Below are positions 1 to 43,526 of a DNA stretch of 43,526 nucleotides, one piece after another. A program made the translations under genes and the position numbers. This DNA is from Bacillota bacterium (GTDB taxonomy: Bacteria > Bacillota > TC1), in assembly GCA_024635955.1 (NCBI GenBank), contig JAGXHX010000063.1, forward strand, positions 1 to 43,526. The letters run 5' to 3'. The notes below the pieces were generated by a model. It was not told the DNA's origin. It was given only the letters and a program-made list of their open reading frames with translations, and made no database searches. The stretch's first letter is position 1. The number at the start of each line of letters is the position of its first letter.

Positions 1-2
1 GC

Positions 3-581
3 ATTGAGCTCAATGCAAAGTCATTAGCTCTCTATGCAAGTATGTGCCAGGAATCCGGACTAGTCCCAGTCGTTGAGCCTGAAGTTCTAATGGAAGGTGA
101 ACATACGCTTGAGGAGTGCAGTAAGGTTACGGAAGAAGTTTTAAAAGAAGTTTTTAAGCAACTCCAAATACAAAATATTAATCTAGAGGGTATAATTTTG
201 AAGCCTAACATGGTGCTTCCGGGTTTGGACTGTCCCTTTCAGGTAACAGTGGATGAGGTAGCAGACGCTACAATTAATTGCTTTCTGAAAGTCATACCTA
301 ATAACGTACCGGGGATTGCTTTCCTATCTGGAGGACAGTCCTCTGAACTTGCCTCAGCTCGCTTGAATGCCATGAATGTCAGATTCAAATCTAGACTGCC
401 ATGGGGATTGTCCTTTTCATTCGCCCGTGCTATTCAGCAACCTGCTTTGAAGATTTGGCAGGGTGAAGAAGAAAATGTTTTGGCGGCGCAACAAGCGCTG
501 CTTCATAGAGCTAAGTGTAACTCTGCTGCTCGCCGTGGTGAATACAATGATGTACTGGAAAAAGAAATAAATGAAAACTAA
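3..581 (+). CDS. class I fructose-bisphosphate aldolase, 5' end outside window
   Basis: Frame stays open upstream of the listed ATG to the window edge (IELNAKSLALYASMCQESGLVPVVEPEVL); motifs VPVVEPEVLMEGEHT, LKPNMV, FLSGGQSSELASARLNAMN and WGLSFSFARAIQQPAL are typical of class I FBP aldolase. Confidence 0.93.
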   Translation: MELNAKSLALYASMCQESGLVPVVEPEVLMEGEHTLEECSKVTEEVLKEVFKQLQIQNINLEGIILKPNMVLPGLDCPFQVTVDEVADATINCFLKVIPNNVPGIAFLSGGQSSELASARLNAMNVRFKSRLPWGLSFSFARAIQQPALKIWQGEEENVLAAQQALLHRAKCNSAARRGEYNDVLEKEINEN

Positions 582-626
582 TATCAGACTACTTATCTAT
601 TTAGTCGAATAGCTATAAGTTGAGAA

Positions 627-1667
627 ATGAGCGTGGTGATAATGACTCTTATTAAAAATCAAATACCTCTTTATCCCCTTAAATTTAAACCAATTTATGA
701 ATATAAGATTTGGGGTGGTCGGAATTTATCCCAACTACTCTCCGAACCTTTGCCAGACGACGGCCAGATTGGAGAGGCCTGGTTACTCAGTGATCGGGAT
801 GTTCATCCCAGTCGTGTCGCCGAAGGACCCCTTAAAGGATTGACTATTGCTCAATTAATGGAGCAGTACCAAGACCATATGATGGGAGTATTAGCTCGTA
901 ATTATGAGAAATTCCCACTCCTTTTGAAGTTCCTCGACGTCCATAAGATGCTTTCGGTGCAGGTCCATCCATTAGACAGACAGACAGATAATATTCCTGA
1001 AGGAGGACACGGAAAAACTGAAGCATGGATTGTTTTGGATGCTGGTCCTGAAAGCCGCATATATGCTGGTTTGAAACCAGGAACCACTGAGAAGGATCTT
1101 CGGCAAGCACTTAAAAATGAATCGGTAGCAGACTTTATTGCAAGCTTCAAGCCGAAACCCGGTGAAGGTTTCTTTATACCCGGAGGGACTGTACACTCCC
1201 TTGGCAAAGACGTTTTGGTATTCGAAATTCAGCAAAACAGTGATATCACATATCGTCTGTATGATTGGAACCATATTGACTTAAAAACGAGAAAACATCG
1301 AGCACTGCAGATTGAAGAGGCAATTTCGAGTATTGATTTCGATCAAGAAGCAGAAGGGCCGGTAGTTGGAAAGACAGAGTCCACAGTGCCAGTTCTGCGT
1401 GAGAAGATCTTTGACTGCAAGTATTTTAAATTGTGGCGAATACAAGGAGAATTACCATATATAGTCGTTAATGATGGAAAACCTCGTATTTTAGTGTGTG
1501 TTGCAGGCAGAGGTCAATTAGAATATAAGGGTGTTAATTATGCTCTTGAAAAAGGTGAAATAATGCTTTTGCCAGCGATAGTCGGAGCCTGTACTTTTAC
1601 ACCAAGTAGTGCTGTTAATCTATTTGAAATTGCATTACCAGAATCAGACTCGGAGGTGAACAAATAA
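627..1667 (+). CDS. manA: mannose-6-phosphate isomerase, class I
   Basis: WGGRNL, GEAWLLSD, LLKFLDVHKMLSVQVHP, GKTEAW and FFIPGGTVHSLG cupin metal-site motifs; may start at the internal ATG (MTLIKN). Confidence 0.93.
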   Translation: MSVVIMTLIKNQIPLYPLKFKPIYEYKIWGGRNLSQLLSEPLPDDGQIGEAWLLSDRDVHPSRVAEGPLKGLTIAQLMEQYQDHMMGVLARNYEKFPLLLKFLDVHKMLSVQVHPLDRQTDNIPEGGHGKTEAWIVLDAGPESRIYAGLKPGTTEKDLRQALKNESVADFIASFKPKPGEGFFIPGGTVHSLGKDVLVFEIQQNSDITYRLYDWNHIDLKTRKHRALQIEEAISSIDFDQEAEGPVVGKTESTVPVLREKIFDCKYFKLWRIQGELPYIVVNDGKPRILVCVAGRGQLEYKGVNYALEKGEIMLLPAIVGACTFTPSSAVNLFEIALPESDSEVNK

Positions 1668-2422
1668 TGAAAAAACTCATAGTTTTTGATCTAGACGGGA
1701 CGATGGCTTTAAGTAAATCTTCTCTTGATAACGAAATGTCAGTATTGTTATATGATCTTCTCAGGATAGTCAAAGTGGCTGTAATTTCGGGCGGTGACTG
1801 GCCGCAATTTAAAAAGCAACTACTCTCAAATCTACCCAAGGATAAAGTCCTTGAAAATCTATACCTTCTTCCTACCTGTGGAACAAAATTTTTCCAATAT
1901 ACAGAAGAATGGAAAAAGCTCTATTCAGAAGATTTCACTGTTGAAGAAACCGAAAAAATCATAATTTCTCTTAAAAGAGCGCTTGATGTAACTGGCTTTA
2001 AACCTGAAAAGATCTGGGGAGAAGTTATTGAAGATCGTGGTAGTCAGATAACCTTTTCCGCATTAGGTCAACAGGCTCCCTTGGAAGCAAAAGAAAAATG
2101 GGACCCGGATTTCACAAAACGGAAAAAAATCAAAGGAATTCTAGATACTTATATTCCAGGTTTTTCCGTCCGAATGGGTGGTACAACATCTATTGATATC
2201 ACCAAGTTGGGCATTGACAAAGCTTATGGAATTAGAAAGCTGAAGGACATTCTTGGCATTCCAATAAAAGATATGATTTTTATCGGCGATGCCCTTTTCC
2301 CAGGAGGGAACGACTATCCAGTAAAAGAAACAGGTGTTGTTTCTATTCCAGTTATGGGTCCTAATGAAACCAAACTAATTATTCAGACAATTATCGCCTG
2401 TTTAAATAACGATTTGTCATAG
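1667..2422 (+). CDS. HAD-superfamily (IIB) phosphomannomutase-like protein, eukaryotic PMM type
   Basis: FDLDGTMA HAD motif I, ISGGD, and IFIGDALFPGGNDYPVKETG resembling the GGNDxEI motif of eukaryotic PMM1/PMM2; start overlaps the manA stop. Confidence 0.8.
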   Translation: MKKLIVFDLDGTMALSKSSLDNEMSVLLYDLLRIVKVAVISGGDWPQFKKQLLSNLPKDKVLENLYLLPTCGTKFFQYTEEWKKLYSEDFTVEETEKIIISLKRALDVTGFKPEKIWGEVIEDRGSQITFSALGQQAPLEAKEKWDPDFTKRKKIKGILDTYIPGFSVRMGGTTSIDITKLGIDKAYGIRKLKDILGIPIKDMIFIGDALFPGGNDYPVKETGVVSIPVMGPNETKLIIQTIIACLNNDLS

Positions 2423-2471
2423 TTAACTAATTTGTGAATACACTTTTCACAGCTAAAGAAAGGAGCTAATT

Positions 2472-3581
2472 ATGAGTGAATTTATATTAAATCGTCTAGG
2501 AATTATTATGAAATCAGAACCGGGAAATCCTCAGGAAGTCGAAGGTGTTCTTAATCCTGCGGCTATTCGTGGACCTGATGGTGAATTGTATCTTTTTCCA
2601 AGAATAGTTGGTAAGGGAAATTATTCCCGAATCGGTATAGCCAAGGTTCTGTTTAATAAGTCTGGTGACCCATACGCTGTTAAGCGTTTGGGTATCGCCT
2701 TAGAACCGGAAGCCGATTATGAACTGCGACCCGATGGCGGTGGATGTGAGGACCCTCGTATTACATTTATGGAAAAACTTAAGTGCTATATAATGACTTA
2801 TACTGCATTTTCTTCCCAAGGCCCTCGAATTGCCATAGCTATCTCAGATGATTTATTCCACTGGAAGCGACTTGGTCTTGCAACCTTTGATCCTTATCAA
2901 GGTATCGATTTTGTCCATGTGGATGATAAAGATGCCAGTATTTTTCCCATCCCAATCCCTAACCATAATGGTAAAATGCAATTGGGTCTAATCCATCGCC
3001 CACTATTTCCAGGTACTCGTCCTGATGAAACTTCTCATGATGCCAAACCCAGAAAGGTTGATATTACTCATGAGAGCATCTGGATTTCATACTGCCCGAT
3101 ACCGACTATTTATGATAACTCTTTTCATATTGGTCTTTTTAACTCACATCACCGGTTGGCAACTCCAGTGATGCCCTGGGAGCGTCTTAAAATAGGTGGT
3201 GGAACCCCACCAATACTGACAAAACACGGTTGGTTGATCATTTATCACGGAGTAGGAGAAATAACAGAGTCAAATGACAACGAAAAAAAACGTTTACGTT
3301 ACTCAGCCGGGGCAATGATACTCTCTAAGGAGCACCCACAAATGATTCGCTATCGTTCTTCGGATCCGATTCTTATTCCAACGTTGTCAGAGGAACGTAA
3401 AGGGACAATTGAAAACGTAGTTTTCCCCACAGGTATCGACCAACGTCTCGATATTGATCAGCCAGACCGTTTCGATGTATATTATGGAATGGCTGATAAC
3501 CTAATTGGCGTAGCACGACTAGACTTACCGGATTTTTTACCGGAGAAAAGAGAAGCAGACCCTCCAAAAGCAAAGGTTTAA
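2472..3581 (+). CDS. glycoside hydrolase family 130 (beta-mannoside phosphorylase-like)
   Basis: NPAAIRGPDGELYLFPRIV, GGGCEDPRIT, IDFVHVDDKDASIFP, IGGGTPPILTKHGWLIIYHGV; SD aaaggag upstream of ATG. Confidence 0.88.
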   Translation: MSEFILNRLGIIMKSEPGNPQEVEGVLNPAAIRGPDGELYLFPRIVGKGNYSRIGIAKVLFNKSGDPYAVKRLGIALEPEADYELRPDGGGCEDPRITFMEKLKCYIMTYTAFSSQGPRIAIAISDDLFHWKRLGLATFDPYQGIDFVHVDDKDASIFPIPIPNHNGKMQLGLIHRPLFPGTRPDETSHDAKPRKVDITHESIWISYCPIPTIYDNSFHIGLFNSHHRLATPVMPWERLKIGGGTPPILTKHGWLIIYHGVGEITESNDNEKKRLRYSAGAMILSKEHPQMIRYRSSDPILIPTLSEERKGTIENVVFPTGIDQRLDIDQPDRFDVYYGMADNLIGVARLDLPDFLPEKREADPPKAKV

Positions 3582-3677
3582 TTGCATGGGTGTAACTCAT
3601 AATTATAAGAACTCAATGTATTTCAGGGTATGCTTGCAGTTGCAAGGATGATAGGGTGAAAATATACTGGAAAATCA

Positions 3678-3917
3678 GTGCATTATCAATCTAAAACAGC
3701 AATAATTTATTTTTATACCAAAATGTTTGATATGGTATTCTTCTTTAAAAACACCGTAAATCTTATGAACGCAGTTTACGGCTTGTTTATGACACCACTT
3801 GGATGGGGTTGGGCACTATTCGTCTGGGGCTATGCACTAGTCTGGTTCCTTATTAATAATCAGCTAAAAGTGTTGGCATATAAAATTTTTGATTTTAAAA
3901 AATTAAAAATAAATTAA
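3678..3917 (+). pseudogene. C-terminal remnant of a P-type H+-ATPase
   Basis: VYGLFMTPLGWGWALFVWGYALVWFLINNQLKVLAYKIFD resembles the extreme C-terminus of bacterial/archaeal plasma-membrane-type H+-ATPases; no rest of the gene is present. Confidence 0.6.
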
Positions 3918-3919
3918 AA

Positions 3920-3965
3920 ATAAGATACGGTAATCGATTTAAATCTATCGATTACCGTATCTTAT
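3920..3965 (-). terminator. Intrinsic terminator of tRNA-Leu (19-bp perfect stem, 8-nt loop)
   Basis: ataagatacggtaatcgat / atcgattaccgtatcttat; on the minus strand it is followed by a T-rich tract. Confidence 0.75.
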
Positions 3966-3966
3966 A

Positions 3967-4050
3967 TGGTGCGAGGAATGGGACTTGAACCCACACGATG
4001 TTACTCACACGCCCCTCAAGCGTGCGCGTCTGCCATTCCGCCACCCTCGC
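3967..4050 (-). tRNA. tRNA-Leu (anticodon GAG), CCA encoded
   Basis: Reverse complement GCGAGGGTGGCGGAATGGCAGACGCGCACGCTTGAGGGGCGTGTGAGTAACATCGTGTGGGTTCAAGTCCCATTCCTCGCACCA; acceptor stem GCGAGGG/TTCCTCGC region, class II variable arm, GGTTCAAGTCC T arm, anticodon loop CTTGAGG. Confidence 0.95.
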
Positions 4051-4154
4051 ATCGTTAATAATTATACCATAAACAAACCCTATTCTGTAACACTATTTTA
4101 TCAACACCATATTTGATATAATTAAACAGGAATAACAAGCATAAAGGAGGCCCA

Positions 4155-5363
4155 ATGAATATCAAAGGAAACGCTATCATCGCCCAGGGAGGCGGACCTA
4201 CTGCAGTAATTAACCAATCACTAGCAGGAGCAGTTATAGAAATGAAAAAACATAAGGAAATAACTGCAATATATGGCGCACTACACGGAGTAAGAGGCAT
4301 AATTGAAGAAAACTTTCTCAACCTGACTAACGCTTCAGAACAAAACCTCGAAGAGGTAGCCCTCACACCATGTGCGGCACTACTGTCAACCAGAGATAAA
4401 CCAGACCAAAAATATTGCGAAAAAATATTCCAAGTCTTTAAAAAATACAACATTAGATATTTTTTCTATATTGGAGGAAATGACTCTTCTGATACAGTAA
4501 AACTAGTAAACGAATACGCAGAAAAGGAAAACTACGAATTCAAAGCTTTCCATATACCAAAAACAATAGACAACGATCTAGTTATAAACGATCATACCCC
4601 AGGCTTTGGTTCAGCAGCAAGATTCGTTGCTCAAGCCTTTATGGGAGTAAACCTGGAAACAAAAGCCCTAAACGGGATTTACATAGGCATTGTCATGGGC
4701 AGACACGCAGGCTTTCTAACAGCAGCATCAGCTTTAGGGCGAAGAAATGAAGAAGACGGACCACACCTGATTTATCTACCAGAAAGGTCCTTTAACATAG
4801 ATCAATTCTTAAAAGATGTGGCGACAGTTTACAACAGATTAGGACGTTGTGTTATTGCCGTTTCAGAAGGAATAATAGATGAAGAAGGCATACCAATTGC
4901 AGCAAAACTAAAAACCAACGTGAGCAGAGACTCACATGGCAACATAGAACTTGCCGGTGGAGAACTTGGAGACATGCTAAGCAAAACAATAAAAGAAAAA
5001 CTAAAGGTCTCAAGAGTCAGAGCTGACACTTTCGGTTATCTGCAAAGAAGCTTCCCCGGAAGTATTTCAGATACTGATCAAAAAGAAGCCAGACTAGTAG
5101 GAATGGCAGCAGTACAATTTGCCATGATGGAAGAATACCAAAGTGGGTCAGTAATACTTGATAGAATAGGGGAATACGAAATCCAATATACACTAACCCA
5201 ATTAGAAAATATTGCTGCCAAAACTAAACATATGGCTGATGAATTCATCAATGAACAAGGGAACAACATAACCCCTGCCTTCATCAAATATGCTGAACCA
5301 CTAATAGGAACAGATTTTAAAAAGGCAGTTTCCTTAGATGCACCCTTAGTAAAAAAGATATAG
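4155..5363 (+). CDS. 6-phosphofructokinase, diphosphate-dependent type
   Basis: QGGGPTAVINQSL, IGGNDSSDT (Asp where ATP enzymes have GGDGS) and PKTIDND (Lys where ATP enzymes have PGTIDND) support PPi specificity. Confidence 0.92.
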   Translation: MNIKGNAIIAQGGGPTAVINQSLAGAVIEMKKHKEITAIYGALHGVRGIIEENFLNLTNASEQNLEEVALTPCAALLSTRDKPDQKYCEKIFQVFKKYNIRYFFYIGGNDSSDTVKLVNEYAEKENYEFKAFHIPKTIDNDLVINDHTPGFGSAARFVAQAFMGVNLETKALNGIYIGIVMGRHAGFLTAASALGRRNEEDGPHLIYLPERSFNIDQFLKDVATVYNRLGRCVIAVSEGIIDEEGIPIAAKLKTNVSRDSHGNIELAGGELGDMLSKTIKEKLKVSRVRADTFGYLQRSFPGSISDTDQKEARLVGMAAVQFAMMEEYQSGSVILDRIGEYEIQYTLTQLENIAAKTKHMADEFINEQGNNITPAFIKYAEPLIGTDFKKAVSLDAPLVKKI

Positions 5364-5371
5364 AATATGAA

Positions 5372-5406
5372 AAAACAGGAGCTGGTTGATTACCAGCTCC
5401 TGTTTT
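5372..5406. terminator. Bidirectional intrinsic terminator between pfk and ABC exporter
   Basis: aaaacaggagctggt-tgatt-accagctcctgtttt, 15-bp perfect stem with A/T flanks. Confidence 0.9.
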
Positions 5407-5425
5407 GTTATTCAAATAAACCTGT

Positions 5426-7145
5426 CTATTCAGTAAACGCATCATACAAGCCTGTATATGTGCCACCCAGAGCCATCAACTCTTCATGGGTACCACTTTC
5501 CGCAATACCATCATCAGTTAAGACCAGGATGCGTCCTGCGCCTCTGACAGTTGACAACCTATGAGCGATTATAAAAGTAGTCCTATTCTTACATAATATC
5601 TCCATCGACTTTTGAACAATCTTCTCACTCTTAGTATCAAGAGCTGAAGTAGCCTCATCAAAAATCAAGATTGGCGGGTTTTTAAGGAAAATTCTGGCAA
5701 TAGCAATCCTTTGCTTCTGTCCACCAGATAACTTAATACCCCTTTCACCAACATAAGTATAATACCCCTCTTCTAATGTCATTATAAAATCATCAATAAA
5801 AGCTAATTTAGCCGCTGCAATAACATCATTCATAGAATAATCTGAAATCCTGCCATAAGCAATATTTTCTGCAATAGTTCCAGAAAACAAAAATACATCC
5901 TGAGCAACTATGCCAACATTCTCACGCAAGGACAACATCGTCACATCATCAATAGGAATATCATCAATATATATCTGCCCAGAATCAACTTCGTAAAACC
6001 TAGGAATCAAATTGCACAAAGTCGTCTTACCAACTCCTGAAGGTCCAACAATAGCTACCGTATCCCCTGGAAAAACATGAAGGTTCAAATTTTTAAGAAC
6101 AAAATTACCCTCCTCGCTGTATCGAAAAGAAACATTCTCAAAAAGAACATCACCTTTAACATCCTTAAGCACCACAGCATCTTTCTTATCAACAATGTCA
6201 GGAGACAACTTAATCAACTCATAAAAACGATTATAACCAGCCATTCCCCTTTGATATAACTCAGCAAATGAAGCCACCTTTTTAATAGGTTGAACCATAA
6301 TCCCCATATACAGAAGATATGCCACCATATCACCAAGATTAATTGAACCTTTAAGCACAAAATAACCACCAGCTACAAGACTAATCATAGTCAACATACT
6401 GGCAAACCATAAAATACCACCACTAAAAATACCCATCAATTTAAAAGCATGAGTCCTTAAATCCTTAAATTTCCTATTGCCAATATCAAATTTATCTTGT
6501 TCATATCCTTCATTAGCAAATGACTGGACAACTCTAATACCTAGTAAACTTTCTTCAACATTGGTATTAACCTCACCAATAACCTTACGAATATCTCTGA
6601 AATTAGTACGCATAGCCAGATTGAGCTTAATAGTAAAGAAAATCATAAAAGGAATTAAAATAAAAGTTATTAAAGTCAAAGGTACATTAATTGATAGTAA
6701 AATAAAAAATGAACCTATCAGCATAATAACAGAAATAAACACATCCTCCGGTCCATGATGGGCCAACTCAGTAATCTCGTTCAAATCATTAACAATTCTA
6801 GACATCAAATGACCAATTTTAGTTTCATCAAAAAAACTAAATGAAAATTTCTGAATATGAGCAAATAATTCTTTTCTCAAATCATACTCAATCCTTACCC
6901 CAAGAACATGACCATAAAAAGTCACAATATAATCCAAGATAAAACGAAAAATATACAAACCTACAAAAACACCGGCAAAAATCCACAAGAATGAATAATT
7001 GCCTGAAGGTAAAAATATCATTGATAAAATACCTACTGGCCCATGGGAATAACAAATCAAAAAAAGCCACACCTAAAGCAGCAAACATATCAAGAATAAA
7101 CAACTTTCTATGAGGTTTGTAATATTTTATAAAATCTCTAATCAT
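5426..7145 (-). pseudogene. ABC transporter permease/ATP-binding protein, interrupted by a +1 frameshift
   Basis: N-terminal part MIRDFIKYYKPHRKLF...RYFINDI (7145) and the rest LPSGNYSFLWIFAG... (ORF 5426..7072) are in different frames; GPSGVGKTT Walker A, LSGGQKQRIAIAR, IFDEATSALD. Confidence 0.88.
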
Positions 7146-7599
7146 CTAATAGCCCTTCCTCTATGTCAAGTGATAATAACAAAGCATCCTCAGATGGTTT
7201 TTGATAATATCCCTTTCTGCTCCCAACCAACTTAAAACCGTAACTGTAATATAATGCTTTAGCTGCCTCATTAGAATTTCTTACATCTAAATTAACTATC
7301 TTTCCACCACCAACTACAACCAATTTTATCAAAGCTTCCAAGATACTCTTTCCAATTCCCTGACCTCTTTTTTCGCCAAGTACTGCAATATTGGTAATCT
7401 CCACCTGATCCATAATAAGATAAAAACCACCATAACCAACAATCCTACCAGTTTCCTCTTCTGCTACAACATAGGATGACAAAGGAGATTCAACTTCCAA
7501 AAAAAAACTCTCCCTGCTCCAAGGTATAGAAAAACTATCTTTATCAACCTTCATGACAGCTTCAATATCTTCTAGAAACATCTTTCTAACATTTATCAT
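7138..7599 (-). CDS. rimI: ribosomal protein S18-alanine N-acetyltransferase
   Basis: GNAT fold, ITNIAVLGEKRGQGIGKSILEALI, LDVRNSNEAAKALYYSYGF; adjacent to tsaB/tsaE. Confidence 0.92.
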   Translation of the reverse strand: MINVRKMFLEDIEAVMKVDKDSFSIPWSRESFFLEVESPLSSYVVAEEETGRIVGYGGFYLIMDQVEITNIAVLGEKRGQGIGKSILEALIKLVVVGGGKIVNLDVRNSNEAAKALYYSYGFKLVGSRKGYYQKPSEDALLLSLDIEEGLLDD

Positions 7600-8281
7600 T
7601 TAACTTCAACTTCTTTTCTAAATTTATATCCACTTCTGGTCTTCTTAAGTATAGAGGTTCAACTAATAAAGGACTAATTCCTTCATTATTTGCCATTCCA
7701 ACTATACCAAGACTTGCAATAGCATCTCCACTAAGTCTATGAAAACTACTATCAATACCCATAACCTCAAGGCCACACTCTTTTATTTTATCTTCGAAAG
7801 ACAAGCAACCATCACCAATAAATAAATACTTGCCGTCCCTCTTAAGATTAGCTAAAAACTCATCAATATCCACGACCATATATTCACCAGCATATGAAAC
7901 ATAAGCCTCATTATGTCTACCATAAATCACCGGAATAACTTCAACGTCATCAGTCTCATTAAGTCTTTGGCCCACAGCAAATAAAGCATCAAGTCCAGAA
8001 ACTCTGACAACAGGTAAATCTTTACCATAAGCCAAAGAAGAAGCTAAAGCTATACCAATTCTTAAACCAGTAAAAGATCCAGGTCCAACATCTACAGCAA
8101 TAGCATCAATATCTTTTAATTCATAATTGGCCAACTTTAATAAATCATCTACCATAGGAGCAAGTGCTATTGAATGATTTCTCTTAACATTGATAGTAAT
8201 TTCACCAATAACCTTATTTTCATCCCTAATTGCCACGCTACCAATATCGGCACAACTTTCAATCCCTAGTACTATCATCAT
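7586..8281 (-). CDS. tsaB: tRNA threonylcarbamoyladenosine biosynthesis protein TsaB
   Basis: LGIESCADIGSVAI, AVDVGPGSFTGLRIGIALASSLAYG; start may be the second Met. Confidence 0.94.
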   Translation of the reverse strand: MMIVLGIESCADIGSVAIRDENKVIGEITINVKRNHSIALAPMVDDLLKLANYELKDIDAIAVDVGPGSFTGLRIGIALASSLAYGKDLPVVRVSGLDALFAVGQRLNETDDVEVIPVIYGRHNEAYVSYAGEYMVVDIDEFLANLKRDGKYLFIGDGCLSFEDKIKECGLEVMGIDSSFHRLSGDAIASLGIVGMANNEGISPLLVEPLYLRRPEVDINLEKKLKLNDKC

Positions 8282-8699
8282 CCCATCCCTCTATAATCAT
8301 CTCACGTTTGTTATCACCAAGATATTTTATTTTTATTTCAATCACTTTATTTTCAAAAAATGTAGTTAAAATGTCCCCCCACTCTAGAACGACCACTCCA
8401 TCATCTCTAAAAACTTCAGCCAAACCGGCATCCAAGGCTTCTTCAATATTTTTTATACGATAAGCATCAATATGAAAAAAATTCATAACATTACCTTCAT
8501 AAATATTTAAAATACTAAAGGTAGGACTAGTTATTTCTTCTTCAACACCCAGTCCAATAGCCAAACCTTTAGTAAAATGAGTTTTTCCAGCACCCATTTC
8601 TCCATCAAGTTTTATAATAACCGGTTCAGTCAAACTTTTACCTAATCTTTCACCTAGTTTAATTGTTTCATCAACACTATTTAAAATATATTTGGCCAA
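8259..8699 (-). CDS. tsaE: tRNA threonylcarbamoyladenosine biosynthesis ATPase TsaE
   Basis: LDGEMGAGKTHFTKGLA Walker A, SPTFSILNIYEG, FHIDAYRI, VVVLEWGD. Confidence 0.94.
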   Translation of the reverse strand: MAKYILNSVDETIKLGERLGKSLTEPVIIKLDGEMGAGKTHFTKGLAIGLGVEEEITSPTFSILNIYEGNVMNFFHIDAYRIKNIEEALDAGLAEVFRDDGVVVLEWGDILTTFFENKVIEIKIKYLGDNKREMIIEGWDDDSTRD

Positions 8700-9733
8700 G
8701 TTATTTTAACTCCTTTTTCATATACTTCCAAAATCCTATCCTTATAATCAAAAGGACTATGGCTATGGATTACAATATCTCCGTCTTTTCCCACTTCAAG
8801 GGAACCAACTCTATCCTCAACACCCAACATCCTGGCACTACCCATGGTAATCATATCAAATGCTTTCATTTCTTTAACGCCATTTTTTATAACCTCCAAC
8901 AAAGCTATTTTTAGCATTTCTGGAGGATTGCTAGGATAATCTGTCATAAAAGAAGTTTCAACACCATAACTCAAAAGTTTTGTTGTTAATGCTCTATCTA
9001 AATTAGCCATTTCCAATTTAGGACGACCCACAAAAAAAGGGCCGGTCACAGCCTTTACTTCAGATATCCCAATCTCATCTAACATCACATGTCCCTCTGT
9101 CAAATGTTCCAATATCATATCCAAATTAAATATTTTCTTAAGTTCCAAAGCCAAACTAATATCTTCTCGACAATGACAATGAACTCTTACAGACATATTA
9201 TTAAATTTATTAATATTATCAGTGAAATATTGAATCAAAATCTCTCTTAGTTTTTCTCTTTCAAGATTATGTGCCTTAATCACGTTTTCTCCTAATGCGA
9301 TTTTAAGACATGACTCTTTCACTAACACTTCATTAGAACCAACTATTTTAACAACAGAACCAATTCCACCTACAAGATTTGCACTGCCAGGTAGAATAGC
9401 GGCTGTGGTTACACCTCCAGTTAATGCACTTTCAAATAATGCTATATTACTAAAATTAATATGTTCACTAGCAATTAATTCTGTAGACACTAACTGTCCC
9501 TTAATATTTAAATTATCTACACCAGTTATTTCCTCATAAAGACCTAAATGACTATGAGGTTCAACAAATCCAGGAAGTATTTTCTCCCCATTAGCATATT
9601 TTATGATTTTTACACCAATTGGGACTTTAACATCTACTCCAACTGCTATAATCTTTCCTTTATCAATTAATAAGGTACCCCAAGGGATAATAAAATCACT
9701 TTTTACCCAAATTTCTCCTTCAAATGCCAACAT
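8681..9733 (-). CDS. amidohydrolase family protein
   Basis: LPGFVEPHSHLGLYEE, GGVTTAAILPGSAN, MTDYPSNP, ARMLGVEDRVGSLEVGKDGDIVI. Confidence 0.85.
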   Translation of the reverse strand: MLAFEGEIWVKSDFIIPWGTLLIDKGKIIAVGVDVKVPIGVKIIKYANGEKILPGFVEPHSHLGLYEEITGVDNLNIKGQLVSTELIASEHINFSNIALFESALTGGVTTAAILPGSANLVGGIGSVVKIVGSNEVLVKESCLKIALGENVIKAHNLEREKLREILIQYFTDNINKFNNMSVRVHCHCREDISLALELKKIFNLDMILEHLTEGHVMLDEIGISEVKAVTGPFFVGRPKLEMANLDRALTTKLLSYGVETSFMTDYPSNPPEMLKIALLEVIKNGVKEMKAFDMITMGSARMLGVEDRVGSLEVGKDGDIVIHSHSPFDYKDRILEVYEKGVKITWPNIF

Positions 9734-10839
9734 TAATCTTTAATATAAATCCTTGGAATTCTTTCACTTAAATTACAATAAATTTCATAATTTATTGTTT
9801 CAAGTAAATCAGCAAAATATTCCACTGGATTATCCTCTCCATAAATGATTACTTCTTGTCCCACTTCAACATCATCAATATCTGTTAAATCAAGCATAAC
9901 CTGATCCATACAAATATTACCAATCAAGGGCACCTTAACACCATTAACTAAAACCTGAGCTCTGTTAGATAAACTACGAGCAAAACCATCAGCATAACCT
10001 ATTGGTAAAACACCGACCTTGGTTTTCCTTTTAGTAACAAAAGTTCCGCTATAACTTATAGGTTCTCCAATTTCTATTTCCTTTATTTGGGTAATAATCC
10101 CCTTTAAAGTTAGCACTTTTTTCAGGTTTAATCTTTTTATATTCTCATTTTCTGTTGATGTGGATCCATATAACATCAATCCTGGTCTGACCATATCAAA
10201 ATGAGCCTCTTTAAATTCAACCATAGTTGCACTATTGGCCAAATGCTTAATAACACTTCTGCCTAATACCTTCTCAGCTTTTTCAACAAAATTCTTGAAC
10301 CTACCAATCTGATAAAGGCTATAGCTTAAATCAGATGATCCACCATTGGCAATATGTGAGAATATACCATGGATATGGATATTACTCATTTTATCAATAG
10401 CTTTGATTATCTCCAATGTAGAATCATCATCATTAAAACCAAGTCTATTCATTCCTGTATCAACCTTTATATGAACCTTGGCCACCTTTTTCAAACTATG
10501 GGCAACTCTATTTAGTTCTTCAGCTTGTTTAAGGGAATATATTGTCTGCATTATATCTTCATCTACAACAATAGCATAATCGACAAATCTGGTATAACCT
10601 AAAATCAGTATAGGTTTTTTAATACCACCTTCTCTTAATTGATAAGCTTCTTCCATAATTGCAGCCCCAAACATATCAACGTATTCTTCAATTTCCAGAC
10701 TAATAGGCAAAGCACCATGTCCATAACCATTTGCCTTCACAATAGCCATTATCATAACTTCTGTTCCTACAAAATCTCTGATTTCTTTGCTGTTTTCTAT
10801 TGCTCTGTCCAAGTTTATCTCAGCCCAAATTGGTCTCAT
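9733..10839 (-). CDS. alr: alanine racemase
   Basis: AIVKANGYGHGA PLP-lysine motif, HIKVDTGMNRLGF, VRPGLMLYG, GYADGFAR, GNICMDQVMLDLT. Confidence 0.96.
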   Translation of the reverse strand: MRPIWAEINLDRAIENSKEIRDFVGTEVMIMAIVKANGYGHGALPISLEIEEYVDMFGAAIMEEAYQLREGGIKKPILILGYTRFVDYAIVVDEDIMQTIYSLKQAEELNRVAHSLKKVAKVHIKVDTGMNRLGFNDDDSTLEIIKAIDKMSNIHIHGIFSHIANGGSSDLSYSLYQIGRFKNFVEKAEKVLGRSVIKHLANSATMVEFKEAHFDMVRPGLMLYGSTSTENENIKRLNLKKVLTLKGIITQIKEIEIGEPISYSGTFVTKRKTKVGVLPIGYADGFARSLSNRAQVLVNGVKVPLIGNICMDQVMLDLTDIDDVEVGQEVIIYGEDNPVEYFADLLETINYEIYCNLSERIPRIYIKD

Positions 10840-10849
10840 AATCTACTCC

Positions 10850-12322
10850 TTAATATATCTTTTCCACTATTTTCTTTTCATCAATTATTTTTTTAACCCT
10901 ACTGATAGCCTTTGGCAAATAGTCAATCAAGTCACTTGCTATTAAACTTTCCCAGCCAACAACCTCTCCAGCCAAATCACCACTTAACCCATGTAAATAT
11001 GTTCCTAAAACCACAGCATCATATGCTGGTATATGTTGAGCCAAAAGGCCTCCAATTATTCCAGAAAGCACATCTCCACTTCCTGCTGTCGCCATTCCTG
11101 GATTTCCAGTTAAATTCACATTCACCTTATGTCCATCACTTATTAATGTTCTAAAACCTTTTATAATTGCGACACAATTAAATAAATTAGCCGCCTCTAC
11201 TACACTATTTCTACGTTCAAGAAGATCCCCTAATATCATTTCCATTTCCTTAGGGTGTGGGGTTAATACCACATCTCCTGCAATCCATTCTCTTTTTATC
11301 CAACCCTGTTTCAGCCAAAAAAGTCCATCTGCATCTATTAATACATTACCATTAAAAGTTCTCAATATATTTTCTAAATCTAAGGTCTTTATTCTTCCCA
11401 GTCCTGGTCCAATAATTAAAACGTCAATTTCTTTGTTAAGAAAATCTGACCAGTTTTCTAGCATCAATTCAGGTTCTTTACCTAAAACACCTTCAAAACT
11501 CTCAAGCCATAGAGTAACTGTTCCAGAGCCTACTCTTAAGGCTGATTTCCCAGCAAGTAACCCAGCACCTAACATTTCTTTTTTTCCACCAAGTATGCCA
11601 ACCTTACCATAAGTACCTTTATGACTTACCAATTCTCGCTTAGGCATCATTTTACCAGCTTCAACAGAAGTCAAATATTGAAGTTTATCCTCATCTCCAA
11701 CACTATTTTCCAATTGGGTTGCAAATTCCAACTTCACCAAATATATATTTTTCAATTTATGACTGAGCAAATGTCCAGTTTTTACGTAACCTAAGGCAAT
11801 TGTTAAATCAGCTTTTACGTAAAGGTTACCTTCTCCTGTATCACCATTTATTCCTGTAGGAATATCAATAGCTACCTTGGTGCTAGAACAGTTATTAATC
11901 CATTCAACAGCACTTTTTAGAATACCTTCAAGTCTACCTGAAAATCCAGTTCCTAATATTCCGTCAATTATTAAATCAGGCTTTGGTAAATCTTTATTAA
12001 ACAACATAGTTTCGATGCCCATTTTATCAGCTACTTGCAGATGCAGTTTTGCTTCTTTACTATAGCCTTCTTCAAAAAGAAGAATGATCTTAACTCTATA
12101 GCCTCTGTTAAAAAGTATTCTGGCTAAAGCTAACCCATCTCCACCATTATTTCCTTTACCGACAAAAATATAGATTGACTTTTCCTCAAGAATATATCGA
12201 TCATTTAAACAACTAAATATACCCAGTGCAGCTTCTTCCATCAAAACTACTCCTGGAAGTCCATAATCTTCAATCATCATTTTATCAATTTTTCTTGAAC
12301 CTTTATTGCTTAAACCTAGCAT
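10850..12322 (-). CDS. bifunctional NAD(P)H-hydrate epimerase / ADP-dependent dehydratase
   Basis: N-domain VGKGNNGGDGLALARIL, DGILGTGFSGRL; C-domain GPGLGR, DADGL, LTPHPKEM, GNPGMATAGSGDVLSGIIGGLLAQ. Confidence 0.95.
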   Translation of the reverse strand: MLGLSNKGSRKIDKMMIEDYGLPGVVLMEEAALGIFSCLNDRYILEEKSIYIFVGKGNNGGDGLALARILFNRGYRVKIILLFEEGYSKEAKLHLQVADKMGIETMLFNKDLPKPDLIIDGILGTGFSGRLEGILKSAVEWINNCSSTKVAIDIPTGINGDTGEGNLYVKADLTIALGYVKTGHLLSHKLKNIYLVKLEFATQLENSVGDEDKLQYLTSVEAGKMMPKRELVSHKGTYGKVGILGGKKEMLGAGLLAGKSALRVGSGTVTLWLESFEGVLGKEPELMLENWSDFLNKEIDVLIIGPGLGRIKTLDLENILRTFNGNVLIDADGLFWLKQGWIKREWIAGDVVLTPHPKEMEMILGDLLERRNSVVEAANLFNCVAIIKGFRTLISDGHKVNVNLTGNPGMATAGSGDVLSGIIGGLLAQHIPAYDAVVLGTYLHGLSGDLAGEVVGWESLIASDLIDYLPKAISRVKKIIDEKKIVEKIY

Positions 12323-12678
12323 TATCTTACACCTATAACAAAAGCCAGCGCATATTTTTTTTCATGGCTTATAGACACTTTAAATTCTTTAATACCTTTA
12401 TTTTCCATGGAAATTTTAGCCGATCCCTCTAAAGTGACCTTTCCTTTTTCCAAAACAATGATATTTTTTGCTTCCATAATGGTTATATCTTCTAAAATTT
12501 TAATTATACTTTCTTTAACTGCAAATCTTGCAGCCAAATAAGGTAGAGGATCCCTATGCTTGCAGGCATAATCCATTTCTTTAGGATTAAAGGCCAAGGC
12601 TCCAAGAGATTCTCTTTCTAGGAACTTTTTCATTCTTTTAACTTTTACAATATCTGTACCTATTCCTATAATTTCCAT
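12322..12678 (-). CDS. acpS: holo-[acyl-carrier-protein] synthase
   Basis: IGIGTDIVKVKRMKKFLER, YLAARFAVKESIIKIL, VSISHEKKYALAFV. Confidence 0.94.
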   Translation of the reverse strand: MEIIGIGTDIVKVKRMKKFLERESLGALAFNPKEMDYACKHRDPLPYLAARFAVKESIIKILEDITIMEAKNIIVLEKGKVTLEGSAKISMENKGIKEFKVSISHEKKYALAFVIGVR

Positions 12679-12682
12679 GCTC

Positions 12683-13324
12683 CTATTTTACCATAAAATC
12701 TCTGCCAATTAAATAACCATTATCCTTGAGCCATCTTTTAGATTGCCTATAGTCAGGTAGCAAAGCTTCAACCCTCAACCAAAAGGACTTACTATGGTTC
12801 CTTATTTCCAAATGAACCAGTTCATGGATATAGATATATTCAATAACTTCAACTGGTGCTTTAATGAGATTTATATTAATATTTATTTTTCCTTTTATAG
12901 TACAACTACCCCAGATAGTTTTTTGTTTTCTATAGGTGATTGAGGTCGGCTTGTTTATGTATGCCCATTTTAAGATAAGCTCATTAATTACGATAGAAAG
13001 TTGCTTTTTTAAAAAAACATCAATCTTACTATCATCTCCTATATATATATAGCCTCCTTCTAACAAAATCTTTTTCCCTTGGTTTTTAATAACTTTAATA
13101 TCTTCACCTTGATAAAGAAACATACCACTTTCAAAATAATTATTACTGATCCGATTTTTCTTTTCTTGTTCTAATATTTTTTCATTTATCCATAAATGAT
13201 GTTCTTTAAGTTCTAATTTAATTTTTTTATCAGTTAAATAATGAGGGGCTCTTACAACCACCTCATTTGATCCAACAGTTATTCCTATAGATTTTCTTTT
13301 ACTTCTAATTATTTTTAATTCCAT
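12683..13324 (-). CDS. YgjP/M48-like metallopeptidase domain protein
   Basis: IYIHELVHLEIRNHSKSFW zinc motif, KTIWGSCTIKGKINININLI. Confidence 0.9.
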   Translation of the reverse strand: MELKIIRSKRKSIGITVGSNEVVVRAPHYLTDKKIKLELKEHHLWINEKILEQEKKNRISNNYFESGMFLYQGEDIKVIKNQGKKILLEGGYIYIGDDSKIDVFLKKQLSIVINELILKWAYINKPTSITYRKQKTIWGSCTIKGKINININLIKAPVEVIEYIYIHELVHLEIRNHSKSFWLRVEALLPDYRQSKRWLKDNGYLIGRDFMVK

Positions 13325-13446
13325 TTAATTTTCCACTATTTCTTCAACTATTTTTTACTACATACTTATTCTAGAAAAATATTAAACAAGTTGCAATAGT
13401 TTTTATTCTTTTTTATTCTAAAAAAAATAAGTGAAGGATAATATGA

Positions 13447-14823
13447 ATGAATATAGATAAACATCTTGAAGAAAAAAGCATACCTGCCTTGCTTTGGCTT
13501 TATGCTCGTCCATCAATGTTTGCGTCTTTAATAACCGGACTTTATGGTATAATAGACGGTATTTTCATAGGGCAAAAGCTTGGACCAGCCGGTATTGCCG
13601 CAATTACTTTAGCTTTCCCAATAACTTCTTTGCTTATAGGTATAGGGGTTCTAATTAGTATTGGCACATCAATACTAATTAATAAGAATATTGCTTCTGG
13701 TAATCATGAAATGGCTAGGACCTATATATTTAAAGGCATAAACCTATTTTTTCTTTTTTCCTTTATAACAACTATAGGTGCTTTTTTCGCACCACAAATT
13801 ATGTCAATCCTTGGAAAGGGCACAAATGCTTACATAGTAGATCTAAGCCAAAGTTTTATATCGGTTCTTCTTTTTGGCAGTGTTATATATTTAGCTCCGA
13901 TTTTCTTGAATGATATCTTGAAAAATCTAGGAAAACCACGTGAAGCTATGTTTGCAATGATAGCTGGTACTATTACAAATATAATTTTGGATTATATTTT
14001 CATATTTATTTTCAATATGGAACTTGTTGGTGCGGCAATAGCAACAATAACCGGTCAATTAGTTGCCTCCTTAGTCATATTCTTATTTATAAGAAAACAT
14101 AGCATTTGGAAAATAAAAAGGAACAAATATCATTTAAAATACATGTCTTATCTTAATATAATAAAAACTGGTTTCACCTCTTTTATTATTCAAGTATCAA
14201 CAATGTTAATTTTAGTTATTCATAATAGATTATTTTTACAATATGGGCATGAACTATATGTATCTAGTTTTGGTATCATCGGCTATGCATTAACAGCATT
14301 TTGGTTATTGATAAATGGTTTTGTGAGTGGTAGCCAACCGATTATAAGTTTTAACCATGCTATAGCTTCAGGCCATAGAGTTCGCAAAACAGTGAAGATA
14401 AGTTTTGTCTTTATCATTGGTTTTTCGACCTTTTTCAGTCTTTTATTCTATATATTCCCTGAACAAATCATATCTATATTCAGTCAACATGATCCTCAAC
14501 TTTACAACATCACAAAAAGAGGTTTTTATTTAGTTATGTATGCTCTTCCATTTGCTGGCATAAATGTTTTAGTAGCAATGTACTTCCAGTCAATTGGTAA
14601 AAGTAAAACCAGTATTTTTTTGGCTGTATCAAGAGTTGTTTTCTTTATGTTGCCATTGATTTTAATTTTACCTAAAATGTTTGGTGTTAATGGTATCTAC
14701 CTAATCGTTCCCTTTTCTGAAGTTGGAACTGCAATACTTTCCATACTGTTCATTAAGCATAATCTAGACAAGGGGAAAGTTTATCTTTCTTCAGGGAGGT
14801 TAAATGAAAATAAAAATACCTAA
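13447..14823 (+). CDS. MATE family efflux transporter
   Basis: 12-TM protein; YGIIDGIFIGQKLGPAGIAAITLAFPI, GLGKPREAM-like loop, SGSQPIISFNHA. Confidence 0.92.
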   Translation: MNIDKHLEEKSIPALLWLYARPSMFASLITGLYGIIDGIFIGQKLGPAGIAAITLAFPITSLLIGIGVLISIGTSILINKNIASGNHEMARTYIFKGINLFFLFSFITTIGAFFAPQIMSILGKGTNAYIVDLSQSFISVLLFGSVIYLAPIFLNDILKNLGKPREAMFAMIAGTITNIILDYIFIFIFNMELVGAAIATITGQLVASLVIFLFIRKHSIWKIKRNKYHLKYMSYLNIIKTGFTSFIIQVSTMLILVIHNRLFLQYGHELYVSSFGIIGYALTAFWLLINGFVSGSQPIISFNHAIASGHRVRKTVKISFVFIIGFSTFFSLLFYIFPEQIISIFSQHDPQLYNITKRGFYLVMYALPFAGINVLVAMYFQSIGKSKTSIFLAVSRVVFFMLPLILILPKMFGVNGIYLIVPFSEVGTAILSILFIKHNLDKGKVYLSSGRLNENKNT

Positions 14824-15961
14824 TACATCTAAAATAATAATTGATCAACTACTTTACCATGGCTATGAAGCTGGTCTTGTTGGTGGCTGTCTGAGAAATC
14901 TAATTCTTGGAATTGAAGTCAAGGATTATGATATAGCTACTTCAGCAACCACCTCACAAATGAAGGAAATCTTTAACCATTTTACAATTATTACACTTGG
15001 TGAAAAGTACGGTACTTTAATAATTGTAGTCGATGGCGAGAATATAGAAGTTACCACCTTTAGAAAAGAAAGTGACTATTCTGATAATCGTCATCCTGAT
15101 AAAGTTGAATTTATTAGTAGTCTGGAAGAAGATTTAAAAAGACGCGATTTTACTATAAATGCCTTGTATTACAATGATAAAATTGGTTTGATAGATTTGT
15201 TTAACTCTGTCAATGACCTAAATAAAAAAATAGTCAAAGCAATCGGCGACCCAATTGAACGTTTCAGAGAGGATTCTCTACGTATTCTAAGAGGTATCCG
15301 TTTTGCCGTTAAACTTAAATTTAAAATTGAGACAGAAACAAAACTTGCCATAAAAAAATACTATCTTTCCCTTTCGAATATTCCTGCTGAAAGAATAGCC
15401 ATAGAATTGATTGAAATACTAAAGTGTTCAAACATAGAAAGAACCCTCAATGAATATTTACCTATTTTTCAACATATTGTACCAAGTTTAGGCTTGGTTG
15501 ACGGCAAGAAATTAGATAGTATGCCTACTTTGAAATTAAAACTTGCTGTATTTTTTTCTGCTTTAAATAATCCTAATGAAGCCTATGATAAAATGATGGA
15601 ATTGAAATTAACAGTTAGTTCTAGAATAAGAAAAAGTGGGTTAAGAGATATAGCCATTATAATAAACTATCTCCACAAAGACACTTCTAATATCTTCGAT
15701 GTATATAAAGATATTAAATGGAATAGAAGTCTTTTAGAAGATATCTATTTATTTACTAATAAGATTGAACTATTAAACAAACTACCTTCAATCAGCTATA
15801 AACAAATGGAAATTAAAGGAAAAGATATTTTAGATCTTGGTTATAGGGATGAAATAATACAACAAATATTAGATGAATGTTTCTATAGTCTCCTTACTGA
15901 AAAAGTTTCTAATATAAAATCAGCTTACTGTGACCTAATCACAGAAATATATCCTAAATAA
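14804..15961 (+). CDS. CCA tRNA nucleotidyltransferase family protein
   Basis: GLVGGCLRNLILGIEVKDYDIATSA, EVTTFRKESDYSDNRHPDKVEFISSLEEDLKRRDFTINAL, RFREDSLRILRGIRFA. Confidence 0.93.
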   Translation: MKIKIPNTSKIIIDQLLYHGYEAGLVGGCLRNLILGIEVKDYDIATSATTSQMKEIFNHFTIITLGEKYGTLIIVVDGENIEVTTFRKESDYSDNRHPDKVEFISSLEEDLKRRDFTINALYYNDKIGLIDLFNSVNDLNKKIVKAIGDPIERFREDSLRILRGIRFAVKLKFKIETETKLAIKKYYLSLSNIPAERIAIELIEILKCSNIERTLNEYLPIFQHIVPSLGLVDGKKLDSMPTLKLKLAVFFSALNNPNEAYDKMMELKLTVSSRIRKSGLRDIAIIINYLHKDTSNIFDVYKDIKWNRSLLEDIYLFTNKIELLNKLPSISYKQMEIKGKDILDLGYRDEIIQQILDECFYSLLTEKVSNIKSAYCDLITEIYPK

Positions 15962-16010
15962 GTTATAATTAGATTAGATCAGATTAGATACTAAAAAAGG
16001 AGAAAATTTT

Positions 16011-16322
16011 ATGAGTACAATTAGAATAACTAAAGATAATTTTGAAAAAGAGGTTTTAAAATCAGACAAACCAGTATTATTGGATTTTTGGGCTGAATGG
16101 TGTGGACCTTGCAGAATGGTTGGTCCAGTAGTTGAGGAAATTTCCAATGAAGTAGCTGGAACAGCAAGAGTTGGTAAAGTTAACGTAGATGAAGAAATGG
16201 AACTTGCTCAATCATTTAATGTAATGAGTATTCCTACACTTGTAGTTGTAAAAGATGGAAAAGTTGTTAATACAACAGTTGGATTCCAATCTAAAGCAGC
16301 TTTAATGAACTTGTTGAAGTAG
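16011..16322 (+). CDS. trxA: thioredoxin
   Basis: VLLDFWAEWCGPCRMVGPVVEEIS active site; SD aaaaggag. Confidence 0.96.
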   Translation: MSTIRITKDNFEKEVLKSDKPVLLDFWAEWCGPCRMVGPVVEEISNEVAGTARVGKVNVDEEMELAQSFNVMSIPTLVVVKDGKVVNTTVGFQSKAALMNLLK

Positions 16323-16330
16323 GAGCGAGA

Positions 16331-16612
16331 ATGATTAAAAATATTGAGATTCAAGAACTAGTAAATGTAGAAGAAAAAAGTAATATTATTGATGTTAGAG
16401 AGCCTTATGAACTAAATAGTGGCTATATTGAAGGGGCTAAAAATATTCCAATGGGAATTTTATTAATGGATCCCGATAATTATATAAACAAAGAACAGAC
16501 CTACTTTATCGTTTGTGCTTCTGGAAGCAGAAGTGGAAGAACATGCATGATGCTACAAGACAAAGGATTTAATGTAGTAAATGTTTCTGGTGGAATGTAT
16601 TCTTATAGATAA
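16331..16612 (+). CDS. rhodanese-like domain protein
   Basis: IIDVREPYELNSGYIEGAKNIPMG, YFIVCASGSRSGRT (Cys loop), VSGGM. Confidence 0.92.
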   Translation: MIKNIEIQELVNVEEKSNIIDVREPYELNSGYIEGAKNIPMGILLMDPDNYINKEQTYFIVCASGSRSGRTCMMLQDKGFNVVNVSGGMYSYR

Positions 16613-17316
16613 TATTCTTTTAAGAAATAAATGAAAAGGGTGTAGAGATATTTCTCTAAACCCTCTTCATTTATTATTTTAATTCGACCTCTACCTTGTT
16701 CAATTAGTCCTTCATTATGAAAGACTTTTAACATTCTTGTTACTACTTCTCTAGCACTTCCAATATTTTTTGCTATCTGTTCATGAGTTACTTTGATTTT
16801 GTTTTCACCTACTCTATCTGATTCTTCTAACAAAAAACTCGCCAGTCTTTTTTCTATACTGCTAAACAAGACTTCCTCTATGGCATACATAACTTCTGAA
16901 AATCTTTCCATTGCATTACGCAAAGAAAAGTTATCTGCAAAAACATTTTCTTGTGTGACTTTAGCAAATGCTGAAATATTAATTAGTAAAACCTGTGTAT
17001 CTTCATCTGCAGATATATGAACTTCAAAACTCATACTATTAAGAATACATGAGGCAGAAAGTATACAGATATCACCAGGGTAAAGTCTGTACAATGTAAC
17101 TTCACGTCCATCCTCTGATAGAATGAATACTCTAAGAACTCCAGATTTAATAATTAAAACGCCAAGACATTCTTCGTCACCACTATAAATACTATCCCCT
17201 TTTATAAAATTCTTTTCGATAATATTATTTAGGAGCATGTTTTTTTGTTTTCCTTCTAATTTATTCCAAAAAGTTAGATTTTTTTCAACTAATTTTTGAT
17301 TGTCTAAATTAATCAT
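16603..17316 (-). CDS. Crp/Fnr family transcriptional regulator
   Basis: cNMP-binding fold (EDGREVTLYRLYPGDICILS) plus HTH (KVTHEQIAKNIGSAREVVTRMLKVFHNEGLIEQGRGRIKI). Confidence 0.92.
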   Translation of the reverse strand: MINLDNQKLVEKNLTFWNKLEGKQKNMLLNNIIEKNFIKGDSIYSGDEECLGVLIIKSGVLRVFILSEDGREVTLYRLYPGDICILSASCILNSMSFEVHISADEDTQVLLINISAFAKVTQENVFADNFSLRNAMERFSEVMYAIEEVLFSSIEKRLASFLLEESDRVGENKIKVTHEQIAKNIGSAREVVTRMLKVFHNEGLIEQGRGRIKIINEEGLEKYLYTLFIYFLKEYYL

Positions 17317-18864
17317 TTAATTTTTTCTCCTTAAAAACTGACCATAATTTCCTAAAACTTCACCATTCATAAAGGCAATTTTACCAGCAATAATCACTCT
17401 TTCAATACCTATAGGATCTTTATTAAGACCACTATAACTTTCTTCATGGCTAATACTATTATAATCAAAAATTACAATATCGGCAATTTTACCTAATCCT
17501 ATAATACCTCTATTATTAAAACCTATTATGTGTCCACCAGTCATTTTATAAATTGCTTGTTCTAAGCTTATATCTTCTCTGTTTCTGACATAATCACTTA
17601 TCACCTTTGGAAAAGCACCATAAAGTCTAGGATGAGGTCTGCCACTTGGGAGACCATCACTACCTATAAATGTTTCTTCATCCTTTAAAAGAGTACTGAT
17701 TTCATCAATATCAAACATTTCTTTTACCACCATGGCAATTTTCCCATTTTCTTTTTTAAGAATATCTATCAATTCCCTAAAATTACTAACTCCATTCTTA
17801 ATTGCCAATTCCTCAATAGTATATCCATAAGTCGGCAAATATATATTTTCAAAACCTACCATTAAGGACATGTTATCCCAACCTTCGATAATAAGTTTTT
17901 TATCAGCAATTTTTTGTTCCACCAAAGAATAATATTTTTCATCTTCATATTTATTAAGTTCTCTATCCTCAGGGGGAAGGAGCTGATTTAAAAAGGTACT
18001 CCCTGTTGTATAAGGGTGTTGGTCCAAAGTTATTTTTACTCCCTCTTTTCTTGCTTTATTTATATAATTTAAGATGGCACTGGCCTCTATTCCAAAATCT
18101 TTATTCTTATATGATCTACAATGAGAAATATGAATTTTGGCGCTAGTTTCTCTACCTAAGTTTATAAACTCTTCTATAGACTTCAGCATGTCTACTCCAT
18201 GACTTCTTATATGAGCCATCATAATTCCATCATATTCTTTTGTCAGTTTAGCTAATCCTATTAATTCTTCATGACTTGCAAATACTCCAGGAAGATAAGA
18301 CAAACCCATTGATAACCCTAATGCTCCTTGCTGTAATTGTTTTTCATAAATTTCAAATAAACCCACTAATTCTTTAGGGGTTAAACTTCTAAACTCTAGA
18401 CCACTTATATAGCTTCTTAAAGCACTTAAGCCTATTAAATAGCCCATGTTATGGGACATTTTGCTTTTTGTCATATTTGTCAGGCTATTTAAATCGGTAA
18501 ATTTCCACTCACTCTTCAAATCGCCTAATATTGGTTGGGTGTATAATTTATACTCTTCCATAGTCTTCTCATTATAGGGTATTGGTCCTATTCCGCATTG
18601 TCCAACAATCTCTGTTGTAACACCTTGTTTTATTCTTGACAGTTTATAGTCTTCTTCTAATAAAGGTAAAAAATCACCATGACTGTGCATGTCAATAAAA
18701 CCTGGAGACACGATTAAGCCGGTAGCGTCATATACTACTCTACCGGCCAAATTTTCCTGGCTAATTTCCATTATTATATTACCTGTAATTCCAATATTGC
18801 CTTTATAGGCAGGATTTAAATTACCATCTACTATCAAACCATTATTTATAACTAAATCAAACAT
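17317..18864 (-). CDS. N-acyl-D-amino-acid deacylase family amidohydrolase
   Basis: VSPGFIDMHSHGDF, VTTEIVGQCGIGP, GALGLSMGLSYLPGVFAS, IHISHCRSYKNKDFG, LYGAFPKVISDYVR. Confidence 0.92.
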   Translation of the reverse strand: MFDLVINNGLIVDGNLNPAYKGNIGITGNIIMEISQENLAGRVVYDATGLIVSPGFIDMHSHGDFLPLLEEDYKLSRIKQGVTTEIVGQCGIGPIPYNEKTMEEYKLYTQPILGDLKSEWKFTDLNSLTNMTKSKMSHNMGYLIGLSALRSYISGLEFRSLTPKELVGLFEIYEKQLQQGALGLSMGLSYLPGVFASHEELIGLAKLTKEYDGIMMAHIRSHGVDMLKSIEEFINLGRETSAKIHISHCRSYKNKDFGIEASAILNYINKARKEGVKITLDQHPYTTGSTFLNQLLPPEDRELNKYEDEKYYSLVEQKIADKKLIIEGWDNMSLMVGFENIYLPTYGYTIEELAIKNGVSNFRELIDILKKENGKIAMVVKEMFDIDEISTLLKDEETFIGSDGLPSGRPHPRLYGAFPKVISDYVRNREDISLEQAIYKMTGGHIIGFNNRGIIGLGKIADIVIFDYNSISHEESYSGLNKDPIGIERVIIAGKIAFMNGEVLGNYGQFLRRKN

Positions 18865-18869
18865 TTTTT

Positions 18870-19568
18870 TTAAATCACTAGCTTTCTATATTTATTTTCC
18901 AAGGAATCGTTTAAGTCAGCCAATTCAAAATTTTCAAATTTTTCAAATTTTTTATCACAGGCCCACTTTATTAATATGTCGGCAAGTTCTTTGTTCTTTG
19001 CTAAAACAGGTCCGTGAAGACTAGTTCCAATAAAGTGTTTGTATAATAGTCCCTCTTTAAATTCCTCGTTCATTTTAGATATCACTTCATTAGTGTGTAT
19101 ATAGTGCTCATTTATGTTTTGATAGCCTACAAGGGCCAATTTCTGGCCTTCTATCTCTACATCCATGACTATCTGTCCTTCAATTTCCTCATCTAGTTTT
19201 TTTGTTACAAAATCAAGTATTCCAAGACCAGGAATTTCTTCTTCTTGATTTAATACTGTTTTCCCAAATAATGACAAGCTTGATCCAGTTACTAATAAAG
19301 GTTTATCACTATCAATATATTCCTTTAATTCCATTAACCAGTCTCGAAGACAATCTGCTACTAATCTCTTTTCTCGATTTTTGCCACCGCCTATATATAT
19401 TAGGTCAAGTTCATCAAATTCAATATTTTCATTAATTGCGTATTCTCTTACTTCAACATCTATATTTCTCTCTAATAGTCTAGTTTTCAAAACTTCAACA
19501 TTCCCAGCATCTCCGAAGGAGTTTAACTGCTCTTTAAAGAGATGACCTATTATTATTTTCTCGTCCAT
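18870..19568 (-). CDS. gatD: lipid II isoglutaminyl synthase, glutamine amidotransferase subunit GatD-like
   Basis: IIGHLFKEQLNSFGDAGNVEVLKTRL, LIYIGGGKNREKRL, EQIHGP-like HGPVLAKNKELADILI; overlaps murT. Confidence 0.88.
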   Translation of the reverse strand: MDEKIIIGHLFKEQLNSFGDAGNVEVLKTRLLERNIDVEVREYAINENIEFDELDLIYIGGGKNREKRLVADCLRDWLMELKEYIDSDKPLLVTGSSLSLFGKTVLNQEEEIPGLGILDFVTKKLDEEIEGQIVMDVEIEGQKLALVGYQNINEHYIHTNEVISKMNEEFKEGLLYKHFIGTSLHGPVLAKNKELADILIKWACDKKFEKFENFELADLNDSLENKYRKLVI

Positions 19569-20902
19569 TTCTTACTTTTACTCCATTTCTTTTCCATAGA
19601 TACCAGTGTTTTCTCAAAATTTTTATCATTTTTGCCTTTAGTAACTATATAAAGTTTTTCTCCTGTACCATTTATTGCCTGATTTAAAGTCATTTCTTCA
19701 TTTTCACTTACTATTAATTTATTGTATGCCTTAGTTAAATACCTTATACAAAAACCTAAGTCAAAAGCTCTGTCACCACTAACGTATATTTTTTCAATAT
19801 TGATATTATCAAGTACACTCCAATCGCAATCATATATGAAAGTGATTTCTTCTTCATCATCTTCATCGTCAAAGATAAATAATATATCTATTTTTCCTTC
19901 ATCTTCACCTATAGTTTCTAAGCCTTGTTCAAAGCTGGAAATGTTATTTGCTTCTTTGAGAAATATTGGTTTTCTAATATAGAAAGTATCGACAAATATG
20001 TCCTCTATATCAATTTTTTCTAAAGCTAGCTCACCAGCATCAATACCAATATCTAATTCATCCAATAATGCTAATGCAGCAAGAATGTTATATATATTAT
20101 GATAACCTTGAGAAGGTAAATCAAAAGGATATTCATTACCTTTGGTCCATAAATCAAAATATATTCCATCCTTCAAGGATACATTTGTTGCCAAATAGTC
20201 TATTTCTGGTGTTTCTAAATCACAACTATTACAAATATATTTACCTAATTGCCCGTAATTAATATATGAGTAATTAAGTGTCCCATTGCATCTGATGCAT
20301 TTCCTTTCTTCTGGTTCATCATCATCATTATGGTCATCTATGCCATAATATATTACATGACTTTTAAGGTCCATACCAATATCCACAATAACAGGATCGT
20401 CTCCATTGAATATCATGGTAGTACTTGTCATTTTTTGTAAATATTTTTTTAAATTATCAATTGTTATTTGAAATTCACCAGTTCTTGATAATTGTTCCTT
20501 TATCAGGTTTGTAATTATTAAATATTCAGGTATTATTTCTTTAAATAAAGACAAGGTGGTTATGTCCTTTATTTCAATGACCATATAATCCACCTTGGTT
20601 TTACCAAATATTTTTGTTTTTTCAATTAATGCAGAAATCACACCATAATAAGTATCTTTACTATGGTGATTATTCCCTGTATTAAAACCTTCTTTTTCAA
20701 ATATATCAACCAGTAAATTTCTTGTTGTTGTCTTACCATTTGCCCCAACAATAAAAATAAAATCTCCAGTTATTTTTTTCTTCAATCTTTTAAGAATATC
20801 TTTTTGCATTCTAGAAGCTATTTTACCTCCAATGCTCATATCCTTTTTGGCGAAACCAGCTAATTTTACAACTAGTTTCCCTAACATTAATGTGAATAAC
20901 AA
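19553..20902 (-). CDS. murT: lipid II isoglutaminyl synthase subunit MurT-like
   Basis: IVGANGKTTTRNLLVDIF, Mur-ligase fold, CIRCNGTLNYSYINYGQLGKYICNSC zinc ribbon, directly upstream of gatD. Confidence 0.92.
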   Translation of the reverse strand: MLFTLMLGKLVVKLAGFAKKDMSIGGKIASRMQKDILKRLKKKITGDFIFIVGANGKTTTRNLLVDIFEKEGFNTGNNHHSKDTYYGVISALIEKTKIFGKTKVDYMVIEIKDITTLSLFKEIIPEYLIITNLIKEQLSRTGEFQITIDNLKKYLQKMTSTTMIFNGDDPVIVDIGMDLKSHVIYYGIDDHNDDDEPEERKCIRCNGTLNYSYINYGQLGKYICNSCDLETPEIDYLATNVSLKDGIYFDLWTKGNEYPFDLPSQGYHNIYNILAALALLDELDIGIDAGELALEKIDIEDIFVDTFYIRKPIFLKEANNISSFEQGLETIGEDEGKIDILFIFDDEDDEEEITFIYDCDWSVLDNINIEKIYVSGDRAFDLGFCIRYLTKAYNKLIVSENEEMTLNQAINGTGEKLYIVTKGKNDKNFEKTLVSMEKKWSKSKKWTRK

Positions 20903-20912
20903 TTTCTACTCC

Positions 20913-21749
20913 TTAACAACTTATGGCTATCGTTCCTGGTCCTACATGTGTTCCTATGACAGCTCCCATTTCTGCAATCATATCAACCTTTAAACCTAGT
21001 TCAGATTCTATAGCCTTTTTAACTTCTTCAACAAACTCTTCATTTATTGCATGTACCAATAATAATCTATGACCTTCAACTCGGTTATTTCTAATATATT
21101 CCAAGATGATTTTAAGCGCTTGCTTCTTGCCTTTAGCTTTGTCAAAAGGAACTATTTTTCCTTTTTTATTATATTTTAAAATAGCTTTTATATTTAATAA
21201 ACCTCCAACTACTGACTGAGCGAAGGATATTCTACCACCTTTTCTTAAAAACTCTAATGTGTCAAGAACAAATATTGCCTCTCTAGTATATTTTTCCACT
21301 TCAAGTTTATCAACAATTTCTTCAAGACTTGCACCGGCTTCTGCCATTTCTGCTGCTAAAACTGCAAGTTCACCAATCATTATTGTAGCCAAGTTGCTGT
21401 CTAGAACATATACTCTGTCAGAATCAATGTTTTCTTTTGCTCTAACTGCTTCATTATAGGTTCCACTAAGTGTTGATGATAAGGTAATTACTAATACCTG
21501 ATCTTCTTCATTTTCTAATAATTTTCTTATTGCTGGTTCAAATTGTTCACAGGTTACTTGTGATGTTTTCGGTATTATTCCTGTTTCCTCTATTTTATTA
21601 TAGAACTCCGCAATACTCATGTCTTTTTGATCTAAGTAGGTTTCTGTATCAAATGCTATTGGAAAATGTACCCATTCAATATTATGTTTTTCTCGGTACT
21701 CCTTTGGCAAATCACTTGCTGTATCAATTAGTATTTTAACCATGCCCAT
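20913..21749 (-). CDS. DegV family fatty acid-binding protein
   Basis: ILIDTASDLPKEY, KTSQVT, VLVITLSSTLSGTYN, FVLDTLEFLRKGGRIS, GTHVGPGTIAI. Confidence 0.95.
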   Translation of the reverse strand: MGMVKILIDTASDLPKEYREKHNIEWVHFPIAFDTETYLDQKDMSIAEFYNKIEETGIIPKTSQVTCEQFEPAIRKLLENEEDQVLVITLSSTLSGTYNEAVRAKENIDSDRVYVLDSNLATIMIGELAVLAAEMAEAGASLEEIVDKLEVEKYTREAIFVLDTLEFLRKGGRISFAQSVVGGLLNIKAILKYNKKGKIVPFDKAKGKKQALKIILEYIRNNRVEGHRLLLVHAINEEFVEEVKKAIESELGLKVDMIAEMGAVIGTHVGPGTIAISC

Positions 21750-21838
21750 CCTCCTACAAATTTCATATTTATTAAATCAACTACCTCGATTATATAATAT
21801 TTGACAGTAAAAATAAACAAGGTATTTAAAGCAAAAAA

Positions 21839-21866
21839 AAGAACTACCACTTTAGTGATAGTTCTT
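21839..21866 (-). terminator. Intrinsic terminator
   Basis: aagaactaccac-ttta-gtgatagttctt with A-run on left (T-run on minus strand). Confidence 0.75.
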
Positions 21867-21884
21867 CCAATCAATTATAATTGA

Positions 21885-22190
21885 TTATCTTCCAAAACCG
21901 TCGCAGAAATCACTATTAAAGTTATTACCGCCTCGTACTTCTACTCTTCCAGTTCTACCATTTCTGTAGTCATCCATCATATTTATGCTTCCAGCTCTAT
22001 CATTTCTGATGTCATCCATCATATTATATCTGGCACCTCCGAAAAATAAACCGAATAGTATAATTAGTAAAGCCAATGCTCCTGTTGATGTGCCTATAAT
22101 ACCAAGTATTAAAGCAGCGTTATTTTTCTTTTTAGGTTTTTCTTGAACATTAGTATTTTCGTTAGATTCAACATTTTTATTTTCTTCCAT
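21885..22190 (-). CDS. small single-TM membrane protein with internal repeat
   Basis: SD gaaaggagc upstream; one hydrophobic segment; repeated unit NMMDDIRNDRAGSI / NMMDDYRNGRTGRV. Confidence 0.75.
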   Translation of the reverse strand: MEENKNVESNENTNVQEKPKKKNNAALILGIIGTSTGALALLIILFGLFFGGARYNMMDDIRNDRAGSINMMDDYRNGRTGRVEVRGGNNFNSDFCDGFGR

Positions 22191-22370
22191 TACTATGCTC
22201 CTTTCATCTTTGATATATACATCATAATAATTTTATGTGTAAATCAGATGTACTTTTACTGAAAAGCCTATTAACTTTCTATGAATAGTCTTTATTTAGG
22301 TTATATAAGGCCTGCAAATACCAAGAAGAATAAATATAAACCGAATATAGCAAACCCTCCTGTCAATTTT

Positions 22371-23468
22371 TTATAATATTAGATTATGTTCCTCTTCTGC
22401 TTCACCTTTATGATAAAAGCTACCGATAATCAAACCATAACCAAAAATAACTACTAACATCATTATTATGGGACCAATAAAAGGAATAAGTTTAATAAAA
22501 CTATATGCAATTGAAAAACCTACAACATATATAATATTATTCCCACCGGCAAATCTCGGATATTTACTACCAACAATGTCACTTAAGGTAATAATAAATA
22601 TTCCTATTGAGATATAGAGAAGGGACAACATCAGCAATAAGACAATGATTCCAAATGGTATGCCTATAAATGAAATGAAAAATGCTATGGCTACACCTAG
22701 CGTTCCCAATAATCCAACTAGTCCATATAGGAAAAATAATTTATTTTTATTACCTAATAGCAAACTGCTGGTTTTTTTTCTTGTCTCTTTAAAGACAAAG
22801 GCTAGAAGGAACCATATTATTAAATTAGTAAAAATAAAACTTATTGTAGAAAATAATTTTCCTTGTGTATTTCCAAAAAATTGATTAGCATCGTTGTTTT
22901 CAACTGCTCTTATTGTGGTTTGCCCTTTAACGCTGTCCTCAATAATATTAGTTGTTTTAGCATTATATTTTAGATCTCCTAAAATAACACCTTTAACAAG
23001 TAGATTATTGCTGGCATAGAGATTTGCATCTCTATCTATAATTCCATAAATGTTAATTTCTTGTCCCACAGCATATAAACTTCTGCTTACATTGGCTCTT
23101 GATTCTATAGAAGCTATATTACTAACAACAAATATACTACCATCAACTCTGCCAGTTATACTGATTTTCTCTGTAGCAGCAATATATATGTCTCCTTTTA
23201 CAACTCCATTAATTACAGTTTCATTCTGAGACAAAACAAATATATTTCCGTTTACTTCTCCATTAATTAATACATCCTGAGCGATAACAAATAAACTACC
23301 ATCAATAGTACCATTATTTTCAAAATTATCTCCAGTGAAAAAATGGTTTTCTTCTAATGTTTTCCCACTGGGAATTATTTCTTCTATCTTATCCGTCTTA
23401 GCTGCACCAACTAATAATATGGAACTTAATATTAATAATGTAACTATAATTGCTTTTTTTAACTTCAT
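22371..23468 (-). CDS. polymer-forming (bactofilin-like) membrane protein
   Basis: N-terminal signal/TM, beta-helical repeat (NNGTIDGSLFVIAQDVLINGEVNGNIFVLSQNETVINGVVKGDIYIAA), C-terminal TM helices. Confidence 0.78.
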   Translation of the reverse strand: MKLKKAIIVTLLILSSILLVGAAKTDKIEEIIPSGKTLEENHFFTGDNFENNGTIDGSLFVIAQDVLINGEVNGNIFVLSQNETVINGVVKGDIYIAATEKISITGRVDGSIFVVSNIASIESRANVSRSLYAVGQEINIYGIIDRDANLYASNNLLVKGVILGDLKYNAKTTNIIEDSVKGQTTIRAVENNDANQFFGNTQGKLFSTISFIFTNLIIWFLLAFVFKETRKKTSSLLLGNKNKLFFLYGLVGLLGTLGVAIAFFISFIGIPFGIIVLLLMLSLLYISIGIFIITLSDIVGSKYPRFAGGNNIIYVVGFSIAYSFIKLIPFIGPIIMMLVVIFGYGLIIGSFYHKGEAEEEHNLIL

Positions 23469-24217
23469 TATTTGTCCTCCTTAAACCACTTGATAATCTT
23501 CATGTTTCTACCAGTCTCCCTAATAGTTTGTATTACTTTAGGAAATCTTGTTGAACTAATCTTATATATAAATAAATTTTTGTTGACCATTATTAATTTT
23601 GCTAATGATTTTTCATAGTCAGCTTTCAAACTTTCTATTCTTTCTCCTGCATTATCTTTTAATCCTTCAATCTCATTTAGCAGTAAAGCAAGTGCAGATA
23701 TTTTCTTTCTTGTGTAGATTGCTTTATTGAGTGAAAATACAAAATCCACAAAAATAATTGGAATTAAAAAATACTTCAATAAACCTAAAAACCCAATACC
23801 ATTTAGGTATTCAGTAATGACTTGAAAAACAGGATAGATAAAATATATAAATATGTATGCAAGAACTGTCCAGTAAATTGAAAATTCCAATGAAACTCTT
23901 CCGTTTAAGTTCATTTTCTTATCTCTATAGTCCCAAAGTCTAATACCTAAAAGCTTTTCTAATAGATAGCTAGTTATATATTCCAGTGTTGACGTAAATA
24001 TAAAGGCTGCAGGTATAAATAACCAAACCCCACCTTTTAACGGAACTAAAAATATGAGTATTGCTATTAAACCAAAACCATAAATTGGACAGTAAGGTCC
24101 GAAAAAAAACCCCGGATCAACCAATCTTTTAGTGATTATCGACCTATAAACTGTTTCTAAAAGGAAACCTAAAAAGCTAAATGATATGAAATAGAAAAAC
24201 AATTGATCAAAATTCAT
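23468..24217 (-). CDS. CmpB-type putative ABC transporter permease family membrane protein
   Basis: FSFLGFLLETVYRSI, GFFFGPYCPIYGFG, TSTLEYITSYLLEKLLGIRLWDYRD, NLNGRVSLEFSIYW. Confidence 0.85.
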   Translation of the reverse strand: MNFDQLFFYFISFSFLGFLLETVYRSIITKRLVDPGFFFGPYCPIYGFGLIAILIFLVPLKGGVWLFIPAAFIFTSTLEYITSYLLEKLLGIRLWDYRDKKMNLNGRVSLEFSIYWTVLAYIFIYFIYPVFQVITEYLNGIGFLGLLKYFLIPIIFVDFVFSLNKAIYTRKKISALALLLNEIEGLKDNAGERIESLKADYEKSLAKLIMVNKNLFIYKISSTRFPKVIQTIRETGRNMKIIKWFKEDK

Positions 24218-25404
24218 TAAAATCCTCCTTTGTTTTTAAAGATTCTTGAGGAAACTAATAATACTAATCCAATACAAAAAACTAAAATTGCACCATATAA
24301 ATAAATATTAATGTTATTTTCAGGAAGTTTTTTAGCATCGTTTATTTTGAATTTTTGTTCGTAAATTGAAGGGGTAATTTCTTGATTTCCAAAGGAATTT
24401 TTTGAGCCACCAGATATTGTGGTTCTGAGTATGTAATCCCCACTAAAAGCCAAATAATTTGCTGGTATTGTTACAGAATCACCATGAATGAAATTTTCAA
24501 GTTTAACTTCTGTACCATCTGGTTTAACTAATACTTGGTTAATATTAAATCCTAAATCTAACGTGTAGATGTCAAGTCCCTTGATTTTCATATCCTGAAA
24601 TACTATGCCACTATTATCAATATTTTCACTATAAAATTGATTGAAAAAATATACGGCTTTAATACCCTGGAGTTTATTAAATAAATGAGTATCCATATTA
24701 TGTATTCTATTAGAAGAAAAATCCAGGAAATAAACTTTTTCTAAATTACCAACTTCCCAGGGAATGCTTACCAGCCTGTTTTTAGCCATATCCAAAATTG
24801 TAAGATTGTTTAATTCTCCAATTTCTTTTGGTAGCACTTCAATTAAATTTTCTTCAAGTATTAATAGTTCCAGTGCTTTAAGTCCTGATATTTCTTTTGG
24901 CAGACTAGTTATTAAGTTACCTTGTAATTGTAGTTGTTCTAATGTATCAAATTTTTCAATATCGTCAGGTATTTTAGTAATTCTATTACCATTTGCTGCT
25001 AGAACTTCAAGTTTTGTCAAGGCTATAATACCCGATCCAAGTTCATTTATTTGGTTGTCATTTATTATTAATATCCTAAGGCTTTGAAGTTTGCCTATTT
25101 CTTTGGGTATTTCTTGTATTTCATTTCCACTTAAATCTAATAAGCTAAGGTATGTAAATATCTCCAAACCTTTTACACTTTTAATGCCTTTATCATTTAG
25201 TATCAAACTTCTGATTTCTCCTGCTTCACTTGCTTTGATTATATCAGTCTCTGTTTTATTTAGAACTAGACAGATTTCCGTTCTTAAATTTTGGTCAGGA
25301 AATTGTTCCTTGATGGAATAAATTTCTTCCGCTCTAACTGAGCTTCCTATTATTCCAGTAAAGCCAATGGTTAATACAAATAATAACAAGAAAATCTTTT
25401 TCAT
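24217..25404 (-). CDS. secreted/membrane-anchored leucine-rich repeat protein
   Basis: Signal peptide; repeated LxxLxxLxLxxNxIxxLPxEI units (LQSLRILIINDNQINELGSGI...); C-terminal TM. Confidence 0.9.
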   Translation of the reverse strand: MKKIFLLLFVLTIGFTGIIGSSVRAEEIYSIKEQFPDQNLRTEICLVLNKTETDIIKASEAGEIRSLILNDKGIKSVKGLEIFTYLSLLDLSGNEIQEIPKEIGKLQSLRILIINDNQINELGSGIIALTKLEVLAANGNRITKIPDDIEKFDTLEQLQLQGNLITSLPKEISGLKALELLILEENLIEVLPKEIGELNNLTILDMAKNRLVSIPWEVGNLEKVYFLDFSSNRIHNMDTHLFNKLQGIKAVYFFNQFYSENIDNSGIVFQDMKIKGLDIYTLDLGFNINQVLVKPDGTEVKLENFIHGDSVTIPANYLAFSGDYILRTTISGGSKNSFGNQEITPSIYEQKFKINDAKKLPENNINIYLYGAILVFCIGLVLLVSSRIFKNKGGF

Positions 25405-25477
25405 TACAGGCCCCTATCATTTCACAAATCTATTATTTTCATTTAATTATATCATTAAGATTGTTAATTAAAAAGAA

Positions 25478-25511
25478 GAAAAGAAGGAATGTATAACAAT
25501 TCCTTCTTTTC
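25478..25511 (-). terminator. Intrinsic terminator
   Basis: gaaaagaaggaat-gtataaca-attccttcttttc. Confidence 0.7.
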
Positions 25512-25528
25512 ATTAAAATATATAATAT

Positions 25529-25657
25529 TTATTTATGCATTTGGCAATTTTGACAATTACCACTACAAGATGTTTTTTTCTTTTTGTGAAAGAATACTCT
25601 CTTTATGCTAAGTCCAATTGCAGAAATGATAAATGCATATATTAAAAAGTCAATCAT
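25529..25657 (-). CDS. FeoB-associated Cys-rich membrane protein-like miniprotein (42 aa)
   Basis: Not in ORF track; hand translation MIDFLIYAFIISAIGLSIKRVFFHKKKKTSCSGNCQNCQMHK: one TM, K-rich stretch, CSGNCQNC; aggagga SD upstream. Confidence 0.75.
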   Translation of the reverse strand: MIDFLIYAFIISAIGLSIKRVFFHKKKKTSCSGNCQNCQMHK

Positions 25658-25726
25658 TAATCATTCCTCCTCTCTATCACACAATAAGTTTACCATCCTT
25701 AACTTTTTTTGTCAATTATCATTTTT

Positions 25727-26047
25727 TTAAATAATTTCTGTCATTTCTTTTCCTACTGCAGTAGTAATAACTACACAGCTTTTAAAACCAGCAGCAACAT
25801 ATAGTCCTTCTAATTTAGTTTTCCCAAAAACCGGTTCCATGTCCTGAGTATAAGGTGAAGGAACACTAAAGGTTCTAATAACTTTCAAATCTTTTAATAT
25901 AGGATAATATCTAGTAGCTAATCCAGCCATTTGTCTTAAATGAATTTTCGAAGGCAATCTATTTAAACAAGCTGGATCTGTAGGATCAGCACTTCCAGTT
26001 TCTCCTAATAAAAAATTCCTTTCCTTTTTAAACAAAAGAACCCACAC
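25727..26047 (-). pseudogene. C-terminal fragment of a DAO-type FAD-dependent oxidoreductase
   Basis: FLLGETGSADPTDP..., RTFSVPSPYTQDMEPVFGKTKLEGLYVAAGFKS matches the C-terminal domain of DAO oxidases; N-terminal FAD-binding part absent; GTG start lies inside a terminator hairpin. Confidence 0.75.
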
Positions 26048-26067
26048 TGCTTCAGCAGTATGGGTTC
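26038..26067 (-). terminator. Intrinsic terminator downstream of the GerMN lipoprotein gene
   Basis: gaacccacactgc-ttca-gcagtatgggttc (one mismatch); T-rich on the minus strand. Confidence 0.8.
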
Positions 26068-26143
26068 AAACCAGTTAACAATTTTAAATTCTATTATAGA
26101 GTATAATAAGTAGTTTTAAATATCAAGTTTTTATTTAAATAGT

Positions 26144-27220
26144 TCAATTTAATTTGATCGCTTTTGAAAAATATGTTTTTAAATATTCCCCATCTTGAAG
26201 GTAAACGTGTCCTGATGAATAATTATTACCATCTATTGTAATGATTACTTTAGACTCTCCATAATATGCTCCAAAGGTACTTACTATTGAATGAAGCAAC
26301 ATTGATTCAAAGTATGATCCTGCATTCATTTCAGTCATAAAGGCATTATTTAAATCAACATGAACTGTCCCATATTTATCTAAAAACAAAGAATTAATTT
26401 TTGTATTTGTTGTCAAAACATTCCCAATCCCTAAATTTTTCATACCATCTGTATAGTTTGTTTTATAGATATTTTCAAGTACTTGTCTGGTTATGTCATT
26501 AGTTTTAAACTCAACATTTGCTACTATATAATAGTATTTGTCTTTATCTAGATTAGGATAATAGAATTTCACGTTGCTGGTATATGGTTTATTTTTTAAA
26601 ACTTTATCCAATGAAGAACTTATTTCATCTGTCCCAGTTATAAATTTACTTTGAATTAAGCCAACATCTTTAGCATAGTAGTCTTTTGTGACCCCATTTG
26701 AGTCTGTAGTTGTTACTTCTATTGCTTTGAATTCTCCATATGGCACTGTTACTATAACATCTATGCCTGTTATTTCTCTTTTGCTACCATCCTCCAATTT
26801 CCAAGAATTGCCTTTTACCAGTGGTTCTTGTAAAAGAATATTTTCGCTGAGATTATCTATTAAGTTTGGATTTCTAAGATAATCTTCTCTATAATAAGCT
26901 TCGCCTTTTGTAAAGAGTTCTTTTAATACTCCATCTTTAAGTTCATATATTTTAACAAGTGATGTTCCTGGGTTGTCTACTTTTACCTGGACTCTATTAT
27001 CTAAAGTATAATCGACAAAACTGGAATATTCTGCAAATTCATTACCTTCACCTTTATAAACATATTGTGTGTTTTCTAATACTGGATAATAGTCCACTAT
27101 TTTTAGTTCTTCTGGTTTATTGTTATTACTATTATTATTATCAACTGTTTTACTACATCCAAAGACTAAAACCACCAGGAGCAATAATGTTATAGTTAAC
27201 ATTTTTTTCATAGAAAGCAC
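26144..27220 (-). CDS. GerMN-domain lipoprotein
   Basis: Lipobox LVFGCSK; C-terminal LTTNTKINSLFLDKYGTVHVDLNNAFMTEMNAGSYFESMLLHSIVSTFGAYYGESKVIITIDG is GerMN-like; likely starts at the third Met-proximal MKKML. Confidence 0.82.
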   Translation of the reverse strand: MLSMKKMLTITLLLLVVLVFGCSKTVDNNNSNNNKPEELKIVDYYPVLENTQYVYKGEGNEFAEYSSFVDYTLDNRVQVKVDNPGTSLVKIYELKDGVLKELFTKGEAYYREDYLRNPNLIDNLSENILLQEPLVKGNSWKLEDGSKREITGIDVIVTVPYGEFKAIEVTTTDSNGVTKDYYAKDVGLIQSKFITGTDEISSSLDKVLKNKPYTSNVKFYYPNLDKDKYYYIVANVEFKTNDITRQVLENIYKTNYTDGMKNLGIGNVLTTNTKINSLFLDKYGTVHVDLNNAFMTEMNAGSYFESMLLHSIVSTFGAYYGESKVIITIDGNNYSSGHVYLQDGEYLKTYFSKAIKLN

Positions 27221-27292
27221 CTCATTTCAGTATTTTTCTAGGTTAATTATAACATATTTAAAATCTCTTTTATCAATATTATTTAATGAAAA

Positions 27293-27323
27293 AATCCTGT
27301 CTTCATTTAATGAAGACAGGATT
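27293..27323 (-). terminator. Intrinsic terminator
   Basis: aatcctgtcttcat-tta-atgaagacaggatt. Confidence 0.8.
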
Positions 27324-27328
27324 AATAT

Positions 27329-27553
27329 TTATCTATTAAGCGTTCCAGTTTGATCAGTAAAACTACCGACAATGATCATAATAAGATCAATTAGGAATCC
27401 AATTCCAAATAATCCGCCAGTCAGCAACCATAAAATTCCTGTTCCAGTCTTACCCACATAAAATCTATGAATTCCTAAATAGCCAACAAAAATACATAAT
27501 AATAGTGCTACCAATCTTGATTTTGTTGATTCCATAATTTTACCACCTTCCAT
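27329..27553 (-). CDS. TM2 domain-containing protein
   Basis: [46 protein letters not shown]. Confidence 0.92.
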
Positions 27554-27612
27554 ATAATATTTTATTATTCTTACTTTATTATATTACTCAATAAACTACT
27601 AGTCAAACACAA

Positions 27613-28116
27613 CTATAATCTAGCTTTTTTTTTCTTAATAATCAAATAGTAAAGTAGATAGCCGACAAAAGCTCCAGTGATATTAAAGATAATATCATCA
27701 ATATCACTAATACCATTATTGAAAATCCATTGCAAACTTTCTATACTAAATGATATTAATCCCGTAAGTAAAATAGTTTTAAACAGCTTGAATTTTCTAC
27801 CTAATATAATTCCCATTGGAACAAACCATAAAATATTTCCGAGTGAAGGATAAAGGAAAGTCCATAAACCTCCTCTTAATTGGTAAATAGTCCAAATAAG
27901 AGGTTCCAGTTGCCAATTCCCTCTACTATCAACTAGGTTTATACCACTTCTTATAACTGTAATATCCATAAGGGCCCCTAGGTAGAGTATTGATAAAACA
28001 ACTGGAATTGATATTTTCTTTCCCCTAATCTTCTGTATTATTCCATAAACTAATAAAAGTCCTAGAGCAAAAATCAAAGCTCTTATAGAATAGAACAGGA
28101 TACCTTCAATTGACAT
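27613..28116 (-). CDS. VanZ family protein
   Basis: NILWFVPMGIILGRKFK, SFSIESLQWIFNNGISDIDDIIFNITGAFVGYLLYYL; preferred start MSIEG with SD ctaggag, shorter than the ORF-track start at 28155. Confidence 0.88.
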   Translation of the reverse strand: MSIEGILFYSIRALIFALGLLLVYGIIQKIRGKKISIPVVLSILYLGALMDITVIRSGINLVDSRGNWQLEPLIWTIYQLRGGLWTFLYPSLGNILWFVPMGIILGRKFKLFKTILLTGLISFSIESLQWIFNNGISDIDDIIFNITGAFVGYLLYYLIIKKKKARL

Positions 28117-28133
28117 ATTCTCTCCTAGAATAA

Positions 28134-28160
28134 AATAGGTGAAGTTTAACTTCACCTATT
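28134..28160 (-). terminator. Intrinsic terminator-like hairpin
   Basis: aataggtgaagt-tta-acttcacctatt. Confidence 0.6.
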
Positions 28161-28183
28161 AAAATTATAATATAAAAATAATA

Positions 28184-28546
28184 TTAGTATGATGTATAAC
28201 CACTATAACCTGCAAATAAAGCCATGAAAAACAGAATGTAAAATATAATTCCAATTATGGACATTACTATTGATACTATAGTGCCAATACCTATAAGCTT
28301 AAAATATTTACCATAAAGACTAAGTACGTCTTCATAGTCTCCAGTTGTTAATTCACCAGTTTTCTCACTGATTTTTTTCAACTCATCTGTAGCATTATTT
28401 AGTTTTATGTAACCAAGTAACATAATAACCCCAATTGGAATACCTACAAAAGACAACATAGTAAATCCACTAGTTATAAATCCAAAGATGGCAACAAAAC
28501 GACCCCAGCTAACTGCGTCTTTAATTTTTAAATTCATATCCATCAC
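28184..28546 (-). CDS. small multi-TM protein (DUF5362-like)
   Basis: Hydrophobic segments flanking NNATDELKKISEKTGELTTGDYEDVLSLYGKYFK; family assignment tentative. Confidence 0.6.
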   Translation of the reverse strand: MMDMNLKIKDAVSWGRFVAIFGFITSGFTMLSFVGIPIGVIMLLGYIKLNNATDELKKISEKTGELTTGDYEDVLSLYGKYFKLIGIGTIVSIVMSIIGIIFYILFFMALFAGYSGYTSY

Positions 28547-28593
28547 CCTTTCAGCATTATTTTTATTAATTGTATCATATATCCATAATAAGA

Positions 28594-28627
28594 TAAAAGA
28601 TATTTAATTAATATTAAATATCTTTTA
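28594..28627 (-). terminator. Hairpin ending the bacteriocin ABC operon
   Basis: taaaagatatttaat-taat-attaaatatctttta perfect palindrome just after the ABC ATPase stop. Confidence 0.7.
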
Positions 28628-28637
28628 TTGTAAACTA

Positions 28638-29282
28638 TTATAAACTTATATTAATCATGTTATCACAGATTTTTGCAATATCCATATTATGAGTAACAAT
28701 AAGTATGGTCTTACCAAGTTTATTTAAATCCTGTAGAAAATCCAATACGACTTTTGCGTTTTTTTCATCCAAAGACCCTGTAGGCTCATCAGCCAAAATA
28801 AACTCGCAAGGTTTAAGCAATGCTCTGGCAATTGATACTCTTTGTTGTTCCCCTCCACTTAATTGAAAAACCTTCTTCTGTCCAAAGTCTTCCAATCCTA
28901 CCTTAACCAATATATCTGACTTCATCCTCTTCTTCTGCCCTCTATTACCTCCAACATACTTTAGTCCAATATCTAGATTATAGTCTACAGTTTGATTATC
29001 TATCAAGGCAAAATTCTGAAAAAGATAATTTATCTTGGATCTCAAATATCTGGTCTTTTGTCCAATGTATCTATCCTTTATTGTTTCTTCATCAATCATC
29101 AGCTTACCTTTATCTGCCTTTTCCAAAAGACCAATTATGTTTAGTAGAGTAGTTTTCCCAGATCCACTTTCTCCTACTATTGCCGTCATACTCCCCCTAG
29201 GTATTTCCAGATTGATATTTTCTAATACAATCTGTTCACCATATCTTTTGCTGATATTATTTAATTTTATAATTGATTCCAT
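28638..29282 (-). CDS. ABC transporter ATP-binding protein (bacteriocin-associated)
   Basis: GESGSGKTTLLNIIGLLEKADKG, LSGGEQQRVSIARALLKPCEFILADEPTGSLD. Confidence 0.93.
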   Translation of the reverse strand: MESIIKLNNISKRYGEQIVLENINLEIPRGSMTAIVGESGSGKTTLLNIIGLLEKADKGKLMIDEETIKDRYIGQKTRYLRSKINYLFQNFALIDNQTVDYNLDIGLKYVGGNRGQKKRMKSDILVKVGLEDFGQKKVFQLSGGEQQRVSIARALLKPCEFILADEPTGSLDEKNAKVVLDFLQDLNKLGKTILIVTHNMDIAKICDNMINISL

Positions 29283-29283
29283 C

Positions 29284-31488
29284 TTAGTTTCCTTTCAGTA
29301 TGTCCTTGATATTTCTTTTTTCATAGATTTTGATAAAGATATATGAGGATACTAGATCAAACAGGAGCACACAAATTAAAAGTATGGCCAATGCCGTCAT
29401 CTCTGTTGTATTACATTGGACAAAATAGAAGGCTGGCAAATAAACAAAATACATTAATATGGTTGTCAATAATTTTCTACTATGTCTAGCCATGAAGCTA
29501 TAGCCATTGAGCATCTTGATGCTTAGTTCCATTTTTTCTTTTTCCATATATATCATTATAGAATAAGCTATTAATATGGCTATGGTTATTCCTGCTATTA
29601 AAAAGATAACTGCTATTTGACTTAATATTTCTAGATAGAGGTTAACCTGTCCTGCCACACTCCCATAGATGCTAAAAGCTTGAAAATAGTAGGCACTTAG
29701 CCCTAGTTCCGCTACTTTATCACTAACTGCCATAAAAGGTTGGTCTGGATTATCTACTTTTATGAAATAACCACCATTATTGGATATATCAACATAAATC
29801 CCAGCCTTGTTATTATTTATAATCACTACACGGTCCTTAATCATATTGTTAGTTTCCGGACTAATGGATAAATCATAAGTAAAATATTGCTGGTTATTTT
29901 TTATTGTTATTATTTCTACCTGTCCGAAATCTTTATCAAAATAATCAGGGGCGGCTTCGTAAACTGCTTTTTGTTCTTTTAATCTACCCTCTTTAAACTG
30001 AACAGGAGCATCATGCAAGGAATACTTATACTTTTCAAAAAGGTGTTTTACATCATTTTCTAATCCAGCATATTTCTCAGGTACGAGAATATAATTTATA
30101 TTCTCATTATCATCTATAACAATCTTCTTATTATTAATATCATATATTGGATGTTTTAAAAGATAATTATTATTTATAGTAATTCCTTTACCTAATGCAT
30201 TTTCTAGTTCTCTTAGTTTAGGATCTTTTGATTCGCTTTCGAATTCTTCATCAACCATAAATTGAATACCACCCTGTTCATTAGCATAAACAAACAGTTT
30301 CTTGTTTTGAGTCATTTCCCAGATTATATCTTCAAAGGTAGCATTTTGTTTTTCATAACTTAAAGATACTTGAGCATAATTAATAGTATCCTCCCATTTT
30401 TTTACATTCTCAAAGTAAAAGTTATAGACAGGAACATATAGCTTGAGTCCATATATAAACAAAGCTATTAGTATACCTATGAAAACTATTTTAAACCCAT
30501 TACTTAAACGCTTAATAATATGTACAGGTTTCATATTTTTAATAGCCGAAGCTATTGTAATTCTATCAATATAGTTAAGAGGTATCCAAAGAATAACCAA
30601 AACCAATATAAACAAAATACTAGTATATATAAAAGACTTAAAAACTAGCTCAACATATAACAGACTAGTAAATTTTAAGTGCAATAAACCTAAAATAAAA
30701 TAACTAATAATAATTCCAATTAAATAGACTAGACCAATGTTTCTTACATATTCTAACTTTAATCGTCTTGCACTATAACCATTTAATTTCTTTACTCCAA
30801 TATCTTTAAATCTTGATAACAAATCATAAACGACTACAAGAACAGATAATAGAAAAACAATTATCATAGGAATTATTTTTAATATAGGTGGTATTACAAC
30901 TCTGGTATTTTGAAACCCATTAAATCTACTAACTTCAACTCCTAAATTACTTTTTAATTCCTTAATGAATGAATCTAATTTATTTTTATCTACCTTGACT
31001 GAATAAAATCCTGACAGAATATATTTTTCGTTTTTCAAATTTTCAAATGTAGATATTTTAAAACTTATATCTGGATTTAATACTAAGATATTACCTATAA
31101 GATTTTTATCAACAACACTTTTACTGCTAAGAAAATTATTGCTTCTATCATAATTACTCAAACCTTTGCCGGTAATTCTAATGTTACCAAATAAAGCATT
31201 ACTATTTCTCATATATACATATTTAATCAGATTTAGTGTCTGACCAGGTGGGTTATTGTAAACTTTGTAAATGATGTCAGCCTTATATTTATCTGCAACC
31301 TTTTGGATTGTATCAACAGTTGAAGCCCTATTCCGGTCATTAATCTCTTTTTCAATTTTTATTGTAATAGATTGCTCTTCTCCACTTTTAAATATTTGAT
31401 TGTTTAAAGAATTATTTTGCAAATCATAAAAAACAAAGAAAGAGAGGAGAATATTGATTATAAATAAACTTAATAATATTTTACGCAT
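29284..31488 (-). CDS. bacteriocin-associated integral membrane protein (DUF1430-type)
   Basis: FtsX-like topology with N-terminal TM, large extracytoplasmic domain and C-terminal TM cluster; between ABC ATPase and bacteriocin genes. Confidence 0.82.
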   Translation of the reverse strand: MRKILLSLFIINILLSFFVFYDLQNNSLNNQIFKSGEEQSITIKIEKEINDRNRASTVDTIQKVADKYKADIIYKVYNNPPGQTLNLIKYVYMRNSNALFGNIRITGKGLSNYDRSNNFLSSKSVVDKNLIGNILVLNPDISFKISTFENLKNEKYILSGFYSVKVDKNKLDSFIKELKSNLGVEVSRFNGFQNTRVVIPPILKIIPMIIVFLLSVLVVVYDLLSRFKDIGVKKLNGYSARRLKLEYVRNIGLVYLIGIIISYFILGLLHLKFTSLLYVELVFKSFIYTSILFILVLVILWIPLNYIDRITIASAIKNMKPVHIIKRLSNGFKIVFIGILIALFIYGLKLYVPVYNFYFENVKKWEDTINYAQVSLSYEKQNATFEDIIWEMTQNKKLFVYANEQGGIQFMVDEEFESESKDPKLRELENALGKGITINNNYLLKHPIYDINNKKIVIDDNENINYILVPEKYAGLENDVKHLFEKYKYSLHDAPVQFKEGRLKEQKAVYEAAPDYFDKDFGQVEIITIKNNQQYFTYDLSISPETNNMIKDRVVIINNNKAGIYVDISNNGGYFIKVDNPDQPFMAVSDKVAELGLSAYYFQAFSIYGSVAGQVNLYLEILSQIAVIFLIAGITIAILIAYSIMIYMEKEKMELSIKMLNGYSFMARHSRKLLTTILMYFVYLPAFYFVQCNTTEMTALAILLICVLLFDLVSSYIFIKIYEKRNIKDILKGN

Positions 31489-31535
31489 TGGTTCACCTCT
31501 CTTTCTTTTTTAGACTAATTGAACAAATTAAATGC

Positions 31536-31913
31536 TTACCAAGTTAAGTAATCATAGTAGGAACGCCATTGCCAAGGATACCAATAAGTCGCGATCTTGG
31601 CATAAGACCAGGAATTATGGACTTTCCAAGATTTACCACCGTAAGTATATGTACCCTGAGAATAAACCCAAGTAGTATCCTGAACTACTGATGATCTATG
31701 ATAATTCGGATGCCAATAATTGGAATACTGACTTTGTTGATAACACCAGTTATACCTTAATCCAAAATCCCAAAGACCACCACCTACTGAAAGTGTTTCA
31801 GCTTTAGCAGGATTTGTCATGACCAAACCCATACCCAAAAACAAAACAACACCCAAGACAACTTTCATCTTGATACTACCCCAAGTACTTTTAATCACCT
31901 TATTCTCTTCCAT
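31536..31913 (-). CDS. lactococcin 972 family bacteriocin precursor
   Basis: SD aaaggag before MEENKV; signal peptide ending ...TNPAKA; mature VGGGLWDFGLRYN...SNYWHPNYHRSSV...GGKSWKVHNSWSYAKI pattern of lactococcin 972 family; linked DUF1430/ABC genes. Confidence 0.88.
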   Translation of the reverse strand: MEENKVIKSTWGSIKMKVVLGVVLFLGMGLVMTNPAKAETLSVGGGLWDFGLRYNWCYQQSQYSNYWHPNYHRSSVVQDTTWVYSQGTYTYGGKSWKVHNSWSYAKIATYWYPWQWRSYYDYLTW

Positions 31914-32180
31914 TTTTTCTCCTTTCTTAAAATATTTATTCATTGCAATAGAATAACAAAATAGACGAACATTTCTAATTTATACTTTCAGATATTACTT
32001 CTTTTTAATAATAGTTTTTGAAACAATACCTACTATATAAAATATATTGTCGTCTATAACTGAATTTACTTCATAAATAATATAATTTTCACCTAAAGTC
32101 GAAACTATTTAACAAGCAACTCAACAAACTCAATATTGGCTTAATTAAATATTTTTTCTATTTGTTTATTAAATCCAAAG

Positions 32181-32444
32181 TTAAATCACATCATCCCCAA
32201 ATAAACCTAACTTTTTAAATAACTCCATATTCTTATAAATAGTCGATAAGGAAATAAAATAACCCTCGCTCATCAGCTCCCCCTGCACTCTTCTAGCCAT
32301 ATACATATCCTTATCCTCATAATCAACAAAATTTAAATCCGAACATCCATACTCCTTAAGAAAAAATGACAACAGTTTCAACCTCTGAGGAGTAGCAATA
32401 ACACCATTACACCTTAAAATATTCAAAATATCCCATTTATCCAC
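32181..32444 (-). CDS. stand-alone Fur/PerR-like winged-helix domain protein (87 aa)
   Basis: LRCNGVIATPQRLKLLSFFL...GYFISLSTIYKNMELFKKLGLFGDD matches the Fur DNA-binding half; metal-binding/dimerisation half absent. Confidence 0.68.
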   Translation of the reverse strand: MDKWDILNILRCNGVIATPQRLKLLSFFLKEYGCSDLNFVDYEDKDMYMARRVQGELMSEGYFISLSTIYKNMELFKKLGLFGDDVI

Positions 32445-32468
32445 AAAAATACACCTACTTTTTCAAAT

Positions 32469-32483
32469 TCAATTTATAATTGA
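32469..32483. promoter_or_regulatory. candidate operator TCAATT-TAT-AATTGA
   Basis: Inverted repeat upstream of the Fur-like gene; 14/15 identical to 32712-32726. Confidence 0.5.
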
Positions 32484-32484
32484 A

Positions 32485-32682
32485 TTATTCCTCAAAAAAA
32501 ATTTCATCTAAAGTTATACCTAAAACAACACAAATAGACTGCAAACGGTCTATACTCGCTGCACTCACATTTTTTTCTATTCTTAAATAACTTGTATAGG
32601 GCACTCTACTTAATTCAGCCACTCGTTTCCTGCTTAACCCCTTGTTTTTCCTATGATCCCTTAAGGACAAAACCTTGGCCAT
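32485..32682 (-). CDS. small Xre/Cro-type HTH regulator (65 aa)
   Basis: LRDHRKNKGLSRKRVAELSRVPYTSYLRIEKNVSAASIDRLQSICVVLGITLDEIF; SD aggaggtgac upstream. Confidence 0.88.
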   Translation of the reverse strand: MAKVLSLRDHRKNKGLSRKRVAELSRVPYTSYLRIEKNVSAASIDRLQSICVVLGITLDEIFFEE

Positions 32683-32711
32683 AAAACGTCACCTCCTAAT
32701 CAACATAATAA

Positions 32712-32726
32712 TCAATTTAAAATTGA
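32712..32726. promoter_or_regulatory. candidate operator TCAATT-TAA-AATTGA
   Basis: Inverted repeat about 30 nt upstream of the small Xre gene. Confidence 0.5.
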
Positions 32727-32841
32727 ATGTCAATAATAATATAAACTTTTAACATAAAATTATCATATAAAAAAACATTAAAAAGAAGAAATATATTGTT
32801 AGGTAAAATAAAATAACATATAATGAATGTGAGGTGATCAA

Positions 32842-33195
32842 ATGATCTCAGAAATAATAAAAAAACTAAGAGAACAAAACAACATAACACAAGCCGACCT
32901 AGCAAAAGCTATAGGAGTAACAACCAGTGCTGTATCAGCCTGGGAAAAAGGCATCAACGAACCAAGAATGGGCGCAGTACACAAAATAGCCCTATACTTC
33001 AACGTGACTAAAAGCTATTTGGTAAATGATGAAAACTCACCAATATACGATGAAAAAGCATTAATAATTGCAGAAACACTAATAAAATATGAAAACCAGG
33101 AACTGGCTCAACTTATGGATAAAATAAGCAAGATGGACAAGAAAGAAAAAGACAAAACAATCAAAATTATAAAAACACTAGTCAACGAAGACTAA
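32842..33195 (+). CDS. Xre family HTH regulator
   Basis: IIKKLREQNNITQADLAKAIGVTTSAVSAWEKGINEPRMGAVHKIALYFNVTKSYLVND; SD gtgaggtg. Confidence 0.92.
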   Translation: MISEIIKKLREQNNITQADLAKAIGVTTSAVSAWEKGINEPRMGAVHKIALYFNVTKSYLVNDENSPIYDEKALIIAETLIKYENQELAQLMDKISKMDKKEKDKTIKIIKTLVNED

Positions 33196-33209
33196 CTAAA
33201 TTAAATACA

Positions 33210-33244
33210 AAGAAAGGCTAAAGGAAAATCCTTTAGCCTTTCTT
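33210..33244. terminator. Bidirectional intrinsic terminator
   Basis: aagaaaggctaaagga-aaa-tcctttagcctttctt. Confidence 0.9.
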
Positions 33245-33270
33245 TTATTTAAATTTCCTATTTACTCTAC

Positions 33271-34107
33271 TTATTTAACACTAGGTAACAACATATTCAA
33301 GCCACCGTCTCCACCTTGGTATAATGGCAACTTGCCATCCCATTTAGCTAGAAACTCTTTGTATTTAATATTTTCGTCATAACTTGCTGATGTAACCTTG
33401 TTAGCTTCGGCTTTAATTTTAGCCTCTTCTAATTCAGCTGTTGCTTTCTGTACATTTTGTTCGGCAACTTTCTTCTGTTCTACTGCATCTCTATAATCTT
33501 TAGGCAATTCCAAATTCAATATTTGAATAGAAATTATCTTTATTCCATAAGATTCAAGTCTTTTCTTGGCAGTATCAGTCATATCCTGGCCAAGTTCTGC
33601 ACGTTTTGAGATTAATTCCTCAATTGTATACTTAGAAGCAGTCTCTTTAATACTTTGACTTAAGATTGGTTTGATAATTGAATCAAGATGATTGTTCAAA
33701 AACTTCAAATATAAACTCTCAGCTTTTGAGCTGTCAACTGTATACTGAGTCTGTACAATCTGATTTACTGTTTGCATATCTTTTGTCGCAGTATTGTATT
33801 CATCCTCAATGTTTTGTTGATTGATTTGTATTCTGTTATAAACGTCTATACCCCTAAATCCATAGTGGATTCCAGATGGTTTTACAGCTACGATTTTACC
33901 AAATCTTTCAACTACTGCAACTTCAGTTGGACTTATTTGTCTAAAACCAGATACTAGCCAAATCGTTAATGCGATTAAGACCAAAAATATAGGAAACAAT
34001 TTTGAGTATTTTCCATTGTTCCCTTTATTATTAAACATATTGATAGGTTCGTTATTGTTTTCCATATTTGTCCCTCCAAAAATTTCACTTGTACCAATAT
34101 ATAACAT
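33271..34107 (-). CDS. prohibitin/SPFH family protein
   Basis: VSGFRQISPTEVAVVERFGKIVAVKPSGIHYGFRGIDVYNRI, TVDSSKAESLYLKFLNN, YGIKIISIQILNLELPKDYRDAVEQKKVAEQNVQKA; start probably internal (MENNNE). Confidence 0.9.
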   Translation of the reverse strand: MLYIGTSEIFGGTNMENNNEPINMFNNKGNNGKYSKLFPIFLVLIALTIWLVSGFRQISPTEVAVVERFGKIVAVKPSGIHYGFRGIDVYNRIQINQQNIEDEYNTATKDMQTVNQIVQTQYTVDSSKAESLYLKFLNNHLDSIIKPILSQSIKETASKYTIEELISKRAELGQDMTDTAKKRLESYGIKIISIQILNLELPKDYRDAVEQKKVAEQNVQKATAELEEAKIKAEANKVTSASYDENIKYKEFLAKWDGKLPLYQGGDGGLNMLLPSVK

Positions 34108-34125
34108 TAGAGGACAAAATGCAAA

Positions 34126-35103
34126 CTATAACTCTCTTTCCTTAAGGTATTTGGGTATCATTACCAAGTAATGAGTACCAGCTATAAACAGACCCATCAT
34201 AGGTAAATAATCCATTAGCACTTCACCTACTGTAATGGATTTAATAGGCTCTCCAATAGCTTCTGCCTCCTTATAGTATTCGAATGAGGCCTCTATGGCC
34301 TGTTGCTCTCCTACCCCACATTGTGGAGCGCTAAGAGGACAATGTCTGCTACAACCGTTACAGTATAGTTTACTCAAATAATCTTCAAGACTTCCTGGTG
34401 CAGTAGTAGTAGTTGTGTCATTACTGTGTGTAGTCTTTTCTTCATCATCACTACGATTTTTATGACGACCTGTACCATGTTCTTCTTCATCTCCATTAGT
34501 TTCTGAAGTACTATAACCAATTGCTAGATTGTCACTTTCTGTTTTATCATCACTTGTTTTAACAACTTCTAACAACTTACCTGATATATCCTGGTTAAAT
34601 GATCCTTTAATTCCAAGGATTACTATAAAAATGGTAACGACTCTTAGGAAATATGTCCTCCCCTTGTTTAGTGTTTCTAGTCTGAATAGTTTCCTAAAAC
34701 CTGACATAATCTCCAGCCAATGTAGACCAATATGGACTGATATTAATATCAAGGCCAAATAGCTTAGACTATGATGTAAGCTTGAAACAAAACCAGTCAA
34801 GGCAAATGGGAATAATTCTTTAGAAATCATTATCCCTGTTATAGTAATTCCTATAATAATAATTGATAATAGTATATCTAAAACTATTCCTAATTTAAGT
34901 TTTGTTTTACATATCTTTGAGGAAAATTTCTTTAATACACCTTCCAAACATTTAAAGTTCAGTATATTGTGAATAAAGAACAAGAAGAATATTCCTAGTC
35001 CTAGTAATTCATGCCAAAGTATTCCAATAAAAACTATCTTCATTAATAGAATCATTATAATTGTCATTATTAGGTCTAATATATATTTATAGTGTTTTTT
35101 CAT
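34126..35103 (-). CDS. DUF4405-type membrane protein with CxxCxxxC motif
   Basis: TM-bundle with WHELLGLGIFFLFFIHN and HHSLSYLALILISVHIGLHWLEI His pairs; CNGCSRHCPLSAPQCGVG motif. Confidence 0.8.
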   Translation of the reverse strand: MKKHYKYILDLIMTIIMILLMKIVFIGILWHELLGLGIFFLFFIHNILNFKCLEGVLKKFSSKICKTKLKLGIVLDILLSIIIIGITITGIMISKELFPFALTGFVSSLHHSLSYLALILISVHIGLHWLEIMSGFRKLFRLETLNKGRTYFLRVVTIFIVILGIKGSFNQDISGKLLEVVKTSDDKTESDNLAIGYSTSETNGDEEEHGTGRHKNRSDDEEKTTHSNDTTTTTAPGSLEDYLSKLYCNGCSRHCPLSAPQCGVGEQQAIEASFEYYKEAEAIGEPIKSITVGEVLMDYLPMMGLFIAGTHYLVMIPKYLKEREL

Positions 35104-35275
35104 TTATAAACTCCAATATTTAATTTAATCCTATTTACTTTAGTATCATTTTACTATTGTATTGTGTATTATACATAAACCAAGTCTGAATATATATTGA
35201 TACCTTTGTGAAAATAAACTGAACATTTATAAAATTTAACACATACTAATACATAACAAACAATCAAACAAACAA

Positions 35276-35299
35276 AAAGAGGCTTTTTCAAGCCTCTTT
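35276..35299 (-). terminator. Intrinsic terminator of EF-G-like gene
   Basis: aaagaggctt-tttc-aagcctcttt. Confidence 0.8.
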
Positions 35300-35310
35300 A
35301 CTTCTTATAT

Positions 35311-37371
35311 TTATTTTTCTGATTTTGCTTCACTTATAATTTTGTCTGCTATGCTTACTGGTACTTCGTCGTATCTGACGAATTCAATATCAAAGTCACC
35401 TCTGGCTTGTGTCATGGAGCGAAGATCTATGGCATATTCAAATAGTTCACTATGTGGTGCTTCGGCTATTACTAGTTCATAGCCGTCTTCTAGTTGTTCC
35501 ATTTTCAATATTTTACCTCTTCTTTTGTTAATATCTCCCATAACATCTCCCATATAGGTTTCTGGAACTTTAACTTCTATTTTCATTACAGGTTCTAACA
35601 GTATTGGGCTGGCTATTTCTATACCTTTTCTAAAAGCCAGTGCTGCGGCTAGTCTAAAGGCCATTTCATTTGAGTCTACTGGATGATATGAGCCATCATG
35701 TAATGTAGCTTTAATGTTTACTACAGGATAACCTGCAAGCACACCTTTTTCCATTGATTCTCTTAGACCTTTTTCCACTGCCGGGAAGTAGTTTTTAGGA
35801 ACTGCTCCTCCAACTACCGCTTCTTTAAACTCGAATGTTTCATCACCGTGTTCGAATTTGATGAAAACATCTCCGTATTGTCCTGCTCCTCCTGATTGTT
35901 TTTTATGTTTGCCTTGAACATCGGCTGTGCCTTTGATTGTTTCTCTATAGGCTATTCTAAATGGAATTATTTTTGCTTCTAGCCCAAAGGCGTTTTTTAA
36001 TCTGTCTAATATTATTTGTAGTTGCACATCTCCTTGTCCGCCTATTGTTAATTGTTTTGTTTCACTGTTTCTGACGTTTACAAAGCTTGGATCTTCTTCA
36101 TGCATTTTATGTAATGCCATCCCTATTTTTTCATCATCCCCTTTGTTTTTTGCTTCTATGGCGATGTAGAGGTTTGGTTGTGGGTATTTGATCGGTTTAA
36201 ATACCATAGGATGATGTTTGTCACTTAGAGTATCTCCAGTTTGAGTAATAGTAAGTTTGGAGAATGCTCCAATATCACCTGCTACTATTTCGGTTGCTTC
36301 TATTTGGTTCTTGCCTCGAAGATAGAACAGTCCTCCCACTTTATCCATTTTTTCTTTTGTGCTGTTATATATTTCTGATTCTTTTTTAATTTTTCCTGAT
36401 ATTACTTTGAATATTGATATTTTCCCAACGAATGGGTCGACTATTGTCTTAAAGACTACTGCACAGTATGGTTGGTTTACGTCTACTTCTCTGTCTTCTT
36501 CCATATCATGTCTGAATCCGTATTTTGCTCCTTCGTAGTTTGGTGCTGGCATATAGTCTATTATTAAATCTAATAGTAGGTCTATGCCTATTCCTTTTGT
36601 TGTACTTCCTACTAATAGTGGTACTACTGTACCGTTTAATAGTGCCCTATTAACACCTTTTAAAAACTCATCATGGTTAAATACTTCTCCTGAGAAGAAT
36701 TTTTCCATTAGTCCATCATCTGTGTCAGCTACTATTTCGGTTATTTCTTCAAATAGCTCATCTACTTCAGCTATCATGTCTTCGGGTATTGGTATTTCTT
36801 TTCTTTCTCCTGTTGAGTTGTCGTAGGCAACTTTATTTAGTACGTCTACTATTCCGTTAAAACTTGATCCTTCTCCTATTGGTAGAGTGAAGGGTACTAT
36901 GATTTTACCGTATTTATCTCTTAATTCTCCAACAAGTTTATGGAGGTTTACGTTTTCTTTGTCCATTTTGTTGGCGAAGATTATTCTTGGTAGTTCTATG
37001 TCGTGTGTGTATGATAAGACTTTTTCTGTTCCTACTTCGATGCCTGATGAGGCGTCTATTACTACAAGTGCTGCTTCGCTTGCTCTTAGTGCGCTGTATA
37101 CTTCTCCTGCGAAGTCAAAGTAGCCCGGTGTGTCTATTAAATTAATTTTGGTATCTTTCCATTCGATTGGTACTATTGATAGTCTGATGGATACTTTTCT
37201 GGCAATTTCTTCTTTGTCAAAGTCTGATACTGTGTTTCCTTCTTCTACCTTACCTAATCTACTTGTAACTCCTGTTCTAAATAGTAGGTTCTCGATAAGT
37301 GTTGTTTTGCCACATCCACTGTGGCCTACTAGAGCTAAGTTTCTGATTTTGTCAGTTGAGTATGTTTTCAT
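35311..37371 (-). CDS. elongation factor G-like protein (second EF-G type)
   Basis: GHSGCGKTTLIENLLFRTG, DTPGYFDFAGEV, NKMD, KHKKQSGGAGQYGDVFIKFEHGD, MGDVMGDINKRRGKI. Confidence 0.93.
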   Translation of the reverse strand: MKTYSTDKIRNLALVGHSGCGKTTLIENLLFRTGVTSRLGKVEEGNTVSDFDKEEIARKVSIRLSIVPIEWKDTKINLIDTPGYFDFAGEVYSALRASEAALVVIDASSGIEVGTEKVLSYTHDIELPRIIFANKMDKENVNLHKLVGELRDKYGKIIVPFTLPIGEGSSFNGIVDVLNKVAYDNSTGERKEIPIPEDMIAEVDELFEEITEIVADTDDGLMEKFFSGEVFNHDEFLKGVNRALLNGTVVPLLVGSTTKGIGIDLLLDLIIDYMPAPNYEGAKYGFRHDMEEDREVDVNQPYCAVVFKTIVDPFVGKISIFKVISGKIKKESEIYNSTKEKMDKVGGLFYLRGKNQIEATEIVAGDIGAFSKLTITQTGDTLSDKHHPMVFKPIKYPQPNLYIAIEAKNKGDDEKIGMALHKMHEEDPSFVNVRNSETKQLTIGGQGDVQLQIILDRLKNAFGLEAKIIPFRIAYRETIKGTADVQGKHKKQSGGAGQYGDVFIKFEHGDETFEFKEAVVGGAVPKNYFPAVEKGLRESMEKGVLAGYPVVNIKATLHDGSYHPVDSNEMAFRLAAALAFRKGIEIASPILLEPVMKIEVKVPETYMGDVMGDINKRRGKILKMEQLEDGYELVIAEAPHSELFEYAIDLRSMTQARGDFDIEFVRYDEVPVSIADKIISEAKSEK

Positions 37372-37614
37372 CTGTCATCCTCCTTGTTTCTGAGCTTTCG
37401 TTATCTCTTGTCTTTTATATAATTAATTTCTTATTGATACCAATTTAATAATCACATTGTTCCTTTTGCTTAATAATACATCTTATTGTTCCGCAGCATT
37501 AAAACTATTATATCATTATTTTTTAATATGGGTAGTGCTAAACAATATATTTTTGAGGAAATTTTTTATCGATTTATATATTATGGATTTATGTTATAAT
37601 TTTTTAGAGGTGTA

Positions 37615-38016
37615 TTGAATATGAAAAAAATTGAAGTTGTTGCAGCCGTTATAAAATTTGAGGATAAAATCTTAGCTACAAAAAGAGGTTATGGTGAATT
37701 TAAAGATATGTGGGAATTCCCTGGTGGAAAAATCGAAAGTGGTGAATCTCAAGTAGAAGCACTTAAAAGAGAAATACAAGAGGAATTAGAAGCTGACATT
37801 AACATTAAAAAATTTATAACTACAGTTGAATATGATTATCCAAATTTTCATTTAATTATGCATTGTTATTTATGTACCCTTAAAAATAATGATTTCATTT
37901 TAAATGAACATAATGATGCAAAATGGTTGGATTATAGTAATCTGTATTCTGTTGAATGGCTTCCAGCTGATATTGAAATTCTTGAAAAATTATTAATATT
38001 AATGAAAAATAGTTAA
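37615..38016 (+). CDS. NUDIX hydrolase, (deoxy)nucleoside triphosphate pyrophosphohydrolase / MutT-like
   Basis: Nudix box GGKIESGESQVEALKREIQEELEADI. Confidence 0.93.
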   Translation: MNMKKIEVVAAVIKFEDKILATKRGYGEFKDMWEFPGGKIESGESQVEALKREIQEELEADINIKKFITTVEYDYPNFHLIMHCYLCTLKNNDFILNEHNDAKWLDYSNLYSVEWLPADIEILEKLLILMKNS

Positions 38017-38042
38017 CTTCACTAATGAAGTTAACTATTTTT
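38005..38042. terminator. Bidirectional terminator overlapping both stop codons
   Basis: aaaaatagttaacttca-ctaa-tgaagttaactattttt, 17-bp perfect stem. Confidence 0.9.
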
Positions 38043-40914
38043 ATTTTGTTAAATAATCATATATGTCTTCTCTAACAGTATTTTTTAATTTAAATTTAAT
38101 ATTAACAATAGGTAATATCTCATTCTTATTATTCTTAATAGTAATCTGTTTATGATGAATAGGTTCTAAAATACCAAGATAATAGAAATCAGTTCCTTCA
38201 CCATCTGCTTTTTTAATAAATAAATCTATCTTAATATTATTTTCTTTATAATTTAAGATCTGTTTAACATCTGGAGACTGCAAAGTCCTATTATTTTTAG
38301 ACATCCAACTAAAAATATTACGATCAATAAATTCATCTTCATATTTAATGCTCTCATCAATACTATGATCTTTTTCATAGGTTACAAATATTGGACAAGT
38401 ATCATGTTTTATTTTATATCCATAAACAACTGAACTTTCATCTTTATCCCAATTTAATAATTTACAAACATCTTTTCTTGAATATTTTTCATATAAAGAT
38501 AAATTGGTTTCATAGTATCTGGTTGAATAGTTGTCTATGTATTCCATCTTTGAATATTCTAGTAAATCTTCAATAATTTTAATAAAAACTAAATTTATAC
38601 AATTTTCAAATAATTCTGACCTTTTTATTATTCCATTATTATAATTTAATAAATCAACATTATAATATTTTTTTAAATCAACCTTGGTAAAAAACTTACC
38701 GTTCAAAATATTGACTGAAGATAATAATCCTTTTTCATCTTGAATAATATTATATTCTTTCAAAATTCTATTAATTTCTTCACCACTGATTTTATCATTA
38801 TATAATAATTCATTTATAATAATAATTTCATGTAACCTTTTACCATTAGATAATTCTGATGAAATAAACTCTAATATCTTCTGTTGCTTTTGGTTTAAAT
38901 TTATATCATAATCTTTATCAATCTTTTTTAGAAAATTATAATAACTTTTTGAATTACTAATTATTAATTGAGGATCTATAGAGCCATATTGATAAAAATT
39001 TACTAAACTAGGTATTTTATTTAATTTAATTTTTAACGTTGTATACTCTTCCTTTAATAATTTCAATGTAGAAAAATTAGTATTATTAATAGATTCAAAT
39101 ATCCTTTTTTGAGATATTTTATCAAACATAATGGTGGAAGAACCTGGAATAACAGAATTACCTTCCATAACAAACCTTCTGATCGTATCCTTATTAAATG
39201 TTCTATCACCAGAAAGTGCCACTGGAATCAGAAAATTTTTTTGATAATTTCCAATGAAATCAATTATAACTAAAAATTCTTTCTCAAAGTTTTTTCTTAA
39301 TCCTCTTCCAAGTTGTTGTATAAATATTACTGACGATTCAGTCGGTCTTAACATAATTATTTGATTAATTTTAGGAATATCTACTCCTTCATTAAAAATA
39401 TCAACAGTAAATATATAATCTAATTTATTTTCTAGTTTGTCTTGTTCTAGTCTACTAATTGCATACTCTCTTTCTTCTTGAGAATTTGAGCCTGACAATG
39501 CAAGAGTATTAAAACCCTGTTTATTAAAAATGTCAGATAAATCTTTTGCTTCTTCATTTTTACTACAAAAGACTAATCCTTTTACTCTAGAACCAGAATA
39601 GCCATAATAATTAATCTTTTCTACAATATTTTTAACTCTTTCAAATGAAATTAATTTACTAAAATTTGTATTATCATCTAATACATTACCATCAACTGTA
39701 ATTTCTGAAACACCAAAATAATGGAAAGGACATAACATATCCTCTTCTAATGCTTTTTGCAATCTAATTTCATAAGCAATATTATAATCAAATAATTGAT
39801 AAATATTAAAATCATCATTTCTATCAGGTGTTGCTGTCATACCTAGCAAAAATTCTGGATCAAAGTAATCAATTATTTTCCTGTAACTTTCAGCACCAGC
39901 TCGATGTACTTCATCAATAATGATATAGTCAAATTGATTTTTAGAAAATTTATGTAGAATATGATCTTTTGATAATGTTTGCATTGTAGAAAACACAAAA
40001 TCAGAATCAAAACTTTTTGAATTACCTGATAGAATTCCCATGCTCCTTAAATTACCAAATATGTTTTTAAAACTATTCATTGCATTCTTAGCAATCTGTT
40101 CTCTATGAACGATAAAAAGCAATCTTTTCGGATTAAAAGCTTTAACGTCAAATGCTGATAAATATGTTTTTCCTGTACCTGTAGCTGAAATCAGCAAACC
40201 TTTAGAGACTTCATGACTTCTTAATTCTATAAGACTTTGTAAAGCTTCTATTTGCATTAGATTTGGCTGTATATCTATTGTCTCAATAATATTTGCATAT
40301 TCTTTTATCTTGTATTGAACAATTTTATTATAATGTTTTTCATATTCATTTATCCAATCATTATTTAAAATTGAAGCCTTCTCCCAAATCTCATTATATT
40401 CATTTAAAGTCTCGACTAATAATTCACCATCAACTAATGATGTTACTTTCAAATTCCATTCTTCATTTTTTGTTAATGCTTCTTGAGTCAGATTTGAACT
40501 ACCTATTATCAATGTATATAAATCTTTATGTTTAAAAATATAACCTTTAGCATGAAAATTCCCAGAATCGAAAACTTTTACTTCTATATTTTTAAAATCT
40601 AATAATCTTCTTAATGCTTTAGGTTCGTTAAAATTAAGATAGTTTGTAGTTATAATCTTACCTTTTATGCCTTTATCTTCTAATTCTTTTAAAATATTCA
40701 ATAATATATTTAAACCACTATTAGTTATAAATGCTATAGAAAAATAAAATTCTTCACAGTTCTCTAGTTCCTTGATTAAATAATTAATTACTTTAGATCC
40801 CTTTTTATAATTATTAACTAAAAGTTTTGGTCTATAATCTTCTAAGGATTCTAAATTGAAATTTATAAAACTTGTTGCTATCGATTGTGACAATTCTTCA
40901 ATAATATTAACCAT
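38041..40914 (-). CDS. PLD-like nuclease domain - SF2 DEAD/DEAH helicase - DUF3427-type protein
   Basis: FHAKGYIFKHKDLYTLIIGSSNLTQEAL (single HKD), SATGTGKTYLSAF Walker A, IIDEVHRAGAES, FIQQLGRGLRK, long C-terminal region. Confidence 0.9.
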   Translation of the reverse strand: MVNIIEELSQSIATSFINFNLESLEDYRPKLLVNNYKKGSKVINYLIKELENCEEFYFSIAFITNSGLNILLNILKELEDKGIKGKIITTNYLNFNEPKALRRLLDFKNIEVKVFDSGNFHAKGYIFKHKDLYTLIIGSSNLTQEALTKNEEWNLKVTSLVDGELLVETLNEYNEIWEKASILNNDWINEYEKHYNKIVQYKIKEYANIIETIDIQPNLMQIEALQSLIELRSHEVSKGLLISATGTGKTYLSAFDVKAFNPKRLLFIVHREQIAKNAMNSFKNIFGNLRSMGILSGNSKSFDSDFVFSTMQTLSKDHILHKFSKNQFDYIIIDEVHRAGAESYRKIIDYFDPEFLLGMTATPDRNDDFNIYQLFDYNIAYEIRLQKALEEDMLCPFHYFGVSEITVDGNVLDDNTNFSKLISFERVKNIVEKINYYGYSGSRVKGLVFCSKNEEAKDLSDIFNKQGFNTLALSGSNSQEEREYAISRLEQDKLENKLDYIFTVDIFNEGVDIPKINQIIMLRPTESSVIFIQQLGRGLRKNFEKEFLVIIDFIGNYQKNFLIPVALSGDRTFNKDTIRRFVMEGNSVIPGSSTIMFDKISQKRIFESINNTNFSTLKLLKEEYTTLKIKLNKIPSLVNFYQYGSIDPQLIISNSKSYYNFLKKIDKDYDINLNQKQQKILEFISSELSNGKRLHEIIIINELLYNDKISGEEINRILKEYNIIQDEKGLLSSVNILNGKFFTKVDLKKYYNVDLLNYNNGIIKRSELFENCINLVFIKIIEDLLEYSKMEYIDNYSTRYYETNLSLYEKYSRKDVCKLLNWDKDESSVVYGYKIKHDTCPIFVTYEKDHSIDESIKYEDEFIDRNIFSWMSKNNRTLQSPDVKQILNYKENNIKIDLFIKKADGEGTDFYYLGILEPIHHKQITIKNNKNEILPIVNIKFKLKNTVREDIYDYLTK

Positions 40915-41042
40915 AATTCACCAGCTCCTAATCAATAATAAGTATAACAAATTCTATACAAAATAATAATAGATAATTTACGCAATGTAAAAAAGGTAGT
41001 ATCTTAAACTTACTTAGAGAATATAATTAGTCTCTAAAATAA

Positions 41043-41068
41043 AAGACCCTGGTACAAACCAGGATCTT
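41043..41068 (-). terminator. Intrinsic terminator
   Basis: aagaccctggt-acaa-accaggatctt. Confidence 0.75.
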
Positions 41069-41091
41069 CATAAATACATATACTAATCTAA

Positions 41092-41325
41092 CTACACTTC
41101 CAAAACTTGCTTAATCTCTGCAATACTAGGAACCTTACCCATAAAGAAAACCTTCTCATCAATAACAACCCCAGGAGTACTAATAACCCCATAAGCCATA
41201 ATAGAAGGAAGATCCTCAACCTTAATAACCTCAGCTTCCATGTCAAGCTCCTTCAATGCAGTATTCACATTATTATAAACAGTAGTACACTTCTTACAAC
41301 CAGTACCTAATATCTTAATAATCAA
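41092..41325 (-). CDS. small thioredoxin-family (glutaredoxin-like) protein, copy 1
   Basis: IIKILGTGCKKCTTVYNNVNTALKELDMEAEVIKVEDLPSIMAYGVISTPGVVIDEKVFFMGKVPS; SD ggagg precedes a TTG start. Confidence 0.9.
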   Translation of the reverse strand: MIIKILGTGCKKCTTVYNNVNTALKELDMEAEVIKVEDLPSIMAYGVISTPGVVIDEKVFFMGKVPSIAEIKQVLEV

Positions 41326-41482
41326 AACAATAACCTCCAATACAAACTTTTTTTATTTTCACCCATATATTATTTATCAATATTTAAACCTATTCATGTA
41401 TATACCTACTTTACCATAAATCAATAAATAAATAACCAATAATATATCAACTCCAACAACACTAAAGATTGAAAAGATTAAA

Positions 41483-42657
41483 TCATTTTCTTAAAACCAA
41501 CCTTTCACCAAAACTCTTCTTAATTAGTATTGCAAAAATTATTAAAATGAAAAGTCCAACTCCATAGATCGTAAACAACCTTTCAAAACTATATGCTATA
41601 ACAATTCTTCCACCAATGGCAGTTCCAATTCCTCCACCAACCATGAAGCTGAAAGCCACAAGGGCCATTGCAATACCCCTTGCTTTTACTGCAAACTCTG
41701 TAGCTATAGTTAGTAAAGTTGAATGAGCAAGCATAAATCCAAAACCCATGAATCCCACAGCAACAATTACTACCATTAGAGAACCTCCCATAGTGAATAG
41801 CAATAAATCAGCCAGAAACGCAAAACTAAAACCTATAATAGCTGTTTTTTTGTTCCCTATCTTAGCTGATATTTTCCCTGATACTCTACCTGCTAACAGA
41901 GCCATTATTCCAAAGGCGGTCATTACCATTCCTATTTGAAAATAATTTAGATCAAATATTTTTTAATAAACCCTCCGAGAAATGAAAAAGAACCTATTAT
42001 GAATATACCCTCAAATAAAATTAAAGTATAAATAATAACACTAGAAGGATTCTTCAATATCCTTATATAAGACGGAAGCATCTTAGTTTCCTTATTCTTA
42101 GTAGATGGTATATTTTTACCAATAGTAAACAATAATATTGAAGAAATAACCGCAAGTATTGCATAAACAGCAAATACTCCCCTCCAATTTAGAAAATATG
42201 CAATTGATCCACCAATTGCCATACTAAGTCCCTGTCCAAGAAAAGATATACCCATAAAAGAACCTATAGCAGCTTGTCTTTCCTCCATAGGAAAAATATC
42301 TCCAATAAGTGCAAGAGAAACCGGCATTATGGCAGCAGCAAACATTCCTGTAATTGCCCTATACACAGTTAAATCCGGAATACCTACTGCTATGGCACAA
42401 AGACCAGTAGCAATGGTAAACATAGAAATTGAAAAAGTAATAACCTGCCTCTTACCAAAACGCTCTGCAAGAAAACCATACAGAATTTGAAACAACCCAA
42501 AAGGTATCATATATGCAGTAATAATAATCGCCGCCGATGCAACATTAACATTCAAATTTTGCGCAATTGAAGGCAGAATAGGTGCAACCACCCAATTATC
42601 AGCCATTGCCACAAACCCTGCAAATCCAAGTATTAGTATAATTTTCTTCTTATCCAT
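41483..42657 (-). pseudogene. MFS transporter interrupted by a frameshift
   Basis: ORFs 41947..42657 (ends GGFIKKYLI*) and 41483..41929 join as GGFIKK[I]FDLNYFQIGMVMTAFGIMAL after a 1-nt correction in an A-run. Confidence 0.88.
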
Positions 42658-42711
42658 AAGCCCTATCCCCTTTTATCCTAATTATTTAGATAATAAACTT
42701 CACCCAATCCT

Positions 42712-42945
42712 TTATACTTTCAAAATATCCTTAATTTCAGCAATACTAGGAACCTTACCCATAAAGACAACCTTCTCATCAACAACCAACCCAGGAGTAC
42801 TCATAACCCCATAAGCCATAATAGTAGGAAGATCCTCAACCTTAATAACCTCTGCCTCCATGTCAAGCTCCTTCAATGCAATATTCACATTACTTTGTGT
42901 AGTAACGCATTTTTTACAACCAGTACCTAATATCTTAATAACCAT
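42712..42945 (-). CDS. small thioredoxin-family (glutaredoxin-like) protein, copy 2
   Basis: VIKILGTGCKKCVTTQSNVNIALKELDMEAEVIKVEDLPTIMAYGVMSTPGLVVDEKVVFMGKVPS; SD ggagg before ATG. Confidence 0.9.
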   Translation of the reverse strand: MVIKILGTGCKKCVTTQSNVNIALKELDMEAEVIKVEDLPTIMAYGVMSTPGLVVDEKVVFMGKVPSIAEIKDILKV

Positions 42946-42989
42946 TATTATATCCTCCAATACAAACTCTAATTTATTTTAATCATTAT

Positions 42990-43526
42990 TTAAACAAACA
43001 AAAAGGCAAAACCATTAAACAAATAACCAATCAGGAATATACCTACGGCAACAATACCAAAAAACATAATTAGAAGGGGAGTCTTAACAACCTTCTTCAA
43101 CAATACCATAGAAGGAAGACTAAGAGCAGTAACACCCATCATAAACGCCAACACAGTACCAATACCTACACCCTTAACAACCAAAGCCTCAGCAATAGGC
43201 AAAGTACCAAAAATATCAGCATACATAGGAATACCAACAACCCCAGCAACCAAGACAGAATACCACTTATCCTGACCAAGTACAGCCAATATCCACTCTT
43301 GAGGAATCCAATTATGAATAGCAGCCCCAATACCAACACCAATCAATATATATAACCAAACCCTCTTTACAATATCAACAACCTGCTCTTTACCAAAAAT
43401 CAACCTATCCTTCCAAGACGTCTTAGTCTCAACCAAATCCACCTTAGGACCATTATTATAAACAAAACCCTCAACATACTTTTCCATCTTCGATTTATCA
43501 ATAACAGTACCACCAATAACAGCCAA
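42990..43526 (-). CDS. YraQ/DUF318-type permease, 5' end outside window
   Basis: VKRVWLYILIGVGIGAAIHNWIPQEWI, GIPMYADIFGTLPIAEALVVKGVGIGTVLAFMMGVTALSLPSMVLLKKVV; frame open to the window end (TTG at edge is not a confirmed start). Confidence 0.88.
   Translation of the reverse strand: MAVIGGTVIDKSKMEKYVEGFVYNNGPKVDLVETKTSWKDRLIFGKEQVVDIVKRVWLYILIGVGIGAAIHNWIPQEWILAVLGQDKWYSVLVAGVVGIPMYADIFGTLPIAEALVVKGVGIGTVLAFMMGVTALSLPSMVLLKKVVKTPLLIMFFGIVAVGIFLIGYLFNGFAFLFV

Follow-up and report, generated by a model that had tools for sequence, protein, structure and literature searches.

A horizontally spread GH130 gene cassette that may couple beta-mannoside phosphorolysis to phosphoketolase fermentation

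Gene content and boundary of the locus

The window analyzed here is a 43,526-nucleotide stretch of DNA from a Bacillota bacterium (contig JAGXHX010000063.1, C7 in our numbering). Open reading frames and profile matches confirmed that, as a preliminary description had reported, genes for a class I fructose-bisphosphate aldolase (FBA), mannose-6-phosphate isomerase (ManA), a HAD-type phosphomannomutase (PMM), and a GH130 protein lie in tandem on one strand at 3-3581 (Table 1). The ManA and PMM genes overlap by a single base, the final one of the ManA stop codon. FBA is incomplete: the window opens where its contig begins, and the remainder of the gene lies beyond the contig end. In the draft genome, which is 77% complete, it is the sole class I FBA match. 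Absences from the genome given below carry this limit, and the incompleteness also counts against the pathway proposed below.

Table 1. Features at the start of the window
Feature	Position	Strand	Basis
Class I fructose-bisphosphate aldolase (FBA), C-terminal 192 residues	3..581	+	PF00274 E 2e-72; NF033379 255.6 bits
ManA, mannose-6-phosphate isomerase (class I)	627..1667	+	TIGR00218 126.1 bits, cut-off 116.2; PDB 1qwr E 6e-45
HAD-IIB phosphohexomutase (PMM)	1667..2422	+	PF03332 46.7 bits, cut-off 22.4; PDB 4bnd E 1e-44; human PMM2 E 5e-15
GH130 protein, predicted cytoplasmic beta-mannoside phosphorylase (mannose-1-phosphate forming)	2472..3581	+	PF04041 121.7 bits, cut-off 26
Remnant, last ~55 residues of plasma-membrane type H+ P-type ATPase	3723..3917	+	tblastn
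Perfect 17-bp inverted repeat, probable terminator, between cassette and tRNA-Leu	3922..3963	.	Read directly from sequence
tRNA-Leu(gag), boundary of variable site, outside cassette	3967..4050	-	ARAGORN
PPi-PFK, PRK14072 subfamily	4155-5363		471 bits

The P-type ATPase stump had been overlooked. Related loci carry a full-length P-type ATPase gene just downstream of GH130 (the member at locus L047 matches TIGR01647 with 1071 bits), and in tblastn searches with the full ATPases of loci L022, L047, and L026, only their C termini matched 3723-3917, with 59 to 77% identity. The reduction of this gene to a stump indicates that the unit may be decaying here, which counts against the pathway proposed below.

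A similar inverted repeat is found at the same place in the congener locus L105, and congener G002 carries transaldolase (TAL), PRC, and RpiB genes together with a similar inverted repeat at the same tRNA-Leu site. The TAL-PRC-RpiB genes and those of the window are probably remains of one cassette, and their shared position makes a misassembly at the tRNA unlikely. Integration targeted to the tRNA is possible, although no integrase was identified and the island's other end falls outside the contig. The tRNA-Leu(gag) adjoins PFK in the five nearest relatives. PPi-PFK itself is kept in all 10 relatives searched, among them congeners lacking GH130 and PMM, and is an ordinary core gene outside the cassette; it therefore carries little weight as the sign of reversible storage for which it had been taken. 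GC content is 0.37 to 0.43 at the cassette versus 0.32 to 0.36 further along. Since this elevation is mild and the PFK region also lies at 0.39 to 0.40, composition alone is no proof of transfer.

The same genome encodes a phosphoketolase (XFP) at the end of contig C43. It was considered as the upstream half that the island lacks and rejected, because congeners carry 73 to 87% identical XFPs elsewhere; it is thus probably native. The presence of an XFP gene here agrees with the phosphoketolase reading given below; its distance from the cassette and its occurrence in congeners without GH130 weigh against that reading.

Conservation and spread of the cassette

GH130 relatives with 63 to 73% identity over nearly the full length occur in about eleven phyla. 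Neighborhoods were counted at 80 related GH130 loci, 48 of them long. Upstream of GH130, and always codirectional with it, were PMM (69/80), ManA (49/80), and FBA (30/80), with a median PMM-GH130 gap of 36 bp. Co-conservation of the four genes had been set beforehand as a test that could refute the preliminary interpretation, and these counts bear it out. At 19 other GH130 loci used as a control (∼30% identity, ∼1.5 kb on each side), PMM, ManA, or XFP was never found. The arrangement is not due to chance, since gene order and strand are repeated beside relatives of this GH130 in about eleven phyla.

The related loci also contain genes that had not been recognized as cassette members: XFP (32/80), acetate kinase (AckA; 21/80), PPK2 (18/80), an H+ P-ATPase (15/80), the beta subunit of an N-type ATPase (14/80), RpiB (12/80), and TAL (11/80). 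At least one of XFP, AckA, FBA, TAL, RpiB, or TKT was present in 37 of the 48 long loci. Each accessory gene taken singly occurs in a minority of loci, a point against the phosphoketolase pathway proposed below.

Carriers of the cassette include Singulisphaera acidiphila, Silvibacterium bohemicum, and Nitrobacter hamburgensis. A conjugative plasmid of N. hamburgensis X14 bears the order AckA-glk-(beta-PGM+GH65)-PMM-GH130-XFP, which places two phosphorylase-mutase pairs beside a phosphoketolase, and the cassette is also found on a conjugative plasmid of Bradyrhizobium. Phage carriage was represented, among the matches listed, only by fragments at <30% identity. In a phylum-level GH130 tree, several supported clades mix phyla, and long branches (0.83 for the window) prevent the assignment of a donor. 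We conclude that the cassette has spread horizontally across about eleven phyla of bacteria, the four genes in the window being a surviving, truncated, but core-intact part of it.

Predicted activities of the GH130 protein and the mutase

The AlphaFold model of the GH130 protein (pLDDT 88.9) has as its best fold match the 1,2-beta-oligomannan phosphorylase Teth514_1788 (TMt 0.84, 30% identity). All top fold matches are GH130 proteins, and profile match and propeller fold place the protein in CAZy family GH130. Residues N28, R53, E93, D94, K153, R176, K240, G242, and D342 are invariant in the 81 aligned members of this clade. They include the mannose-binding Asn and the two −1 subsite Asp residues of GH130 (N28, D94, and D342, in 81/81), the equivalents of which in Teth514_1788 are N28, D92, and D281 (PMC4264767). 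GH130 phosphorylases differ from hydrolases in lacking a catalytic Glu pair and in having basic phosphate-binding residues, and Lys199 of the hydrolase BT3780 marks beta-1,2 specificity (PMC4599007). Gly242 stands where BT3780 has Glu268, and K240 pairs with basic residues (R/K) of Teth514_1788 and Teth514_1789. R176 was paired with the LHRR motif by eye, and the alignment stopped short of Glu227 and of the third basic residue. K153 aligns with Lys199, the beta-1,2 lysine, in both 5a7v and 9fj8, which is a predictor of linkage rather than proof. The N terminus, MSEFILNRLGIIMKSEPG, lacks a signal-peptide-like stretch as judged by eye only.

By these features, the GH130 protein resembles a cytoplasmic phosphorylase more than a hydrolase. 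The phosphorylase role claimed for it earlier is supported as far as the alignment reaches, with the hydrolase Glu at the Glu268 position replaced (PMC4599007) and a beta-1,2-oligomannan phosphorylase as the nearest fold. Its substrate is most likely a beta-1,2-linked mannoside or oligomannan; the clade shares only ∼30% identity with characterized enzymes, which counts against this assignment and the pathway built on it. A Streptomyces homolog with 40% identity lies in an ABC transporter uptake operon, so that a catabolic ancestry of the protein is possible.

The mutase has catalytic D8/D10, R124, and a PMM-like S175-x-D177 in 62 of 62 aligned members. It shares the HAD-IIB fold and catalytic residues with both eukaryotic PMM and the alpha-phosphoglucomutase of Lactococcus lactis (PDB 4bnd), but its clade keeps the PMM-like S-x-D where 4bnd has T-x-N. 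Overall, it is closer to the Lactococcus enzyme than to PMMs, which leaves its sugar uncertain and is a further point against a mannose pathway. Its sequence is compatible with either a PMM or a PGM.

Proposed phosphorolysis, possible storage, and related systems

We propose, with a probability of about one-half, that the cassette joins intracellular beta-mannoside phosphorolysis to phosphoketolase fermentation, with reversible storage possible. If the pathway runs as a unit and in the direction of breakdown, GH130 would split a beta-mannoside or oligomannan with phosphate to alpha-mannose-1-phosphate, which the HAD mutase would convert to mannose-6-phosphate and ManA to fructose-6-phosphate, with no ATP spent. 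XFP would then cleave fructose-6-phosphate to acetyl-phosphate and erythrose-4-phosphate; AckA would make ATP, while FBA, TAL, and RpiB would recycle carbon skeletons and the proton or sodium pumps and PPK2 would use or buffer the ATP. The presence of XFP, AckA, TAL, RpiB, PPK2, and proton or ion pumps in the cassette points to ATP-yielding mobilization and not only deposition. The GH130 reaction runs in both directions, so the cassette could also deposit mannoside when sugar phosphate is plentiful.

The preliminary description had instead proposed a mannogen-like reserve, mainly depositional, in which fructose-6-phosphate passes through mannose-6-phosphate and mannose-1-phosphate into a beta-mannan later removed by GH130. 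That interpretation is partly supported as a whole. Its mannose-1-phosphate route from the FBA side to a beta-mannoside fits the co-conserved gene set with a phosphorylase-type GH130, and a mannan reserve is plausible. GDP-mannose had been argued not to be required by the gene set, and a search of the draft genome gave no full-length GMP_PMI-type gene for GDP-mannose. An adjacent mannan uptake system, named in advance as evidence against a reserve, did not show up: SusC/D, ABC, and mannanase families are missing from the 25 commonest of 131 neighbor families. Glycogen phosphorylase was not found in the draft, which suits this reading and the phosphorolysis proposal alike, and Teth514_1788 elongates beta-1,2-oligomannan from mannose-1-phosphate in vitro (PMC4264767). 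Neither a primer nor a dedicated synthase was seen, however, the partners XFP, AckA, and pumps suggest mobilization, and GT108 proteins resemble the GH130 protein in fold only distantly (MPT-2, TMt about 0.6, E 8e-9). Intracellular phosphate usually pushes phosphorylases toward breakdown, and we regard a mainly depositional role as unlikely. The suggested capsule role was dropped, since no polysaccharide export or glycosyltransferase set was seen.

Salvage of external beta-mannosides, with a transporter encoded elsewhere and GH130-PMM-ManA feeding central metabolism, is slightly less likely again. Most GH130 phosphorylases are known to act in this way (PMC8950772, PMC4264767), and the uptake operon of the Streptomyces homolog agrees with it. 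However, sugar transporter matches are few among 111 neighboring open reading frames (3 Sugar_tr and 2 MFS_1), GH26 mannanase was found neither in the draft genome nor in the genus, and the cassette resides on a plasmid of a nitrite-oxidizing lithotroph. Production or recycling of a small beta-mannoside against salt, acid, or desiccation is improbable: the PRC-barrel, YflT, USP, and RaiA-like neighbors and the H+ and N-type pumps are of a stress type, but no known mannosyl-solute synthase was identified and carbon metabolism partners are more frequent than stress genes.

The phosphorolysis-phosphoketolase proposal can be extended, tentatively and with considerable doubt, to a mobile survival module shared by about eleven phyla. 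In it, a store of beta-mannan or beta-mannoside, a bacterial counterpart of mannogen, would be phosphorolyzed, and a phosphoketolase pathway, cyclic and redox-neutral, would then yield acetate and the ATP that drives proton or sodium pumps. Such a module could give as many as three ATP for each mannosyl unit with no need of respiration. Almost all that is known of GH130 phosphorylases concerns the salvage of plant, yeast, or gut glycans, and a clade fixed beside PMM, ManA, and FBA, often with XFP, AckA, and pumps, suggests that a bacterial carbon store or an ATP-free fermentative entry has been overlooked. We found no paper joining phosphoketolase to this GH130 cassette or describing a bacterial mannogen; this is weak evidence, as the subscription literature was mostly outside the search.

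Among known systems, Teth514_1788 of Thermoanaerobacter (PDB 9fj8, 9gph) shares the GH130_NC type, the active-site Glu-Asp, Asn28, the −1 site aspartates, and the beta-1,2 lysine, and it likewise lacks the hydrolase glutamate that corresponds to Glu268. The two proteins differ in their about 30% identity and in a segment of ∼25 additional residues ahead of the ESIWISYC motif, and the Teth514 genes adjoin an ABC transporter, GH5, and GDP-mannose genes rather than PMM, ManA, or phosphoketolase (PMC4264767). The mannosyltransferase-phosphorylases that make Leishmania mannogen (PDB 6q4x), described earlier as GH130 type, belong to GT108, a separate CAZy family (PMC8950772). They share the five-bladed propeller and mannose-1-phosphate-based beta-mannoside chemistry, but their fold match is far weaker than that of GH130 proteins, no GT108 matched the window GH130 by sequence, and GDP-mannose use is not indicated here. 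The bifid shunt and the idea of cyclic nonoxidative glycolysis have XFP, AckA, TAL, RpiB, FBA, and some transketolase in common with the cassette. The pathway proposed here would differ from them in its entry, by beta-mannoside phosphorolysis, and in the association of the cassette with PPK2 and with H+ and N-type pumps.

A GH130 gene cassette and its spread across phyla

The window, covering 43.5 kb from the start of contig C7 in a 1.44-Mb draft genome that is 77% complete, opens with the four genes that the preliminary description had reported. The P-ATPase remnant that follows them had been overlooked there; many related loci carry the complete gene downstream of GH130. The closest solved relative of the mutase (PMM) is Lactococcus alpha-phosphoglucomutase (4bnd, E 1e-44), followed by human PMM2 (E 5e-15), and its catalytic aspartates and PMM-like S-x-D motif are found in 62/62 members.

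Features of the window and of related loci
Feature	Coordinates	Description
Four co-directional genes	3-3581	Class I FBA, ManA, HAD-IIB mutase, GH130
Class I fructose-bisphosphate aldolase (FBA)	within 3-3581	C-terminal 192 residues only
Mutase	within 3-3581	HAD-IIB, eukaryotic PMM type
P-ATPase (plasma-membrane type, proton)	3723-3917	C-terminus alone, directly after GH130
Own contig C43	L122:1-12507	Phosphoketolase, preceded by several ORFs of GGDEF/HD-GYP sensor type and by a KatG-like fragment
Nitrobacter hamburgensis X14 plasmid 2	L134:11969-15235	Beta-phosphoglucomutase-type HAD fused to GH65 domain, adjoining PMM-GH130-phosphoketolase
Paludibacter genome	L035:17394-18614	Second, distant GH130-like gene (~30% identity), ~6 kb from cassette GH130

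When 85,000 species genomes were scanned, 201 encoded relatives were identified, the best 80 of which are 63 to 73% identical over nearly the whole length of GH130. These come from ten groups, assigned by submitter's title and some possibly misassigned, with about eleven phyla as the upper reading: Acidobacteriota, Verrucomicrobiota, Bacteroidota, Planctomycetota, Pseudomonadota, Bacillota, Myxococcota, Ignavibacteriota, Armatimonadota, and Actinomycetota. Peat, fen, or bog origin is common, also judged by title.

The window's other three genes recur upstream of GH130 on the same strand (PMM in 69, ManA in 49, and FBA in 30 of 80 loci), PMM being present in 65 of the 75 loci whose available upstream sequence reaches 900 bp or more. 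ORF clustering of the 80 loci, together with profile searches, added phosphoketolase (32), acetate kinase (21), PPK2 (18), P-ATPase (15), histidine phosphatase (14), N-type ATPase beta (14, labeled from atpD at the operon head and neighbor order), RpiB (12), PRC-barrel (12), transaldolase (11), and YflT-like (11) genes, with transketolase, zwf, and PGI in a few. PMM, ManA, and phosphoketolase were absent from all 19 control loci, which carry other GH130 genes (~30% identity) from the relatives' genomes with ~1.5 kb of flank on each. The cassette is real and widespread. Its interest lies in a conserved, transferable gene association, of which no description was found in the literature searched.

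Other GH130 contexts were also seen. Loci L003, L005, and L018 from the window's phylum each contain a GT4-like match, and the GH130 matches of L005 and L007 to L009 lie within ~1,200-amino-acid open frames, possibly GT4-GH130 fusions. On a Streptomyces sp. NBC_01727 plasmid, a GH130 gene with 40% identity sits in an operon with an ABC sugar transporter, a LacI regulator, a Gfo/Idh oxidoreductase, GH13, and PMM/PGM; this is a related enzyme whose role is apparently in uptake.

The tRNA-Leu site and mobility

GH130 and the mutase are missing from four same-genus genomes and one same-family genome. Beyond the P-ATPase remnant lie a perfect 17-bp inverted repeat and then tRNA-Leu(gag), next to the PPi-PFK gene. 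At this junction, congener G002 carries transaldolase-PRC-RpiB, and G004 a PRC-barrel gene with one in-frame TAG within the match; G001 and G003 have no cassette genes there. The window and G002 share the sequence immediately beyond the tRNA, with a similar inverted repeat. The usual order in other phyla is acetate kinase/transaldolase/PRC-phosphoketolase-RpiB-FBA-ManA-PMM-GH130-P-ATPase, so that G002 retains upstream parts and the window downstream parts. We infer that the two hold one cassette, eroded differently.

A conjugative plasmid of N. hamburgensis X14 encodes, in this order, acetate kinase, glk, the GH65 fusion, PMM, GH130, and phosphoketolase, the fusion making a second phosphorylase-mutase pair within one cassette; a Bradyrhizobium BTAi1 conjugative plasmid also bears GH130. 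Phyla intermingle inside supported clades of the GH130 tree, a pattern in keeping with transfer, though short of proof.

Possible roles: reserve or mobilization

Enzymes of these kinds are known to convert a beta-mannoside to fructose-6-phosphate without ATP cost, and fructose-6-phosphate yields ATP via phosphoketolase and acetate kinase; FBA, transaldolase, and RpiB are capable of recycling carbon. These steps may form one linked pathway. The window's genome has a phosphoketolase, probably native, as the final gene before the end of contig C43.

The central observation of the preliminary description stands, as does the mannose-1-phosphate route proposed there. No GMP_PMI-type GDP-mannose enzyme matched at the cutoff, and no glycogen phosphorylase was found, in the 77% complete draft genome. 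We found neither a purely catabolic GH130 subfamily beside a mannan-uptake system nor a lack of co-conservation among the four genes. In a Pfam tally of 111 neighboring ORFs, sugar-transporter matches among the 25 commonest families are few (3 Sugar_tr, 2 MFS_1), and mannanase, ABC, and SusCD families do not appear among the 25 commonest of 131; a search of the genus gave no GH26. A mannogen-like reserve, as first suggested, is one of two plausible readings, but phosphorolytic mobilization into phosphoketolase fermentation fits the wider neighborhood better. The suggested capsule gained no support. PPi-PFK, once taken to favor a storage role, is conserved in 10 of 10 relatives searched and is therefore no evidence on the cassette's role.

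The GH130 enzyme compared with known phosphorylases

N28, E93, D94, K153, R176, K240, and D342 are invariant among 81 members. Gly242 aligns with the hydrolase catalytic Glu268 of BT3780, and K153 with its Lys199 (numbering verified via the shared Asn74), the beta-1,2 determinant (PMC4599007). From such sequence features, GH130 is predicted to be a phosphorylase, a well-supported though unproved assignment. The best fold match of its AlphaFold model (pLDDT 88.9) is the 1,2-beta-oligomannan phosphorylase Teth514_1788 (30% identity, TMt 0.84), followed by Teth514_1789 and other GH130 enzymes, whereas Leishmania GT108 MPT-2 matches much more weakly. The GH130_NC pattern of the phosphorylases Teth514_1788/1789 (PMC4264767) is shared by the window's enzyme as E93-D94.
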